A program made the position numbers and the translations under genes. Below the pieces are notes generated by a model that saw nothing but the letters and a program-made list of their open reading frames with translations, was not told the DNA's origin and ran no database searches. DNA of 64,000 nt from Clostridium sp. (GTDB lineage Bacteria; Bacillota; Clostridia; Clostridiales; Clostridiaceae): assembly GCF_022482905.1 (NCBI RefSeq), contig NZ_JAKVOI010000001.1:2419958-2483957 (forward strand). The letters are read 5' to 3'. Of this stretch, positions 1-64,000 are shown piece after piece. Every line of letters starts with the position of its first letter. The first letter of the stretch is position 1.

Positions 1-1370
1 TTCAGAACATAATTCAAAAATCAGAGGAAAGGCTGGGATATTGTTTTACGGATCAAGCCTTTATAAACCTGATTGTACACATTGCAATAACTCTTGAAAG
101 AGCAAAATTCAATAAAAAAATCGACATGGAGCATGACTATTTTAAAAATATAAAAATAAATAAGGAATATGAAATTGCGAAGTGGGTCGTGAATGAATTG
201 AACAGAGAATTTGATCTGAAGATACCGGAAGAAGAAAGCGCCTATATATGTCTTCACATGCTCGGTGCAAAAATACAGCACAATATATATCCTGGCAATT
301 TGAATGAGATAATCAGCTCAAAAAAGGAAATAAATGTTGAAATAGCACGAGAAATTATAAATCTTGTAAGCGATATATTGGATGTAGACTTGAGAAATGA
401 CAAACTTCTTCTGGCTAATCTATCCATTCACCTGAGAACAACCATAATAAGGCTCAAGTATAAACTTCAACTCAGGAACCCTCTCCTTAAAAAAATAAAA
501 AATGAATATTTAAGCATATTTGGTGCTACATATTCCTGCAGTATCATATTTGAAAAAAGACTTGGGATAGCAATAAATGAAGACGAAATCGGATATATAT
601 GCCTTCATATCGCAGCTGCAATAGAAAGATTAAATGACAAGATAAAGGTTGTAGTAATCTGTTCCAGCGGCATAGGTACATCACAGATAATAGCAACAAG
701 ATTGAAAAAGAACTTTCCCCAGATGGATGTAACCGGTATACTCCCATTAAGATATCTTACAGATGATATAATCGACAACAATGATCTCATTGTAAGTACT
801 GTACCTATGGAAATACAAAATAAAAAAATCATATACACTGGTACGTTTCTTGATGAAACAGATATAGAAAAAATAAAAAATCATATTGAAGGCACAATCC
901 ATAGTTATGGACAGATTCAAAACAGCAGTTTTCAAAACATAATATCATATGATTATTGCTTTATTGATGATGGTTCCTCCTCCTACCTTGATACAATAAA
1001 AAAATATGCCGACATAATGGAGAAAAATAATATAGGCAGAGAGGGCTTTTCTGCTAATATATTATCAAGAGAACAAATATCATCCACAATAATCGGCAAG
1101 GGGATAGCAATACCCCACTCAAATGAGAAATTTATTTTATCTCCAAAAATATGCATAATAAAATTAAATACTCCGGTTGTCTGGAAAGATGAATATATAG
1201 ATCTTATCTTCATACTTGCTTTGAAGTTCAAAAATATAAACAATACCAAATTGTTTTTTAAAAACTTTTATTCACTTCTTGACGATGAAAACCTCATCAG
1301 CCAGATCAAACGGTCCACAAGTAAAGAAAAAATACTGTCTTTCTTTTTAAATCTCAATAACAAAAAGTAA
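1..1370 (+). CDS. PRD-domain PTS-controlled transcription regulator (5' partial)
   Basis: The reading frame is open from base 3, well before the first ATG at 126, so the gene starts outside the window; at least 455 residues are present. The visible part starts inside a PRD (PTS regulation domain). A second PRD follows, with histidine-containing stretches such as CLHMLGA and GYICLHIAAA. Next comes a Gat-type EIIB-like domain with the phosphocysteine motif VVVICSSGIGTS, and then a fructose/mannitol-type EIIA-like domain with IAIPHSNE as the phospho-His site. This is the layout of MtlR/LicR/ManR-type activators, whose activity is set by PTS phosphorylation. The N-terminal DNA-binding part is not visible. 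It converges on the fructose-type PTS operon that ends at 1412 and is the natural candidate to regulate it, though that is inference from position. Confidence 0.9.
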   Translation, partial: QNIIQKSEERLGYCFTDQAFINLIVHIAITLERAKFNKKIDMEHDYFKNIKINKEYEIAKWVVNELNREFDLKIPEEESAYICLHMLGAKIQHNIYPGNLNEIISSKKEINVEIAREIINLVSDILDVDLRNDKLLLANLSIHLRTTIIRLKYKLQLRNPLLKKIKNEYLSIFGATYSCSIIFEKRLGIAINEDEIGYICLHIAAAIERLNDKIKVVVICSSGIGTSQIIATRLKKNFPQMDVTGILPLRYLTDDIIDNNDLIVSTVPMEIQNKKIIYTGTFLDETDIEKIKNHIEGTIHSYGQIQNSSFQNIISYDYCFIDDGSSSYLDTIKKYADIMEKNNIGREGFSANILSREQISSTIIGKGIAIPHSNEKFILSPKICIIKLNTPVVWKDEYIDLIFILALKFKNINNTKLFFKNFYSLLDDENLISQIKRSTSKEKILSFFLNLNNKK

Positions 1371-1394
1371 AGCTCCAACAATATGGGAGCTTTA
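1368..1394. terminator. Bidirectional terminator between convergent genes
   Basis: A perfect 9-bp stem (TAAAGCTCC, 1368-1376, with GGAGCTTTA, 1386-1394) and a 9-nt loop overlaps the stop codon of the PRD regulator. It lies between that gene and the convergent PHP phosphatase gene. Confidence 0.7.
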
Positions 1395-1411
1395 CTTCAT
1401 CTGCCAGTACA

Positions 1412-2206
1412 CTATTCTATTTTTATGCATTCAGGTTTTCTATTCTGAAATTTAAAAATATACCTGAAATTCAACATTTTCAACATATCCAAAACCGTAA
1501 AATAATTGTTTGCAATATTGTCGCAGTCATGCGAATCAGAACCTACAGTAATTATTTCCCCACCAAGTTCTCCATATAGTCTTACAGCATCAAAAGATGG
1601 ATAAGGCTCTTTTACTTCATTCCTAAAACCCGAAGTATTGATTTCAATTCCTATTCCTCTGTCAACAGCTTTTTTCAATATACCTGCCATCAATTCTTTA
1701 TAATCTGAAAAGCAGTAATTCCCAAAATCATGATAGGCATATCTCTTCATTAAATCCAAATGCCCTATTACATCTATATCGGAATTACAAACCATCTTAT
1801 AAATTTCTTCAAAATAATCCCTATATATGCGATCTTTTTGTCCACCCTCAATATACAGTCTCAGCTTTAAACTATTTATATTGTGTACGGAACCTATTAT
1901 AAAATCGAGATCCATACCTTCAAGCTTTTCTTTCAAAGAATCCCTGAACAAATGCGGTTCTCCTATTTCAAGTCCTTTTCTGATATTCAGCCTGTTTTCA
2001 AAAAGTTCTCTGCTCCTGTCTATATCCCTGCTGTATCCATCATAATTCAGAACATCAAAGCTGACATCCCTGGGGTCAACACTAAAATGCTCCGTAAAAC
2101 AAATTTCGTATACTCCCAATTTTGCTGCACTCCTGCATATATCCTCGACACTCGCTTTTCCATCAAATGAATTACAGGAATGAATATGATAGTCAACAAC
2201 TTTCAT
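1412..2206 (-). CDS. PHP-family phosphatase, histidinol-phosphatase (HisJ/HisK)-like
   Basis: 264 residues. The N-terminus VDYHIHSCNSFDG is the first metal-binding motif of the PHP superfamily. Further metal-ligand motifs are FTEHFS (around 38), GSVHN (around 106), GHLDLMKRYA (around 150) and VGSDSHDC near the end. The family hydrolyses phosphate monoesters with a metal cluster, and the classical member makes histidinol from histidinol phosphate. No other his gene is nearby. It is the last gene of an operon with a fructose-type PTS and a GatZ-like protein, 24 bp after the latter, so a sugar-phosphate substrate is as likely as histidinol phosphate. The start ATG has an AGAGAAGTGAT ribosome binding site. 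Confidence 0.85.
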   Translation of the reverse strand: MKVVDYHIHSCNSFDGKASVEDICRSAAKLGVYEICFTEHFSVDPRDVSFDVLNYDGYSRDIDRSRELFENRLNIRKGLEIGEPHLFRDSLKEKLEGMDLDFIIGSVHNINSLKLRLYIEGGQKDRIYRDYFEEIYKMVCNSDIDVIGHLDLMKRYAYHDFGNYCFSDYKELMAGILKKAVDRGIGIEINTSGFRNEVKEPYPSFDAVRLYGELGGEIITVGSDSHDCDNIANNYFTVLDMLKMLNFRYIFKFQNRKPECIKIE

Positions 2207-2230
2207 ATCATCACTTCTCTTTTATATTAT

Positions 2231-3493
2231 CTACTTACTCAATATTCTTGAAGTAAATCCTTCCATATTGAAGCATTGTACATACCTGTCTATGGACTCC
2301 TGTATTTTATATACAACATATTTCTCGCCGTCAATTCCAACCTGAGCCAGACTGCTGAACAAATTTTCAATTTCAGCCTTAACTACATCGTTATTAAAAG
2401 TATAATGTCCGCTTATCTGCGTTATTTGTTTTGTGAGCTCCCTGTCTTTCAATATTTCTTCTGTAGGTTTACTTGCAGTGTCATCAACCACCCATTTTTC
2501 CCATTTTCTGCACTTTACAGCTTCCTCTTCTATTACATTCTTAAGGTTGGATTTTTTGTTGATTAGTCCCTGACTATAAAGTCCATCTTCAACCTCTATC
2601 AACTTCAAATAGGCCTCCGTTTCAACAGTACCAAATTCAGGTGCAACATTCATGGCTGTAATTCCAAGAGACGGATGTTGAAGCAGCAGTGCTTCATCCA
2701 GATAATCCCCATTATGTTCCTTTAATCCTACGCTGTACTTTTTAGCGGTATCGGAAAGCTGTTTTGAAGTTTTAGCATCAAAATGTCCTACATTTTCGGT
2801 TAATCTTGTAAGAGTACCAGTTTGGCCAACTATAAAACATGGATGCGGCAGATTTCTGCTATCCAGTTCTTCTGTCAATTTTTTAATAAATATATCATAA
2901 GACTCTGTAGAGGTCAACCCTCCATTGGTTTCTTCAGTTCCAACCTCATAACTTATAGCCGGCAGTCCCCTTTTATTTCTCTCATCTTCTACATATTGTA
3001 TAAGTTCTACAGTTCTTCTCAAAACTACATCCATATCTATTACTTTTCCAACAACATATGGATCCTTTGTGGGGTCTATATGCAAAAGGTCAAAACCATT
3101 TATCAAATCTTCAAGATATGATTGTTTACCTAATTTCATTGCTTCCTCTTCAGGCAAATGTGCATTTCTCTCATTGTCCCTCTGCCAAGGACCGCCATGA
3201 TCACGGCACAGGAAGTACAATCCATCAAATCCAACTTCTTCAGCGACACCTTTAATTGCATCGGAAAATCCTTTCTGGTCCCAATTGCAAACGTATCCTC
3301 CTCCCAGTTCCTTCGCATCCACCTGATTTCTGCTTGCTATGAACATAACCGGGAAATCCTTCTTTTTTGCCAAAAGCATGGTTGCCTTTATAAGCAGCTT
3401 CGACATAGGTCCTATACCAAGTAATGTACCCTTCTCTTTCCCTTCAAAACTCAGCGACTTTTTGACTAGATCTGTTAAACTTATTTTACTCAT
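2231..3493 (-). CDS. GatZ/KbaZ-family class II tagatose-bisphosphate aldolase accessory subunit
   Basis: 420 residues from the chosen ATG at 3493, which has AGGAGG seven bases upstream; the 23 codons upstream of it in the same frame run through a hairpin and are not coding. The sequence has the family marks LLGIGPMSK, FIASRNQVDAKELGGGYVC, FLCRDHGGPWQRD and a C-terminal TFNNDVVKAEIENLF region. GatZ/KbaZ proteins have a TIM-barrel fold and stabilise or activate the catalytic GatY/KbaY aldolase. Here it lies in a fructose-type PTS operon, while a GatY-like catalytic protein is encoded in the next operon (6707-7561). Whether it works with that partner, or alone on another sugar phosphate, cannot be told from the sequence. 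Confidence 0.85.
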   Translation of the reverse strand: MSKISLTDLVKKSLSFEGKEKGTLLGIGPMSKLLIKATMLLAKKKDFPVMFIASRNQVDAKELGGGYVCNWDQKGFSDAIKGVAEEVGFDGLYFLCRDHGGPWQRDNERNAHLPEEEAMKLGKQSYLEDLINGFDLLHIDPTKDPYVVGKVIDMDVVLRRTVELIQYVEDERNKRGLPAISYEVGTEETNGGLTSTESYDIFIKKLTEELDSRNLPHPCFIVGQTGTLTRLTENVGHFDAKTSKQLSDTAKKYSVGLKEHNGDYLDEALLLQHPSLGITAMNVAPEFGTVETEAYLKLIEVEDGLYSQGLINKKSNLKNVIEEEAVKCRKWEKWVVDDTASKPTEEILKDRELTKQITQISGHYTFNNDVVKAEIENLFSSLAQVGIDGEKYVVYKIQESIDRYVQCFNMEGFTSRILSK

Positions 3494-3534
3494 ACCAAGA
3501 CCTCCTGTAATATTTTGTAAATTATTATAGCTTA

Positions 3535-3576
3535 AATATAGTAAATAGTTATAATATTTCAACTATTTACTATATT
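3535..3576 (-). other. Perfect 16-bp inverted repeat in the IIB-gatZ-like intergenic gap
   Basis: Arms 3535-3550 and 3561-3576 are perfect reverse complements with a 10-nt loop. The arms are AT-rich (core TAGTAAATAGT) and no T-run follows on the minus strand, so it is not a standard terminator. It may be an mRNA processing or stabilising hairpin, or a protein site. Confidence 0.5.
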
Positions 3577-3583
3577 TTGTTAA

Positions 3584-3904
3584 TTACTTTTTACTATTGA
3601 CCAGATGCTCTTCCAGCTTTTTCACCATGGCATCCGATTTTTTGATAGCATTTCCAGCTGTGACTCTTACAATTGACTTGCCTTTAAATCTACCTTCGTC
3701 TTTTATTGCAACATCCTTGGTCAATATTACATAATCGGCATTCTTTATCTCATCTTCAGTGAGTTTATTCTCCACACCTATTGAACCCTGAGTTTCAACC
3801 CTGACATTGTGTCCTGCTGCTTTAAAAGCTTTCTCTATTGCCTCTGCCGCCATGTAGGTATGGGCAACTCCTGAAGGACATGATGTAACTGCAACTACAT
3901 TCAT
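3584..3904 (-). CDS. PTS fructose-family IIB component
   Basis: 106 residues. The N-terminus VVAVTSCPSGVAHTYMAAEA is the IIB-fructose signature, with Cys9 (in TSCPSG) as the expected phosphocysteine, followed by VRVETQGSIG. The family moves phosphate from IIA to the incoming sugar, acting in the cytoplasm with the IIC permease. It lies directly downstream of IIC (30-bp gap) and upstream of the GatZ-like gene. IIA, IIB and IIC are separate proteins here rather than one FruA fusion. Sugar specificity cannot be assigned; the company of a GatZ-like protein instead of a 1-phosphofructokinase argues against plain fructose. Confidence 0.93.
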   Translation of the reverse strand: MNVVAVTSCPSGVAHTYMAAEAIEKAFKAAGHNVRVETQGSIGVENKLTEDEIKNADYVILTKDVAIKDEGRFKGKSIVRVTAGNAIKKSDAMVKKLEEHLVNSKK

Positions 3905-3933
3905 TCAAATCACCTCTCCAAAATCATTTATAT

Positions 3934-4992
3934 TTATTCAAAATCCAAATCTATATCGTCCGAGTCGTCATCATTATCGGAAGATTCAACGACTTGGTCT
4001 GCAGGCTTTTTCAATATGCTTACCATAAGTGCTGTAACTATTACTCCTACTACAACTGCAATAAAGTATCCAATTCTATTTCCCACTATAGGAAGTACTA
4101 TCAGGCCTCCCCAAGGTGCGTGGTTTGTAGCTCCGAAAAACAGTGATATTACTGAAGAAACTGCTCCTCCAACCATTATTGAAGGTATTACTCTTATTGG
4201 GTCTGCTGCGGCAAAAGGAATTGCTCCTTCTGATATACCTATACAGCCCATTATAAGCGCCGCTTTTCCGGCTTCTCTTTCTTCGGTGCTGAATTTCTTT
4301 TTGAACAGCAATGATGCCAATCCAAGTCCAAGTGGTGGTGTACAAACTGGTACTGCCACTGCTGCCATCAATTCAGGATGTGTCTGTATAAGTGCAACTG
4401 CAAAGAAAAATGCTGTTTTATTCAGAGGTCCGCCCATATCGAAGGTTATCATTGCACCAAGTATGATACCGAGAATTACCTTTGAACTTCCCTGCATACC
4501 TTTAAGCCATATGTTCAATGCAGCCATCAGATCTGCTATAGGCTGGCCTAAAAACAATACTATTATGCTTCCTGCTATAAAAGTTCCTACAAGTGGAATT
4601 ATAAATATGGGCATTACAGAACGCATTACATCAGGTACCTTTATTTTCTTCAAATAATAAACAATTATACCTGCCAGCAGTCCGGCTATCATACCTCCGA
4701 GAAATCCACCACCTTTGGCATTTGCAAGATATGCCGCAATCATTCCGGGTCCGATTCCAGGTTTGTCAACCATTGAATATGCAATAAATCCACCCAATAC
4801 CGGAACAAACAATGTCAATCCCGCTATCCCTATATCGGAAAGTGATTTCAAAAATCCTGTTTTAGGAACAGCTGCCTGGCCGGAAAGCATTACCGATACT
4901 GCAAGTAAAACTCCTCCTGCAACAACAAAGGGTATCATGTATGAAACACCAGTCAGCAAGTGTTTTTTAGTATCTTTCAATAGTTCTAACAT
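3934..4992 (-). CDS. PTS fructose-family IIC membrane component
   Basis: 352 residues from the ATG at 4992, which has GGAGG eight bases upstream; an in-frame ATG at 5013 lies upstream of that site and is unlikely. It is a multi-span membrane protein, with hydrophobic segments such as GVSYMIPFVVAGGVLLA, GFLGGMIAGLLAGIIVYYL and IAVVVGVIVTALMVSIL. It has the conserved IIC-fructose stretches FDMGGPLNKTAFFF, ISEGAIPFAAADP and TNHAPWGG. The C-terminus is a short acidic tail rich in Asp. It forms the sugar channel and receives phosphate through the IIB protein encoded just downstream. Confidence 0.93.
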   Translation of the reverse strand: MLELLKDTKKHLLTGVSYMIPFVVAGGVLLAVSVMLSGQAAVPKTGFLKSLSDIGIAGLTLFVPVLGGFIAYSMVDKPGIGPGMIAAYLANAKGGGFLGGMIAGLLAGIIVYYLKKIKVPDVMRSVMPIFIIPLVGTFIAGSIIVLFLGQPIADLMAALNIWLKGMQGSSKVILGIILGAMITFDMGGPLNKTAFFFAVALIQTHPELMAAVAVPVCTPPLGLGLASLLFKKKFSTEEREAGKAALIMGCIGISEGAIPFAAADPIRVIPSIMVGGAVSSVISLFFGATNHAPWGGLIVLPIVGNRIGYFIAVVVGVIVTALMVSILKKPADQVVESSDNDDDSDDIDLDFE

Positions 4993-5054
4993 TTTCTCTA
5001 CCTCCATGATCAAAATTTGTATTAAAATATGAAAAATTTATAATTATGTCCTGG

Positions 5055-5510
5055 TTAAATTTTATCAAAAACGTCCGAGAACAGCTTCAAAAGTCCCTGT
5101 TTGCTATTTATTTTAAGCAAATTTTCTCTAAAAGATTCATCAAGTAGTTTCCTTGACAATGCAGCCAGTATTTTCAAATGTTCATTTGAAGCGGCTTCTT
5201 CAGGAACTGCCAGTAAAAATACCGCCTGAACAGGTTTGTCGTCCAGAGATTCCCATTCGACTTCTCCAGTCAATCTTCCAAAAGCAATAGTTGGTATTTT
5301 AACTGCACTGCATTTTCCATGAGGTATGGCTATTCCAAACCCAATTCCCGTAGAAGTCATATTCTCCCTGTCCAAAACCTGGGAAACATACTTTTCATAA
5401 TCGTTCAATCTATTCTCCTTGTCTATTAGACCTGCCAGCTCTCTTATTATTTCTTCCTTTTTATTTTTCTCAATATCAAGTTTTATCAGCTTCTCATTTA
5501 TAAGATCCAT
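5055..5510 (-). CDS. PTS fructose/mannitol-family IIA component
   Basis: 151 residues with the EIIA type-2 fold marks: RENMTSTGIGFGIAIPHGK, where the His of IPHGK is the expected phosphoacceptor, and HLKILAALSRKLLD. It is the first gene of the minus-strand operon IIA-IIC-IIB-GatZ-like-PHP. About 270 bp separate it from the lacC gene, with a terminator in between (5722-5762), so the two operons appear to be separate transcription units. Confidence 0.93.
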   Translation of the reverse strand: MDLINEKLIKLDIEKNKKEEIIRELAGLIDKENRLNDYEKYVSQVLDRENMTSTGIGFGIAIPHGKCSAVKIPTIAFGRLTGEVEWESLDDKPVQAVFLLAVPEEAASNEHLKILAALSRKLLDESFRENLLKINSKQGLLKLFSDVFDKI

Positions 5511-5721
5511 TTTATAATTCCCCTTTCCGCATATACTGACATTTTCTTTCTTTTCTGCCTTAACTCTTACTGTAATTAAATATTATCATGTAATCGTTTT
5601 TCAGTATATACATCAATATATCAAAAGCTTTACACATTATTGTGGAAGTTCCAGATAATCAGACAATATCAGGCACATATAGTTTTTATATTCACCATTT
5701 CTTAAAATTTTTTTGAAATAA

Positions 5722-5768
5722 AAATGTACCTAAACTCGATTTACACAAGTTTAGGCACATTTTTTACT
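5722..5768. terminator. Terminator of the gat-lac operon
   Basis: Stem 5722-5736 with 5748-5762 (core CCTAAACT / AGTTTAGG, one internal mismatch), flanked by T-runs on both strands. It lies just past the stop codon of the LacC-type kinase on the minus strand. The rest of the gap up to 5510 is AT-rich and shows no gene. Confidence 0.75.
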
Positions 5769-5783
5769 TAAATCACACCCATG

Positions 5784-6710
5784 TTAAATTCTACTAATCT
5801 TAACCTTTTTCATCATTTCTTTGACCTCTTTAACTTCTATCCATCCTGTTTTTTTAGTCATTGCATTAACTGTTCCACATGCGGTGCCAAGTGCTATTGT
5901 ATCTTCAATGGAATAATTTCTTTCTATTCCAACTGCAAATCCTCCTACCAACGAATCACCTGAGCCCACAGGATTTACCGCCTCTACATCTGGAACGGTT
6001 ACTCTGAACAAATTATTATCAAAACATACAAATGAACCATCTGCACCTAAAGACACAACAATACATTTTATTCCACTTTTATTCAAAGTTTTCATATGTT
6101 TTATAATGTCCTTATGATTCACTATTGGTTTTCCCAGTAACATTTCCAGTTCTTCTATATTAGGTTTTATCAAATATGGCTTTGCTTTTATTCCTTCTTC
6201 TAATAATTTCCCATTTGTATCCAATAAAAACTTCTTATTATTTTTGTTTGCCTTCTCTATAAGCTCTTCATATATATTTTTAGAAATATTTTTTGGAACA
6301 CTTCCTGATGCCACTATAATTCTTGAATCAGCAAGCAATCTTTCATAGAGTTTCATGAAGCTTTCCTGTTCTTCTTGCGTAACAATTGGTCCCGGCTCCA
6401 AAATTTCAGTTTGTACTAAATCATCTGTTATAAAGGCCAGACATTCTCTTGTTGAATCCTTAATTTTTACAAAGCAATTTTTTATCCCAATTTTTTGAAG
6501 TTCGGCCTCTATAAACTCACCTGTCTTTCCTCCGGAATATCCAGTTACTATACTATCCTGGCCTAATATATGTGCTATATTTGCGACATGAATACCTTTC
6601 CCACCTGCTGTATTTTCTACAGATCTCGCCCTCATTACCTTCCCTTTTACTATATCTTTTATTTCATATCTTTTATCTACAGATGCATTTAAATTTACAA
6701 TTGTAATCAA
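5784..6710 (-). CDS. lacC: Tagatose-6-phosphate kinase (PfkB family, LacC-type)
   Basis: 308 residues from a TTG at 6710. I chose this start because the family begins MI-TVTLN-A-D and the TTG gives exactly MITIVNLNASVDKRY. The TTG overlaps the aldolase stop as TTGA, with GGGAG upstream. An ATG at 6731 would add seven residues with no counterpart in the family. PfkB marks are NTAGGKGIHVANIAHILG, the C-terminal NPVGSGDSLVGGFA with the catalytic Asp, and DTNGK/KPNIEELE. It phosphorylates tagatose-6-phosphate to tagatose-1,6-bisphosphate, the substrate of the upstream-encoded aldolase. 1-phosphofructokinase is a close relative, but the lacAB-gatY context favours LacC. Confidence 0.85.
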   Translation of the reverse strand: MITIVNLNASVDKRYEIKDIVKGKVMRARSVENTAGGKGIHVANIAHILGQDSIVTGYSGGKTGEFIEAELQKIGIKNCFVKIKDSTRECLAFITDDLVQTEILEPGPIVTQEEQESFMKLYERLLADSRIIVASGSVPKNISKNIYEELIEKANKNNKKFLLDTNGKLLEEGIKAKPYLIKPNIEELEMLLGKPIVNHKDIIKHMKTLNKSGIKCIVVSLGADGSFVCFDNNLFRVTVPDVEAVNPVGSGDSLVGGFAVGIERNYSIEDTIALGTACGTVNAMTKKTGWIEVKEVKEMMKKVKISRI

Positions 6711-7561
6711 GCTTTTCCATTGCTCCCACACATCATAATTTTATTGATGACAATTTGCTTCATTGCTTTCTTTCCCGGAGTCATGTAATTTCTAGGGTCA
6801 TTTGCATCTGGATTATTTTTGAAATACTCTTTAACTGCATTTGAAAAAGGTATTTTTAAATCTGTTGCTATATTTACTTTACATATACCCAGTTCAATTG
6901 CCTTCTTTACTAAATTCTCGGGAACATCGGAAGCTCCATGAAGTACTAGAGGTACGGATACTTTCTCTTTTATTTTTTTAAGTCTTTCAAAATCGAGTTT
7001 TGGTTCCGCTTTATACAGTCCATGTGCCGTTCCAATAGCAACTGCCAAAGAATCAATACCTGTCTTTTCAACAAATTCCCGAGCTGCATCCGGGTCTGTA
7101 TAAGCTATGTCTTCATCTCTAACTGCAATATTTTCTTCTCTGCCGCCAAGCATGCCAAGTTCCGCTTCTACAACAGTCCCACTCAAATGGGCATATTCCA
7201 CAACTTCTCTTGTAATTTCTATGTTTTCCTCAAATTGTAATTTTGACGCATCTATCATAGCTGAGGTAAATCCGACATCTATGCAGTGCTTGATCTTGTC
7301 TACATTTTCAAAATGATCCAGATGCATAGCAAATGGAATATTTCTATATTTTAATGCAGCACATTTGGCAATTGACATCAAGTAATCTTCTCCACTATAA
7401 TCTATAGTTCCAGGTGTTCCTGCAATTATTACAGGTGAATTCAACTCTGAAGCGGTTTCTATTACAACTCTAAAAGTTTCAAGGTTGTGTATATTGAATG
7501 CAGGAACTGCATATTTCTCTTTCTCAGCTTTTATCAGCAATCCTTTTGTTGTAATTAACAT
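6707..7561 (-). CDS. gatY: Tagatose-1,6-bisphosphate aldolase, class II (GatY/KbaY-type)
   Basis: 284 residues, the same length as E. coli GatY. It shares long family stretches: YAVPAFNIHNLET, VIIAGTPGT, MHLDHFE (metal-binding His), MIDASKL, VEAELGMLGG, GIDSLAVAIGTAHG (His) and LVLHGASD (His), then KVNIATDLK. It cleaves tagatose-1,6-bisphosphate to dihydroxyacetone phosphate and glyceraldehyde-3-phosphate. It lies between lacB and lacC and overlaps lacC by a TTGA junction, so translation is probably coupled. Lactic-acid bacteria use a class I LacD in this position; here a class II enzyme takes the place. A GatZ-like accessory subunit is encoded in the neighbouring operon. Fructose-bisphosphate aldolase is the alternative reading. 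Confidence 0.88.
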   Translation of the reverse strand: MLITTKGLLIKAEKEKYAVPAFNIHNLETFRVVIETASELNSPVIIAGTPGTIDYSGEDYLMSIAKCAALKYRNIPFAMHLDHFENVDKIKHCIDVGFTSAMIDASKLQFEENIEITREVVEYAHLSGTVVEAELGMLGGREENIAVRDEDIAYTDPDAAREFVEKTGIDSLAVAIGTAHGLYKAEPKLDFERLKKIKEKVSVPLVLHGASDVPENLVKKAIELGICKVNIATDLKIPFSNAVKEYFKNNPDANDPRNYMTPGKKAMKQIVINKIMMCGSNGKA

Positions 7562-7603
7562 AATTTAATTACCTTCCCTTCACCATTTATCCGCATTAAA
7601 ATA

Positions 7604-8125
7604 CTACTCTTTTGGATAACCTCCATTATTCCATTTATCAATGAATTCATCAAAGAAATGTTCATTACCAAATTGTCCACTATCATCACTTATCAAACCA
7701 TCTATCTCTTTTATTATTTCAATATTTTCTTTGGTAGGCTTGTACTCTGATTCAAGAAAAACATCTATAATATTTTCAATAATCCCTATTCCTGTTATTC
7801 TGCCTCCAAACGCTATAACATTGGCATTTAGGTATTCTTTTGCATATCTTGCTGTAGTGACATCTCTTACTAATGCTGCTCTTACTCCCTTTACTTTATT
7901 AACCGAGTTTGATATTCCCACCCCTGTTCCACACAAAACTATTCCTAAATCAGCCTCTTTTGAAATAACTTTTTCAGCCGTCTTTTTACCGAATATAGGG
8001 TAATGGGTTCTTACAAAATCATAAGTACCATTATCAATAACCTCATGGCCTTTTGACTTTAAATATTGTGAAATCTTCATTTTAATATCTGGAACTATAT
8101 GATCACTGCCAAGCGAAATTATCAT
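7604..8125 (-). CDS. lacB: Galactose-6-phosphate isomerase subunit LacB
   Basis: 173 residues, close to the usual 171. RpiB/LacB fold: [13 protein letters not shown] at the N-terminus, [16 protein letters not shown] with the Cys of the active-site loop, [24 protein letters not shown], and FGGRITG. The C-terminal extension (from about residue 145) is typical of LacB rather than RpiB. Together with LacA it converts galactose-6-phosphate to tagatose-6-phosphate. It lies 23 bp after lacA and 42 bp before the aldolase gene. Confidence 0.93.
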
Positions 8126-8148
8126 TGTTAATACCTCCTAAGTTTTAT

Positions 8149-8577
8149 TTATAACATTTTATTCAACATATCAATTCTTATTTGGTGTCTTCCACCTGCA
8201 TATTTTTCATTCAAATATGCATCCAAAATTGCTTCAGCAATCTTTTTGCCCACAATTCCAGCTCCAATTGTAATCATATTTGCAGAGTTGTGCTGACTTG
8301 TCATTTTTGCTGAGTGTTCATCTGATACTTCTGCACAAATTATCCCCTTGTGTTTACAGCCAACCATAAATGAACCAGCTCCATATTGGTCAATTGCTAT
8401 TCCCCTCTCAACATCTTTGTTTAAAATCGATTTTGCAACAAATTTTGATGACTGGACAAAATTAAGCCCTCTCTCAGGTGTCTTATCAATTACCTCATAA
8501 CCTTTGCCCTTTAAATAATTTTTTAAATATTCTTTTAATTCAAAGCCATCTGTATCTGATCCAATTGCTACTTTCAT
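8149..8577 (-). CDS. lacA: Galactose-6-phosphate isomerase subunit LacA
   Basis: 142 residues from the ATG at 8577, which has GGAG and a suitable spacer; this is the normal LacA length. An in-frame GTG/ATG extension to 8595 would start upstream of the ribosome binding site. Family marks: KVAIGSDTDGFELK, RGIAIDQYGAGSFM, EVSDEHSAKMTSQHNSANMITIGAGIVG and YAGGRHQIRIDML. The position of the active-site Cys in LacB is not Cys here (IDQYGAGS), as expected for the LacA partner of the heteromer. First of the four catabolic genes lacA-lacB-gatY-lacC. Confidence 0.93.
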   Translation of the reverse strand: MKVAIGSDTDGFELKEYLKNYLKGKGYEVIDKTPERGLNFVQSSKFVAKSILNKDVERGIAIDQYGAGSFMVGCKHKGIICAEVSDEHSAKMTSQHNSANMITIGAGIVGKKIAEAILDAYLNEKYAGGRHQIRIDMLNKML

Positions 8578-8690
8578 AAAATTTCTCCTTCCCAATCAAT
8601 TTTTATTAATTGTTTTATTTTTACTGTGTAATACAAATGTGATATAATGAAAATGGTTATTTTTCTACAAAAGATTAAAATAATCATTTT

Positions 8691-8722
8691 TCATATCATT
8701 ACATGCCAGTGTAATGATATGA
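8691..8722. other. 13-bp perfect inverted repeat between the repressor and lacA
   Basis: Arms 8691-8703 and 8710-8722 (core CATATCATTACA / TGTAATGATATG) with the loop TGCCAG. It lies in the 155-bp gap between the DeoR-type gene and lacA, with no long T-run on the minus strand. It may be a partial terminator or attenuator that separates PTS/repressor expression from lacA, or a protein site. A weak minus-strand promoter (TTGTAG, 17 bp, TTATAT) lies just downstream of it. Confidence 0.5.
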
Positions 8723-8732
8723 TATTTTTGAT

Positions 8733-9497
8733 TCAAGAATTTATGATTGTTGTATGCCTTTCATATTTATCCTTAAGATTTTTATCTATATACTTGTCGG
8801 TTATTACCGCTGTTACATCTTTCAAACTATAAAAACTAAAAAAGTCTTCTTTTCCCATTTTGGTGCTGTCACATAATATATATTTTTTTATTGCATTGTC
8901 CAATATTATTTTTTGACATAATCCTTCTTCTTCATTGGAAGTCGTTATATTGTCATTCAAAATCCCATTAGTACCAACAAAAGCTATCTTTACTCTAATA
9001 CTTTTTAAAATTTCATTGGTAAAATTGCCTACAAAAACATCTGTACGAAGCCGATATCTTCCACCTACCAATATAATTTCATATCGTTTATCCTCTCTAA
9101 ATTTTAAAAATACCGGCATTGAATTAGTTATTACTTTAACATATGAAACATTTAAATAATCGTATATCAATTCATTAGTAGTTCCTGGGCCTATATAAAT
9201 AATATCATTCTCTTGAACCATTTTGCCTGCAAGTTGAGCAATATATCTTTTTTGTTCTATATTTATTTTTCTTTTTTCATTGTTTGAAAGTTCCTTAAAT
9301 CCAACTTCATTTGATTTTTCAATCTTTTTTGCTCCACCATAAATCCTTTTGAGAAGCCCTCTTTCTTCAAGCGTTTTTAAATCTCTTCTCACGGTTATTT
9401 TAGTAACATCCAGTTTGTCATTTATATCAGATATCTTTATTATCTTATTTTCGTCAAGCATATCCAATATTTTTTGGAACCTTTCTTCCTTCAACAT
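8733..9497 (-). CDS. DeoR-family sugar-phosphate repressor (LacR-like)
   Basis: 254 residues. The N-terminal DeoR helix-turn-helix has the family signature LDVTKITVRRDLKTLEERG and LLKRIYGGAKK. A sugar-phosphate-binding domain follows (IYIGPGTTNELIYDYL, GGRYRLRTDVFVG, AFVGTNGI, CDSTKMGKEDFF). GGAGG sits a few bases upstream of the ATG. It is encoded inside the operon it presumably controls, between the PTS genes and lacA. LacR of lactic-acid bacteria is a DeoR protein induced by tagatose-6-phosphate. The TGTTCTAT-like decamers around the operon promoter (12014-12111) resemble LacR sites, so the assignment is well supported but not proven. Confidence 0.88.
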   Translation of the reverse strand: MLKEERFQKILDMLDENKIIKISDINDKLDVTKITVRRDLKTLEERGLLKRIYGGAKKIEKSNEVGFKELSNNEKRKINIEQKRYIAQLAGKMVQENDIIYIGPGTTNELIYDYLNVSYVKVITNSMPVFLKFREDKRYEIILVGGRYRLRTDVFVGNFTNEILKSIRVKIAFVGTNGILNDNITTSNEEEGLCQKIILDNAIKKYILCDSTKMGKEDFFSFYSLKDVTAVITDKYIDKNLKDKYERHTTIINS

Positions 9498-9667
9498 GTT
9501 GTATAATCCTCCACAAGTAGATTGATAAGAAAGCTTTTTCTAATGTATTATTTTATAATCTACGATTATATAGTATCATTCTTTTATATTAAATTCAATA
9601 CCATTTATGATTTATTATACTGTTTTGTTGAATTATTTTGTTCCACTTTTTTAACTTGTTTGTTCAA

Positions 9668-11074
9668 TTACATTTTTGCCTTTTCATACTCCATATTACG
9701 CTTTTTCATCTGTTTTGCATACCATATGAACAGCAGTAAATATACTGCAAGACCAAATACGGCATACAACCCAAAAGTAATATCCCCCGTTCCAAAAAAT
9801 TTACCAATAAGTATCGATAGAAACTTTTCTACAGGTCCCTCACATGTTGAATGTGATATCAAGGTTGATGCTGCCAGTCCATGCGGAAAGGCTCCAACCT
9901 GTTTTGCCAAATCCGTAACACAAGGCGCCATGACTGTACCTGCCCATAAAAATATTGGTATTTCCAGTATGCCTATTATTATCATTCTTATCATTTTGCC
10001 GCGGGTAACTATTAAAAGTGCCGGTGTTATCCCCATTGCTATAATACCACCGAGAGGTAAAATTTTATTTCCAGGTAAAAACAGTGAAACCACTAGAAGT
10101 ATAGGTGCCAATATATTTGCTACCGCCCATATTTCAGCTCTACCAGCTACAAACGGCCAGTCAATACCTATATTAAATTTTCTTCCTGATAATCTTTTAC
10201 TTAGAAAATTAGTTATACCTTGCGACAATGGCTCAACTGCTGCTATAAACCAGGAACCTATTATGGAAAAAAGTTCCAGACACGAAGCACCTATAAATGC
10301 CAGTGTAAATATCTTTATCATGCTTTGATGCCCCAGTACACCTACGAATATACCAAGGTAGGCTCCTATTGCAAATTTACTTCCCCAAAATCCTATTTTG
10401 TTATTTAATTGCGCTGCGTCAAAATCATATTTATCAAGAAAAGGTAAAAACTTATCTATCAACTTATCAAAAACCATAATTATAGGGTTCATCATATAAT
10501 TTAAATGAGTAGTGGTTGTAGGGTTACTATCCGGCATGTTTAAAAGGTCATTGAATGTCGGTTTCATCAGATCCGAGTTTATTATCTTCAAGATTCCGAG
10601 AAACACAACAAATACCGTTGCGATAAAAAGATTTTTTGAATAGAACATTAGAAGTATTCCGCAAAATGCTGGATGCCATATATCAAATATATCAACATCT
10701 AATGTATTTGTTTTATTTAGCACAAGCATTACAGCATTGACAATTACAAGTACAAACAAGAAAAACAACGTATACATTGAACCCCATGTTATGGTAGCTA
10801 CCGGTGCCCATCCCAAATCAGTTATTGATAGATTTATACCCGTAGATTCAACAAAAGCTTTCAATGCTTCAGAAAAATTTGTTGTCAGCAAAGAAATTAT
10901 TTGTCCTATTGCTGTCAGTGCAATTGCAAGTTTAAGTCCACCCTCAATTGCCTTGCTAACTTTTACACGCATTAAAATTGCCAGTATCGAAAGAACTATG
11001 AACATCATCGGTGCTGCCCCTAGACTTATCAAGGGCTTAAAAATAGTGTTGGCAAATTGAATAACAGTTCCCAT
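9668..11074 (-). CDS. gatC: PTS galactitol-family IIC membrane component
   Basis: 468 residues, a multi-span permease close in length to GatC (about 450). Family marks include the N-terminal FKPLISLGAAPMMFIV, the central NPIIMVFDKLIDKFLPFL, GFWGSKFAIGAYLG, and GIDWPFVAGRAEIWAVANI. GAGG lies upstream of the ATG. It follows the IIB and IIA genes on the same strand. No galactitol-1-phosphate dehydrogenase (GatD) gene is in the operon, while galactose-6-phosphate isomerase is. The likely substrate is therefore D-galactose, as for the streptococcal Gat-type PTS that feeds the tagatose route, rather than galactitol. Confidence 0.9.
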   Translation of the reverse strand: MGTVIQFANTIFKPLISLGAAPMMFIVLSILAILMRVKVSKAIEGGLKLAIALTAIGQIISLLTTNFSEALKAFVESTGINLSITDLGWAPVATITWGSMYTLFFLFVLVIVNAVMLVLNKTNTLDVDIFDIWHPAFCGILLMFYSKNLFIATVFVVFLGILKIINSDLMKPTFNDLLNMPDSNPTTTTHLNYMMNPIIMVFDKLIDKFLPFLDKYDFDAAQLNNKIGFWGSKFAIGAYLGIFVGVLGHQSMIKIFTLAFIGASCLELFSIIGSWFIAAVEPLSQGITNFLSKRLSGRKFNIGIDWPFVAGRAEIWAVANILAPILLVVSLFLPGNKILPLGGIIAMGITPALLIVTRGKMIRMIIIGILEIPIFLWAGTVMAPCVTDLAKQVGAFPHGLAASTLISHSTCEGPVEKFLSILIGKFFGTGDITFGLYAVFGLAVYLLLFIWYAKQMKKRNMEYEKAKM

Positions 11075-11105
11075 ATTTCCTCATCCCCTTTATATTTTAT
11101 TTTGT

Positions 11106-11411
11106 TCATTTCTTCCCTGTTTTTTTTATTACATTTTCCAGTTCATCGAACACCGGCTGAGCCATAGCAGGTATACGATACAATATAGGTCCTGCCTCAA
11201 CAACTGGTATTTTAATTTCAAATCCCACATCAACTTTCGTTATGGGTGTAAATATATCATACCTTGAAATCAATTCTTCAGTTATGTCCTTTACCATAAC
11301 TGCATCAGCACAAACTTGATATCCCCTGCTTTTCATCTCCTGTTCTATTGCATCTTTAATTTGATGACTAGAATTTACCCCTGCACCACAAGCTGCTAAA
11401 ATTTTTATCAT
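11106..11411 (-). CDS. gatB: PTS galactitol-family IIB component
   Basis: 101 residues. The N-terminus IKILAACGAGVNSSHQIKDA carries the IIB-galactitol phosphocysteine loop (Cys8). AVMVKDI and the C-terminal VVEAGPILYRIPAMAQPVFDEL follow. It is encoded between IIA (46 bp upstream) and IIC (31 bp downstream). Confidence 0.92.
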   Translation of the reverse strand: MIKILAACGAGVNSSHQIKDAIEQEMKSRGYQVCADAVMVKDITEELISRYDIFTPITKVDVGFEIKIPVVEAGPILYRIPAMAQPVFDELENVIKKTGKK

Positions 11412-11457
11412 TTAAATTACCTCCATTTTATTTTTTATATTAAAGACAACAAATTAA

Positions 11458-11946
11458 TTATTTATTGTCTTTTTTACCAGCAATAAATTGATATATTTCT
11501 CCTTCATCATCAATTTCATCCAGTTTATCCATATTACATTTTTGAGTTATAAAGTCCATGATACTTGCTAATATATTTGTTTGAGCATCGTTTTCATCAT
11601 TTATAATAATAAACAAGTACCTTACCTTTAATTTCTCATCTGGAGAAATCATATTTTTAAAAGTTATATCATGTTTAGCCTTTACAAAAACAATACATTT
11701 GCTCCTGCAATATTCCCTCTCAGTATGTGGTATTGCAACATTATATTTTTGTCCTTCTATCATACTTAGATCTATTCCGGTGGGATAGTTTTTTTCTCTT
11801 TCTATAATTCCATCTACAAAATTATCTTTTACAAGTTCTTTTTTTATCAGTTCTTGTCCAATTTTTTTCAAAATTTGGTCACTACTTTTAGCTTCCTCTA
11901 TGAAAATCAAATCTTCTTTGAACAAATGAGCTATGTTATTAATCAT
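11458..11946 (-). CDS. gatA: PTS galactitol/fructose-type IIA component
   Basis: 162 residues of EIIA type-2 fold. EREKNYPTGIDLSMIEGQ comes before YNVAIPHTERE, whose His is the expected phosphoacceptor. The family motif near the C-terminus is ILASIMDFITQK. It is the first gene of the gatABC-deoR-lacAB-gatY-lacC operon; its start is about 100 bp downstream of the candidate promoter. Confidence 0.92.
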   Translation of the reverse strand: MINNIAHLFKEDLIFIEEAKSSDQILKKIGQELIKKELVKDNFVDGIIEREKNYPTGIDLSMIEGQKYNVAIPHTEREYCRSKCIVFVKAKHDITFKNMISPDEKLKVRYLFIIINDENDAQTNILASIMDFITQKCNMDKLDEIDDEGEIYQFIAGKKDNK

Positions 11947-12292
11947 AAAATTTTACTCCTTTCCACGCATGCTATTTAGAAACCTTTCATTGTGTAATAT
12001 TTATGCTTTATTTTGTTCTATATTGTTTTATTTACAACTATATATTATACCATTATTATACACTTGTCAATATTAATTATGTAGTATTTGTGTTCTATTT
12101 ATGTTCTATTATAGTAAATTAACTACAATTACCTTTATATAAATACTGAATTTCACCCTCATTTATATAAACTATATATTGAATATTATCAGACTATAAT
12201 TTATAATTAAGAAGTCCTACATGTAGTATTTTTTTTTAATTTATATACTATATATAGTTAAATGTAATCTTAAAAAATGAGGAGGGGAAATA
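11947..12292. promoter_or_regulatory. Divergent gat-lac / nrdJ control region with repeated TGTTCTAT decamers
   Basis: 346 bp without a gene. On the minus strand TTGACA (12065-12070) and TATAAT (12044-12049) form a candidate promoter for the gat operon, with a short 15-bp spacer. Four similar decamers on the plus strand flank it as two pairs: TGTTCTATAT (12014) and TGTTTTATTT (12024) on one side, TGTTCTATTT (12091) and TGTTCTATTA (12102) on the other. The second fits the known lactococcal LacR consensus TGTTTNWTTT. These are good operator candidates for the DeoR-type repressor of the operon. No riboswitch was recognised upstream of nrdJ. Confidence 0.6.
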
Positions 12293-15200
12293 TTGGACTC
12301 TATAAATGATATATTTAAAAGATACTATACAAATATACTTGAAAAAGACAAATCAAAAACCGTATATGATTTATTTAAGTGGAAAAAAGTAGACGTATTT
12401 TTAAAAGACCACAAGACAAACAGGGTTCTTGTGGACATGAAGGATCTTGAATTTCCGGAGCATTACTCCCAAAACGCCTGTGACATAATAGCTTCGAAAT
12501 ACTTCAGGAAAGCTGGAATTCCCGGGAAATTAGGATATGAAAACAGCATGAGGACAGTTGCAAACAGACTTGTAAATTTCTGGTGCCAGGCTCTAAAAGA
12601 TGAAAATCTTATAACTACGGAAAATGAGGCCCAAATATTTTATGATGAATGTGTGTATGCCCTCTTAAACCAAATGTATGCTCCAAATTCCCCCCAGTGG
12701 TTCAATACGGGACTTAAATTATCCTACGGAATAGGAGGGGCAAAACAGGGAAATTACTATTTTGATGAAGGAAAAAACGAAATAGTGGAATGCTGCGATA
12801 ATTACACAAGAACCCAGGCCTCGGCCTGCTTTATACTTTCCATAGAGGATAAGCTTCTGGGACCTCATTCCATATCGGATCAGTTCATTACGGAAACAAA
12901 ACTTTTCAAGGGCGGCTCCGGAACCGGAAGCAATTTTTCAAATATAAGGGCAAAGGGCGAAAAACTCTCTGGAGGCGGTGCATCTTCGGGTCTCATGAGC
13001 TTTTTAAAGGCACTCGACAGAAATGCAGGTGCCATCAAATCCGGCGGCACTACAAGGAGAGCAGCCAAGATGGTATGTCTTGATGTCGATCATCCTGAAA
13101 TCATGGACTTCATAACCTGGAAATCAAAAGAGGAAGACAAAGTCAGGGCCCTCGGTAAAATGGGCTATGATATGGATATTGACGGAGAAGCCTATGAAAC
13201 AGTTTCAGGACAAAACAGCAACAATTCCGTTAGATTTTCAAATGATTTCATGCATAAAGTCGAGAATCTGGAGAAAAATCCCGAAGAGACCATAGAATTG
13301 GCAGGCAGGATTGATTCAAAACTATCCAGAAGAGAAAAAGTAAAGAACATATGGGAAGCTTTCAACAGATCAGCATGGAAATGTGCAGATCCCTCCCCTC
13401 AGTTCAGTGATACTTTCAATGCATGGCATACCTGCCCTGCTGGAGAAGATGGAAATCTCAATGCCAAATACAACAGGATCAATTCAACAAACCCATGCGG
13501 CGAGTATGCTTTTCTGGATAACACTTCCTGCAATCTTGCATCTATAAATATATATAAATTCTATGATGTAGGTACAGGTCACTTTGATATTGAAGGCTAT
13601 CTTCATATAATACATCTTGTACAGTTAATTTTGGAAGCATCCATACACTGGGGACAATTTCCTACAGAAGATATAGCAAGAAAAACCTATCTTTTCAGGA
13701 CAACAGGACTCGGAGTATCAAATATGGCATCACTTCTCATGGTTATGGGCTATCCCTATGACTCTGACGAAGCAAGAGCTCTTGCCTCATCTCTCATAGG
13801 TATACTGACAGGTGAATCCTACTATACATCCGCACTTATGGCAAAGGCTATAGGATCTTTCAAAAAATTTGATGTAAACAAATCTTATATGATGAGAGTT
13901 ATCAGAAATCACTGCAGAGCAGCTGGCGTAGATTTGGAAGAACTCACTGAAAATGACGAGATCAGATATAAAAATGAATTTGAAAACCTCGATTACACAC
14001 CCTTAAAAGTAGATCACAAGCTGCTGGGAAAAGAAGACATGTACTATATAGGCAGACAGCTCAAGGAAAGTTTTACAAACGCATTTCAATGTGGTCAGAT
14101 TTCAGGTTTCAGAAATGCACAGGTTTCAGTTCTAGCCCCAACTGGTACAATATCCTTTGCAATGGACTGCGGGGCAACCTCCATTGAGCCCTTTTTCAGC
14201 CATATAGTATATAAGAAACTATCCGGCGGAGGTTTTATGACAATAATAAATCCTGTAATAACTGAAGCTTTAAAAAAGCTTGGCTACAACAGGGAAGAAA
14301 TAGAAGATATAATGGATTACGTACTCGAGAAGGAAAATGTAACAAAGAATGGATTCACCTACGAAAAGATACTTGATGGCAAAATAGAGGGTGCTCCCCA
14401 CCTAAAGGATGAACATACAGCAATATTCGATACCTCAAACAAGTGTGGAAGTGGAGAGAGATACATATCCCCAATGGGACATGTCAAAATGGTGGCAGCT
14501 ATAACCCCTCTCATTTCCGGGGCCATATCAAAGACAGTCAACCTGCCGAAGGACGCTTCAGTGGAGGATTTCAAGAACGTTGTATTATCTTCATGGAAAC
14601 TGGGTGTAAAAGGGATAACACTGTACAGGGATTCTTCAAAGGCAGCCCAGCCTCTCAATACAGCTCTTTCCGACACTGATGACATAAGACTGGAAGATCT
14701 TACTTACAATCAGCTTTTGAATAAAGTAAGAAAGCTGCAAAAGGGTGTAAAATACTCAAAGCGTGAAAAACCTGTAGGTATAAGGAGAGGTACTACCCAC
14801 CCTGCACAAATAGATGATGTCAAAATATATACTACAGTAAACAGACGCTCAAATGGTGAAATATCCGAAATATATATAACCACCGACAGGGAGGGTACTA
14901 TAATAACCGGGCTTTTGAATTCCCTTTCAAAATCTATTTCAGTAATGCTCCAGTATCATGTACCGCCCCAGGATATTTCAAGAATGCTGAGAGGTCAAAA
15001 ATATGAACCCTATGGATTTGTTCAAAAACACCCATATATAAAATATGTATCCTCAATTTCAGACCTTATAAGCAAAGTGATAGATATAGAACTCGGTGAT
15101 TTTTCAAGATGTCAGGTCAAGCCTGAAAATTATGACGAAAAAAATGGTCCGGATGATTCAAACATGAATTGTTCAAGTATCAAGATAAATAAGGTACAGG

Positions 15201-15310
15201 GTGAAAGGGTATATGGCTCTATCTGTCCCAATTGTTCAAGCACAAGAATGATCAGAAACGGCACCTGTATGGTTTGTCTGGACTGCGGCTCCACAACAGG
15301 CTGCAGCTGA
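12293..15310 (+). CDS. nrdJ: Adenosylcobalamin-dependent (class II) ribonucleoside-diphosphate reductase
   Basis: 1005 residues, starting at a TTG with GGAGGGG six bases upstream. It reduces ribonucleotides to deoxyribonucleotides using a B12 radical, so it works with or without oxygen. Visible marks: PNSPQWFNTG (near 144), FKGGSGTGSNFSNIR, GGGASSGLMSFLKALDRNAGAIKSGG in two parts, RRAAKMVCLDVDHPEI, NPCGEYAFLDNTSCNLASI with the active-site Cys residues, and the conserved LAPTGTIS loop. A TSCPD-type domain follows (about 840-930), then a C-terminal zinc-ribbon-like tail CPNC...CMVCLDCG with a final CS that can hold the redox cysteines. It stands alone, with no nrd partner nearby, as is normal for this class. 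Confidence 0.96.
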   Translation: MDSINDIFKRYYTNILEKDKSKTVYDLFKWKKVDVFLKDHKTNRVLVDMKDLEFPEHYSQNACDIIASKYFRKAGIPGKLGYENSMRTVANRLVNFWCQALKDENLITTENEAQIFYDECVYALLNQMYAPNSPQWFNTGLKLSYGIGGAKQGNYYFDEGKNEIVECCDNYTRTQASACFILSIEDKLLGPHSISDQFITETKLFKGGSGTGSNFSNIRAKGEKLSGGGASSGLMSFLKALDRNAGAIKSGGTTRRAAKMVCLDVDHPEIMDFITWKSKEEDKVRALGKMGYDMDIDGEAYETVSGQNSNNSVRFSNDFMHKVENLEKNPEETIELAGRIDSKLSRREKVKNIWEAFNRSAWKCADPSPQFSDTFNAWHTCPAGEDGNLNAKYNRINSTNPCGEYAFLDNTSCNLASINIYKFYDVGTGHFDIEGYLHIIHLVQLILEASIHWGQFPTEDIARKTYLFRTTGLGVSNMASLLMVMGYPYDSDEARALASSLIGILTGESYYTSALMAKAIGSFKKFDVNKSYMMRVIRNHCRAAGVDLEELTENDEIRYKNEFENLDYTPLKVDHKLLGKEDMYYIGRQLKESFTNAFQCGQISGFRNAQVSVLAPTGTISFAMDCGATSIEPFFSHIVYKKLSGGGFMTIINPVITEALKKLGYNREEIEDIMDYVLEKENVTKNGFTYEKILDGKIEGAPHLKDEHTAIFDTSNKCGSGERYISPMGHVKMVAAITPLISGAISKTVNLPKDASVEDFKNVVLSSWKLGVKGITLYRDSSKAAQPLNTALSDTDDIRLEDLTYNQLLNKVRKLQKGVKYSKREKPVGIRRGTTHPAQIDDVKIYTTVNRRSNGEISEIYITTDREGTIITGLLNSLSKSISVMLQYHVPPQDISRMLRGQKYEPYGFVQKHPYIKYVSSISDLISKVIDIELGDFSRCQVKPENYDEKNGPDDSNMNCSSIKINKVQGERVYGSICPNCSSTRMIRNGTCMVCLDCGSTTGCS

Positions 15311-15327
15311 TAATAGACTTGAATATT

Positions 15328-15365
15328 AAGAGCTGTTTTCCATAAAAGGAAATCAGCTCTTCTTG
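15328..15365 (+). terminator. nrdJ terminator
   Basis: AAGAGCTG (15328-15335) pairs with CAGCTCTT (15354-15361), extended inward by TTTCC/GGAAA. It lies just past the nrdJ stop. The DNA from here to 15534 holds no gene that I can support. Confidence 0.65.
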
Positions 15366-15534
15366 CACTAAAAAGTGTAAAAAAAAGCCTACATGGGGGA
15401 GCATGCGGCTAAATAGGGGATATTATTTAATGAAACTCTGTTTCATTACTCAAATATCATAACATCAATTCTCCTATATGTCAATATATTTTCTCAAAAA
15501 TATTATTTTTCGACAAATAAGTATAAAGAATATA

Positions 15535-15888
15535 TTACTTAAAGTTCTTATTTGCTCTGTTTGGTTTAGCTTTAGGTTTTATTTTTATGTCATTTGCCTT
15601 ATTCTTTCCTCTTCCATACATCACTCCATTATGTAGATCTAAAAACCAAAGAAAAAATATTACAAAAAGTCCACTGGATACATACTGCAATATTGAATTG
15701 CTGCCCATATTCTTTTTAAGAACTATACCCACTCCACCAGGAAGTAAAAAAGAAATTATGGCTAACGAAAGAATAACTATTTTATTAGGGTGAATCTTTA
15801 CAAGTACATACTTTTTAAGTAGGCGGTACCCTACCATAAATACTACTGCTATAAATATTATTTGGAATATCAATGTTTTCCATGACAT
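15535..15888 (-). CDS. Small membrane protein of unknown function
   Basis: 117 residues from the ATG at 15888 (AGGAG eight bases upstream); a GTG nine bases earlier overlaps the ribosome binding site. Three hydrophobic segments are visible: about 5-22 (LIFQIIFIAVVFMVGY), 38-57 (IVILSLAIISFLLPGG) and 69-84 (LQYVSSGLFVIFFLWFL). A strongly basic tail rich in Lys and Asn follows. I do not recognise a family. It is monocistronic, between the nrdJ terminator and the sorbitol operon terminator. Confidence 0.75.
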   Translation of the reverse strand: MSWKTLIFQIIFIAVVFMVGYRLLKKYVLVKIHPNKIVILSLAIISFLLPGGVGIVLKKNMGSNSILQYVSSGLFVIFFLWFLDLHNGVMYGRGKNKANDIKIKPKAKPNRANKNFK

Positions 15889-15984
15889 GTATTTCACTCC
15901 TCTATAACTATTAGATATATTATCTATATAATAACATAATATTATATACTTGTTTTAAAAATGTCATCAATTTTCCTTACATAA

Positions 15985-16024
15985 AAATGTGTTGAAGTGA
16001 AATTTTATCTACTTCAACACATTT
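15985..16024 (-). terminator. Terminator of the sorbitol operon
   Basis: A 14-bp perfect stem (15985-15998 with 16011-16024, core TGTTGAAGT / ACTTCAACA) followed on the minus strand by a T-rich tract, 16 bp after the srlD stop. Confidence 0.85.
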
Positions 16025-16039
16025 ACTTATATAAAGATC

Positions 16040-16861
16040 TTATCCCCTCGTTTTTCCACCAGCTATATTATAGGTAACTCCATGTATATAACTTGCCCTA
16101 TCAGAAGCCAGGTAGCAGACTAAATCTGCAACCTCTGTAAGTTTACCGGACCTTCCAAGTGGTATTGTGGAAGTTTTGACATATCCTGCTCTTAAATCAT
16201 CCACTGTAATTCCACGTGTATAGGACAGTGCTGTTTCATATTCCACAGTTCTAAGCCCCGTCGCTTCCAGAATACCAGGTGCAACCCCTACAATTCTCAC
16301 CCCATTTTTACCAAGTTCTTTCGCCCAGGATCTTGTAAATGAATTCACCGCATTTTTGGTCGCTGCATAAATACTCTGTCCCTCTGAACCCTCAAGTCCA
16401 CTTTCAGATGACATATTTATTATTACCCCTGAACCCTCTCTTACCATTTCTCTCGCAGCCGCCTGTGCGCATAAAAATACCCCCTTTTCATTTACATTTA
16501 CTACTTTTTCAAAAATATCCTCATTCAGTTCATACTTACCCTTTGAATCTTCTGGATCAACCAGAAGTCTTGGAATATTTATTCCTGCATTATTGACCAG
16601 AACATCTATTTTTCCAAAGGTATCTACCGTTTTTGAGATCATTTCCTTAACGCTCTTTGAACTCGTTACATCTGTCTTTACATATAATACTTTTCCCGAA
16701 TTATCATTTGAGTTGAATTCAGGCTCCCTCGAACTCATATCTCCCACAACTACATTGCTCCCGTTATTTAAAAATTCCTGAACTACAGCTTTTCCTATCC
16801 CGGATGCCCCTCCTGTAACAATTACCGTCTTTCCCTCCAATTTCAACCATGAATCCGCCAT
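16040..16861 (-). CDS. srlD: Sorbitol-6-phosphate 2-dehydrogenase (SDR family)
   Basis: 273 residues from the ATG at 16861, which has GGAGGT five bases upstream; the 15 codons before it in frame are leader. SDR marks: the nucleotide-binding TGGASGIGK near 13-20, VNNAGIN near 90, and the catalytic Ser (NMSSESG) and Tyr-X3-Lys (IYAATKNA). The unusual insertion LLVDPEDSKGKYELNE is typical of sorbitol-6-phosphate dehydrogenases of Gram-positive bacteria. It oxidises sorbitol-6-phosphate to fructose-6-phosphate with NAD. It is the last gene of the gut operon. Confidence 0.9.
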   Translation of the reverse strand: MADSWLKLEGKTVIVTGGASGIGKAVVQEFLNNGSNVVVGDMSSREPEFNSNDNSGKVLYVKTDVTSSKSVKEMISKTVDTFGKIDVLVNNAGINIPRLLVDPEDSKGKYELNEDIFEKVVNVNEKGVFLCAQAAAREMVREGSGVIINMSSESGLEGSEGQSIYAATKNAVNSFTRSWAKELGKNGVRIVGVAPGILEATGLRTVEYETALSYTRGITVDDLRAGYVKTSTIPLGRSGKLTEVADLVCYLASDRASYIHGVTYNIAGGKTRG

Positions 16862-16935
16862 ATTTCTACCTCCAATAATATAATAATTCATATTTGACCA
16901 ATACATTACTTGCAGTTATAATTAAATGTAGATAT

Positions 16936-17301
16936 TTAATTTCTAATTATTTTTATTACAGTGCCTTCTCGCAGAGGCACTATTTTTTTTCTCTCAAGAA
17001 ATAAAGTCCCGGGAATAGCTGCTTCTTTATCACCAGTAAATTTAAATGTTATATGTCCAAGCTGTTTCAAATTCTGATTTACCAGATCTCCAATCGAAGT
17101 TATTTTATATTCAACATCATCTATATATAATATGTCTCCAGGATTTATGTCTTCTACCAGATTATTTTCATTATGAATATAACAGTAGTCAGCCAACTCC
17201 CTTGGTACATTCTCTTTAAAGATTATAAACATATAACTTTGTAAAAAATCGCCTGCTTTATTTCCTATAGTGGTTATCTTTGTATTATATATTATTTTCA
17301 T
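16936..17301 (-). CDS. srlB: PTS glucitol/sorbitol IIA component
   Basis: 121 residues, the usual IIA-Gut length. It begins IIYNTKITTIGNKAGDFL and contains DINPGDILYIDDVEYKITSIGDLVNQNL and LGHITFKF, typical of SrlB/GutB; the phosphoacceptor His is expected within LGHITF. It lies between the IIC C-half gene and srlD. Confidence 0.93.
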   Translation of the reverse strand: MKIIYNTKITTIGNKAGDFLQSYMFIIFKENVPRELADYCYIHNENNLVEDINPGDILYIDDVEYKITSIGDLVNQNLKQLGHITFKFTGDKEAAIPGTLFLERKKIVPLREGTVIKIIRN

Positions 17302-17342
17302 AGTTAAAAAATCCCTCTCTATATTTAAGCTATAAATGTCGA

Positions 17343-17912
17343 TTATTTACTATATAGTCCAAAGCTTGCAAGCCATGCAACAATAACAGTTGGTGCACCA
17401 GTGAGAAATCTTGAATAAAGTACGGATGGAACTCCTACCTGAACCGTTTCAGGTTCTGCTTCAGCCAATCCAAGTCCTACAGGTATAAAGTCGCAGGCAG
17501 CCTGTGAATTTATGGCGAAAAGCGCCGGAAGTGCCAGAGCTGGAGCTATATTCCCTTTCCCTATTTCTACTCCTATCAATACACCTACTATCTGTGCTAT
17601 TACCGCACCAGGTCCTAAAAATGGTGAAAGAAGTGGAAAAGAACATATAAGTGACAAAACTATCAATCCAAAGATATTGCCTGCAAGCGGCGATAGAAGA
17701 TGTGCAAACCAATTGCCTATCCCGGAAGCATTTATTATTCCTATCAATGCTGCAACGAATGCCATAAATGGTAAAATTGTATGAATAACAGTATCTATGG
17801 TATCTCTGCCGGCCTGAAACATCATGGAAACTATTTTTCCTATAGCTATTCCCATCCTGGCTAAAAAGCTACCGCTCTGCTGACTAATCTTTTTATCAGT
17901 ATCATAATCCAT
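17343..17912 (-). CDS. srlE: PTS glucitol/sorbitol transporter, membrane half of SrlE as a separate protein
   Basis: 189 residues corresponding to the C-terminal membrane part of E. coli SrlE (IIBC, 319 residues). Four or five hydrophobic segments include [41 protein letters not shown] and [23 protein letters not shown]. The ATG has its own AGGAGG (eight bases upstream) and begins 13 bp after the stop of the IIB half at 17926, so this is an intact two-gene arrangement and not a frameshift. Together the halves total 311 residues, close to the fused protein. Confidence 0.88.
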
Positions 17913-17925
17913 TTAATCTTACCTC

Positions 17926-18294
17926 CTATATTTTTTCAATATTCCTGGACTTGACTCCAGATACGTAGATATCCTCTTTCATAAACATTGCAAGAGGTCC
18001 GCTTTTACCCGTAGGCATTATATTAACTGTAGGTATCTTCTTCTGAGGATAAATGCCACATCTCAAAGTTCCTCCACAATTTATAACTGCACATGCAATT
18101 TCACTGTCTTTTACACCGTGGGTGAACCCGTCTACCAGCTCACATCCTGTCAAATTTGCTATGGTCTCAGCTACTTCAGGTTTTGCACCACCTGTAATAT
18201 ATACCACTTTGTTCTTGGTTCCGGTAGGTGCAACTGTTATAGGGCCTCCCCATCCACCTGAACCCCTGGTTATTCTTACTTTACTGTAACCCAT
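17926..18294 (-). CDS. srlE: PTS glucitol/sorbitol IIB component, N-terminal half of SrlE as a separate protein
   Basis: 122 residues matching the N-terminal IIB domain of SrlE: RITRGSGGWGGPI, VVYITGGAKPEVAETIANLTG, AVINCGGTLRCGIYPQKKIP with the phosphocysteine candidate Cys, TGKSGPLAMF and EDIYVSGV. The ATG has GGAGG upstream. Gene order srlA, srlE-N, srlE-C, srlB is the usual IIC-IIB-IIC'-IIA order. Confidence 0.9.
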   Translation of the reverse strand: MGYSKVRITRGSGGWGGPITVAPTGTKNKVVYITGGAKPEVAETIANLTGCELVDGFTHGVKDSEIACAVINCGGTLRCGIYPQKKIPTVNIMPTGKSGPLAMFMKEDIYVSGVKSRNIEKI

Positions 18295-18327
18295 ATATTT
18301 TCTCCTCCTTAATTATTAAATTCATTT

Positions 18328-18900
18328 TTATGCTTCTGCAATATGCTCTATATCAAGTTCTGTTTTAAGCTTGATGCCCTGTTGTCTTTCAACTATTGAC
18401 GTTGTAAAGTCAGTAATCCATCCTCTGAAAAAGTTGGTAATCAAACCTACTAAAAAATATCTTACTGCAAGATCTCCTGTGGACAACCCCAATTTTGTAA
18501 TTCCATTTGCGATTCCTAAAAATACAAAGAGTTCTGACGGATCAACATGGGGAAACAATCCATTCATCGTATGACATGAAAAACTTGATGCTGCATAATA
18601 ACTTGGTTTGTACTTTTCCGGTAAAAATTTCCCTAATGAAAGCGTCATTGGATTTGTAAAAACAAAAGTACCTATAAATGGCAGTACAAGATATCTTAAA
18701 AATATATTGGAGGAAGATTTTCTTGCGAACCTTTCCACCCTCTCAGTTCCAATAAGATTTATAATACTGTTCATAACTACAAGAAGAGCTACAAGCAGCG
18801 GTACTATACCCATTACGAAACTTACAAATTGATCCCCTCCTGCTCTAAACAGAGCCATGAATCTGTCTGCAAAATTTGAAATAACATTTAAAACACCCAA
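18328..18900 (-). CDS. srlA: PTS glucitol/sorbitol IIC component
   Basis: 190 residues from a TTG at 18900, eight bases after AGGAGG; another in-frame TTG at 18906 is too close to that site. It matches SrlA along its length: [27 protein letters not shown], the highly conserved [40 protein letters not shown] and [13 protein letters not shown]. It is a membrane permease that works with the two SrlE halves. It follows gutM. Confidence 0.92.
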
Positions 18901-18966
18901 TTGCAATACCTCCTAAATTTATAATTTTTTATTGAAATTTGAATATTCAATCATTTTATATTCTGG

Positions 18967-19353
18967 CTAATTTGTCTCACCTCCTTTAAAAGTATTATAA
19001 TTTTTTACGGCATCCAAAATCGCCATTCTCATATACTTATTGTACTTGACCAAATTATCCTTATGAATATCTCCTAAACTTATACCTTCAAGTCCCATTA
19101 ATTTTCTAAACCTGGCAAATACCGATACACCCTGCATTTTTCTGGAATCAATTATTCTGCCTTCATCATCAATCAAAAACATGACAACAGTTCCAGCCTG
19201 CATATAACCTCTTTTTCTTCCTATTGCAACTTTTCCACGCCTTCTCAGTTCCACATAGTTTTTATTGAAATCCTTAATCTGCAGCATACCGAATGCAAAA
19301 TTCAAAATCCATACTGTAATACCTAAAATAATAAATAATATTATTGAATTCAT
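18967..19353 (-). CDS. gutM: Glucitol operon activator GutM
   Basis: 128 residues with one N-terminal hydrophobic segment (ILFIILGITVWILNFAFGML). The GutM marks follow: KDFNKNYVELRRRGKVAIGRK in part, GYMQAGTVVMFLIDDEGRI, ARFRKLMGLEG and a Lys/Asn-rich end. In E. coli GutM is an activator of the srl operon. The start ATG overlaps the gutR stop by ATGA, so the two are translated together. Confidence 0.88.
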   Translation of the reverse strand: MNSIILFIILGITVWILNFAFGMLQIKDFNKNYVELRRRGKVAIGRKRGYMQAGTVVMFLIDDEGRIIDSRKMQGVSVFARFRKLMGLEGISLGDIHKDNLVKYNKYMRMAILDAVKNYNTFKGGETN

Positions 19354-21299
19354 AAATTTACCTCCTCCAATAAAATATTTTTAAATCCTTCGTAGTCTCT
19401 TATTTGGGACATTTTTTGAACAATCTCCTTATTTTGTCCTATTTTCAGCAGTTCTTCATATGCCTTTATTAAAATCTCTGAATCTATTTTATCCTCCGGT
19501 GGTATAATCAAAAGTATTATTATATTTATTTCAAATCCATCTGAAACAATAGGTTTGTCCAAAATACCGATTGCTATAGACAGCCTACTCCCTTTCCCAT
19601 TAACAGCATGTGGCATAGCAATATAATTTCCTAAAAAGGTAGGTGATTCAATTTCCCTTTTAATGACATTTTTATTAAAATCCTCATCAATATCGGGATT
19701 TGTTGATATCTTAACAAGCATATCATTTAGATTTTCAAAATAATCATTTCTATACAGCACAAAGAAGAACTGCGGCTGTATTATTATACTTAGTATGGAA
19801 AGATTGTACTCTACATATTTGATATTGTATTTTTTAAGGCTTATTGTTTTATCAAGTTCTTTTCTCAAATCATCTTCATTAAAAAGTGCATTTACTTTAA
19901 CTACGGGAGTAATTGTGTTTAAATTTAAATCGACTGTAGTAAAAACTATATCATAATCATCCAATATATTTCTGGTAATATTTGCATCTGAAAATGTCTT
20001 TATGACAATGTCCTTGTTGGACAACATTTTGTTCAATTTTATTTTCAGCAGTTGTACCGTACCAAGTCCGGTTCCGCATATTAGAGCTACCTTCTTGATA
20101 TTGTCGGAATTGCTGCTGTTTTGTTCTATATAGCTTTGAAAATATAGTGCTATATATCCAATTTCGTCTTCTCCTGTATCAAGATTGTAGTTTTGCTTTA
20201 TTATTCTTGCACCCAGCTTTGCCATTTCATAAGGTAATGGATAATTTTTTTTTATATCATCTAAAAGGGCATTTTCAATTCCGATGTTGAATATGAGCCT
20301 GTTCAACATGAAATTCAAATGATATTCCAGATTTTTAACTATTTCATTTTCCGGTTTCATAGCCAGCCCGAAATTATCGTTTACTTCATTTATAATCTGC
20401 TCTACTAATTGCTTTACATTCTTTCTGACTGTAATATTTTCTAAATTTATAGGTGCCTCCCTCCCTAGAAGAGGAAGTGTCAGGAAAATGATTTCATATT
20501 TATTTAATTTGCAATTAAAAACCTTTTCTAAAGTGGCAGCAATTTGCCTTGCTATAAAATATTCATGAGTTCTTTCTGCATCATAATATTTTCTGTCAAT
20601 ATTTTTTATTAATCTATGATTTTTCAATCTATAAAGCATTATAAAAATATAATCCATAGTCTGTTTTACTGTCCTATCGGTTATATGCAATTTATTCTCA
20701 CTAAAAATACGCATAATTTTAGCCTTTATATTTTTATATAAATTAATGTCCTTATAATTGAAATTGCCACCTTGTCCCTTATAAAAATGATCCAGGATAA
20801 GAAATCTTATATCCATTTCACTGCCTGAAATTTTTATACCCGAATTCTGCTTTCCAGACAATTTTATATTATAGATTTTTAAAATTGTTCTAACCTTTTT
20901 AAGATCATTTACAAGAGTAGTCCTTCCAACATTCATCTTATATGCAAGTTCATCTATAGTTATAAATCCATTGAAATTTACAAGAAATTCAATAATATAA
21001 GCTATACGATTTTCAGCAGTATCAAGCTTTGCAGATTTATTGCTATCGTTTTCATAGTCTTCAATCAATTTTATGAATTTTTTCTTGTCCTCAACTACTA
21101 ACTTATATCCCACCTTCTTTACATTTACAATTTTAGCATCATGTGACTTCATAATCTGATTAAGTTTTTTGATGTAATTTTGTATAGTTCTTGTGCTTAC
21201 TCCCATAAATTCAGCAAGTTCTTCAAGTTTACTGAACTGTTTGGAATTAATCTTTGACACAAGCTTGAATAATCGACTATCAATAGGTGTTAATGACAT
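19350..21299 (-). CDS. gutR: PRD-containing activator of the sorbitol operon (GutR/MtlR-like)
   Basis: 649 residues. Two N-terminal helix-turn-helix units are seen (LEELAEFMGVSTRTIQNYIKKL and IDELAYKMNVGRTTLVNDLKKV regions). Two PRDs follow (about 190-400), with histidines in THEYFIARQ and EYHLNFML, then an EIIB-like domain beginning KVALICGTGLGTVQLLK (phospho-Cys loop), and a C-terminal EIIA-like domain with NYIAMPHAVNGKG. This is the domain order of PTS-regulated activators. As the first gene of the gut operon it probably drives its own expression with gutM. The ATG has only a weak ribosome binding site. Confidence 0.9.
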   Translation of the reverse strand: MSLTPIDSRLFKLVSKINSKQFSKLEELAEFMGVSTRTIQNYIKKLNQIMKSHDAKIVNVKKVGYKLVVEDKKKFIKLIEDYENDSNKSAKLDTAENRIAYIIEFLVNFNGFITIDELAYKMNVGRTTLVNDLKKVRTILKIYNIKLSGKQNSGIKISGSEMDIRFLILDHFYKGQGGNFNYKDINLYKNIKAKIMRIFSENKLHITDRTVKQTMDYIFIMLYRLKNHRLIKNIDRKYYDAERTHEYFIARQIAATLEKVFNCKLNKYEIIFLTLPLLGREAPINLENITVRKNVKQLVEQIINEVNDNFGLAMKPENEIVKNLEYHLNFMLNRLIFNIGIENALLDDIKKNYPLPYEMAKLGARIIKQNYNLDTGEDEIGYIALYFQSYIEQNSSNSDNIKKVALICGTGLGTVQLLKIKLNKMLSNKDIVIKTFSDANITRNILDDYDIVFTTVDLNLNTITPVVKVNALFNEDDLRKELDKTISLKKYNIKYVEYNLSILSIIIQPQFFFVLYRNDYFENLNDMLVKISTNPDIDEDFNKNVIKREIESPTFLGNYIAMPHAVNGKGSRLSIAIGILDKPIVSDGFEINIIILLIIPPEDKIDSEILIKAYEELLKIGQNKEIVQKMSQIRDYEGFKNILLEEVNL

Positions 21300-21361
21300 T
21301 TAAATATCAACTCACTTATCCTTCGTTGTTTTTATTATATTATATAATGAATACATATTTA

Positions 21362-21400
21362 ATGCATATTTTTTCATCCGCATAGTGAAAAAGCATGCAT
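21362..21400. promoter_or_regulatory. Imperfect inverted repeat upstream of gutR
   Basis: Left arm 21362-21376 and right arm 21386-21400 match at 13 of 15 positions (outer ATGCAT, inner TTTTTCA / TGAAAAA). It lies 63 bp upstream of gutR in the 228-bp divergent region with the chemoreceptor gene. PRD activators bind inverted repeats, so it is a candidate GutR site. No other gene is seen in the region. Confidence 0.45.
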
Positions 21401-21527
21401 TAATTTGGATAAATGTATTTCTGATTTTTTTCAAGACATGCTATGCTATTTTCCTCAAGTTGTTATATAATTAACTACATAGCAACAATCAGCAATTTAT
21501 TATATATGGGGAAGGGGCATCCTTATC

Positions 21528-23276
21528 ATGAAAAACATGTTTAGACTTGACTCTGTAAAGAAGAAAATGATACTTGGCTTTTTATCTGTAATTTTTATAA
21601 ACCTAGTCATATTTTTGACACTTGAGATATCAAATACTTATGGCAAACTACAAGAATCAGCACTTGACAAAAGTTCTGCCTATGCCGAGCATATAGAAAA
21701 GATCATATCCCCCATCGGTATAGAAAATAGTAAAAAAATTCAACAGGAGATTTCATCCTTATTAAAAAAGCAGTACAACTCCGTGGAATACATTGGTGTA
21801 CTTGATGATAATCTAAAATACGTATCAAACACGGACAAGGGGAAAATAGGTACATATTTTAAAAACAGCAATGTGGACACCCTGATAGAAAAAAATAGGT
21901 CAAACAGCTTTGTATTGAAAACAAATGGTAAAAACGGATATTTTTCTGTAGTACCGCTTTACAGTACAAGTTCCGGCACTTCTACAGATGCCGTAAGCTC
22001 GGCCACTGAAAAAGACAGCAGCAGCGAGAAAGTTGACAATGTGTCTTCTGCCAGCACAAAAGTAACTGTTCCGGGATTGATTGTTGTAAAAATGGACAAC
22101 GATGTGCTGCTTCGGGACTTCAGAAAACAGATTATAAAATTAATCCTTATATCCTCTATAATTCTTATACTATCTATAATTATTGCATTTTTTATATCCT
22201 TGAGTATAACAAAACCTTTAAAACAAATACAGTTTCACTTAAAACTTATGTCAAAAGGTGATCTTACAAACAAGGTGAAAATAAATTCAAAAGATGAAAT
22301 GCTTGATCTGGCGGAAAACATAAATACTACAAACTCAACTTTGAAAAACATCATATCCAAAATTAGATCCTCGGCAAAAGATGTAGATGATTACTCCAAT
22401 AAATTAAATATTTCAATCAGGGAGGTAAATCTCGTCAGTGATGAAATTACAAACTCCCTGCAGGATGTAAATGAAACCAGTATAGTACAGAATAATAATT
22501 TAAGCCAGGCATACGAGAAATTGAATAACTTCTCAGAAGATCTGGATACAATAGGAGATAAAATATTATCTATAGAAAAAAATACAGTTGAAATAAAGGG
22601 AAATATCGATACGGGCAAAGAAGCAGTAAACGGAGTTAGCACTTCCTTGAATGAAGTGAGTGATTCCTTTAAAGATTTAGAAGATACCATAAAAGCCCTG
22701 TCGGATAAAGTCACAAACATACATTCTATAAGTAATACCATATCAGAAGTGGCAAAGCAGATCAACCTTCTATCATTAAATGCTTCAATTGAAGCTTCAA
22801 GGGCAAATGAGTCCGGAGGCGGTTTCAAAGTCGTGGCATCGGAAGTTAAAAAGCTTTCCATTGAAACAATAGAATCCTCAGGTATAATAAATAATTTGAT
22901 CCAGGATATCTACAGTAATACAAAACTTGTTACAAGCACTACTCTGACCTCTATAGACAAATTCAATCAACAGAATAAATCAATTTCCAATACACTTGCA
23001 ATGTTTGAAAGGATAGTTGACCAGATAAATTCAATAGTACCACAAATTAAGGAAATTTCGCAGATAACAAAAAGCTTTGTTTCAATGAAAGACGGCATAA
23101 TTGAAAACGTCAAATATACAACATTTGCCCAAAATGAATTGTCATCTGCCATTGAAGATGTTTCAAAATCCATGGAAGAACAGTCTGCAACAATATCTGA
23201 TCTGTCGGATTTATCCCAAAATCTTCATAAAGTTTCCAATGACGTGACTGCCCTTATAAAGATTTTCAAAATATAG
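21528..23276 (+). CDS. Methyl-accepting chemotaxis protein
   Basis: 582 residues. A first membrane segment (about 15-32), an extracytoplasmic sensing domain (about 33-203), a second membrane segment (about 204-226), a HAMP domain (about 227-280) and a cytoplasmic coiled-coil signalling domain. The conserved tip lies at about 405-440 (ISEVAKQINLLSLNASIEASRA then GGFKVVASEVKKLS), which binds CheA/CheW. The sensing domain has a Ser/Thr-rich stretch at about 145-180, probably a flexible loop. No CheR-binding pentapeptide at the C-terminus. It is divergent from the sorbitol operon, so a role in sugar taxis is possible but unproven. GAAGGGG lies upstream of the ATG. Confidence 0.93.
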   Translation: MKNMFRLDSVKKKMILGFLSVIFINLVIFLTLEISNTYGKLQESALDKSSAYAEHIEKIISPIGIENSKKIQQEISSLLKKQYNSVEYIGVLDDNLKYVSNTDKGKIGTYFKNSNVDTLIEKNRSNSFVLKTNGKNGYFSVVPLYSTSSGTSTDAVSSATEKDSSSEKVDNVSSASTKVTVPGLIVVKMDNDVLLRDFRKQIIKLILISSIILILSIIIAFFISLSITKPLKQIQFHLKLMSKGDLTNKVKINSKDEMLDLAENINTTNSTLKNIISKIRSSAKDVDDYSNKLNISIREVNLVSDEITNSLQDVNETSIVQNNNLSQAYEKLNNFSEDLDTIGDKILSIEKNTVEIKGNIDTGKEAVNGVSTSLNEVSDSFKDLEDTIKALSDKVTNIHSISNTISEVAKQINLLSLNASIEASRANESGGGFKVVASEVKKLSIETIESSGIINNLIQDIYSNTKLVTSTTLTSIDKFNQQNKSISNTLAMFERIVDQINSIVPQIKEISQITKSFVSMKDGIIENVKYTTFAQNELSSAIEDVSKSMEEQSATISDLSDLSQNLHKVSNDVTALIKIFKI

Positions 23277-23287
23277 TATTATTTATT

Positions 23288-23324
23288 AAGACAGGCTGCA
23301 GTAACTGTGCCTGTCTTATTTTTT
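23288..23324 (+). terminator. Terminator of the chemoreceptor gene
   Basis: AAGACAGGC (23288-23296) and GCCTGTCTT (23309-23317), 9 bp, followed by ATTTTTT. Confidence 0.9.
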
Positions 23325-23332
23325 CAATTGCA

Positions 23333-24229
23333 TCATGAATTTAAAGCTATATTTTTATTTTTAAAAATTTTTCTCTGGGACAGAACCACTCCTGCAAACA
23401 TTAGAGAGCATCCAATCAACTGCCGTACTCCCATATACTCTCCCAATATCAAAAAACCTCCCAAGGCTGCAAATACTGTTTCCATGCTCATTATAATAGA
23501 TGCATAAGCTGGATCTGCATTCTTCTGTCCAAGTATCTGGAAGGTATATGCCACTCCTACAGACATTATTCCACCATATAGTATTGGAACGGAACACTGA
23601 ATTATACTACGAAGTTCTATACTTTCCATAAATATTGCTACTATAAAACTTAAAACAGTACATGTCAAAAATTGATAGAAGGCCAGCTTTATAGAATCAA
23701 CTTTATCTGCAAAATAATCTATGAGCAGTATTTGAACTGCAAACAGAACTGCTGAAACCAGTTCTAAAAAATCACTGTAGGAAATACTCATTCCGGACTT
23801 GACACAGAGAAGATACAGACCGCCAACCGCCAGAAGTGCACCAATCCATGAATTTATGTCAATACTTTTTCTCAGAAATATACTTAGTATAGGAACAATT
23901 ACTATATACAACCCGGTTATAAAAGCCGCCTTCCCGGCCGTAGTACCCTGAAGACCTACCTGTTGAAAAGAAGATGCCAGAAACAAAAAAACCCCTGATA
24001 TTATGCCTGCCAGGGCAACCTTCAATTCACTGCCAGCCGTATTATTATTTTTGATTTTGAAGAATATTATAATTGGAATTAGCGATATACTTCCGAGTGC
24101 AAATCTGATTCCATTAAAAGTAAATGGTTCCACATATTCCATACCTACCCGCTGGGCCACAAATGCAAATCCCCATATAATTGCGGTAACAAAAAGAAAA
24201 ATATTTGATTTAGTTATCTCTGACTTCAA
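23333..24229 (-). CDS. EamA (DMT) family permease
   Basis: 298 residues, ten hydrophobic segments in two EamA repeats. The first repeat starts FLFVTAIIWGFAFVAQRVG and the second follows ISYSDFLELVSAVLFAVQI; the C-terminal SIIMSMETVFAALGGFLILGE is the usual EamA motif. It starts at TTG (24229) with GGGGGA upstream; a nearby ATG is out of frame. The family exports or imports amino acids, nucleobases or other metabolites, and the substrate cannot be told. One of three EamA proteins in this window. Confidence 0.88.
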   Translation of the reverse strand: MKSEITKSNIFLFVTAIIWGFAFVAQRVGMEYVEPFTFNGIRFALGSISLIPIIIFFKIKNNNTAGSELKVALAGIISGVFLFLASSFQQVGLQGTTAGKAAFITGLYIVIVPILSIFLRKSIDINSWIGALLAVGGLYLLCVKSGMSISYSDFLELVSAVLFAVQILLIDYFADKVDSIKLAFYQFLTCTVLSFIVAIFMESIELRSIIQCSVPILYGGIMSVGVAYTFQILGQKNADPAYASIIMSMETVFAALGGFLILGEYMGVRQLIGCSLMFAGVVLSQRKIFKNKNIALNS

Positions 24230-24250
24230 TCATCTTCCCCCTCAATAAAC

Positions 24251-24285
24251 AACAGGCTGAAAATTAAAATCAGCCTGTTTCGGTT
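24251..24285 (-). terminator. Terminator downstream of the asparagine synthetase gene
   Basis: Perfect 10-bp stem AACAGGCTGA (24251-24260) / TCAGCCTGTT (24270-24279), just past the stop at 24287 on the minus strand. Confidence 0.8.
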
Positions 24286-24286
24286 T

Positions 24287-25258
24287 CTAAAATAGATAAC
24301 GCTCTCCCGGTTTCCTTGTAAATACTGTGACATCATCAATTGCTTTCCTCTGACATACGAACCTTGTCATTCTCTCCACTCCGAAACCAGCTCCTGCAGA
24401 CTTTGGGAGTTTTCCCTGTTTTGCAAGTTCAATATAGTTTCTAAAGACATTTTCATCTATTTTCAATTCCCGCATTCTCTCAAGAATTCTGTCATATTTG
24501 TATTCCCTTTCTCCGCCGCTCAAGCCTTCTATATAGCCCATAGGCCATATCAAATCATAGTTTCTGTATGTTCCTCTATGCTCCAGATCTTCTGCATCAT
24601 AAAACTCCCTTTTGTGGTTTATAAGCCAGAAAGGCTGGTCAGCCTTCTCTGAAGCCTTGAGTTCAAAATCATCACCATATTTTTCTTCAAGTTCCTGTGT
24701 AGTATATCTATTGAACGGAGCGCTTATATCCAGATGTGAAGTTCCTATTCCCAGAGCCTTGAATTCATCTGCACAGTCCTTCTTTATAAAATCAAATACA
24801 TATTTGATCAGTCCCTCTTCAAACTCGAATATAGTATCCATAGTGGCATTTTTAAACTCAAGATCAATCTGCGTGAATTCAAACAAATGCCTTGTATCTC
24901 CACTTTCCTCCTTTTCAAGCCTTACGTTGGGTGATACTATATATATCCTGTCAAGATGTGGACTTGACAACATTATCTGCTTGTGAAATATCATGGATTT
25001 TGTCAGATCAAACTTCTGACCTTCATATATCAATTCGTTTTCTTCTACATCGTGATTCAATGTATCTGTAATAGGTGCTATCATAATCGGCATTACTCTA
25101 GTTACACCTTTTTCATACATATAATCATCTACCGCTTTTAATATTGCCTGTTGGACACGAAGTATGTGAGGCAGTTCCTTCCTTGAAATTTTCTCAACTA
25201 CCCTGTCCAGAGTCTTCAATTCTTCTTCCCTTTTCTTATCCTTCAGTATAGTATCCAT
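24287..25258 (-). CDS. Asparagine synthetase of the AsnRS-related (AS-AR) type
   Basis: 323 residues. It is the catalytic core of a class II Asp/Asn-tRNA synthetase without the N-terminal anticodon-binding domain. Motif 2 is seen as NVRLEKEESGDTRHLFEFTQ and motif 3 as AGAGFGVERMTRF. An archaeal protein of this build makes asparagine from aspartate and ammonia with ATP, which gives the assignment. The next gene, transcribed divergently, encodes a clear AsnC orthologue, the regulator of asnA in enterobacteria, which strongly supports asparagine synthesis. It is not a classical AsnA by sequence. ATG with GAGGGGG upstream. Confidence 0.82.
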   Translation of the reverse strand: MDTILKDKKREEELKTLDRVVEKISRKELPHILRVQQAILKAVDDYMYEKGVTRVMPIMIAPITDTLNHDVEENELIYEGQKFDLTKSMIFHKQIMLSSPHLDRIYIVSPNVRLEKEESGDTRHLFEFTQIDLEFKNATMDTIFEFEEGLIKYVFDFIKKDCADEFKALGIGTSHLDISAPFNRYTTQELEEKYGDDFELKASEKADQPFWLINHKREFYDAEDLEHRGTYRNYDLIWPMGYIEGLSGGEREYKYDRILERMRELKIDENVFRNYIELAKQGKLPKSAGAGFGVERMTRFVCQRKAIDDVTVFTRKPGERYLF

Positions 25259-25641
25259 AAAACATTCCCCCTCATATCAAATACAAAGCATGCATAAGAT
25301 TTCTAGATTTATAATTCATCAACAATACAATAATAATACTTTTTACAGTATTATTGCAACATTAATAATTCGTATTTAATACATTTATACCTTTATCAAA
25401 TTTTTCAGTGCTAATTTGTTGATCTTCAAAATATTATCCTGAAATAACGTTTTCTAATATCAATTTGATAAAACTTTCTGTTATAATGGTTATAGTACTT
25501 TATGTATATTAAAAAATAAGTTAAAATATAAGTAACTTTACTGTAACTAAATGAATTTTATTTTACTCCTTTCCTGAGGAAATTATTATTAAAATTAGCA
25601 CAAACAGTAATCGTATATTACGTATAAGGAGTGTTTAGATT
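25259..25641. promoter_or_regulatory. Divergent control region between the asparagine synthetase gene and asnC
   Basis: 383 bp without a gene. For asnC an extended -10 (TGTTATAAT, TATAAT at 25482-25487) gives a leader of about 150 nt. A palindrome TATCAATTTGATA (25458-25470) lies just upstream of that -10 and is a candidate AsnC site. In the synthetase leader a 9-bp hairpin lies at 25332-25355 (AATAATACT / AGTATTATT). No T-box motif was found. Confidence 0.4.
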
Positions 25642-26154
25642 ATGAGTACAAATTTTAAAATCAAAGGACTTGATGATCTTGATATTCAGATTCTGGATAT
25701 AATGATCAAGGATTCAAGAACCCCTTTTCTTGAAATAGCAAGACAATGCCATGTAAGCGGAGGAACTATACATGTCAGAATGAAAAAAATGGAAGACATG
25801 GATATAATAAAAGGTACGAAGCTTATAATAGACAATTCAAAAATAGGATATGACGTATGCTGCTTTATAGGAATTTACCTTGACAGGGCAAGAAATTTCA
25901 ATGAGGTTCTCGATGAACTGAACGCTATAAATGAAATTGTTGAACTTCACTATACCACAGGAGAATATTCCATATTTGTAAAGGTAATATGCAGAAATAT
26001 AGCTGATCTTCAGAACCTTCTTATGAATAAAATACAGGTTATAGATGGAATACAGCGGACAAATACATTTATATCACTTTACCAGCCAATAGACAGAAAC
26101 ATCCAGATAAGCCTGCAAAACAGCAGTAAACAAAATTCAAAAACCAAGTCATGA
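25642..26154 (+). CDS. asnC: AsnC (Lrp/AsnC family regulator)
   Basis: 170 residues. An N-terminal helix-turn-helix contains FLEIARQCHVSGGTIHVRMKKM. The RAM ligand-binding domain has GYDVCCFIGIYL, ELHYTTGEYSIFVKVICR and LLMNKIQVIDGIQRT. These stretches match E. coli AsnC much more closely than Lrp (for example V-GTIHVR-EKM and YTTG-YSIF-KV). AsnC senses asparagine and activates asnA when asparagine is scarce. It is encoded head-to-head with the asparagine synthetase gene. The C-terminal 20 residues, rich in Ser, Lys and Gln, are extra. Confidence 0.9.
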   Translation: MSTNFKIKGLDDLDIQILDIMIKDSRTPFLEIARQCHVSGGTIHVRMKKMEDMDIIKGTKLIIDNSKIGYDVCCFIGIYLDRARNFNEVLDELNAINEIVELHYTTGEYSIFVKVICRNIADLQNLLMNKIQVIDGIQRTNTFISLYQPIDRNIQISLQNSSKQNSKTKS

Positions 26155-26222
26155 TTTTGCTTATATTTTATGCCCCATTTGCACATAATACTTATGATAA
26201 ATTTAAAAGGAGATGTGTTTTT

Positions 26223-26438
26223 ATGAAGACACTTGATACAATAGCTCTCGTGTTAGTTGTCATAGGTGCTGTAAATTGGGGGTTGCTTGGATTTTTTCAG
26301 TATGATCTCATAGCTTCATGGTTTGGAACAATGTCTGCCCTTACAAGAACCATATACGCAATTGTAGGCATATGTGGTCTGTATTCCATATCCTTCTTCG
26401 GAAGAGACAGGACCGGCATAACCAATAGAGCCGAATAG
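26223..26438 (+). CDS. Small DUF378-type membrane protein
   Basis: 71 residues from the ATG at 26223, which has AAAGGAGATG upstream; the in-frame extension back to 26151 overlaps asnC and is not used. Two hydrophobic segments: TIALVLVVIGAVNWGLLGFF and TRTIYAIVGICGLYSISFF. The motif GAVNWGLLG is the mark of DUF378 (YuzA-like) proteins, whose function is unknown. It may be co-transcribed with asnC (68-bp gap). Confidence 0.88.
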   Translation: MKTLDTIALVLVVIGAVNWGLLGFFQYDLIASWFGTMSALTRTIYAIVGICGLYSISFFGRDRTGITNRAE

Positions 26439-26466
26439 TTACATATCCATAATTCATAGTATACTA

Positions 26467-26506
26467 AAATAGAGAAGGTTCCATCTGAACCTTCTCTATT
26501 TTTATC
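26467..26506. terminator. Bidirectional terminator between the DUF378 gene and argH
   Basis: A perfect 15-bp stem, 26467-26481 with 26487-26501, loop CATCT (core AGAGAAGGTTC / GAACCTTCTCT). It has T-rich flanks on both sides and ends at the argH stop codon. Confidence 0.92.
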
Positions 26507-27818
26507 TAAGATTTTTCTTTATACCTCTTGTAATTGAATTCTCATAATCTATAAAATCATATACGTCATCTTTGAACAATGTGCTGAACCCTGCAAGTTC
26601 CTCCAGGGAAAGTTCCTCTATGGGTTTATTATTCTGCTCGCAGTAAAGGACTATTTCACCTATTACCTTGTGTGCATCCCTGAAAGCCATGCCTTTGTTT
26701 ACAAGATAATCTGCGGCCTCGGTTGCATTTAAAAATCCAGTCTTTACTGCATTGAACATCTTATCACTATTTACTTTAAGAGTAGACAGCATCCCGTCCA
26801 TTACCTTTGCACAGCTCAATACGGTTTTCACAGCATCAAAAAACTGCTCCTTGTCTTCCTGCATATCTTTGTTGTAGGCAAGCGGAATCCCTTTCATAAC
26901 CGTCAGGAGGGACATGAGATCTCCATATACCCTTCCAGTCTTGCCCCTTATAAGTTCCGCTGCATCAGGATTCTTTTTCTGGGGCATTATACTGCTTCCC
27001 GTGGAAAACTCGTCATCTATGGTTACAAATCCAAATTCCCTGCTGCTCCACAATATAAGTTCTTCACTCAACCTGCTCAGGTGCATCATCATGATTGAAA
27101 AACATGAAAGGAGCTCCAGAGCGTAATCCCTGTCACTAACTCCGTCAAGGAAATTGCTTACAGGTTTCTTGAAACCGAGTTCTCCTGCAGTAAACTTCCT
27201 GTCTATATCATATGTAGTACCGGCCAGTGCGCAGCATCCAAGAGGGCTTTCATCCAGTAGGTCCACAGCATTTTCCACTCTCTTCCTATCTCTTCCAAGC
27301 ATACTGTAATAAGCCATTATATGATGCTTGAAGGTAACTACCTGTGCCCTTTGAAGATGAGTATATCCTGGCATTATGAAATTATTTTTTTCCCCAAGTT
27401 CCTTCATGGTTTTCTGAAGGTTCACAATTGCATCAATGACTTCTCCAGCCTTGTTTTTTGCATATAACCTGAAGTCCAGAGCTACCTGATCATTTCTGCT
27501 TCTTGCAGTATGGAGCTTCTTGCCTACCTGCCCTACTCTGTCTATAAGATTGCTTTCCACAAAACTATGAATATCCTCATAGTCACCCTCTATTTTAAGT
27601 TTATCATCTTCAATATCTGAAAGTATGGATTTTAATCCCTTCAATATCAGGTCCCTGTCCTCTTCAGACAATATACCGCATCTGGCAAGCATCTTTACAT
27701 GGGCCATGCTTCCGGTTATATCCTCTTTATAGAGTGTCCTGTCAAAACTTAGAGAACTATTGAAATCCTCCATGAGCTTGCTTTCAGATTTTTTGAATCT
27801 TCCTCCCCATAACTTCAT
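26502..27818 (-). CDS. argH: Argininosuccinate lyase
   Basis: 438 residues, full length for the family. Begins MKLWGGRFKKSESKLMEDFN. It contains the fumarase/aspartase superfamily signature TGSSIMPQKKNPDA with the catalytic Ser loop, HTARSRNDQVALDFRLY, and GYTHLQRAQ with the catalytic His. It splits argininosuccinate to arginine and fumarate, the last step of arginine synthesis. It follows argG by 14 bp on the same strand. Confidence 0.97.
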   Translation of the reverse strand: MKLWGGRFKKSESKLMEDFNSSLSFDRTLYKEDITGSMAHVKMLARCGILSEEDRDLILKGLKSILSDIEDDKLKIEGDYEDIHSFVESNLIDRVGQVGKKLHTARSRNDQVALDFRLYAKNKAGEVIDAIVNLQKTMKELGEKNNFIMPGYTHLQRAQVVTFKHHIMAYYSMLGRDRKRVENAVDLLDESPLGCCALAGTTYDIDRKFTAGELGFKKPVSNFLDGVSDRDYALELLSCFSIMMMHLSRLSEELILWSSREFGFVTIDDEFSTGSSIMPQKKNPDAAELIRGKTGRVYGDLMSLLTVMKGIPLAYNKDMQEDKEQFFDAVKTVLSCAKVMDGMLSTLKVNSDKMFNAVKTGFLNATEAADYLVNKGMAFRDAHKVIGEIVLYCEQNNKPIEELSLEELAGFSTLFKDDVYDFIDYENSITRGIKKNLR

Positions 27819-27832
27819 AAAAATTTCCTTTC

Positions 27833-29038
27833 CTATTTCTGATTATTCTGATCCGATATGGCCTTTATCTTGCTTGGAAGGCTGAATATCTTGATGAATC
27901 CTTCTGCATCCTTGTGACTGTACAGCTCACTTGCACCAAATGAGGATATGTCTTCATCATAGAGTGCATTTTCAGCATCTATTCCGGCATTTATTATATT
28001 GCCCTTGTATATCCTGAGCTTAACCGTACCTGTAACATTTTTCTGGGTAACTTCCACAAAAGCATCAAGTGCTTCCCTGAGCGGTGTAAACCAGAGTCCG
28101 TCATATACCAGTTCGCCATATTTCTGTGATACAAGCTGTTTGTAATGATAGGTACTCTTGTCTACTGTAAGTCTTTCAAGGCATCTATGTGCTGCATAAA
28201 GTACAGTCCCACCAGGAGTTTCATAGACTCCCCTTGACTTCATCCCAACCAGTCTGTTTTCAACTATATCAATTACTCCTACTCCATTTCTGCCGCCTAT
28301 TTTATTCAATTCGGTCAGAAGTTCCACAGGTGAGAGTTCCTTGCCATTTACTTTTTTAGGCACACCCTGCTGAAAATATATTTCTACATATTCAGGATTG
28401 TCCTCTGCCTGTTCCACAGGAGTCGTCATGGAATACATATCCCTTTTGTGTTCATTTATCGGATTTTCAAGATCTCCGCCTTCATGGCTTATATGCCATA
28501 GGTTTTTATCCTCCGAATATATTTTTTTCTTGGTTGCAGCAACTTCCACACCTTTTGAATGGGCATAATCTATGGCATCCTCCCTTGATTTTATATTCCA
28601 GATTCTCCATGGTGCAATTATCTTTATGGAAGGATCAAAAGAAGCTATTCCAACTTCAAAGCGCACCTGGTCATTTCCTTTTCCCGTACATCCATGTGCT
28701 ATATACTTTGCTCCTTCCTTATGGGCAATCTCCACCAATTTTTTGGACATCAGCGGTCTTGCAAGAGAAGTTCCAAGCATATACTCATCTTCATACAGCA
28801 AATGTGCCTTAACAGCCTTGAAAAGATAGTCTTGTACAAACTCCTCTGTAAGATTTTCCACATATATCTTTGAAGCTCCAGTTTTCAACGCTTTTTTCTT
28901 TACTTTGTCGTAGTCATCTCCCTGACCTACATCTATGCAAACTGCTATTACATCCAGATCATAATTCTCCTTGAGCCATGGAATTATAATCGAGGTATCC
29001 AATCCGCCCGAATATGCTAATACTACTTTGTCTTTCAT
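27833..29038 (-). CDS. argG: Argininosuccinate synthase
   Basis: 401 residues. The N-terminal PP-loop is [18 protein letters not shown]. Other family stretches are [59 protein letters not shown] and YETPGG. It joins citrulline and aspartate with ATP. First gene of argG-argH. The 160 bp upstream (29039-29198) is very AT-rich with TGAATAAAAT-like words that could be arginine repressor sites, but I cannot confirm one. Confidence 0.97.
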
Positions 29039-29159
29039 AAAATGACCCCCATCACATTTAAGTATTATCTTAATATTATATTATAATTATACATATAATA
29101 TTATAAATATGCAACATTTTTATTTTATTCAACTATATATTCACTCATTTTTATGCATA

Positions 29160-29198
29160 ATTATAAACCGATGGATAATTTACCCACCGATTTATAAT
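29160..29198 (-). terminator. Hairpin after the TIM-barrel gene
   Basis: Arms 29160-29174 and 29184-29198 pair over 15 bp in the minus-strand RNA with two G-U pairs, directly after the stop at 29199. The T-run is poor, so termination is only likely. Confidence 0.55.
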
Positions 29199-29882
29199 CT
29201 ACATTTTTCTATATCTTTCCATGCTCTCCTTAAACAGTTCAGATGTGGACGGCGGAGTATAGACAATAGCATTTGCACCCGCCATTATAGTTTTCTCTAT
29301 TGATTTTTCATCCTTGCCGCCTGTAGCCATTATAGGGAACTCAGGAAATTGTCTCCTTATACTCCCAACAAGTTCAGGTGTACTGCTACCTGCAGATACA
29401 TTTAAAATTGAAACACCCGCATCTATTCTCTTCTGTATGTCGTCCCTTTCGGAAACTACTGTTACAACAATTGGTATATCAATGGAATCGCTCATGGCTT
29501 TTATTATTTCATCTGACGTAGGACTATTTACAACAACTCCCATTGCTCCCGTGAATTCTGCATTCAATGCCAGATTTATAACTCTTTTCCCCGTAGTAAG
29601 TCCGCCTCCTACGCCGCAAAAAACAGGTACATCTGAAGCTGCTACAAGGGCTTCAGATATGACGGACTGAGGCGTGAATGGATATACAGCGAAAACTGCA
29701 TCTGCATTTATATTTTTTATAACTGCCACATCTGTCGTAAAGGCAAAAGATTTCAATCTCTTGCCAAATACCTTTATTCCTGATGTCTGCCTTATTACAT
29801 CAGGTAGATTTATCATATGACCTCTGAGTGTCCCATTTATATGTGGAACATATTTGCCTGTTTTCTTATTAATTTTTTCCAT
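29199..29882 (-). CDS. TIM-barrel protein of unknown function
   Basis: 227 residues with the look of a phosphate-binding beta/alpha barrel: repeated strand-loop units such as VPVFCGVGGGLTTGKR, GAMGVVVNSPT, VSILNVSAGSST, PIMATGGKDEKSIEKTI and GANAIVYTPPS. The GG near the C-terminus (MATGGKD) is the usual phosphate-binding position. Homologues in clostridia are often named hydrolase without direct evidence, and I cannot assign a reaction. AGGAG lies upstream of the ATG. It starts 80 bp after metH on the same strand and may be part of the SAM-riboswitch-controlled transcript. Confidence 0.8.
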   Translation of the reverse strand: MEKINKKTGKYVPHINGTLRGHMINLPDVIRQTSGIKVFGKRLKSFAFTTDVAVIKNINADAVFAVYPFTPQSVISEALVAASDVPVFCGVGGGLTTGKRVINLALNAEFTGAMGVVVNSPTSDEIIKAMSDSIDIPIVVTVVSERDDIQKRIDAGVSILNVSAGSSTPELVGSIRRQFPEFPIMATGGKDEKSIEKTIMAGANAIVYTPPSTSELFKESMERYRKM

Positions 29883-29962
29883 GATATTTTCTCCTAAAAT
29901 GAATTAGAGTATTTATAAACATATTTTATATCATTTTTCTCAGATATTCCATATAAATTTTT

Positions 29963-32419
29963 TTATTTAACAAATTCCAGTTCATTTTGTGAAAAGATCT
30001 TTTCAGCTATTTTAACCGTGTCTCTGGCGTCCCGCGCATAAAAGTCAGCTCCTATCATATCTGCATATTCCTGATTCAATACTGCTCCACCAACTATGAC
30101 CTTGCAGCACAGATTACTTTTTCTAAGAGCTTCTATCGTCTTTTTCATGTTTATAACCGTGGTAGTCATAAGTGCACTCAATCCAACAACCCTTATATTG
30201 TTTTGCTTTACACAATCAACTACTCTCTCAATGTCCACATCTTTCCCAAGATCTATTACGTTGAACCCATAGTTCTCCAGAAGCACCTTCACTATGTTTT
30301 TACCTATGTCGTGTATATCTCCCTTGACTGTTGCCAGGACTATTCTCCCCTTATCCACATTGCTCTGTCCGCTTTCAACCATACTCTTCTTTATGACTTC
30401 GAAAGACTTCTTTACAGTCTCTGCAGACTGCATGAGCTGCGGCAGAAAAATTTCCTTTGCTTCATACTTTGCCCCCACTTCATCCAGTGCCGGAATAACA
30501 TATAAGTTTACTATATCCAGAGGCTTTTTCAACTTTAAAAGCTGACTTGTAGCCAGAATCGCTTCGTCCTCCATGCCGTCTATAATTATCTGCTTTAGAG
30601 TCTTTTTGTCTATTTTATCTTTCTGGTGTTTTCCATCCTTGCTTTTATCTACAACGTTGTTTTTTTTATTTTGATTTGACTCCTTCGGCATATCCTTGTA
30701 CTTTTCTATAAAATTCTTACTGTCCACATCCCTGTATGAAAGTACTTCAAATGCAGCTATAGTATCCTTCATTCCTTCATCTCCGGGATTCATTATCGGC
30801 AGATCCAAACCGGCTTCCAGTGCCATAAGCAAAAATGTCCTGTTTAAAAGTTTTCTATTTGGAAGTCCATAAGATACATTGCTTACCCCGAGTGTTGTCT
30901 TTACACCAAGTTTTTCCTTCACCATTCTTATCGCCCTTACCGTCTCCATGACTTCCTTCTGCTGGGCAGAGGCAGTAAGGGAGAGGCAGTCAACTATTAT
31001 ATCCTTACGTGAAATTCCAAACTCTTCAGCTCTCTTTACTATCTTTTCCGCAATTGCAAACCTTTCTTCCGCCGTATTTGCTATTCCTGCCTCGTCGATA
31101 GTGAGAGCTATAATACAGCCTCCATATTTTTTTACTATGGGGAAAACCTCTTCCATGGTTTTTTCCTTGCCATTTACAGAATTTATGAGAGGTTTGCCCC
31201 TGTATAATCTCACTCCGGCCTCAAGGGCGTCGGGATTTGGACTGTCTATGCTTACCGGGAGGTATGAAACCTGCTGTATTGCCTTTACAGCCTTTTTCAT
31301 CATTTCAACTTCATCTATTTCAGGAAGTCCTACATTCAGTTCAAGTATGTCTGCGCCTTCTTCTTTCTGATACAGGGCCTCTCTCTGGATATATCCTATC
31401 TTCTTCTCCCTAAGTTCCTGTTTATATGCGGCTTTTCCAGTAGGATTTATTCTTTCACCTATTATTCTTGTTCTACCACCTATTATTACAGTTTGATTGC
31501 CTGAAGTCACTGCAGTAAATTCTTTTTTCTCCGGACATAAAGGCTTGAGTCCGCTTACCAGTTCTATAGTGGCCTTGATGAATTCAGGGTCCGTGCCGCA
31601 GCATCCTCCTAGTATTCTTACTCCTTTTTCTGCCATGATCTTCATTTGTTCTGAAAACTCAGCTGCTTTTACATCATAATAGGTTTCTTTCCCATCATAT
31701 TTTGGCAGACCGGCATTTGGCTGAACCATGACAGGAGTAGACGAGTACCTTAAAATTTCATCCACTATGGGCTGAAGATCCTTTGGTCCAAGCGAACAAT
31801 TGACTCCAAGTGCATCAACCCCAAGACCTTCCAGAACAAAAACCATGGTTCTGGGATCTGTCCCCATCAGAGTTCTGGCGTTTTCCTGAAAAGTCATAGT
31901 GCAAAAAACCGGAAGGGAACTGTTTTCCTTTGCTGCAAGTATGGCAGCCTTGGTCTCATATATATCCATCATTGTCTCAATCAGTATTATATCGGCTCCT
32001 TCCCTTTCACCTATGACTACCTGTTTTTTAAAAAGTTTATAGGCAGTTTCAAAAGTGAGGTTCCCAGTAGGCTCCATGACCTGGCCTATAGGGCCCATGT
32101 CAAGTGCCACGAATTTATCCTTTCTTCCCCTGACAGCAGCTTTTGCAACTCTAACCCCGGCCTCTATCACTTCATCTGAAGAATATTCAGAATCACTGTA
32201 TTTCAATTCATTTGCCCCAAAAGTATTTGTTATTATAATATCTGCACCAGAATCAAGGTAGACTTCATGTATTTTCTTGATTGTATTTCCATTTGTTATG
32301 TTCAATATTTCAGGAAGATCGCCGGCTTTAAGTCCACTTTTCTGAAGCATTGTCCCCATAGCACCGTCAAAAAATATAAATTTATCCTCGAATCTTTTAA
32401 ACAAATCGTTAAAATCCAT
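29963..32419 (-). CDS. metH: Cobalamin-dependent methionine synthase, without reactivation domain
   Basis: 818 residues from the ATG at 32419 (GGGGTGG upstream); a TTG at 32440 overlaps the metF stop and is an alternative. Domains: homocysteine-binding barrel (1-290) with zinc ligands in GVNCS and GGCCGTD; pterin-binding domain (about 315-575; IIGERINPTGK, EGADILELNVG, PVSIDSP, GVSNVSYGLPN); a Lys/Asp/Asn-rich linker; the B12-binding cap (about 600-690); and the B12 domain with DIHDIGKN around 700. The protein ends there, so the AdoMet-dependent reactivation domain of E. coli MetH is missing, as in other anaerobes. It transfers methyl from methyl-tetrahydrofolate to homocysteine. Downstream of metF, behind a SAM riboswitch. 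Confidence 0.94.
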   Translation of the reverse strand: MDFNDLFKRFEDKFIFFDGAMGTMLQKSGLKAGDLPEILNITNGNTIKKIHEVYLDSGADIIITNTFGANELKYSDSEYSSDEVIEAGVRVAKAAVRGRKDKFVALDMGPIGQVMEPTGNLTFETAYKLFKKQVVIGEREGADIILIETMMDIYETKAAILAAKENSSLPVFCTMTFQENARTLMGTDPRTMVFVLEGLGVDALGVNCSLGPKDLQPIVDEILRYSSTPVMVQPNAGLPKYDGKETYYDVKAAEFSEQMKIMAEKGVRILGGCCGTDPEFIKATIELVSGLKPLCPEKKEFTAVTSGNQTVIIGGRTRIIGERINPTGKAAYKQELREKKIGYIQREALYQKEEGADILELNVGLPEIDEVEMMKKAVKAIQQVSYLPVSIDSPNPDALEAGVRLYRGKPLINSVNGKEKTMEEVFPIVKKYGGCIIALTIDEAGIANTAEERFAIAEKIVKRAEEFGISRKDIIVDCLSLTASAQQKEVMETVRAIRMVKEKLGVKTTLGVSNVSYGLPNRKLLNRTFLLMALEAGLDLPIMNPGDEGMKDTIAAFEVLSYRDVDSKNFIEKYKDMPKESNQNKKNNVVDKSKDGKHQKDKIDKKTLKQIIIDGMEDEAILATSQLLKLKKPLDIVNLYVIPALDEVGAKYEAKEIFLPQLMQSAETVKKSFEVIKKSMVESGQSNVDKGRIVLATVKGDIHDIGKNIVKVLLENYGFNVIDLGKDVDIERVVDCVKQNNIRVVGLSALMTTTVINMKKTIEALRKSNLCCKVIVGGAVLNQEYADMIGADFYARDARDTVKIAEKIFSQNELEFVK

Positions 32420-32436
32420 ATAGCCACCCCTTTTTA

Positions 32437-33294
32437 TCAATTATACAAATTATCTACTATGTAGTTCACAGCAGTCAAGTCATTCATGGTATACAAGTGA
32501 ATACCCTTTATTCCATTTTTCACCAAATCGCGTGTTTGATTCAAGCTGTATTCTACTCCCGCTTTAAAGAAGTCTTCTTCATTTTCCCCATATTTATCTA
32601 TTATGGCCAAAAGTTCTTTAGGCAAACTTGCGCCGCCAAGCAGACTCATGCTCTTAACCTGTCTTGCCTTAACAACCGGCATTATACCTGCCAGCAGAGG
32701 TATATCCAGCCCAATCTTGCCCAGTTTTTCCCTGAACGTGTAGAAATAGTCATTGCTGAAGAAAAACTGGGTGATAAGAAAATCCGCCCCGCAGTCCACC
32801 TTCTCCTTCAGATGAAAAATATCTTCATCCAGATTACTTGATTCCGCATGTCCTTCGGGATATGCTGCAACTGCAATACACATATCTCTCTTTCTTGAAA
32901 TATATTTTACAAGTTCCTTTGCATATCTGTATTTATTATTTATTTGTGAATTGGAATTCCTGACAATATCTCCTCTGAGTGCAAGTATATTATTTATTCC
33001 GCCATCAGCAAGCTCCGATATGTATTTCTCTATTTCTTCCTCTGTAGAATTTATGCAGGTGAGATGTGACAGCACCTCTATATTGTATTTGTTCTTTATA
33101 TAAAGTGCAGTCTCCATGGATCCATTTTTACTTCTTCCTGCAGCTCCATAAGTTACACTTATAAAATCCGGATTCATTTTGCTCAAATTATTGATCCTGT
33201 TTTCAAAGCTCGGGAAATTACTTTTATTCTTAAATGGTATAACTTCAAAGGAAAGTATAAATTCCTTGTCATTGAATATATCTATTATGCTCAT
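32437..33294 (-). CDS. metF: 5,10-methylenetetrahydrofolate reductase
   Basis: 285 residues from the ATG at 33294 (GAGGAGAG upstream). Family marks: LSFEVIPFKNKSNF at the start with the catalytic Glu, FISVTYGAAGRSKNGSME, LSHLTCINST, NILALRGD, DFLITQFFFSND and GIMPVVKARQV. It supplies methyl-tetrahydrofolate for the MetH encoded directly downstream; in an acetogen-like organism the same step could also serve the methyl branch of carbon fixation, but the SAM riboswitch points to methionine supply. Confidence 0.95.
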   Translation of the reverse strand: MSIIDIFNDKEFILSFEVIPFKNKSNFPSFENRINNLSKMNPDFISVTYGAAGRSKNGSMETALYIKNKYNIEVLSHLTCINSTEEEIEKYISELADGGINNILALRGDIVRNSNSQINNKYRYAKELVKYISRKRDMCIAVAAYPEGHAESSNLDEDIFHLKEKVDCGADFLITQFFFSNDYFYTFREKLGKIGLDIPLLAGIMPVVKARQVKSMSLLGGASLPKELLAIIDKYGENEEDFFKAGVEYSLNQTRDLVKNGIKGIHLYTMNDLTAVNYIVDNLYN

Positions 33295-33322
33295 AAATTC
33301 TCTCCTCATAAAAATTTAGTTC

Positions 33323-33356
33323 AAAAAAGGCCGCTTTTTATTAAGAAAAGCAGCCT
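33323..33356 (-). terminator. Intrinsic terminator of the metF-metH SAM riboswitch
   Basis: Minus-strand hairpin (33346-33356 with 33328-33338; GGC-GCTTTT arms) followed by TTTTTT, downstream of the aptamer and upstream of metF. Confidence 0.9.
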
Positions 33357-33386
33357 AAGTTTGTATCGATACATTACAGCATTCTT

Positions 33387-33496
33387 TTCTTATCTTCCAG
33401 AATTTTCATGATTCTGTAGGAATTAACACCTTGCATGACGCACATGCTGGTTGTCGGGTTTCTCAGGGCCAGTCCCTCCACCACTCTTGATAAGAA
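33387..33496 (-). ncRNA. SAM-I (S-box) riboswitch of metF-metH
   Basis: The minus strand shows the S-box core: CTTATC-AAGAGTGG, GGAGGGACTGGCCC, AAACCCGACAACC, AAGGTGTTAATTCC-TACAG and the closing GATAAG (P1: 33489-33496 with 33387-33394). It turns the operon off at high S-adenosylmethionine through the terminator downstream. Confidence 0.96.
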
Positions 33497-33531
33497 CCTC
33501 AGTATATTATTGTTAAAGTACATTTTATTTA

Positions 33532-33560
33532 ATGCTAATACTTTTCAGCATGCTTGTCAA
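33532..33560 (-). promoter_or_regulatory. Promoter of the metF-metH leader
   Basis: TTGACA (33555-33560, minus), a 17-bp spacer and TAGCAT (33532-33537). Transcription would start near 33525, shortly before the aptamer. Confidence 0.65.
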
Positions 33561-33586
33561 TACAAAAATTCTAATTTTTGATCTTC

Positions 33587-33615
33587 TTGACAGAATTAAG
33601 TTTTTAGTATATCAT
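33587..33615 (+). promoter_or_regulatory. Promoter of the metA leader
   Basis: TTGACA (33587-33592), a 17-bp spacer and TATCAT (33610-33615), about 20 bp before the plus-strand SAM riboswitch. Confidence 0.75.
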
Positions 33616-33636
33616 ATTCATTAAACCAATTAAAAA

Positions 33637-33742
33637 TCTTATCGAGAGTGGCTAAGGGATAGGCCCAATGATGCCCGACAACCAGCATTTTTCATTTGAA
33701 TGCATGGTGTTAATTCCTACAGATTTTTTCTGAAAGATAAGA
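33637..33742 (+). ncRNA. SAM-I (S-box) riboswitch of metA
   Basis: S-box core on the plus strand: TCTTATC-GAGAGTGGC, AAGGGATAGGCCC, ATGCCCGACAACC, GGTGTTAATTCCTACAG and the closing GATAAGA (P1: 33637-33643 with 33736-33742). Confidence 0.96.
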
Positions 33743-33760
33743 AAAATAGTTCGATATTAC

Positions 33761-33795
33761 AGGCCATTTTTCTTAGTAGAAAAATGGCCTTTTTA
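33761..33795 (+). terminator. Intrinsic terminator of the metA SAM riboswitch
   Basis: Perfect 13-bp stem (33761-33773 with 33778-33790), loop TAGT, then TTTTT; located between the aptamer and metA. Confidence 0.93.
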
Positions 33796-33828
33796 GTCCA
33801 TAATCAATATTTGTAAAGGATGAGTTCT

Positions 33829-34743
33829 ATGCCAATAAATATACCTAATGGTCTTCCAGCTTGCAAGATATTGAAAGCTGAAAATATATTTGTAATGAAC
33901 GAAAAACGTGCAGTCAAGCAGGATATACGTCCTCTCAATATAGTAATATTGAATCTGATGCCCGTCAAGACTGTCACTGAAACACAACTGCTCAGACTTC
34001 TTGGCAATTCCCCGCTTCAAGTGGACATAACCCTTGTATACCCAAAATCCCATAAGTCAAAAAATACTTCCGAAGAATATCTTTTCAAGTATTACGAGAC
34101 ATTTGACGAAATACGTCACAGAAAATTTGACGGGATGATAATAACGGGAGCACCTGTAGAAAAGTTGGAATTTGAAGATGTAGATTACTGGGATGAACTC
34201 ACTGAAATAATGGACTGGTCCCTGAAAAACGTCTATTCAACCTTCCACATATGCTGGGGGGCTCAGGCCGGTCTTTACTATCATTTTGGTATTCCAAAAT
34301 ATCCATTGGACAAAAAGTTGTTTGGAGTGTTTCCACATACCATCACCAGGAAGAATGTAAAACTATTAAGGGGTTTTGATGATCTGTTTTATGCCCCTCA
34401 TTCGAGGCATACAACTATAAAAAGAGAGGATATTCAAAGTGTTCCTGAACTTGAAATACTCTCAGAATCAGAAGAAGCAGGAATCTATATAGCAGCTACA
34501 AAGGGCGGCCGCGATATCTTTGTCATGGGACATTCCGAATATGATACCCTGACATTGAAGCAGGAATATGAAAGGGACAAGGCAAGCAACCTTCCTATAG
34601 AAATTCCAAAAAATTATTTTCCTGATGATGATACAAAAAAAGCTCCACTGTCCATGTGGAAAGGACATGCCAATTTACTATTTTTAAATTGGCTCAACTA
34701 TTACGTATATCAGGAAACACCATATGACTTGAACAAGCTCTAA
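33829..34743 (+). CDS. metA: Homoserine O-acetyltransferase (MetA family)
   Basis: 304 residues from the ATG at 33829, eight bases after AAAGGA; an ATG at 33820 lies too close to that site. With this start the catalytic Cys falls at 142 (HICWGAQAG), the family numbering. The residue known to set acyl-CoA choice is Glu111 (TGAPVE), as in acetyl-CoA-using MetA proteins, not Gly as in E. coli. I therefore read it as an acetyltransferase although the family is often named succinyltransferase. MGHSEYD near 235 gives the His and Glu of the active site. It is the first step from homoserine to methionine. Controlled by its own SAM riboswitch. Confidence 0.92.
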
Positions 34744-34759
34744 TTCTGGTGTAAAAAAC

Positions 34760-34791
34760 TGCAGAACTACCTGCTGTATGGTAGTTCTGCA
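34760..34791. terminator. Terminator between convergent metA and isocitrate dehydrogenase genes
   Basis: Perfect 12-bp stem TGCAGAACTACC (34760-34771) / GGTAGTTCTGCA (34780-34791). On the minus strand it is followed by TTTTTT, on the plus strand by a weaker T-rich tract. Confidence 0.88.
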
Positions 34792-34805
34792 TTCGTCACC
34801 TTTAT

Positions 34806-35813
34806 TTAATTGAAATCCAATTTTGAAATTATTGCATCTGTAAATTCATCGGTAGTAGAATTTCCGCCAAGATCACAGGTCAGGTACTTTCCATCTTTAA
34901 GCACGGCCTCAACTGCATTCTCTATCCTATCCGCCGGGATGTTTTCTCCAAGATATCTAAGCATCATGATTGATGAAAGTATTATAGCCGTAGGATTGGC
35001 TTTATTTTTACCTGCAATATCAGGTGCAGATCCATGTGCAGCTTCAAATACTGCTGTATCCTCACCTACATTTGCTCCAGGAACCAGTCCTAGTCCGCCT
35101 ATGAGTCCCGATGCCATATCGGATAAGATATCACCATATAAATTCGGCATTACAAGAACATCATAATTTTCAGGATTAAGTACAAGTTTCATGCTCATTG
35201 CATCTACTATCACACTTTCAAATTCAATGCCTTCATACTCTTTGGCCACTTCCTGTGCAGTTTTAAGAAACAGGCCATCCGAAAGTTTCATTATATTTGC
35301 CTTATGAACAGCAGTAACCTTTTTCCTTCCATTTTTAACTGCATAATCAAATGCGGCTTTTACTATCTTTCTACTTGCATTTTTTGATATTATCTTTATA
35401 CTCTCGGCTATCTCATCACTTACCATATGCTCGATGCCGGCATATAAATCCTCTGTATTCTCTCTAAAAATAACAAGATCTACATTTTCATATCTGGATT
35501 TTACACCAGCATAGGTTTTTATAGGTCTTATATTTGCATACAGGTTTAACTGCTTCCTGAGGGTTACATTTACACTTCTGAAGCCTTTCCCAACAGGTGT
35601 GGTAACCGGCCCCTTAAGGGCTACTCCGTTTTTTCTTATGCTATTTATTATATGATCCGGTATTGGCGTACCGTACTTTTCAATTACGGCAGCTCCAGCT
35701 TCAAAGATCTCCCAGTCAATATCAGCTCCGCTCTTATCTATGACCCTTTTGGCTGCCATACAAACTTCAGGCCCTATTCCATCCCCCTTAATAAGGGTAA
35801 CTTTTTGTCTCAT
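34806..35813 (-). CDS. icd: Isocitrate dehydrogenase (beta-decarboxylating family, probably NAD-dependent)
   Basis: 335 residues from the ATG at 35813 (GGAGG seven bases upstream). Marks: TLIKGDGIGPEV, TTPVGKGFRSVNVTLRKQL with the substrate-binding Ser and Arg, RENTEDLYAGIEH, VTAVHKANIMKLSDGLF, the signature NLYGDILSDMASGLIGGLG and AHGSAPDIAGKNKANP. The length and last motif resemble the short NAD-type isocitrate and isopropylmalate dehydrogenases. No leu genes are nearby and the upstream gene is a citrate synthase, so isocitrate is the best substrate. It yields 2-oxoglutarate for glutamate synthesis. Confidence 0.88.
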   Translation of the reverse strand: MRQKVTLIKGDGIGPEVCMAAKRVIDKSGADIDWEIFEAGAAVIEKYGTPIPDHIINSIRKNGVALKGPVTTPVGKGFRSVNVTLRKQLNLYANIRPIKTYAGVKSRYENVDLVIFRENTEDLYAGIEHMVSDEIAESIKIISKNASRKIVKAAFDYAVKNGRKKVTAVHKANIMKLSDGLFLKTAQEVAKEYEGIEFESVIVDAMSMKLVLNPENYDVLVMPNLYGDILSDMASGLIGGLGLVPGANVGEDTAVFEAAHGSAPDIAGKNKANPTAIILSSIMMLRYLGENIPADRIENAVEAVLKDGKYLTCDLGGNSTTDEFTDAIISKLDFN

Positions 35814-35841
35814 TCCAATGCCTCCAAACAATTCATTTTAG

Positions 35842-37191
35842 TCAACATGCTCTCTCTTCCCTTTTTTCAAGTACCTCAGGCATCAACTTTTTCACAAGAA
35901 GCTCCATTTCACTGTTTCTTATTATATTGGTTCTTCCCATTTTATACTGATCATCTACCCACCTCTTTATTTCTACAACTCTAGGGTCTTTTTTTTCTAC
36001 CTTGTCTTCATCCTTCAATTTATAGTAGGTATTAATCCATGCTGCTATACCGGCAAGTCCTGAATACTGATTTATTTCAATTACAACCGGCCTTGCGAGT
36101 ATCTTGTCTGTGTCAAATGCATTGTAAATCTCCTTGTCCTTGAGCATCCCGTCTGCATGTATACCGGCTTTTGTAACATTGAACTGGCTTCCTACAAAAG
36201 GTGTCTTTGGTGGAATATCATATCCAAGTTGATTTTTAAAATAATTTGCTATTTCCGTTATAACTTCAAGCTTCATGCTCCTTGTATTCCCTTTGATTTG
36301 CGCATATTGGAATATCATGGCTTCGAGAGGACAGTTTCCAGTTCTTTCACCAATTCCAAACAGAGTGCTGTTTATGGATGCCACTCCATAAAGCCATGCA
36401 GTAGTTGAATTGTCTACAGCCGCATAAAAGTCATTGTGCCCGTGCCATTCCATGCACTCCTCCGGAATACCACATATTGTCCTAAGTCCATGCACAAGTC
36501 CCTGTACGCTTCTAGGAACTTCTGTTTGTCCATATGAAACTCCAACTCCAAGGGTATCACATAATCTTATTTTTATGGGGATACCAGATTCATGCGACAT
36601 ATCCATTAATTTATTTACAAGCGGAACTACAAATCCATAAAAATCCGCCCTTGTTATATCCTCCAGGTGGCACCTTGGCCTGATTCCATTGTTCAACGCT
36701 TCTTCCACAACAGAAAGATACATATCTACAGTTTCTTCCCTTGTCTTTCTCAATTTTTTAAATATATGATAATCAGAGCATGACATAAGCATTCCTGTTT
36801 CTTTTATACCCATATCCCTTACAAGCTTGAAATCTTCCTTGTTGGCTCTTATCCATGAAGTTATTTCAGGAAACTCATATCCTCTTTCCATACAGACTTC
36901 CGCAGCTTTCCTGTCCTTTTCACTGTACAGAAAAAACTCACTCTGCCTTATTATTCCTGAATTATTGTCCAATTCATGGAGATAATCGTATATATTGACT
37001 ATTTCCTCCAAAGTAAATGGCTCCATGGATTGCTGCCCATCTCTGAAAGTCGTATCTGTAATCCAGATGTTCTCAGGTATATTCATAGGAAGCTGTATAC
37101 CATTGAAAACTATCTTAGGAATTTCATCATATGGAAATATATCTTTATATAAATTAGGTTCTTTTATATTTTCCAACTTATAATCATACAT
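35842..37191 (-). CDS. Re-citrate synthase
   Basis: 449 residues from the ATG at 37191 (GGGAGA upstream). It belongs to the isopropylmalate/homocitrate synthase family: WITDTTFRDGQQSMEPFT at about 44-61 holds the metal Asp and catalytic Arg. MECWHGHNDFYAAV-type metal-binding His residues are seen (MEWHGHNDFYAAVDN), with FGIGERTGNCPLEA. The size, the N-terminal stretch NIKEPNLYKDIFPYDEIPKI and the pairing with isocitrate dehydrogenase fit the Re-stereospecific citrate synthase described from Clostridium kluyveri. It lacks a regulatory leucine-binding domain. It condenses oxaloacetate and acetyl-CoA. Homocitrate synthase is the alternative; no nif gene is nearby. Confidence 0.87.
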   Translation of the reverse strand: MYDYKLENIKEPNLYKDIFPYDEIPKIVFNGIQLPMNIPENIWITDTTFRDGQQSMEPFTLEEIVNIYDYLHELDNNSGIIRQSEFFLYSEKDRKAAEVCMERGYEFPEITSWIRANKEDFKLVRDMGIKETGMLMSCSDYHIFKKLRKTREETVDMYLSVVEEALNNGIRPRCHLEDITRADFYGFVVPLVNKLMDMSHESGIPIKIRLCDTLGVGVSYGQTEVPRSVQGLVHGLRTICGIPEECMEWHGHNDFYAAVDNSTTAWLYGVASINSTLFGIGERTGNCPLEAMIFQYAQIKGNTRSMKLEVITEIANYFKNQLGYDIPPKTPFVGSQFNVTKAGIHADGMLKDKEIYNAFDTDKILARPVVIEINQYSGLAGIAAWINTYYKLKDEDKVEKKDPRVVEIKRWVDDQYKMGRTNIIRNSEMELLVKKLMPEVLEKREERAC

Positions 37192-37578
37192 TAAAAACCA
37201 TCTCCCTTTCATATTGGCCCTATAGAAAATAAGCTAATTCTGAATTAAATTGCAATAGATATTTCAATTTATAAATCTCATGCTTTTTTTCAGCTATGTA
37301 CAAATATATTGCGTCCACTCCAGTTAACCCTTGTAAAATTCAGCATATACAAGGGTCACTTGTGAGAATTAATGATTATATTGTATCATTTTTAATAGTT
37401 ATAAGCAAATAAAATTTTCTTATTTATGATTTTTTCTTATTTAAACTTTCATTTAGTTTATTTAAAGGATTACATCAGGAGATATTGGACTTTTCCATAC
37501 AATTATTTTATAGCATTGACATTCATATATGATATAATGGGATAGTCGATAAAAATGATTACAGGAGGCATCATTATC
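37192..37578. promoter_or_regulatory. Divergent region between the Re-citrate synthase gene and plsC
   Basis: 387 bp without a gene. An inverted repeat ACCCTTGTA (37327-37335) / TACAAGGGT (37348-37356) with a 12-nt loop lies about 140 bp upstream of the citrate synthase start and could be an operator. An extended -10 (TGATATAAT, 37530-37538) fits a plsC promoter. The rest is plain AT-rich DNA. Confidence 0.45.
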
Positions 37579-38298
37579 ATGTTAAGAAGCATTTTACTTT
37601 ATTTTCTTCTTGTATTGTATATGCTATATTCCCTATTCAAAAAAATGAAACTGGAAAGACTTAAAAAAACTGGGAGAGAGGAAGAAATTCAATTATATAT
37701 ATATAAATGTGTAAAAGACTGGGCTGACTTTATTATAAAAGCCATGGGCATAAAAGTTAATATAAATGGAATTGAAAAAATTCCCGGTCAGTCCTGTCTA
37801 TTTGTGTCGAATCATCAGGGATTCCTTGATATTCCAATAATAATTGCATCTGTAAACAGGTCAGTTGGGTTTATTGCAAAAAAAGAAATAAAAAAGGTTG
37901 GAATAATAAGTTACTGGATGGAACAAATCAAATGCGTATTTATGGATAGAAACAATATACGGGAATCAATAAAATCCATAAATGAAGGCATCAATATTTT
38001 AAAAAACGGCCACAGTATGATCATATTTCCAGAAGGCACAAGAAGCCGTGGTTCAAAGATGGGAGAATTCAAGAAAGGCAGCTTTAAACTTGCATTGAAA
38101 TCAATGGTTCCAATTGTCCCAATAGCCATAAACGGCAGTTATAAATTAAGAGAAGGCAATCCACATGAAAATTTAAGACCGGGAACTGTAGACTTTACTA
38201 TATGTGATCCAATTTATACAGAAAACTTGTCAAAAGAACAGAGGGATAATCTTGCTGGAACCATAAAAGAAAAAATATCAGAGGCCCTGAACAATTAA
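37579..38298 (+). CDS. plsC: 1-acyl-sn-glycerol-3-phosphate acyltransferase
   Basis: 239 residues from the ATG at 37579 (ACAGGAGG ten bases upstream); the frame extends back to 37555 through the ribosome binding site. N-terminal membrane segment (LLYFLLVLYMLYSLF), then the acyltransferase motifs NHQGFLD (HX4D), KKEIKKVG, FPEGTRSRG and VPIVPIAI. It adds the second acyl chain in phosphatidic acid synthesis at the membrane. Confidence 0.93.
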   Translation: MLRSILLYFLLVLYMLYSLFKKMKLERLKKTGREEEIQLYIYKCVKDWADFIIKAMGIKVNINGIEKIPGQSCLFVSNHQGFLDIPIIIASVNRSVGFIAKKEIKKVGIISYWMEQIKCVFMDRNNIRESIKSINEGINILKNGHSMIIFPEGTRSRGSKMGEFKKGSFKLALKSMVPIVPIAINGSYKLREGNPHENLRPGTVDFTICDPIYTENLSKEQRDNLAGTIKEKISEALNN

Positions 38299-38326
38299 CA
38301 AATATATACAGGTGGTGATATATCAG

Positions 38327-39178
38327 TTGAAACATATGAAAAAATATTATATCTTATTCTCGTTTATATTGACATTCTTACTATGTTTGTCAGGATGTAC
38401 GATTACAGATTCTGAAAACACATCCTATAACGGACTTAGAGTAAGCTACATAGATGTAGGTCAGGGCGACAGTGAACTGATACAGGTAAACGGTAAAAAT
38501 CTTCTGATAGATGCAGGCCCAAACAGCAGCAGAAGTAAATTCATGTCATATTTGGACAGACAGGATATAAAAAAGCTTGACTATGTAATAGCAACCCATC
38601 CTGATGAAGACCATATAGGAGGGATGAGTGATGTAATAAAAAAATATGACGTTGATACATTTATAGCACCTAAAAAAATCTCAAACACAAAGACATTTGA
38701 AAATATGGTACAGGCATTGAGAAACAAGGACATTAAAATAACTTTGCCAAAACCCGGTTCAAAATTGGAAATGGGGGATAATGTTTCAGCCGAAATAATG
38801 GCCCCAAACAGCAGCAGTTATCCCGATACCAACAACTATTCAGTAGTGTTGAAAATAACCTATGGAAATACAAAATTTCTCTTTACAGGAGATGCTGAGA
38901 AAGAAAGCGAACAGGAAATGCTGGATAGAAACTATGATATTTCAGCTGACGTATTGAAGGTAGGACATCACGGCAGTTCAAGCTCTACTTCACAGGAATT
39001 TCTCAACAGGGTAAATCCAACAATAGCAATAATAAGCTGCGGTAAAAACAACAAATACGGCCACCCTACAAAGAAAATAGTAAACAGACTCAAGAAAAAA
39101 AACATACAAATATATAGGACAGATGTTGATGGAAATATCATTCTTAAAAGTGATGGCCATAAGATAGTGAAAGAATAA
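38327..39178 (+). CDS. Secreted ComEC-like metallo-beta-lactamase-fold lipoprotein
   Basis: 283 residues from a TTG at 38327, seven bases after AGGTGGTGAT; an ATG at 38336 is the alternative. The signal peptide ends in a lipobox LSGC (Cys24), so it should be a lipoprotein on the outer face of the membrane. Metal-binding motifs: IDVGQGDSELI, LLIDAGPN, ATHPDEDHIGG, FTGDAEKESE and KVGHHGSSSSTS. This is the separate form of the hydrolase domain of the competence protein ComEC; a DNA- or nucleotide-degrading role is likely but not shown. It is 13 bp past plsC and probably co-transcribed. Confidence 0.88.
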   Translation: MKHMKKYYILFSFILTFLLCLSGCTITDSENTSYNGLRVSYIDVGQGDSELIQVNGKNLLIDAGPNSSRSKFMSYLDRQDIKKLDYVIATHPDEDHIGGMSDVIKKYDVDTFIAPKKISNTKTFENMVQALRNKDIKITLPKPGSKLEMGDNVSAEIMAPNSSSYPDTNNYSVVLKITYGNTKFLFTGDAEKESEQEMLDRNYDISADVLKVGHHGSSSSTSQEFLNRVNPTIAIISCGKNNKYGHPTKKIVNRLKKKNIQIYRTDVDGNIILKSDGHKIVKE

Positions 39179-39190
39179 AAGAATAATTGA

Positions 39191-39230
39191 AGATGAGTAT
39201 AGATTGGTTTTCTATACTCATCTTTTATTT
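39191..39230. terminator. Terminator between the lipoprotein gene and the AtuA operon end
   Basis: Perfect 13-bp stem AGATGAGTATAGA (39191-39203) / TCTATACTCATCT (39211-39223) followed by TTTATTT. It lies between convergent genes. Confidence 0.92.
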
Positions 39231-39528
39231 ATATATTCATATCCAGCAAAACCGAACTCAAGCTTTTCCCATGCTTATCCAATGACAGGGATCTTGTGAC
39301 TCCTCCGCCCAATGCATCATACATTACAAAATTCAAAGCACCTATTTTAGGAAGTTCATATCTTTTTATTTCCCCATTTACTATATCCCTAAACCACTCC
39401 TTGACTTTTTCCGCAGTTACCTTCTCTTCAATTAGCTTATAGTTCTCATTTTTATACACTATAAGTGATATATTTGATATATTCCCTTTGTCTCCCGTTC
39501 TTGAGTGTGCAATATCCCTCAATTTCAT
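39229..39528 (-). CDS. AtuA C-terminal-domain protein (second copy)
   Basis: 99 residues. It starts KLRDIAHSRTGDKGNISNIS and ends with GALNFVMYDALGGGVTRSLSLDKHG. This is the small ferredoxin-fold-like domain that is fused to the C-terminus of AtuA in some bacteria. It starts two bases after the stop of the upstream AtuA-like gene (TAG AA ATG), so it is almost certainly made with it as a partner subunit. It resembles the product of 44102-44419. It is the last gene of the sigma-54 operon. Confidence 0.88.
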   Translation of the reverse strand: MKLRDIAHSRTGDKGNISNISLIVYKNENYKLIEEKVTAEKVKEWFRDIVNGEIKRYELPKIGALNFVMYDALGGGVTRSLSLDKHGKSLSSVLLDMNI

Positions 39529-39530
39529 TT

Positions 39531-40883
39531 CTACACCTTCTCATAAATAACATTTATTTTTATATCTTTACGTGGTACAAGTATTGATGCAATTGATATT
39601 ATCTCATCAGCATATTTTCTCACTCCTCCCCCTCCTGACGGACCATTGGTATAGAGTGCTTCAACTTCATTTCCTATTGTTTTTGCATTCTCTTTTTTTA
39701 AAGTCCTTGCAGCAACTCTAAGTCTTACCTCTTTAAAGTCACATCTGGCATTTATTTTTCGGCTTAAGTAATTTCCATAAAGAGAATCAACCCCTATAAT
39801 ATCCACCTTCAATTCATCTATGGGCAAATTTATATATTCCAATCTTTTTCTAATTATTTTTCCTGCCAAATCTGCCCTTTCATATGCACCTGAACCTCCA
39901 TAACTTATTTCTCCTTCACCTACATAACAATCTTTATAACCTATACTTACCTTAAACAAACCATTTTTTTCTTTTCCTGAAGCTCCTTTTATCAGTACTC
40001 TGTTTACTCCAGTTTCTTCAATGGTTATTTTTGAAAAATCGGCTGTAACATCAGGTGTAAAATAATTTGCCGGATCATGGATTTCATATATTGCCTGCTC
40101 TTTACAAGTATGCTGGTTAACTATTCCTCCCGTATCTTCAAGCTTTGTTACAGTTATATCTCCATTTTCAGTTATCTCTGCTATTGGGAATCCTAAATTC
40201 CACAGATCGGGTACCTCCTTATATCCTGGATCTGCAAAATATCCTCCTGTCACCTGACCTGCACATTCCAATAGATGTCCGGCTAAAGTACCTTTCCCTA
40301 ACAATTCATAATCATTTTCATCCCATCCAAATTCAAACATCAAGGGTGCCAAAGTCAAAGATGGATCTGCTACTCTTCCAGTTACTACAATATCAGCTCC
40401 ATTTTCCAGAGCTTCTATTATACCTTGTACACCTATATATGCATTTGCCGAGATTATATTTGACCTTATGGAATTCAGCTTTTTACCAGTTTCAAGTATT
40501 CTACAGCTCATATATTCATCTATATGTTCTAAAATATCGTCTCCCAATACTGACGCTATTTTCAAACCTTTTATTCCTATCTCCAATGCAGTTTTTTTCA
40601 CTATCTTGACTGCAGATACAGGATTTGCAGCACCCATATTGGTTATTACTTTTACTTTCTTTTCATAACATAGTGGCAGTATTTTTCTCATACGATACTC
40701 AAGAAATTCATTGTAACCTTTATCCTTATCAATTAATTTCTGCTGCTGGTCAATTGCTATTGTCCTTTCCGCCAGGCATTCGAATATGATATAATCTAAA
40801 TTTCCCTTTTCCATAATTTCTACGGCAGGTTCTATTCTATCCCCTGCAAAACCTGCACCTGAGCCTATCCTCACCTTTTTCAT
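39531..40883 (-). CDS. AtuA-like (DUF1446) protein, second copy
   Basis: 450 residues of the acyclic terpene utilisation AtuA family. Marks: VRIGSGAGFAGDRIEPA at the N-terminus, DYIIFECLAERTIA, VITNMGAANP, NAYIGVQGIIEALENGADIVVTGRVADPSL split over one region, GTLAGHLLECAGQVTGGYFADPG, TVTKLEDTGGIV and YEIHDPANYFTPDVTADF. Its reaction is unproven; in Pseudomonas atuA belongs to the citronellol/geraniol operon and has been linked to the HMG-CoA-like cleavage step. It differs clearly from the first copy, so two related substrates or a heteromer are possible. Confidence 0.9.
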   Translation of the reverse strand: MKKVRIGSGAGFAGDRIEPAVEIMEKGNLDYIIFECLAERTIAIDQQQKLIDKDKGYNEFLEYRMRKILPLCYEKKVKVITNMGAANPVSAVKIVKKTALEIGIKGLKIASVLGDDILEHIDEYMSCRILETGKKLNSIRSNIISANAYIGVQGIIEALENGADIVVTGRVADPSLTLAPLMFEFGWDENDYELLGKGTLAGHLLECAGQVTGGYFADPGYKEVPDLWNLGFPIAEITENGDITVTKLEDTGGIVNQHTCKEQAIYEIHDPANYFTPDVTADFSKITIEETGVNRVLIKGASGKEKNGLFKVSIGYKDCYVGEGEISYGGSGAYERADLAGKIIRKRLEYINLPIDELKVDIIGVDSLYGNYLSRKINARCDFKEVRLRVAARTLKKENAKTIGNEVEALYTNGPSGGGGVRKYADEIISIASILVPRKDIKINVIYEKV

Positions 40884-40913
40884 ATTTAATAGCCTCCATC
40901 AACTCAACTAAAA

Positions 40914-42281
40914 TTAAATTCCAAAGAGTTTAAGTACTATCCAGCTGGATGCATAGAAAGTCATATACTGTACTCCAGTATGCACGCCAAAAAATCTATT
41001 TAATATGCCACCAAAGATACCAATTGTCAATGAAATTCCAATTCCAACAAAACCAGCTTCATAGAAAGATAAAACCGTTATCAATCCAACGAACATACAA
41101 ATTATAGCTTCCTGGCTGACATATTTCAAAACCCATACACTGGCTTTTCTGGCATAATTCATAGATAGCGGATAGGCTATGATGTAAGCTACTATAATTC
41201 CCATTAGTCCATAAAGTGCGAATTCCCCTGATGTCATCATATTGTGCAGATTGTGAACAGGCTGGCTGGAAAATACAGGCGGTGCATTGAACAAAGGCCC
41301 TGCCGGTCCAAGTCCTACAGGACTAAGTGGTATTCCAAAGGCTACCAAGGGTATTAACGTCTCAGCTATATAAGTTGCTTCAGTTACTGCATTCATCACA
41401 CTCAGACAAGTTGTAAGTCGTTGATATAAACTTTTAACTTTGGATGCCACTATTTCTCCAATCATTACTGTCATACCTACAGGACTGAATGTAAAAGTAA
41501 GTGCAGATATGCCAGCACCTATCAGAGTATACTTAGTTTGTCCACGTGTAAGCATTTTTAGTGGATTGGGAAAATAACCTTTCCATGTTTTTAATTCTGG
41601 AGCCAGCCAAAATTCTTTTGGTGAACTTTTAAGAATAGAACCATGAGTCACTGGAGATAAAAGAGTAATTATGTCTGCAAACATCGGCCCAATAGCAATA
41701 CCAAGAAATATTCCTATGGAGATGCTTTGATGTCCAGCACTGGCCAATTTGATTACGCCTTGAAGAAACACGGCAAATGGTATCAACACAAATACGCTGG
41801 CCCACTTGCCTTTAGATGTATAAGCAATTATAATTGCTGCAACTGTAAAAATAATAGGCGCCCATACTTCCACTATATGTGAAAATGGAGCAAGCAGTGT
41901 TGCAAATCCAATTGAAATAGGCAGGGCAATAATTGCTCCAAGAATTGCTCCAGAGATCATTTTTCGCAGGGCAATATGGGGAACACCCAACCGTCTTAGA
42001 ACATTTGCATATTCCAAAAGTGGAACAGCCATGGTATCTCCCGGAACACCCATTAGAGCTGTCGGAATTGCATGCGTCATATGTTTGGAAACAGCTCCCC
42101 CAATAAAAAATGAGAATATGGCTACAGGTGGAAACCCAAGTAAAATAATCAACAAAGTTAACGGCGCTACTGTAGCAGTTTCATCAGTTCCAGATATAAG
42201 CCCTATAAATGAAAAAATAACACTGCCGAGAATAGCACTCCCAACACCCCATAATATATTATGCAAAAGTAATACATCCAT
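40914..42281 (-). CDS. TctA-like tripartite tricarboxylate transporter permease
   Basis: 455 residues with about ten to twelve hydrophobic segments. It has the TctA-type stretches FSFIGLISGTDETATVAPLT, TALMGVPGDTMAVPLLEY and FGIPLSPVGLGPAGPLFN. TctA is the large channel subunit of carboxylate transporters that normally work with a binding protein (TctC) and TctB. No TctC is encoded here, and the gene upstream makes a small membrane protein that may stand for TctB. A branched hydroxy-carboxylate such as mevalonate would fit the neighbours. The ATG has GGGGAGA upstream. Confidence 0.85.
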   Translation of the reverse strand: MDVLLLHNILWGVGSAILGSVIFSFIGLISGTDETATVAPLTLLIILLGFPPVAIFSFFIGGAVSKHMTHAIPTALMGVPGDTMAVPLLEYANVLRRLGVPHIALRKMISGAILGAIIALPISIGFATLLAPFSHIVEVWAPIIFTVAAIIIAYTSKGKWASVFVLIPFAVFLQGVIKLASAGHQSISIGIFLGIAIGPMFADIITLLSPVTHGSILKSSPKEFWLAPELKTWKGYFPNPLKMLTRGQTKYTLIGAGISALTFTFSPVGMTVMIGEIVASKVKSLYQRLTTCLSVMNAVTEATYIAETLIPLVAFGIPLSPVGLGPAGPLFNAPPVFSSQPVHNLHNMMTSGEFALYGLMGIIVAYIIAYPLSMNYARKASVWVLKYVSQEAIICMFVGLITVLSFYEAGFVGIGISLTIGIFGGILNRFFGVHTGVQYMTFYASSWIVLKLFGI

Positions 42282-42301
42282 AATTTACCATCTCCCCTCT
42301 G

Positions 42302-42715
42302 TTATTTATCATCGTTTTCTCCAGCAAAGAGTTCATACAATTTAAGATTTTTCATCTCTTCTACAATTTCTTTTTCTACTGTCTTTAATTCTTCTCTTTC
42401 TTTATCCAAATCTACGTCAATCTCTTTCAACACCAGATTTCTGTCTTCTTCTGAAAAATTTTTTTCCTGTAGAATACGTTTTGGTTTAAATAATCTAGCC
42501 GATATAAATGCACTTAATAGAGAAGCGAGCATACCGATCAACAGGGCATAGGCTTTACACAGCTTCAACGCTATATCTGGAAAATTCAATTGAATAAGCT
42601 TCAAGCTAAAAATAAAAGATGGCAGACTAATGGCTATTCCAATAACAATTGCAAATAAGAGATGCCTAACATTTACTGTATCTCCCCATATATCTGCATA
42701 GATTTTCTTTTCCAT
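42302..42715 (-). CDS. Small membrane protein with a charged coiled-coil tail
   Basis: 137 residues from the ATG at 42715 (GGAGG eleven bases upstream). Two hydrophobic segments (about 18-40 and 57-80: LLFAIVIGIAISLPSFIF and YALLIGMLASLLSAFI) are followed by a strongly charged tail from about 90 that is likely helical or coiled-coil (rich in Glu and Lys). No family recognised. It is encoded 20 bp upstream of the TctA-like permease, in the position a TctB subunit would take, and is probably its partner. Confidence 0.8.
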   Translation of the reverse strand: MEKKIYADIWGDTVNVRHLLFAIVIGIAISLPSFIFSLKLIQLNFPDIALKLCKAYALLIGMLASLLSAFISARLFKPKRILQEKNFSEEDRNLVLKEIDVDLDKEREELKTVEKEIVEEMKNLKLYELFAGENDDK

Positions 42716-42806
42716 AATTAAATCAACCTCCATATCAATTTAATAATGTTATCTTGTATAAGTAAAATACTTCACTTATACAAGACATTTGATATACAAT
42801 ACTATG

Positions 42807-44075
42807 TTACTTTGAGCCGGAATATTTTTTTACCAGTTCCTGAGCATACTCCAATCTTACCTTTTTCTCCTCTACCATCTTTTTTACGATCTTTTCTAGT
42901 AATTCACCTTTTGCACCTGCAACAGAAGCAATATTTCTCGCGTGAAGTGACATGTGTCCTCTCTGAATACCCTCTGTAGCTAGTGCCTTGATTGCTGCAA
43001 GATTTTGTGCCAATCCTACAGAAGCAATAATTTCTCCAAGTTCCACGGCACTTTTAACTCCAAGCATCTTTACTGCCACCTGTGCTGCTGGATGAATTTT
43101 CGTAGCCCCTCCTACAAGACCAACCGCCATAGGAATCTCAATTGTACCTGACAGATCGCCATCTTCATTCTTTTCCCATGTCGTTAATGATCTATATTGT
43201 CCTGAACGGGAAGCATAGGCATGAGCTCCGGATTCTATAGCTCTCGTATCATTTCCTGTAGCCATAACTACTGCACTTATTCCATTCATAATTCCTTTAT
43301 TGTGAGTTGCCGCCCTGTATGGATCGGCATCAGCAAAAGCATATGCTGTAACTATTTTATCAACAACTTCCTCTCCTCCCAACGTCGCCTTGTCAATAGT
43401 TACTCTTGAACGTGCAAGTCTGTGTATTGCTAAATTGGATAAAATCCTTAAATATATTTTTCCTCCTGTAACTTTCTCAATAAAAGGAGCCACAGCCTCA
43501 GCCATGGTATTGACAGCATTGGCACCCATTGCATCCAACGTATTAACCTCAAGATGAACTACAACCATTTCTCCCTCACTGGATTCAATTACCCTCACTT
43601 CAATATCCTGAACGCCACCACCAAATTTAACTAGAACTGGATCTTTGTCATTGCAGATTTTAATAATTTCATCTTTGTTTTCGTAGATCTTAATTTTCGC
43701 ATAATTAGGGTCTTTAACATCAATAATCTGAATTTGTGCAATCATGATGGAGCCTGTATTGCTTGCAAAAAATCCTCCTGTTTCTCTTGCCATTTTAGCT
43801 GCATTACTTGCGGCAGCAACTACAGACGGCTCTTCAGTTACCATGGGTATAATATAATCTTTGCCATTTACAATAAAATTGAGAGCAACTCCCATTGGAA
43901 GTTGAAAAGTACCTACTACATTTTCAATCATGTGATCTGACTTGTCTATATCAAGAGCACCCGGTTCTTTTATTACTTTTTGCTCCTCCTCTGACAAACC
44001 TGTAAGTTCACCAACCTCCTTCAACCTGTTTTCCGGTGAAAGCTTGTAGAACCCTGAATAACTACTTGTTTTCAT
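42807..44075 (-). CDS. mvaA: Class II (degradative-type) HMG-CoA reductase
   Basis: 422 residues from the ATG at 44075, nine bases after AAAGGAG; an ATG at 44084 abuts that site. Class II marks: IENVVGTFQLPMGVA with the catalytic Glu (around 51), GGGVQDIEVRV, LDAMGANAVNTMAEA, THNKGIMNGI with the catalytic Lys, MATGNDTRAIE with the Asp, GTIEIPMAVGLVGGA, and GHMSLHARN with the His. It has no membrane anchor. In Pseudomonas mevalonii this class oxidises mevalonate to HMG-CoA for growth; in some Gram-positive cocci it works in the synthetic direction. The sigma-54 operon with a carboxylate permease favours degradation. No HMG-CoA lyase or mevalonate kinase gene is near. Confidence 0.95.
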   Translation of the reverse strand: MKTSSYSGFYKLSPENRLKEVGELTGLSEEEQKVIKEPGALDIDKSDHMIENVVGTFQLPMGVALNFIVNGKDYIIPMVTEEPSVVAAASNAAKMARETGGFFASNTGSIMIAQIQIIDVKDPNYAKIKIYENKDEIIKICNDKDPVLVKFGGGVQDIEVRVIESSEGEMVVVHLEVNTLDAMGANAVNTMAEAVAPFIEKVTGGKIYLRILSNLAIHRLARSRVTIDKATLGGEEVVDKIVTAYAFADADPYRAATHNKGIMNGISAVVMATGNDTRAIESGAHAYASRSGQYRSLTTWEKNEDGDLSGTIEIPMAVGLVGGATKIHPAAQVAVKMLGVKSAVELGEIIASVGLAQNLAAIKALATEGIQRGHMSLHARNIASVAGAKGELLEKIVKKMVEEKKVRLEYAQELVKKYSGSK

Positions 44076-44101
44076 ATTTTCCATCTCCTTTAATATTAAT
44101 C

Positions 44102-44419
44102 TTATTTATCCAAATCAATTTCAAATCTCAAAAGTGCCGCTTCCATGCACTTTCCAAGTGTATCCAATCTAAGTGAACGCGTTGCCCCTCCATCCAGTGC
44201 ATGATGGAGTACAAAATTAAACCCATAAAGCTGCGGAATATCGTATCTTATTACATCGCCTTTTACAATACCCTTGTAGTGCTCTTTTACAGCTTCAGGT
44301 GTAAGCTGCCTTTTCATGGCATCATAGTATTTCGGATCTCTCGCAAATATACACACATTTTCCGTATCACTTTTATCTCCTGATCTTCCGTGGGCTATAT
44401 CCTTCAATTTAACTATCAT
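44102..44419 (-). CDS. AtuA C-terminal-domain protein (first copy)
   Basis: 105 residues: VKLKDIAHGRSGDKSDTENV at the start and NFVLHHALDGGATRSLRLDTLG near the end. Clear relative of the product of 39229-39528. It starts one base after the TAG of the upstream AtuA-like gene, with GAGG inside the end of that gene, so translation is coupled. It probably forms one enzyme with the AtuA-like protein. Confidence 0.88.
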   Translation of the reverse strand: MIVKLKDIAHGRSGDKSDTENVCIFARDPKYYDAMKRQLTPEAVKEHYKGIVKGDVIRYDIPQLYGFNFVLHHALDGGATRSLRLDTLGKCMEAALLRFEIDLDK

Positions 44420-44420
44420 A

Positions 44421-45779
44421 CTATTTTACCTCCTCTACATATGCTTCAAGCTTAACTGCATCCCTGGGAATAAGAGTAGGCCACAATGCGAACACTTCTG
44501 CAGCCCTGGTTCTACCTCCAAAGAAACAGGATGCCGGCGGTCCATTTAGAATAAACGGAGCAATTTCAGGAGTCAATTTATCAGCTTCTTCTTTTGCCTT
44601 TGTTTTTATGGCTATTCTAAGTACAACTTCATTGAGTTCCTGCTTTATTTCTTCTGCAAGTGGTCCATGAAGGGAATTAAGTCCAACAAACTCAATTCTC
44701 TTTTCTATGGCATCAAGTCCTTTGTTTGTAAGCCTGTCGTCAAGTATCTGTGCAGCCCTCTTTGCCTTGTCAAGTGCATCAGGCCAGCTGAAAGGCAGAT
44801 AAGCTACATTTCTGTATCCTTCAGTATATCCAACGCAAAGTTTCAATGTATCAGGTCTTTTATGACCTTTAACACCTTCAACTAAAACCCTGTCCTTTCC
44901 TATCTGTTTTAAATTTATTCCGCTAAAATCTGCAACAACATCCGGTGTCAAATATTTTTTTGGATCATGTATCTCATAGAATAACTGTTCTTCTATGGAT
45001 TCGACAGTTACAAGTCCTCCTGTATCCTTTGTCTTGGTCATTACTATCCTTCCAGGCTCACTTATCTCGGCTATAGGGTATCCCAGATCCTCCGGATGGG
45101 GAACATTTCTCCAGTCATAGTCATAATTTCCTCCAGTTGCCTGAGCTCCACACTCCGAAAGATGACCCGTCAAAATACCAGTAGCAAGAGAATCCCAATC
45201 TCCATCTTTCCAACCAAGCTCATATTCAAGCGGTGCCAGAAATAGAGCCGTATCTGTAGAACGCCCCACGATTATTATATCTGCTCCACCTTCCAGGCAC
45301 TCCACTATTGGTTCCGAACCATAGTATACGTTTGCATTTACCATATGAGGCAGAATTGTATCTATGGATTCTCCCGTATCCATATTGTTCATTGATATGC
45401 CCTGTTTCCTCAGATCGGGTATTATATCCATAACATCATCACCAAGTACATGTCCTATTTTTAAATTATGGCCCGATTCCTTGACTGCCTGTTTTGCTGC
45501 CTCAACTGCAGATTTTACATTCATTCCGCCTGCATTTGTCAAAACCTTTATTCCCTTTTCTTTAACCATTGGAAGCATTTTTTTTAGTGCCTTTATAAAA
45601 TCTCTGGCATATCCTGCTTCAGGATGACGTTCCTTCTGTCTCTGCATTATAGATAAGGTAAGCTCCGCCAAATAATCACAGGATATATAATCCACATTAT
45701 CTTTCTGAGCCATTTCAATAGGAGCATCATTCAAATCCCCCCAGAATCCCTGGGCTCCTCCAATTCTTATTGTCTTCAT
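44421..45779 (-). CDS. AtuA-like (DUF1446) protein, first copy
   Basis: 452 residues, first gene of the sigma-54 operon. It begins TIRIGGAQGFWGDLNDAPIE; further family stretches are DYISCDYLAELTLSIMQRQ, VLTNAGGMNV, NANVYYGSEPIVECLEGGAD, IIVGRSTDTALFLAPLEYEL, GILTGHLSECGAQATGGNYD, VMTKTKDTGGLVTVES and YEIHDPKKYLTPDVVADFSG. The product of 39531-40883 shares the same order of motifs. Function unknown; see the entry for that copy. The start has GAAGGTGG upstream. Confidence 0.9.
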   Translation of the reverse strand: MKTIRIGGAQGFWGDLNDAPIEMAQKDNVDYISCDYLAELTLSIMQRQKERHPEAGYARDFIKALKKMLPMVKEKGIKVLTNAGGMNVKSAVEAAKQAVKESGHNLKIGHVLGDDVMDIIPDLRKQGISMNNMDTGESIDTILPHMVNANVYYGSEPIVECLEGGADIIIVGRSTDTALFLAPLEYELGWKDGDWDSLATGILTGHLSECGAQATGGNYDYDWRNVPHPEDLGYPIAEISEPGRIVMTKTKDTGGLVTVESIEEQLFYEIHDPKKYLTPDVVADFSGINLKQIGKDRVLVEGVKGHKRPDTLKLCVGYTEGYRNVAYLPFSWPDALDKAKRAAQILDDRLTNKGLDAIEKRIEFVGLNSLHGPLAEEIKQELNEVVLRIAIKTKAKEEADKLTPEIAPFILNGPPASCFFGGRTRAAEVFALWPTLIPRDAVKLEAYVEEVK

Positions 45780-45829
45780 AAATCCACCTTCTTCATAAAA
45801 TATGTTATTTATCCAGCAATTATATAAAC

Positions 45830-45845
45830 AGCATATTCCATGCCA
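45830..45845 (-). promoter_or_regulatory. Sigma-54 (-24/-12) promoter of the AtuA-HMG-CoA reductase operon
   Basis: The minus strand reads TGGCATGGAATATGCT. Against the consensus TGGCACG-N4-TTGCW, GG and GC are kept with the exact ten-base spacing and only two positions differ. It lies 51 bp upstream of the first gene. Its -24 side overlaps the T-run of the regulator's terminator. Confidence 0.85.
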
Positions 45846-45873
45846 AAAAATAGTGCCTTCTTCAAGGCACTAT
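45844..45873 (-). terminator. Terminator of the sigma-54 activator gene
   Basis: Minus-strand stem ATAGTGCCTT / AAGGCACTAT (45864-45873 with 45850-45859), loop GAAG, followed by TTTTTT. Confidence 0.92.
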
Positions 45874-45910
45874 AAAATCAGTATTTTAGATTTTCCTGTT
45901 CCACATCCGA

Positions 45911-45946
45911 TGTATACTTTGTATACGATTATATACAAAGTATACA
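45911..45946. promoter_or_regulatory. Candidate upstream activator site (15-bp inverted repeat)
   Basis: Arms 45911-45925 and 45932-45946 are perfect reverse complements, and GTATAC occurs at 45912, 45921 and 45940. It starts just after the regulator's stop codon and is centred about 110 bp upstream of the expected start of the sigma-54 transcript, the normal place for an enhancer-binding protein. Confidence 0.75.
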
Positions 45947-45948
45947 AA

Positions 45949-47697
45949 TCATCTAGTATACACATTGGGATCAATGCCATATATCTTCAACTTACGATAA
46001 AAGGTTCTCCTGCACATTCCAAGCTTTTTCATGGCATATGTCCTATTTCCATTTGATCTCCTCAATTCATTTATTATTTCCTCCTTTTCAATGCCTGATA
46101 TAATGTGTTTCAAATTGTCATTTTTATATGCAGCACTGTTTTTACTTGGGGAGGAGCTTTTTATTTCATCCGGTAGATTCCCAACTTCTATAGTATTTCC
46201 CTGGCAAATTATAACCGAATATTCAATACAACTTTGAAGTTGTCTGACATTTCCATACCACTTGTTATTTAATAAAATTTTTATAACGTCTTTTGACAAT
46301 GTCAATCTTTTATTGTACTTATTACAATATAGCTTAAGGAAATGATTTGCGAGAATAATTATATCCTTTCCCCTTTCTCTAAGAGGAGGTATTTTTATCT
46401 TAAATGTATTCAATCTAAAATAAAGATCCTCCCTGAATTTTTCCTCTTCAACCATTAATTTTAAATCTCTGTTTGTAGCGGCTATAATTCTTACATCAAC
46501 TCTGTTGACATTATTGGAACCAATTTTTTGAATTTCACCTGATTGCAGCACCCTAAGAAGCTTTGCCTGCATAAAAAGAGGCATTTCTCCTATTTCGTCC
46601 AAAAATATAGTTCCCTTGTCAGCCATTTCAAACTTGCCCTCCTTGCCACCTTTTTGTGCACCAGTAAACGATCCCTGCGAGTATCCAAACAATTCACTTT
46701 CAAACAGGCTCTCTGGAATAGCAGAACAATTTATGTTTATAAAAGGGGTCTTCCTCTGCTTATTGGCATTCACTATGGCATTTACCACCACCTCTTTCCC
46801 AACTCCGCTTTCGCCCTCAATCAATACAGTGGCGTCTGTAGGCGCCACTATGGAGGCCAGTTTCAAACATTTCACAAATTTCCTGTCACTTCCTATTACA
46901 TTGGAGAAACTCTCCGGAAAACTATTGTGGGCTTTGATACTATCATTATAGATAATTCCTGTTAACTTCCTTACATTTTTCAATTCCCTGTTCAATATGG
47001 ATACCTCTGTAATATCTTTAAAAACAGATATTGCACCAAAAAGCTTTCCATCCATAAATATGGGATTTATATTAACTATGATTTCTTTACCTATACTTTT
47101 AACTTTAACCAAAGTGTTTATTTTAGGTTTTCCTTCCTCAAGGCTTTTCAGAATAACAGCCCCGGGCTCTATTTCCTTCACAAATTTATTCAGCACTCTA
47201 TATTTACATACCTTCAAAATTCTTGAATAAGCTTCATTAACATATATTATCTTGGAATTTTTATCAACTATTACAATCCCGTCATGAATCTGGTCTATAG
47301 CTGCCAGAAACATATATAATGCATTTTCATTTTTTACAAGTCTTACAAGTTCACAGGAAATAAATCCTACAAGCTTTCCAACCGCATCTACAACATAAAT
47401 AAAACGATATTTGTTTAGATAATCATCGGCAATAGAAATTTTATATTTAAATAAAGTATCTTTATAATTTAACACATCCACCTTTGCAGCACTAAAATTT
47501 TTATCTTCCTTTAAAACGTTGTTTAAATTGTATATATCAGTAATTCCAAGAAATTTGCCCTTACCATCAATCACGGGAAAATATCTATCATGCTTGCTTG
47601 ACAAGAAATTTCCAATATCATGGATTAAAGTATTTCTATTATAAACAAAGGGTTTCAAAATACTCACTTTTCTATTCATAATATCCTTTACCTTCAA
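45949..47697 (-). CDS. Sigma-54-dependent activator with CBS and PAS domains
   Basis: 582 residues. Two CBS-type repeats (about 1-120: VKDIMNRKVSILKP, RYFPVIDGKGKFLGITDI, FIYVVDAVGKLVGFIS), a PAS domain (about 130-235; DGIVIVDKNSKIIYVNEAY) and the AAA+ domain (about 265-490). The AAA+ domain has Walker A GESGVGKE, the sigma-54 contact loop GSFTGA (usual form GAFTGA), Walker B GTIFLDEIGEM and the R-finger region FREDLYFRLN. A Fis-type helix-turn-helix (about 545-580; NRTYAMKKLGMCRRTFYRKL) ends it. There is no phosphorylation receiver, so it should sense a small molecule directly. It is encoded just upstream of the operon on the same strand and is the obvious activator. Confidence 0.93.
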   Translation of the reverse strand: MKVKDIMNRKVSILKPFVYNRNTLIHDIGNFLSSKHDRYFPVIDGKGKFLGITDIYNLNNVLKEDKNFSAAKVDVLNYKDTLFKYKISIADDYLNKYRFIYVVDAVGKLVGFISCELVRLVKNENALYMFLAAIDQIHDGIVIVDKNSKIIYVNEAYSRILKVCKYRVLNKFVKEIEPGAVILKSLEEGKPKINTLVKVKSIGKEIIVNINPIFMDGKLFGAISVFKDITEVSILNRELKNVRKLTGIIYNDSIKAHNSFPESFSNVIGSDRKFVKCLKLASIVAPTDATVLIEGESGVGKEVVVNAIVNANKQRKTPFININCSAIPESLFESELFGYSQGSFTGAQKGGKEGKFEMADKGTIFLDEIGEMPLFMQAKLLRVLQSGEIQKIGSNNVNRVDVRIIAATNRDLKLMVEEEKFREDLYFRLNTFKIKIPPLRERGKDIIILANHFLKLYCNKYNKRLTLSKDVIKILLNNKWYGNVRQLQSCIEYSVIICQGNTIEVGNLPDEIKSSSPSKNSAAYKNDNLKHIISGIEKEEIINELRRSNGNRTYAMKKLGMCRRTFYRKLKIYGIDPNVYTR

Positions 47698-47888
47698 AGA
47701 ATCACCCCGATAATCAGTAATTAAAAATTAAAATATAATTATTCTAACTACATAATAACATCTTTACAGCAGTTTTTTAAGCAAATACTTTTTTACGTGT
47801 AAAAATTATGATTGATTAAGTGCTATTAACTGGTATAATATTATCTGTTTATAAAATTAATAAGACAACAGAATTGCGAGGATAAAAA

Positions 47889-48800
47889 ATGAACAGTGAA
47901 CTTGTATTAAAATCTAATTCCAGATCAAAAGGAATATATCTTGCAGTAATCTCTTCAATGTTGTGGGGTATATCCGGCCCGACAGCCCAATTCCTCTTCA
48001 GCTATAAGGGAATAAGCCCCGAGTGGCTGTCAGAAACAAGGCTTCTGTCAGCCAGTATAATATTGCTGATATTTCTGTATATTAAGAAAGGTAAAAAGAT
48101 ATTTGATATATGGAAATCAAAATACGGGCGTAGAAATCTCATTTTATTTGGTCTATTTGGAATGATAGGTACACAATATGGATATTTTGCAACTATTAAA
48201 TACTGTAATGCGGCTACAGCAACCATACTTCAATACTTAAATCCAGTAATAATCGTCCTTTATCTGGTAATATCCACTAAAAAACCTCCAAGTTCACGGG
48301 AATGTGCATCAATTGTACTTGCACTATTAGGCACATTCCTAATAGTAACCAAGGGCAATATCCACGCCCTCTCCATTTCAAACCTGGCATTATTCTGGGG
48401 AATACTGTCAGCTTTTGCCGCTGCATTTTATGTATTGCAGCCTCATTACATTATAAGCAAATGGGGCTGTGATATAGTACTCGGATGGGGAATGTTCATA
48501 GGTGGACTGATTTTTTCCTTTATACATCCAATCTGGAAAATTCAGGGCAGTTATACTTTCAGTACAATACTCGGAATCGGCTTTATAATTATATTCGCAA
48601 CGTTGATTGCATTTTATTGGTTTCTGGCAAGTACAAACTATATAAGCCCGTCAGAAACAAGTTTATTGTCCTGCATCGAACCTCTGTCCTCAACAATTGT
48701 TTCCATAGCATGGCTCAACATACCATTTGGAGTATTTGATATCATAGGCGGTATATGTATAATAAGTACTGTATTGATCTTATCTTCAAGAAAAAAATAA
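47889..48800 (+). CDS. EamA (DMT) family permease
   Basis: 303 residues, about ten hydrophobic segments with the two EamA repeats: YLAVISSMLWGISGPTAQFL and ALFWGILSAFAAAFYVLQP. The C-terminal motif SPSETSLLSCIEPLSSTIVS is typical. It is divergent from the sigma-54 activator (191-bp gap). Its substrate is unknown and a link to the AtuA operon is only a possibility from position. Confidence 0.87.
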   Translation: MNSELVLKSNSRSKGIYLAVISSMLWGISGPTAQFLFSYKGISPEWLSETRLLSASIILLIFLYIKKGKKIFDIWKSKYGRRNLILFGLFGMIGTQYGYFATIKYCNAATATILQYLNPVIIVLYLVISTKKPPSSRECASIVLALLGTFLIVTKGNIHALSISNLALFWGILSAFAAAFYVLQPHYIISKWGCDIVLGWGMFIGGLIFSFIHPIWKIQGSYTFSTILGIGFIIIFATLIAFYWFLASTNYISPSETSLLSCIEPLSSTIVSIAWLNIPFGVFDIIGGICIISTVLILSSRKK

Positions 48801-48832
48801 AAAGTCAGCTCCAATCAAGGTCTGACTTTTAT
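48800..48832. terminator. Terminator between the EamA gene and the rrn operon end
   Basis: AAAGTCAG (48801-48808) / CTGACTTT (48822-48829) followed by T-rich sequence, directly after the permease stop. Confidence 0.8.
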
Positions 48833-48862
48833 TTCGCATATTTATCTGGCAAAAAATAAAAA

Positions 48863-48937
48863 TGGCTCCGTGGAGAGGGCTCGAACCTCCAACCCTTCGG
48901 TTAACAGCCGAATGCTCAACCATTGAGCTACCACGGA
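48863..48937 (-). tRNA. tRNA-Asn (anticodon GTT)
   Basis: The minus strand gives a full cloverleaf: acceptor TCCGTGG / CCACGGA, anticodon arm TTCGGCTGTTAACCGAA with GTT, T-arm GGAGGTTCGAGCCCTCT-like, and an encoded CCA. It is the last gene of the rrn operon, 14 bp from 5S. Confidence 0.95.
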
Positions 48938-48950
48938 ACAATTTATTTAA

Positions 48951-49068
48951 ACCCGGCAGCAACCTACCCTGCCACAGGGCTTCCCCTGCAGTACTCTCGG
49001 CACAATGAAGCTTAACCATCCTGTTCAGAATGGGAAGGGGTGTTACCTTCACGTCATAACCACCAGAT
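48951..49068 (-). rRNA. rrf: 5S ribosomal RNA
   Basis: About 117 nt; on the minus strand it begins near TCTGGTGGTTATGACG and ends near GGTTGCTGCCGGGT, with the conserved CCATTCTGAACAGG loop. Ends are approximate to a few bases. Confidence 0.93.
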
Positions 49069-49103
49069 ATTTGACATAAATCATTATCAGCTTCATATCT
49101 CTG

Positions 49104-49193
49104 CGTCAAAGTTCTCACTGCGGTGCTCATTTACGTAAGTAAATTCCGCTCCTCCTTCAAGCTTTTCCTTGATCTATTCGCTGCTAATAATTT
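49104..49193 (-). repeat. Spacer repeat copy A (23S-5S spacer)
   Basis: About 90 bp aligned without gaps, and roughly 70 percent identical by eye, to 52207-52296 in the 16S-23S spacer. Both contain GGTGCTCA-TTAC, a small hairpin and CCGCTCCT. Confidence 0.7.
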
Positions 49194-49289
49194 ATTTACT
49201 GTAAACTCTACAGCAAATATTGAAAACATGTGTATTCCATATGGAATACTGCTCTGTTCCCTGAAAATTGCACAGTAAGATGAATGTTT

Positions 49290-54052
<4,763 letters not shown>

Positions 54053-54208
54053 TAAAAGTTTGTCTCTACTCATTACTGTTTTACTTTACTGCATCTCTGC
54101 AGCTCAAAAAATTGCTGGTTTATTTCTTCAAGTTTTCACTTGTTTCTATTCTGTTTAATTTTCAAGGATCATGTCTCTTCTTTCGCCGCCTCTTTGGACA
54201 GCTTTTAT

Positions 54209-54237
54209 AGTATATCACGTTATTTTGACTCTGTCAA
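54209..54237 (-). promoter_or_regulatory. rrn operon promoter
   Basis: Minus-strand TTGACA (54232-54237), exactly 17 bp, then TATACT (54209-54214). The start would be near 54202, about 150 nt upstream of 16S. The rest of 54053-54333 holds no gene. Confidence 0.88.
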
Positions 54238-54333
54238 TACTTTTTTAAGTAGACAAGCTATTTTCTAACACGACAACGTTATTTATACTAGCAGATTATT
54301 GTCCATATGTCAATAAGAAATTTTAAAAAATAT

Positions 54334-55179
54334 TCAATAAGTCACTATTACATGACTGAAAGCCAGGACAAGTACTACTATGCCAATAAATATTCTATAT
54401 ATGGCGAAAACTCTCATGGGCTTTCTTTTCAAAAAGCCTATAAACTTGTCAACAACTATCAATGCAACTATGAATGAAACTACAAAACCTATTACTAGGG
54501 CTATTATTTCAGGGGCGGTCATGGTTATCTTGACTTTCAAAAGCGAATATCCCGTAGCAGCTATCATTGTAGGTATTGCAAGGATAAAAGAAAATTCAGC
54601 TGCAGCTACATTTGTAAGTCCGCTTACCCATGCACCCATTATTGTAGATGCAGACCTAGACATTCCCGGCCAGAGCGATATACACTGAAAACACCCTATT
54701 TTAAAGGCCTGTTTTACATTTACATTTTCAATCTGGTTTGTCTTGTTGCCCCTCCTGTACTTGTTTTCCATGAATATCATGAGAAATCCACCGAATACAA
54801 GTGCAAAGGCAACGGTTATGGGATTGAACAGTTTTTTCTGTATCATGTCATTGAACAGAACTCCGATTACAGCTGCAGGTACAAAGGCCACAAATATATT
54901 GAACCAGAGCTTGAATCCCCATTTGCCTGGTGCAAGATTCTTAAGAGATCCCGATATCTTGTTCCAGTAAAGTACAAGTATTGCAAGTATTGCTCCAAGC
55001 TGGATTACAATCTCAAACATGTCCACATAAGCTTTTCTATAAAGTGGATATTGAAAATCAATCAGATTACCTACTATTATCATATGTCCTGTAGAAGATA
55101 TTGGCAAAAATTCAGTGATTCCTTCCACAATCCCGATTATGACTGCCTTTACCATAAGCATTAACTCTACTACACTCAC
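54334..55179 (-). CDS. uppP: Undecaprenyl-diphosphatase
   Basis: 281 residues from a GTG at 55179 that has GAGAGAGAG nine bases upstream. This start gives an N-terminus (SVVELMLMVKAVIIG) that aligns with other UppP proteins. ATGs at 55161 and 55155 are the alternatives. Marks: GIVEGITEFLPISSTGHMII with the catalytic Glu and Ser/His, CFQCISLWPGMSRSAST with the catalytic Arg, and seven or eight membrane segments. It recycles the lipid carrier for cell-wall synthesis and gives bacitracin tolerance. Confidence 0.92.
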   Translation of the reverse strand: MSVVELMLMVKAVIIGIVEGITEFLPISSTGHMIIVGNLIDFQYPLYRKAYVDMFEIVIQLGAILAILVLYWNKISGSLKNLAPGKWGFKLWFNIFVAFVPAAVIGVLFNDMIQKKLFNPITVAFALVFGGFLMIFMENKYRRGNKTNQIENVNVKQAFKIGCFQCISLWPGMSRSASTIMGAWVSGLTNVAAAEFSFILAIPTMIAATGYSLLKVKITMTAPEIIALVIGFVVSFIVALIVVDKFIGFLKRKPMRVFAIYRIFIGIVVLVLAFSHVIVTY

Positions 55180-55297
55180 TTGTTTCAACTCTCTCTCTAT
55201 AATTTTTTTAATTATAACTTTTAACAACAATTTTTATTATACTATCATAGGTGCATATTACACAATAAACATATTATTAATAAACTGTTATATAATT

Positions 55298-56161
55298 CTA
55301 TTTTCTCTGGGTAATAATATAAACTGAACATAAAATCATCAACGCCCCTATAATTTGAGCCATATATACTCTTTCCTTCAGAACAATACTTGATATGATA
55401 ATGGAGGCCGGTATTTCCAGATTTCCTATTATTGAGGTCTTGACCGCCCCTATGTATTTTATCGAGGCATACAGAAGAGTCAGCGGTATTACATCAGTTA
55501 CAACTGCAAGCAGAATTATATAAAGTATACCCTTCATGTTAATTTTATCTTCCAGCAAAAAATAAGGCGGTCTGTATATAACCAGAGTTATCAAAGAAAA
55601 TAATGTTGAATAAGCATTTATAGTCATGGAATAAATGTTCTGAAGATTTTTTTCACTGTACAAATTCATAAAGGCATAGAATACGGCGCTCAAAAGTCCG
55701 AATATTATTCCCTTGAATGTATAATCCACACTTCCATTGAATACATTCAACCCAAGAACACATCCTGCAAAGGACAAAATTACAGCCATCATCTTTTGAA
55801 ATGTAATTTTCTGGTTTCTAAAAATAATGGAATATATTAAAATCATTATTGGGTATGTAAACAGGAGTATGGTTACCATGGCAACACTTAAGTATTTGAA
55901 GGCCTCATAATAAAACAGTGTCATAAGTGTAGTGCCGAATATGCCAAGAACAGCCAGATGAAATACCTGCGTCCTTTTTATATACAGTGCCTCTCTGTTT
56001 CTTGCAAATATCAATGCAAACATTAGAATGACAGCCGCAATATATTGGACTATCAATATATCAATGGAATCAAGTCCTACCTTGTATGCAAGCTTTACAA
56101 ATATTCCGGCCGATCCGAACATGATTGCGGCCACTATAGAATAAATATATCCCCGTTTCAG
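55298..56161 (-). CDS. EamA (DMT) family permease, probable CTG start
   Basis: 287 residues if it starts at the CTG at 56161. That gives KRGYIYSIVAAIMFGSAGIFVK, the usual EamA N-terminus, and places AAGGATGTGAT at the right distance upstream. A GTG at 56134 would cut into the first membrane helix and has no ribosome binding site. An in-frame TAA directly precedes the CTG. Ten hydrophobic segments are visible; the second repeat starts at about FKGIIFGLLSAVFYAFMNLY. Substrate unknown. Divergent from murT. Confidence 0.82.
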   Translation of the reverse strand: MKRGYIYSIVAAIMFGSAGIFVKLAYKVGLDSIDILIVQYIAAVILMFALIFARNREALYIKRTQVFHLAVLGIFGTTLMTLFYYEAFKYLSVAMVTILLFTYPIMILIYSIIFRNQKITFQKMMAVILSFAGCVLGLNVFNGSVDYTFKGIIFGLLSAVFYAFMNLYSEKNLQNIYSMTINAYSTLFSLITLVIYRPPYFLLEDKINMKGILYIILLAVVTDVIPLTLLYASIKYIGAVKTSIIGNLEIPASIIISSIVLKERVYMAQIIGALMILCSVYIITQRK

Positions 56162-56310
56162 TTAAATCACATCCTTATCCTGACTAATTGTACCATATAT
56201 TTTTTATTGTTTACAAACCAACTTTTTGATGTAAAATTTGTCATATTGTATTATAATATTTAAGAGTTAAAAATAGAAGCTTCTGTTTTTAAATAAAGGT
56301 GGTGTGAAAA

Positions 56311-57660
56311 ATTAACATAAAATCTTTTTTCAGTATTATAGTTTCAAAGTTAATAATAAAACTGTCAAAATCCCTGTTCAAGGGCGGAAGTAATTTCCCC
56401 GGCAGAATTGCATTGAAACTAGATGGAAATATTTTGAAAACCCTCTGTAAAAACTACGATGTCATAGTCGTCACAGGTACAAATGGTAAAACCACCACTA
56501 CAAGCATGATATACAATATGTTAAAAGACAGTGGAAAACATGTAATAACAAATAACACCGGTGCAAATATGCTTCCGGGTATAGTTTCCTGTTTTGTAGA
56601 AAATTTTTCTTTTCAAAAATGCAGCAAAACAAATTATGCAGTCATAGAATGTGATGAAGCCAATCTCACCCTTCTGACTGACTATGTAACACCCGAAGTA
56701 ATTGCAATCACGAATCTATTCAGAGATCAGTTGGACAGGTATGGGGAAGTGTATACCACCCTGAATAAAATTTTGGACGGCATAAAGAAAGTACCTATTT
56801 CAAATTTGGTATTAAATGGGGATGAACCCCTTCTGGGCGATATGAATGTTCAAAACAGGACAGTATACTATGGCTTCAAATGCAGTTTGAATAAAAGCAA
56901 AAAAGTTGATATAAATGCAGACTCAAAATTCTGTAAAAAATGCAAACATCCATATAAATACAATTTCATAACCTACAGTCATCTGGGGGATTTCTACTGT
57001 GACAACTGCGGTTATAAAAGGCCGGATCTTGACTATGCACTTGAAGAAATCAAAAGCAAAACTCAGGATGGTTCCCTTGTATCAATAGACGGCAAGGAAT
57101 ACTATATAAATCAGCCCGGAGCATACAACATGTATAACGCACTGTGTGCCTACGCAGTTGCAAGAGTATGCAGCATACCTACCTCTTCAATTCACGTTTC
57201 ACTGGAAAACCAGAAAAGCAGTTTCGGAAGACAGGAAATTATAGAAGTGGAACAGAAAGAAGTGAAAATAATACTTGTAAAAAACCCTGCAGGCTACAAT
57301 GAGGCTATAAACAGCATTGCACTGGACAGAAGGCCCTTCAATCTCGGCGTACTTTTAAACGACAACTATGCAGATGGAAGGGACGTATCATGGATATGGG
57401 ATGTAAATTTTGAAAATCTGTCATCTCTCAATATAAACAACATATTTATTTCAGGTATACGGCTTTATGATATGGCAATACGGCTTAAGGTTGCCGGACT
57501 TGATGAAAAAAAATTCATACTGTGCATGGACTTCAGAAAACTCACCGAAGAAATAAAAAACTGCAGGGAAAACAGAATATACGTGCTTGCAACCTATACT
57601 TCAATGATCGGCTTCAGGAAATATCTCAACTCAAAGGGATACATAAAAAAGTTATGGTAA
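56311..57660 (+). CDS. murT: Lipid II isoglutaminyl synthase, MurT subunit (probable ATT start)
   Basis: 449 residues if it starts at the ATT at 56311, eight bases after AAAGGTGG. The residues before the first standard start (TTG, 56413) include FKGGSNFPGRIALKLDG, which aligns with the N-terminus of known MurT proteins, so translation must begin well before 56413. No ATG, GTG or TTG is in frame in that stretch, and a TGA closes it at 56305. Mur-ligase marks: VVTGTNGKTTTTSMI, IECDEANL, NLFRDQLDRYGE. A four-Cys zinc ribbon (CKKCKHPY and CDNCGYKRP) is typical of MurT, with NPAGYNEA and DGRDVSWIWD near the end. With GatD it amidates D-Glu of lipid II. Confidence 0.88.
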   Translation: MNIKSFFSIIVSKLIIKLSKSLFKGGSNFPGRIALKLDGNILKTLCKNYDVIVVTGTNGKTTTTSMIYNMLKDSGKHVITNNTGANMLPGIVSCFVENFSFQKCSKTNYAVIECDEANLTLLTDYVTPEVIAITNLFRDQLDRYGEVYTTLNKILDGIKKVPISNLVLNGDEPLLGDMNVQNRTVYYGFKCSLNKSKKVDINADSKFCKKCKHPYKYNFITYSHLGDFYCDNCGYKRPDLDYALEEIKSKTQDGSLVSIDGKEYYINQPGAYNMYNALCAYAVARVCSIPTSSIHVSLENQKSSFGRQEIIEVEQKEVKIILVKNPAGYNEAINSIALDRRPFNLGVLLNDNYADGRDVSWIWDVNFENLSSLNINNIFISGIRLYDMAIRLKVAGLDEKKFILCMDFRKLTEEIKNCRENRIYVLATYTSMIGFRKYLNSKGYIKKLW

Positions 57661-57679
57661 ATTAAAGAGGTGTTTTATT

Positions 57680-58411
57680 ATGGAACTTAACATATGTCAT
57701 CTATATCCGGATCTATTAAACGTATATGGTGATCTTGGCAATATAAGAATATTGAAATACAGGGCCGAAAAGAGAGGCATAAAAGTAAATATCAAAAATA
57801 TATCGCTTGGAGACCCTTTTGAGTGGGAAGACTATGATATAGTCTTCTTTGGCGGGGGACAGGATTATGAACAATCCATAGTATCCGAAGATCTTATAAA
57901 AAACAAAAAAACAGGAATAGAGAAATATATCGAAACAGGCAGGGTATTCCTATCAATATGCGGCGGCTATCAGCTTCTTGGAAAATATTACACTACTCCC
58001 GACGGCAAAAAACTGTCCGGTCTGGGTGTAATAGATATATACACAGAAGGCGGCAAAAAGAGATTCATAGGAAATACTGTGATACACAATGATCAGTTCA
58101 ATGAAACCTATGTTGGTTTTGAAAATCATTCCGGCAGAACCTATATAGGAAATCTGAAACCCCTTGGAAGGGTAATCAAAGGGTACGGCAACAACGGAGA
58201 AGACGGATATGAGGGCTGTGTATACAAGAACTGCTTCGGTACGTATTTTCACGGTTCACTGCTGTCCAAAAATCCTGAGCTGTCAGACAGATTCATAAAA
58301 TTGGCCCTGTTCAGAAAATATAATAAACAGATAGATCTGGAACCTCTGGATGACAGCCTCGAGATAAATGCAAAAAAGTTCATAGTACGTAGAGAAACCA
58401 GTTCAAAATAA
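57680..58411 (+). CDS. gatD: Lipid II isoglutaminyl synthase, GatD glutaminase subunit
   Basis: 243 residues. Class I glutamine amidotransferase of the CobB/CobQ type: NICHLYPDLLNVYGDLGNI at the start, FFGGGQDYEQ, the nucleophile in LSICGGYQLLG (Cys94, the same number as in Staphylococcus GatD) and the His of GTYFHGSLLSKNP. It makes ammonia from glutamine for MurT. Encoded 19 bp after murT with AAAGAGGTG upstream. Not related to galactitol-phosphate dehydrogenase, which has the same symbol. Confidence 0.94.
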   Translation: MELNICHLYPDLLNVYGDLGNIRILKYRAEKRGIKVNIKNISLGDPFEWEDYDIVFFGGGQDYEQSIVSEDLIKNKKTGIEKYIETGRVFLSICGGYQLLGKYYTTPDGKKLSGLGVIDIYTEGGKKRFIGNTVIHNDQFNETYVGFENHSGRTYIGNLKPLGRVIKGYGNNGEDGYEGCVYKNCFGTYFHGSLLSKNPELSDRFIKLALFRKYNKQIDLEPLDDSLEINAKKFIVRRETSSK

Positions 58412-58453
58412 AAAGAGCTGTTCCCAAACTTGTTTTGGGGCAGTTCTTTTTGT
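58411..58453. terminator. Terminator after murT-gatD
   Basis: AAAAGAGCTG-TTCCC pairs with GGGGCAGTTCTTTT (one G-U pair), followed by TTTT. It lies between convergent gatD and the CoA-transferase gene. Confidence 0.85.
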
Positions 58454-58472
58454 AGAAGCATTTCACTTGATT

Positions 58473-59774
58473 TTAAAATTTATGCTTGAATCTGTTTTCA
58501 AATTCAGCTATCAAACCATCTCTGAAATCAGGATGTGCAATTTTTATAAGTTCTCTTGCCCTCTGTTCCAGTGTTTTGCCTCTGAGCTGGGCTATACCAT
58601 ATTCTGTTATTACGTAATGTACGTCATTTCTTGAAGTAGTTACAGCTGCTCCTTTGTTCAGGAACGGAACTATTCTTGAAACTTTTCCATGTGCTGCAGT
58701 AGATGGTATTGCAATAATTGATATTCCACCTTCAGCCATGCTTGCACCTCTTGTGAAGTCAATCTGTCCGCCTACTCCGCTTATCTGCCTCAAACCTATG
58801 CTCTCGGAGCATATCTGACCCATAAGATCTATTTCCACACAGGAATTTATACATACCATCTTGTAATTTTTCTTTATAACTTCAGGATTGTTTACATAAT
58901 CAACAGGCCAGGATTCCACCATAGGATTGTTGTCTACAAAATCATACAGCCTCTTTGTTCCCATAAGGAATGTTACAACTATCTTTCCTGGATGAAGTGT
59001 CTTTTTCTTGTTTGTAATTACTCCTGCCTCGACCAGCTCCACAACACCGTCGGATATCATCTCGGAATGTATTCCCAGGTCCTTTTTATCCTTTAAAAAC
59101 AAAAGTACCGCATCAGGTATTGCACCAATTCCAAGCTGGAGGGTAGCCCCATCTTCTATAAGCGATGCACAGTAACTTCCTATTTTCTTCTCCACTTCCC
59201 CTATTTTAGAGGGCTGGAGTTCAGCTACAGGCCGCGAACTCTCAACTATGTAGTCAATGTCAGAAATGTGTATGAAGTTGTTTCCAAGAACTCTAGGCAT
59301 ATTTTCATTCACTTCTGCAATTACAAGCTTTGCACATTCTGCTCCTGCATGTATGTAATCGTTGGATACTCCATAGCTGCAGAAACCATGTTCATCAGGT
59401 TTGCTGACTTCAATAAGTGCAACATCTGCAGGAATATAACCTTCTTTGAACAATCTTGGTATTTCACTGAAAAAAACCGGAATAAATCCGCTTCTTCCTT
59501 CGGCAATTGCCTCACTTGTACCCTTTCCAGTAAAAAATGCATTGTCATGGATGTACTTCTCCACTCCTCTGTCATCATACCTTGTTTCGCCTTTAGTTAT
59601 CATATGATATAACTCCACATTTTTGTACTTTTCTTTATTATCAACTAAAGCATTGAGAAGCACCTGTGGTTCAGCACATGCGTGTCCAAATACAACTCTG
59701 TCTCCAGATTTTATATGTGATACTGCCTCATCTGCACTGACAACCTTACTCTTATACAGCTCATCATAACTCAT
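58473..59774 (-). CDS. Acetyl-CoA:carboxylate CoA-transferase, 4-hydroxybutyrate CoA-transferase type
   Basis: 433 residues from the ATG at 59774 (AAAGGATGA upstream); the 18 codons before it are leader. Family I-like acetyl-CoA hydrolase/transferase: VVFGHACAEPQVL, ATLQLGIGAIPDAV, IHSEMISDGVVEL with the catalytic Glu at about 237, GGQIDFTRGASMAEGG and YVITEYGIAQLRGKT. The close relatives are the 4-hydroxybutyrate (Cat2/AbfT) and butyrate CoA-transferases of clostridia. It swaps CoA between acetyl-CoA and a short carboxylate. It stands alone. The exact acid cannot be told. Confidence 0.87.
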   Translation of the reverse strand: MSYDELYKSKVVSADEAVSHIKSGDRVVFGHACAEPQVLLNALVDNKEKYKNVELYHMITKGETRYDDRGVEKYIHDNAFFTGKGTSEAIAEGRSGFIPVFFSEIPRLFKEGYIPADVALIEVSKPDEHGFCSYGVSNDYIHAGAECAKLVIAEVNENMPRVLGNNFIHISDIDYIVESSRPVAELQPSKIGEVEKKIGSYCASLIEDGATLQLGIGAIPDAVLLFLKDKKDLGIHSEMISDGVVELVEAGVITNKKKTLHPGKIVVTFLMGTKRLYDFVDNNPMVESWPVDYVNNPEVIKKNYKMVCINSCVEIDLMGQICSESIGLRQISGVGGQIDFTRGASMAEGGISIIAIPSTAAHGKVSRIVPFLNKGAAVTTSRNDVHYVITEYGIAQLRGKTLEQRARELIKIAHPDFRDGLIAEFENRFKHKF

Positions 59775-59924
59775 AAAAATCATCCTTTCAAAAGTTAAGT
59801 TTGTTAAAAAAACTACAATTATAGGCAAATATACCTTTTAATATTTAATATTATAGCAGTGAACGTATTCAAAATCAATAGGTATTTTCCTCACAAAAGA
59901 TAATAAGCCGCATACTGCGGCCTA

Positions 59925-62522
59925 TTACATTACTGTTATTTTAAACTCTCCATCCTCAAAATCCACCTTTACACCGGAGCCTTCCTGAATATCTCCATTT
60001 ATTATTTTCTTGGCGATATTTGTTTCAAGAGTATTCTCTATATACCTTTTAAGCGGTCTTGCACCATACACCGGGTCATATCCTTCTCTTGCCATGGTTT
60101 CCTTTGCAGCATCACTTATATCGATTGATATATTCTTGTCCCCGAGTCTGTTTTTTATATCTTCAAGGAATATGTCAATTATTGATTTTATTTCCTCTGT
60201 ATCAAGAGGTTTAAACATTATTATATCATCAAGCCTGTTTAAAAATTCCGGTTTGAACCTGGATTTCATCTCATTCATGACTTTTTGCCTTACATCACTG
60301 TCTATACTGTGACTTCCGCTGTTTTCAAGAAGATAGCTACTTCCTATATTGGATGTCATGATTATAATACAATTCTTGAAATCCACAACCTTTCCCTGAT
60401 TGTCGGTGAGCCTTCCATCATCAAGTATCTGGAGAAAAATATTGAATACATCATCGTGTGCCTTTTCAATTTCATCAAACAATATTACACTGTACGGCTT
60501 TCTCCTGACGGCTTCAGTGAGCTGCCCTCCTTCCTCATATCCAACATATCCGGGAGGAGCTCCTATGAGCCTTGATACTGAATATTTCTCCATATATTCA
60601 GACATGTCTATTCTTATTATATTCTCTTCACTGTCGAACAACGTTCTTGCAAGAGTTTTGGCTAGTTCGGTCTTTCCTACACCTGTAGGCCCCAGAAATA
60701 TGAATGACCCTATAGGTCTCTTTGGGTCTTTCATGCCCGCTCTTGCCCTTATTACAGCATTTGAAACTGCAGTTACCGCATCCTTTTGTCCTATTACCCT
60801 CTTTGAAAGCTCATCTTCCAGTTTAACAAGCTTCTGTCTTTCGCCTTCCACAAGTTTGGAAACAGGTATTCCGGTCCATTTTGAAATTATCTCTGATATT
60901 TCCTGTTCCGTTACTTCCTCTTTCAGCATGGAACTGCCATTGTCCTTCTTTATGAGCTTTTCCTTTTCCTCTATCTTTTTCTGAAGATCCGGAATAACTC
61001 CATATTTCAACTCTGCAACCTTGTTCAGGTCATATTCCCTCTCAGCCTTTTCAATCTGGCCCTTTGCCTCATCAAGCTTCTCCTTCAGATCTCTGACTCC
61101 GGTTATTGCACTCTTTTCCTTCTCATATTTTGCAGTAAGCTGCTTATCCTTGTCCTGCAGATTGCTCAATTCATTTTCAAGGTATTTGAGTCTGTCCTGT
61201 GAGGATTTGTCATGCTCCTTTGAAAGTGCCTCCTTCTCAATTTTAAGCTGGAATATCTTTCTCTTTATAGTGTCCATCTCAGTAGGCATGCTGTCAATTT
61301 CAGTCCTTATCATGGCACAGGCCTCATCGATGAGATCTATAGCCTTATCCGGAAGATATCTGTCCGTTATATATCTGTCTGAAAGCCTGGCAGCTGCAAC
61401 TATGGCAGAATCATGTATCCTTATTCCATGATATATCTCGAATTTTTCCTTCAATCCCCTGAGGATTGAAATTGAATCCTCCACGGAAGGTTCATCTATA
61501 ATTACAGGCTGGAATCTTCTCTCAAGCGCCTTATCCTTTTCTATATACTTTCTGTATTCATCAAAAGTGGTGGCACCTATGCAGTGAAGTTCTCCTCTCG
61601 CAAGCATTGGCTTTATGAGGTTTCCTGCATCCATGGAACCTTCTGTCTTGCCTGCTCCCACTATATTGTGTATTTCATCTATGAAGAGCACAATTCTGCC
61701 CTGGCTTTTTTCCACTTCCTTGAGTACAGCCTTGAGTCTCTCTTCAAATTCACCCCTGAACTTGGCACCTGCAATAAGTGCACCAAGGTCGAGTGAAAAT
61801 ATTATTTTGTCCTTTAATCCCTCAGGTACATCTCCCCTGACTATTCTCTCCGCCAATCCTTCGATTATAGCTGTTTTCCCCACACCTGGATCACCTATGA
61901 GAACAGGGTTGTTTTTTGTTCTCCTTGAAAGTATCCTGACTACCCTTCTGATTTCTTCGTCTCTTCCTATTACAGGGTCCAATTTATGCTTCTTGGCTTC
62001 CTCAACTAAATTTCTGCCGTACTTTACAAGTGCTTCATAAGTACCTTCCGGGTCCTGTGTATCCACTGTCTGATTTCCCCTTACCTTGTACAGCACCTCC
62101 AGAAAGCTGTTTTTATTTACATTGAATTTTCTCAACATACCATCTACATCGCTTGAGTGTACTTCCATAATCCCAAGCATGACATGTTCTACACTTATAT
62201 AGGAATCCTTGAACTTCCTGGCTGTTTTCTCAGCCTCAACAAGCACCTGTTCAAATCTTCTAGTAACATAAACAGAAGATTTCTGTGCCGCCTCTCCCAT
62301 TACTTTCGGCATCTTGTTCAAAATGGACTCCGTCTCTCTTCTCATTGATTCAATATTTACTCCCATTTTTTGAAATATATTGGGAATTAATCCGTCTTCC
62401 TCGGAAATTACTGCAGAAAACAGATGTATGGTGTCAACCTGCTGGTGATTATGTCTCACAGCTGTAAGCTGTGCTTCATTCAAGCACTGCTGAACTTTTA
62501 CAGTAAGTTTATCTATATTCAT
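59925..62522 (-). CDS. clpB: ATP-dependent disaggregase ClpB
   Basis: 865 residues from the ATG at 62522, eight bases after AGGAGG; a GTG at 62528 is too close to that site. N-terminal Clp repeat domain (about 1-145), first AAA+ domain with Walker A GDPGVGKTAI and Walker B FIDEIHNI, the long coiled-coil middle domain (about 405-520) that marks ClpB rather than ClpC, and the second AAA+ domain with GPTGVGKTEL and LFDEIEKAH. It rescues aggregated proteins with DnaK. Controlled by a CtsR site directly upstream. Confidence 0.97.
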   Translation of the reverse strand: MNIDKLTVKVQQCLNEAQLTAVRHNHQQVDTIHLFSAVISEEDGLIPNIFQKMGVNIESMRRETESILNKMPKVMGEAAQKSSVYVTRRFEQVLVEAEKTARKFKDSYISVEHVMLGIMEVHSSDVDGMLRKFNVNKNSFLEVLYKVRGNQTVDTQDPEGTYEALVKYGRNLVEEAKKHKLDPVIGRDEEIRRVVRILSRRTKNNPVLIGDPGVGKTAIIEGLAERIVRGDVPEGLKDKIIFSLDLGALIAGAKFRGEFEERLKAVLKEVEKSQGRIVLFIDEIHNIVGAGKTEGSMDAGNLIKPMLARGELHCIGATTFDEYRKYIEKDKALERRFQPVIIDEPSVEDSISILRGLKEKFEIYHGIRIHDSAIVAAARLSDRYITDRYLPDKAIDLIDEACAMIRTEIDSMPTEMDTIKRKIFQLKIEKEALSKEHDKSSQDRLKYLENELSNLQDKDKQLTAKYEKEKSAITGVRDLKEKLDEAKGQIEKAEREYDLNKVAELKYGVIPDLQKKIEEKEKLIKKDNGSSMLKEEVTEQEISEIISKWTGIPVSKLVEGERQKLVKLEDELSKRVIGQKDAVTAVSNAVIRARAGMKDPKRPIGSFIFLGPTGVGKTELAKTLARTLFDSEENIIRIDMSEYMEKYSVSRLIGAPPGYVGYEEGGQLTEAVRRKPYSVILFDEIEKAHDDVFNIFLQILDDGRLTDNQGKVVDFKNCIIIMTSNIGSSYLLENSGSHSIDSDVRQKVMNEMKSRFKPEFLNRLDDIIMFKPLDTEEIKSIIDIFLEDIKNRLGDKNISIDISDAAKETMAREGYDPVYGARPLKRYIENTLETNIAKKIINGDIQEGSGVKVDFEDGEFKITVM

Positions 62523-62537
62523 CTTCACGGCCTCCTT

Positions 62538-62554
62538 TTTGACCTTCTTTGACC
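62538..62554 (-). promoter_or_regulatory. CtsR operator of clpB
   Basis: The minus strand reads GGTCAAAGAAGGTCAAA, two exact heptads with a 3-bp gap, the CtsR consensus. It ends next to the ribosome binding site, so bound CtsR would block the start of the message. Confidence 0.93.
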
Positions 62555-62665
62555 TTAACTAGATAATATTATTATATTTCCATTTATTCAACCTTTGTAT
62601 CTGGCTGAATTTTTCAATTCAAGTCGCAAATTCGGTATTACAGGGATATATATCAGCATATCCTG

Positions 62666-63934
62666 CTATTTCATGTAAATTCTCAAAGATCTATCCTTCA
62701 AGTATATGGCATAATTGAAACATTTGATTGACTCGGAAAGCTTTCCATTCCTGTAGTACATACTCCCCATTTCAATATGTCTCTTACATATGCTGCCTGT
62801 GTCGGAAAATTTCAGTAAAAGTCCCAGGGAAATATCCATGTAAATTTCAGCATCTTTAGTATTTCCCTGCTTTTCAAGTATAACGGCCTTGTAATAATAG
62901 CATCTCTCCATCAGCTCGGCATCATTCAAAATTATTGATTTATCCAGCGCAATATTACATATACTCAGAGATCGACCCATAAAATTGTTTTCAATTAATT
63001 TATTTATTATGTCCAGTATTATGTAAACCTTTTCCCGGTCAATATGATTTTGAAGTGAATTTACGTCTAAAACCTTGTCCACATACTCCAGCGCGCTGTT
63101 TTTCATATTAACTGTAAACATCGTGGAAGCATACCCCAGCATTAACATTGATATATACTCCAGGTTCTGTCCTAAAAGCCCGTATGCCTTTTCTTCATAC
63201 TTTAAAAAATCTTCTTTCCTATATATCAGGCACAACACTGACTTCATACCATATACTACCGCTTTTTTGACAGAATCGGTCAAATAATTTATATGTATCA
63301 TTATATGATTCATAAATATGCAGGCTTCAGAGTATTTTTTCATTTTAATCAGACAGTATTCTTTATAGTACATTGCATCAATATTTACATTGTCAATTTT
63401 CCTGGAAATGCTTATCGCATTATCGTAATAACTCACCGCCTGTATGTACTCTTTGCTTCTAAGCAGAAGCAATCCTATGTCCATATAGTAAAGTACAATA
63501 TTTTCCAGAGAACAGCTCTTTTCAAGGTACTTATAGTATTCAGGAATATTACTTCTTGCCATACTCAGCTGACTCTTGTCTATATAATAGCCAAACTGCA
63601 GATGCATTATCTCAAAGCATAGATCATAATATCGATAATTTTCTGCAAATTCAAGATTGTATTCCACTTTCTGTACAAAATCAGGAATGCCACCTTTACT
63701 TAGTATTCCTATATTATCCGCTATCTGATTTCTTATATTTTGTTTCAAATAGTCAATATCCACATCCAGCTTATCTGATAAATATTCCAGAATCCAGTAT
63801 TCCGGTTTTATTTTGTTATTCTCAATACAGCTCATCTTGGAGACAGATATCTTGTTGCCGCATACATCTTTTAAAGTCATTCTCTTATGTATCCGTGCCC
63901 TTTTGATCTTATCTCCAACGGAAAGTATCTCCAT
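62666..63934 (-). CDS. XRE-type regulator with C-terminal tetratricopeptide repeats
   Basis: 422 residues. N-terminal helix-turn-helix (about 5-60: GDKIKRARIHKRMTLKDVC, ISVSKMSCIENNK), then helical repeats of TPR type over about 100-415 (for example EYIQAVSYYDNAISISRKI, KKYSEACIFMNHIM, GNTKDAEIYMDISLGLL and GKLSESIKCFNYAIYL). This is the build of RRNPP-type regulators (PlcR, NprR, clostridial QssR) that bind small secreted peptides, but no clear peptide gene is next to it. The ATG has AGGGGTG upstream. The 66 bp from here to the window end show no further gene. Confidence 0.85.
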   Translation of the reverse strand: MEILSVGDKIKRARIHKRMTLKDVCGNKISVSKMSCIENNKIKPEYWILEYLSDKLDVDIDYLKQNIRNQIADNIGILSKGGIPDFVQKVEYNLEFAENYRYYDLCFEIMHLQFGYYIDKSQLSMARSNIPEYYKYLEKSCSLENIVLYYMDIGLLLLRSKEYIQAVSYYDNAISISRKIDNVNIDAMYYKEYCLIKMKKYSEACIFMNHIMIHINYLTDSVKKAVVYGMKSVLCLIYRKEDFLKYEEKAYGLLGQNLEYISMLMLGYASTMFTVNMKNSALEYVDKVLDVNSLQNHIDREKVYIILDIINKLIENNFMGRSLSICNIALDKSIILNDAELMERCYYYKAVILEKQGNTKDAEIYMDISLGLLLKFSDTGSICKRHIEMGSMYYRNGKLSESIKCFNYAIYLKDRSLRIYMK

Positions 63935-64000
63935 AAGTACACCCCTAGTTCATTCCGAATGTTTCTAAATTATATTCAGTTCTTTAAAATTATCTACTCC

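Follow-up and report, generated by a model that had tools for sequence, protein, structure and literature searches.

The region 39229-47697 of the window (the 64-kb stretch of DNA analysed here) likely encodes an inducible system of mevalonate catabolism, in which a two-subunit AtuA-type enzyme, AtuA1-AtuF1, stands in place of HMG-CoA lyase. Mevalonate would be imported by a TctA-type permease with its TctB-like partner and converted by HMG-CoA reductase (HMGR) in the oxidative direction (mevalonate + CoA + 2 NAD+ -> HMG-CoA + 2 NADH). AtuA1-AtuF1 would cut HMG-CoA on its free-carboxylate side to give acetate and acetoacetyl-CoA, with the thioester kept, and the butyryl-CoA route would reduce acetoacetyl-CoA with 2 NADH. 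Because this reduction would use up both NADH, the fermentation would be redox-neutral, with the net reaction mevalonate (C6H12O4) -> acetate (C2H4O2) + butyrate (C4H8O2). Free 3-hydroxy-3-methylglutarate (HMG) would most likely be cut in the same manner by a second pair, AtuA2-AtuF2, into acetate and acetoacetate, and the sigma-54 activator would sense the substrate or an intermediate. The clostridial host is presumably anaerobic, as it belongs to the same family as C. bovifaecis.

The original prediction had placed all these genes in one operon with a dedicated activator. They are all present on the minus strand (Table 1), each above curated cut-offs in a profile search except the TctB-like partner. 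Behind the sigma-54 promoter follow seven structural genes in the order AtuA1, AtuF1, HMGR, TctB-like, TctA, AtuA2 and AtuF2, and then a terminator. The activator probably belongs to a separate transcript, since the hairpin at 45850-45873 follows its gene and the sigma-54 site comes immediately next; to that extent the single operon would be divided. Recent transfer was also considered from base composition, but 38.0% GC in the operon versus 35.2% in window positions 1-39228 is not telling.

Table 1. Features of the operon and its activator gene
Feature	Position	Strand	Evidence or remark
Sigma-54-dependent activator	45949..47697	-	Pfam Sigma54_activat 227 bits; TTG start
Activator domains: CBS-like + PAS sensor part, AAA+, Fis-type HTH	45949..47697	-	
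Possible activator binding site (UAS), putative	45911..45946	.	perfect 15-bp inverted repeat, 6-bp spacer
Intrinsic terminator-like hairpin, 3' of activator gene	45850..45873	-	
Sigma-54 -24/-12 promoter-like site TTGGCATGGAATATGCT	45830..45846	-	begins 67 bp before AtuA1
AtuA1, large subunit of proposed HMG-CoA lyase	44421..45779	-	PF07287 475 bits
AtuF1, presumed small subunit (AtuA ferredoxin-like domain)	44102..44419	-	PF23544 99.5 bits
Class II HMG-CoA reductase, degradative type	42807..44084	-	TIGR00532 495.6 bits; HMG-CoA_red 388 bits
TctB-like small membrane partner, 143 aa	42302..42733	-	tblastn relatives
TctA-type permease	40914..42281	-	PF01970 68.5 bits
AtuA2, large subunit of presumed second lyase	39531..40883	-	PF07287 524 bits
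AtuF2, presumed small subunit of second lyase	39229..39528	-	PF23544 131 bits
Bidirectional terminator-like hairpin at operon end	39189..39225	.	stem 14-15 pairs

Sigma-54 control is indicated by the upstream -24/-12 element together with the neighbouring activator gene. The site matches 10 of 13 consensus positions; as eight sites in the 64-kb window reach this score, it would prove little by itself. A chance origin is countered by the comparison of cassettes: of 10 cassettes, counting the window, 8 have a site scoring at least 10 ahead of their first structural gene, compared with 9 matches in 2000 single-base shuffled regions. L148 and L149 have no site at this score. The activator falls below the cut-off of the PrdR model (470 versus 795 bits) and clusters in a tree (support 100/99) with the activators of two AtuA1-CaiB-CitMHS cassettes, in G380 and G071. 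GTATAC-type repeats similar to the inverted repeat at 45911-45946, read by eye, are present upstream in L149, L012 and L013.

The HMGR clears the cut-off of the TIGR00532 'degradative' equivalog (259.95 bits). Its nearest PDB sequence match is 1qax, the Pseudomonas mevalonii enzyme, and in alignment with it the window protein keeps the catalytic residues E85, K263, D279 and H377 as well as D148, the NAD-specific aspartate of P. mevalonii HMGR. Mevalonate catabolism through class II HMGR is already known; in P. mevalonii it proceeds by the HMGR MvaA and the HMG-CoA lyase MvaB. Thus the novelty of the undescribed catabolism originally proposed is confined to the lyase step. The genome has four PF00682 proteins, none of which fits HMG-CoA lyase: LeuA and pyruvate carboxylase score above the cut-offs of their own models, a NifV-alpha-like protein lies below its cut-off, and the fourth, in the window, is taken to be a Re-citrate synthase, with its best models scoring under cut-off. 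With these four places otherwise assigned, the idea of a hidden HMG-CoA lyase in another part of the genome was rejected. Downstream capacity comprises two thiolases, five acyl-CoA dehydrogenase places, two CoA-transferase places, Etf, the enoyl-CoA hydratase family and RnfC.

Comparison of HMGR loci points to an exchange of lyases. Among 12 loci seen in Bacillota, AtuA1-AtuF1 adjoins HMGR in four (window, L104, L105 and L025), an HMG-CoA-lyase-type gene does so in four (L103, L013, L012 and L024), isoprenoid-synthesis genes in three (L015-L017) and neither in one (L014); AtuA and a lyase-type gene occur together in none of the 12. The HMG-CoA lyase cut-off (246 bits) is passed in L013 and L103, while L012 (179) and L024 (204) are below it. 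With L014 and L015-L017 left out, eight degradative-type loci remain, among which 'neither' is absent by definition, because possession of a lyase or AtuA is part of how the class is drawn; that 'both' is never seen does not follow from the definition. In L025, AtuA1 and HMGR are accompanied not by TctA but by aconitase X and what looks by eye like an MFS transporter. In the phylum sample, where HMGR occurs in 7 of 398 genomes (a 19.8-bit match of G211 left out), AtuA adjoins HMGR in the window only.

Among 80 named loci (the best 80 of 581 confirmed), 18 have TctA within 6 kb of HMGR, 15 an HMG-CoA lyase match and one AtuA, and lyase and AtuA are never found together; TctA, lyase, AtuA and activator are all absent near HMGR in 57 of these best 80, many of them archaeal or incomplete. 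The same best 80 include ten proteobacterial loci with HMGR, TctA and a lyase match, eight of them in the one-strand order HMGR, lyase match, TctA, and seven proteobacterial loci in which no lyase was detected near HMGR-TctBA. The search for neighbours in other genomes thus brought out similar cassettes in which AtuA1-AtuF1 and lyase-type genes alternate. The idea that the AtuA pairs replace a missing HMG-CoA lyase is supported for AtuA1, by this swap and the lyase not found, but AtuA2 probably has another substrate.

The transporter genes agree with the TctA-like permease and small membrane partner first described. At E 0.001 the partner has no match among Pfam or NCBIfam families; its tblastn relatives (28-40%) stand immediately ahead of TctA in many loci with HMGR. 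The window TctA shares 49-55% identity with the TctA proteins found near HMGR in proteobacteria. Of a tripartite tricarboxylate transporter, TctA is above cut-off, TctB is recognized by weak similarity only, and TctC is absent among the operon genes. Mevalonate is a probable cargo of the permease; HMG is a possible second one.

Both predicted AtuA pairs belong to the AtuA family, each having a PF07287 match above the gathering score and an AtuA_ferredoxin partner. The trees refine this picture: the two large subunits share 39% identity and are placed in distinct clades with good support, which rules out two equal or recently duplicated copies. The AtuA1 clade (100/98 and 100/99) holds three other HMGR-linked and two CaiB-linked AtuA proteins. 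Within it, window AtuA1 clusters with the AtuA of two cassettes without HMGR and might share their substrate; in the contexts viewed these closest relatives adjoin a CaiB-type CoA-transferase and CitMHS, neighbours that would fit HMG-CoA as substrate. AtuA2, flagged for odd composition in the alignment, groups at 100/100 with CitMHS-AtuA-AtuF modules, and the citrate-type transporter CitMHS adjoins an AtuA2-type gene in 6 of 12 contexts viewed. From the phylum sample, contexts were taken for 12 of 13 strong AtuA places outside the window (G008, of the genus of G094, left out) and for seven weaker ones, 19 in all; the weaker ones were scanned by tblastn alone and had no part in the conclusions. 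The second tree was made without the partial L143 and without the E. coli row. AtuA/DUF1446 was matched in 99 of 398 genomes of the phylum sample. Two types of module seem to have been combined in the operon, in the manner of a mosaic.

Judged by these contexts, AtuA2-AtuF2 probably cleaves free HMG. It is less likely, though a serious alternative, that it cleaves free citramalate or citrate, so that the operon joins two different acids, which is compatible with the reading of AtuA1 given above. The E. coli O157 relative ECs_0760 matches PDB 9erq/9evf, a solved AtuA relative named 'citramalate lyase, subunit A', and CitMHS is a citrate transporter family. However, an AtuA2-type pair is followed by 3-oxoacid CoA-transferase A/B in Azospirillum thermophilum, and a 3-hydroxybutyrate oligomer hydrolase lies near another in Microvirga; each is a single locus, and both point to acetoacetate.

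The whole operon could also be turned round, with HMG or another tertiary hydroxy diacid as natural substrate: HMG-CoA would be formed from HMG and partly split by the AtuA pairs, and HMGR would act reductively as an electron sink, with mevalonate excreted. TctA families usually carry di- and tricarboxylates, the nearest relatives of both AtuA1 and the activator sit in CaiB and CitMHS cassettes, and both genomes with these cassettes gave no match in the HMGR search. We nevertheless consider this reading improbable, because the window operon has no CoA-transferase or CoA-ligase gene, HMGR, TctA and lyase matches combine in the ten proteobacterial loci, and D148 fits NAD use.

It is equally improbable that AtuA1-AtuF1 catalyses a different CoA reaction (as thioesterase, transferase or isomerase) and that HMG-CoA leaves through a promiscuous PF00682 enzyme or by dehydration to 3-methylglutaconyl-CoA. 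An assay report on the AtuA1 subclade was not found in the literature searched, but from locus to locus AtuA and lyase genes take each other's place, and the PF00682 proteins of the genome have other assignments. Moreover, records of AtuA relatives describe them as lyases acting on tertiary hydroxy acids: citramalate lyase; ThnQS, said in a review citing unpublished results to split a tertiary-alcohol acyl-CoA so as to yield a 3-oxoacyl-CoA (PMC12016498); and AtuA of the Atu pathway, by proposal (PMC4847356). Nothing on AtuA with HMGR, or on mevalonate fermentation, was found in the literature searched, mostly without subscription journals; a mention of HMG-CoA in PMC11648564 proved to be a title in the reference list.

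The remaining alternative is that HMGR makes mevalonate for isoprenoids; class II HMGR does sit with isoprenoid-synthesis genes in L015-L017, from the same phylum sample. This reading is hardly credible, since both the synthase and the kinase would have to be non-homologous: whole-genome searches gave no match for HMG-CoA synthase and no mevalonate kinase above cut-off (best 34.7 versus 163 bits), ispG of the MEP route is present, and of the 13 genomes listed for the genus only 1 has HMGR. The refuting condition set in advance, a complete synthesis pathway elsewhere in the genome, thus turned out in favour of the original prediction. These findings, with the HMG-CoA lyase not found, make mevalonate synthesis very unlikely, as originally anticipated.

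Mevalonate catabolism through AtuA1-AtuF1 may be one case of a wider rule, to which we give an even chance: that two-subunit AtuA enzymes form one general class, lyases that release acetate from tertiary beta-hydroxy acids (R1R2C(OH)CH2COO- -> ketone + acetate, or the ring-opening equivalent), with clades split by substrate (citramalate, ring-derived acyl-CoA, isohexenyl-HMG-CoA, HMG-CoA for AtuA1 and free HMG for AtuA2), and that this operon, a mosaic joining an HMG cassette to a mevalonate cassette, unites both lyase types in a redox-neutral conversion of mevalonate to acetate and butyrate. If so, a single enzyme covers the tasks of both HMG-CoA lyase and a CoA-transferase, as the thioester kept on the C4 product would feed acetoacetyl-CoA straight into butyrate formation without a CoA-transferase. 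AtuA/DUF1446 would gain a specific, easily tested reaction, a possible anaerobic route for mevalonate would be added, and the rule would predict which AtuA clades use CoA esters and which free acids.

The P. mevalonii pathway shares with the window a class II NAD-type HMGR with conserved active-site residues, for which the catabolic direction is expected. It has an HMG-CoA lyase, whereas here none was found in the genome and AtuA1-AtuF1 adjoins HMGR; sigma-54 control, TctA-type import and the clostridial, presumably anaerobic host also set the window apart. Proteobacterial HMGR-HMG-CoA lyase-TctB-TctA cassettes (such as L064, L070 and L081) have an HMGR 56-60% and a TctA 49-54% identical to those of the window and likewise a TctB-like gene directly before TctA, but show a lyase match where the window has AtuA and no sigma-54 activator detected within 8 kb. 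CmlA (PDB 9erq, 9evf) is a PF07287 member that cleaves a tertiary beta-hydroxy acid, and 25 residues are invariant across all 15 aligned sequences. It is weakly related to AtuA1 (20% identity; single-sequence E 0.014; 3.2e-7 with profile A4, free of the E. coli row and used instead of A3, whose match is inflated because it holds that row), acts on a free acid, and its E. coli counterpart has DUF4387, not AtuA_ferredoxin, as the neighbouring small protein. AtuA of the Atu pathway (Pseudomonas, Thauera), compared here by its description (PMC4847356), shares the family name and the expected bond type; the window differs in its separate large and small subunit genes, in HMG-CoA as presumed substrate and in having no acyl-CoA carboxylase, neither geranyl-CoA carboxylase nor the hydratase being found among the operon genes. 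ThnQS of anaerobic naphthalene degradation, as described in PMC12016498, is likewise an AtuA-like two-gene lyase that acts on a tertiary-alcohol acyl-CoA with the thioester kept, but its substrate is ring-derived.

The class II HMG-CoA reductase (HMGR), the two AtuA-type pairs, the TctA-like permease with its small partner and the sigma-54 activator named in the original prediction were all found in place by gene calls and family scans, and every assignment in the operon was upheld apart from that of the TctB-like protein, which no model matched in the family scans. A sigma-54 site with at least 10/13 matches lies 5' of the first structural gene in 8/10 cassettes, the window included (L148 and L149 have no site reaching 10/13); the control gave 9 matches in 2000 shuffled regions.

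Genes and control elements of the operon (window coordinates)
Feature	Position	Strand	Basis or remark
Sigma-54 activator gene	45949-47697	-	family profile scan
AtuA1	44421-45779	-	family profile scan
AtuF1	44102-44419	-	family profile scan
HMGR	42807-44084	-	family profile scan
TctB-like protein	42302-42733	-	no match to any family model
TctA	40914-42281	-	family profile scan
AtuA2	39531-40883	-	family profile scan
AtuF2	39229-39528	-	family profile scan
Perfect 15-bp inverted repeat	45911-45946		candidate activator site
Hairpin with T run	45850-45873		3' of activator gene
Sigma-54 site TTGGCATGGAATATGCT	starts 45846		67 bp before AtuA1
Bidirectional terminator-like hairpin	39189-39225		

HMGR scores above the cut-off of the degradative equivalog model, and its best solved relative is 1qax, which we take to be the Pseudomonas mevalonii enzyme. 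The catalytic residues are conserved, as is the aspartate linked to NAD use. HMGR is the sole PF00368 match in the host genome (3.57 Mb, single contig). Whole-genome searches found no HMG-CoA synthase, and the matches to the mevalonate kinase model reached 34.7 and 23.6 bits against a cut-off of 163; ispG is present. The host belongs to the same family as Clostridium bovifaecis and is thus presumably a clostridial anaerobe.

PF00682 occurs at four places in this genome: LeuA and pyruvate carboxylase, each above its model cut-off, a NifV-alpha-like protein (313.7 against a cut-off of 462.9 bits), and a protein in the window (35842-37212) adjoining an isocitrate dehydrogenase family gene (pair 34806-37212, minus strand). 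The last, which we take to be a clostridial Re-citrate synthase, scores below the cut-offs of the NCBIfam models and has no match to the HMG-CoA lyase model at E 1e-20. None of the four fits HMG-CoA lyase; thus, mevalonate-derived HMG-CoA would be left without a classical lyase. The core of the original prediction, mevalonate catabolism with AtuA in the lyase role, is supported by the sequence evidence.

The 12 Bacillota HMGR loci seen carry AtuA (4), an HMG-CoA lyase (HMGL)-type gene (4) or neither (4), and never both. Two genomes of the host's family (L104, L105) have the order activator-AtuA1-AtuF1-HMGR-TctB-TctA, and a Sporomusaceae MAG (L025) has AtuA1-AtuF1-HMGR with aconitase X upstream. 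Lyases above the curated cut-off of 246 bits occur in Clostridium bovifaecis (L023/L103; HMG-CoA lyase-activator-HMGR-TctB-TctA, 388 bits) and G091 (L013; activator-HMGR-lyase-TctA, 341 bits); HMGL-like genes below it occur in G274 (L012; activator-TctB-TctA-HMGR-HMGL-like, 179 bits) and, with HMGR, in a Lachnospiraceae MAG (L024, 204 bits), whose contig stops right 3' of HMGR. At three further loci from the phylum sample, profile searches identified genes of isoprenoid synthesis: phosphomevalonate kinase with type 2 IPP isomerase at L015, mevalonate kinase and HMG-CoA synthase at L016, and HMG-CoA synthase at L017. HMGR of L014 has no recognised partner gene.

Among the best 80 of 581 confirmed HMGR loci, many of them archaeal or cut short, TctA lies within 6 kb of HMGR in 18, an HMGL match in 15 and AtuA in one; HMGL and AtuA never share a locus, and TctA, HMGL, AtuA and activator are all missing from 57. 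TctA accompanies an HMGL match at ten proteobacterial loci, eight of which have HMGR, lyase and TctA in that order on one strand. Seven proteobacterial HMGR-TctB-TctA loci (L052, L060, L065, L069, L072, L082, L091) have no HMG-CoA lyase or AtuA detected within 6 kb. In the HMGR tree, the lyase-type C. bovifaecis enzyme nests with the AtuA-type enzymes of G601 and G589, beside that of the window (99/96, 96/91); this branching points to a switch of lyase type inside the clade.

At L025 (Sporomusaceae UBA7701), the aconitase X large and small genes (6610-8283, plus strand) lie directly 5' of AtuA1-AtuF1-HMGR; speculatively, this cassette may hydrate anhydromevalonate to mevalonate ahead of oxidation.

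The window activator clusters with its G380 and G071 counterparts (100/99). AtuA1 falls in a clade with the three other HMGR-linked AtuA proteins and those of G380 and G071 (100/98, 100/99), the last two being nearest (71 and 69% identity). HMGR instead clusters with its C. bovifaecis counterpart (80%) and those in the G601 and G589 cassettes, and the closest TctA among those compared is a proteobacterial HMGR-linked one (55%). Most simply read, the operon arose when an HMG (3-hydroxy-3-methylglutarate) cassette was fused to one for mevalonate. The G380 and G071 cassettes read activator-AtuA-AtuF-CaiB-CitMHS (G071 by profiles, G380 by eye) and could import HMG and then charge it with CoA.

AtuA2 belongs to a 100/100 clade, of which 12 contexts were viewed (L139, L140, L141, L143, L166, L169-L175). 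CitMHS adjoins the gene in six (L139 and, from record annotation, L166, L169, L171, L172 and L174), other transporters are near it in L170, L173 and L175, and none was seen near it in L140, L141 and L143, the last ending inside AtuA. A CoA-activating gene lies directly 5' in 0/11 (L143 left out; plasmid gene tables incomplete). L171 has 3-oxoacid CoA-transferase A/B 3' of the pair, and L170 a 3-hydroxybutyrate oligomer hydrolase nearby. Formation of acetoacetate from free HMG fits these contexts best; citramalate or citrate as the substrate instead is a less likely alternative.

An extract of PMC4682846 places a DUF1446 gene 3' of methylaspartate ammonia-lyase in enterobacteria. In the Sakai genome this gene is ECs_0760; together with ECs_0759 it is flanked by the gene for methylaspartate ammonia-lyase on one side and by a transporter and fumarase-type gene on the other. 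ECs_0760 gave a 970-bit match to PDB 9erq/9evf, entered as 'citramalate lyase, subunit A (cmlA)', and an AtuA profile minus the E. coli row still recovered 9erq (E 3.2e-7). Cleavage of a tertiary alcohol next to a free carboxylate is common to the AtuA-family cases compared; from family and context, AtuA-type cleavage of HMG-CoA would be expected to give acetate and acetoacetyl-CoA.

The E. coli O157:H7 Sakai pair ECs_0759/ECs_0760 (L019:6934-8618, minus strand) carries the annotations acyl-CoA synthetase and 3-methylaspartate ammonia-lyase, which are likely wrong: the pair matches DUF4387 and AtuA, and ECs_0760 matches the PDB entry named citramalate lyase subunit A. In G155 (L146:5740-11234, plus strand), genes for a sigma-54 activator, AtuA and AtuF occur with what looks by eye like one for an acyl-CoA carboxyltransferase; they may form a methylcrotonyl- or geranyl-type route with AtuA as last step.

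Classical lyase splits HMG-CoA into acetyl-CoA and acetoacetate, and acetoacetyl-CoA then needs a CoA-transferase; the AtuA route would reach acetoacetyl-CoA in a single step. Oxidation of mevalonate by HMGR would form two NADH, and conversion of acetoacetyl-CoA to butyryl-CoA would consume two. The formula of mevalonate (C6H12O4) is the sum of those of acetate (C2H4O2) and butyrate (C4H8O2), and a balanced fermentation is predicted from this arithmetic and textbook metabolism. A butyrate route in the host is plausible from its gene content: two thiolases, five acyl-CoA dehydrogenase places and two CoA-transferase places, with L184 encoding acyl-CoA dehydrogenase, an Etf subunit, CoA-transferase, a GntP-type permease, a sigma-54 activator and RnfC, and L187 an enoyl-CoA hydratase family protein, CoA-transferase, a GntP-type permease and an acyl-CoA dehydrogenase-Etf block.

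The two acyl-CoA dehydrogenase-Etf blocks (L184:5696-8648 and L187:9579-12531, at ~562 kb and ~3.32 Mb of the host genome) are nearly identical, with the same translation at 380/380, 259/260 and 342/344 codons. Both lie 3' of a CoA-transferase gene, and the L184 block has its own sigma-54 activator and adjoining rnfC.

HMGR relatives occur in 4/206 genomes of the family, 1/13 genomes listed for the genus and 8/398 of the phylum sample, one of these eight (19.8 bits) being discounted; AtuA was matched in 99/398 phylum-sample genomes, 98 of them over the cut-off.

The class II HMGR route of mevalonate catabolism is already known. As far as a literature search shows, three points are new: AtuA pairs occupying the lyase slot at HMGR loci, two predicted clade-specific AtuA lyases in a single sigma-54 operon, and a balanced fermentation of mevalonate as predicted here.
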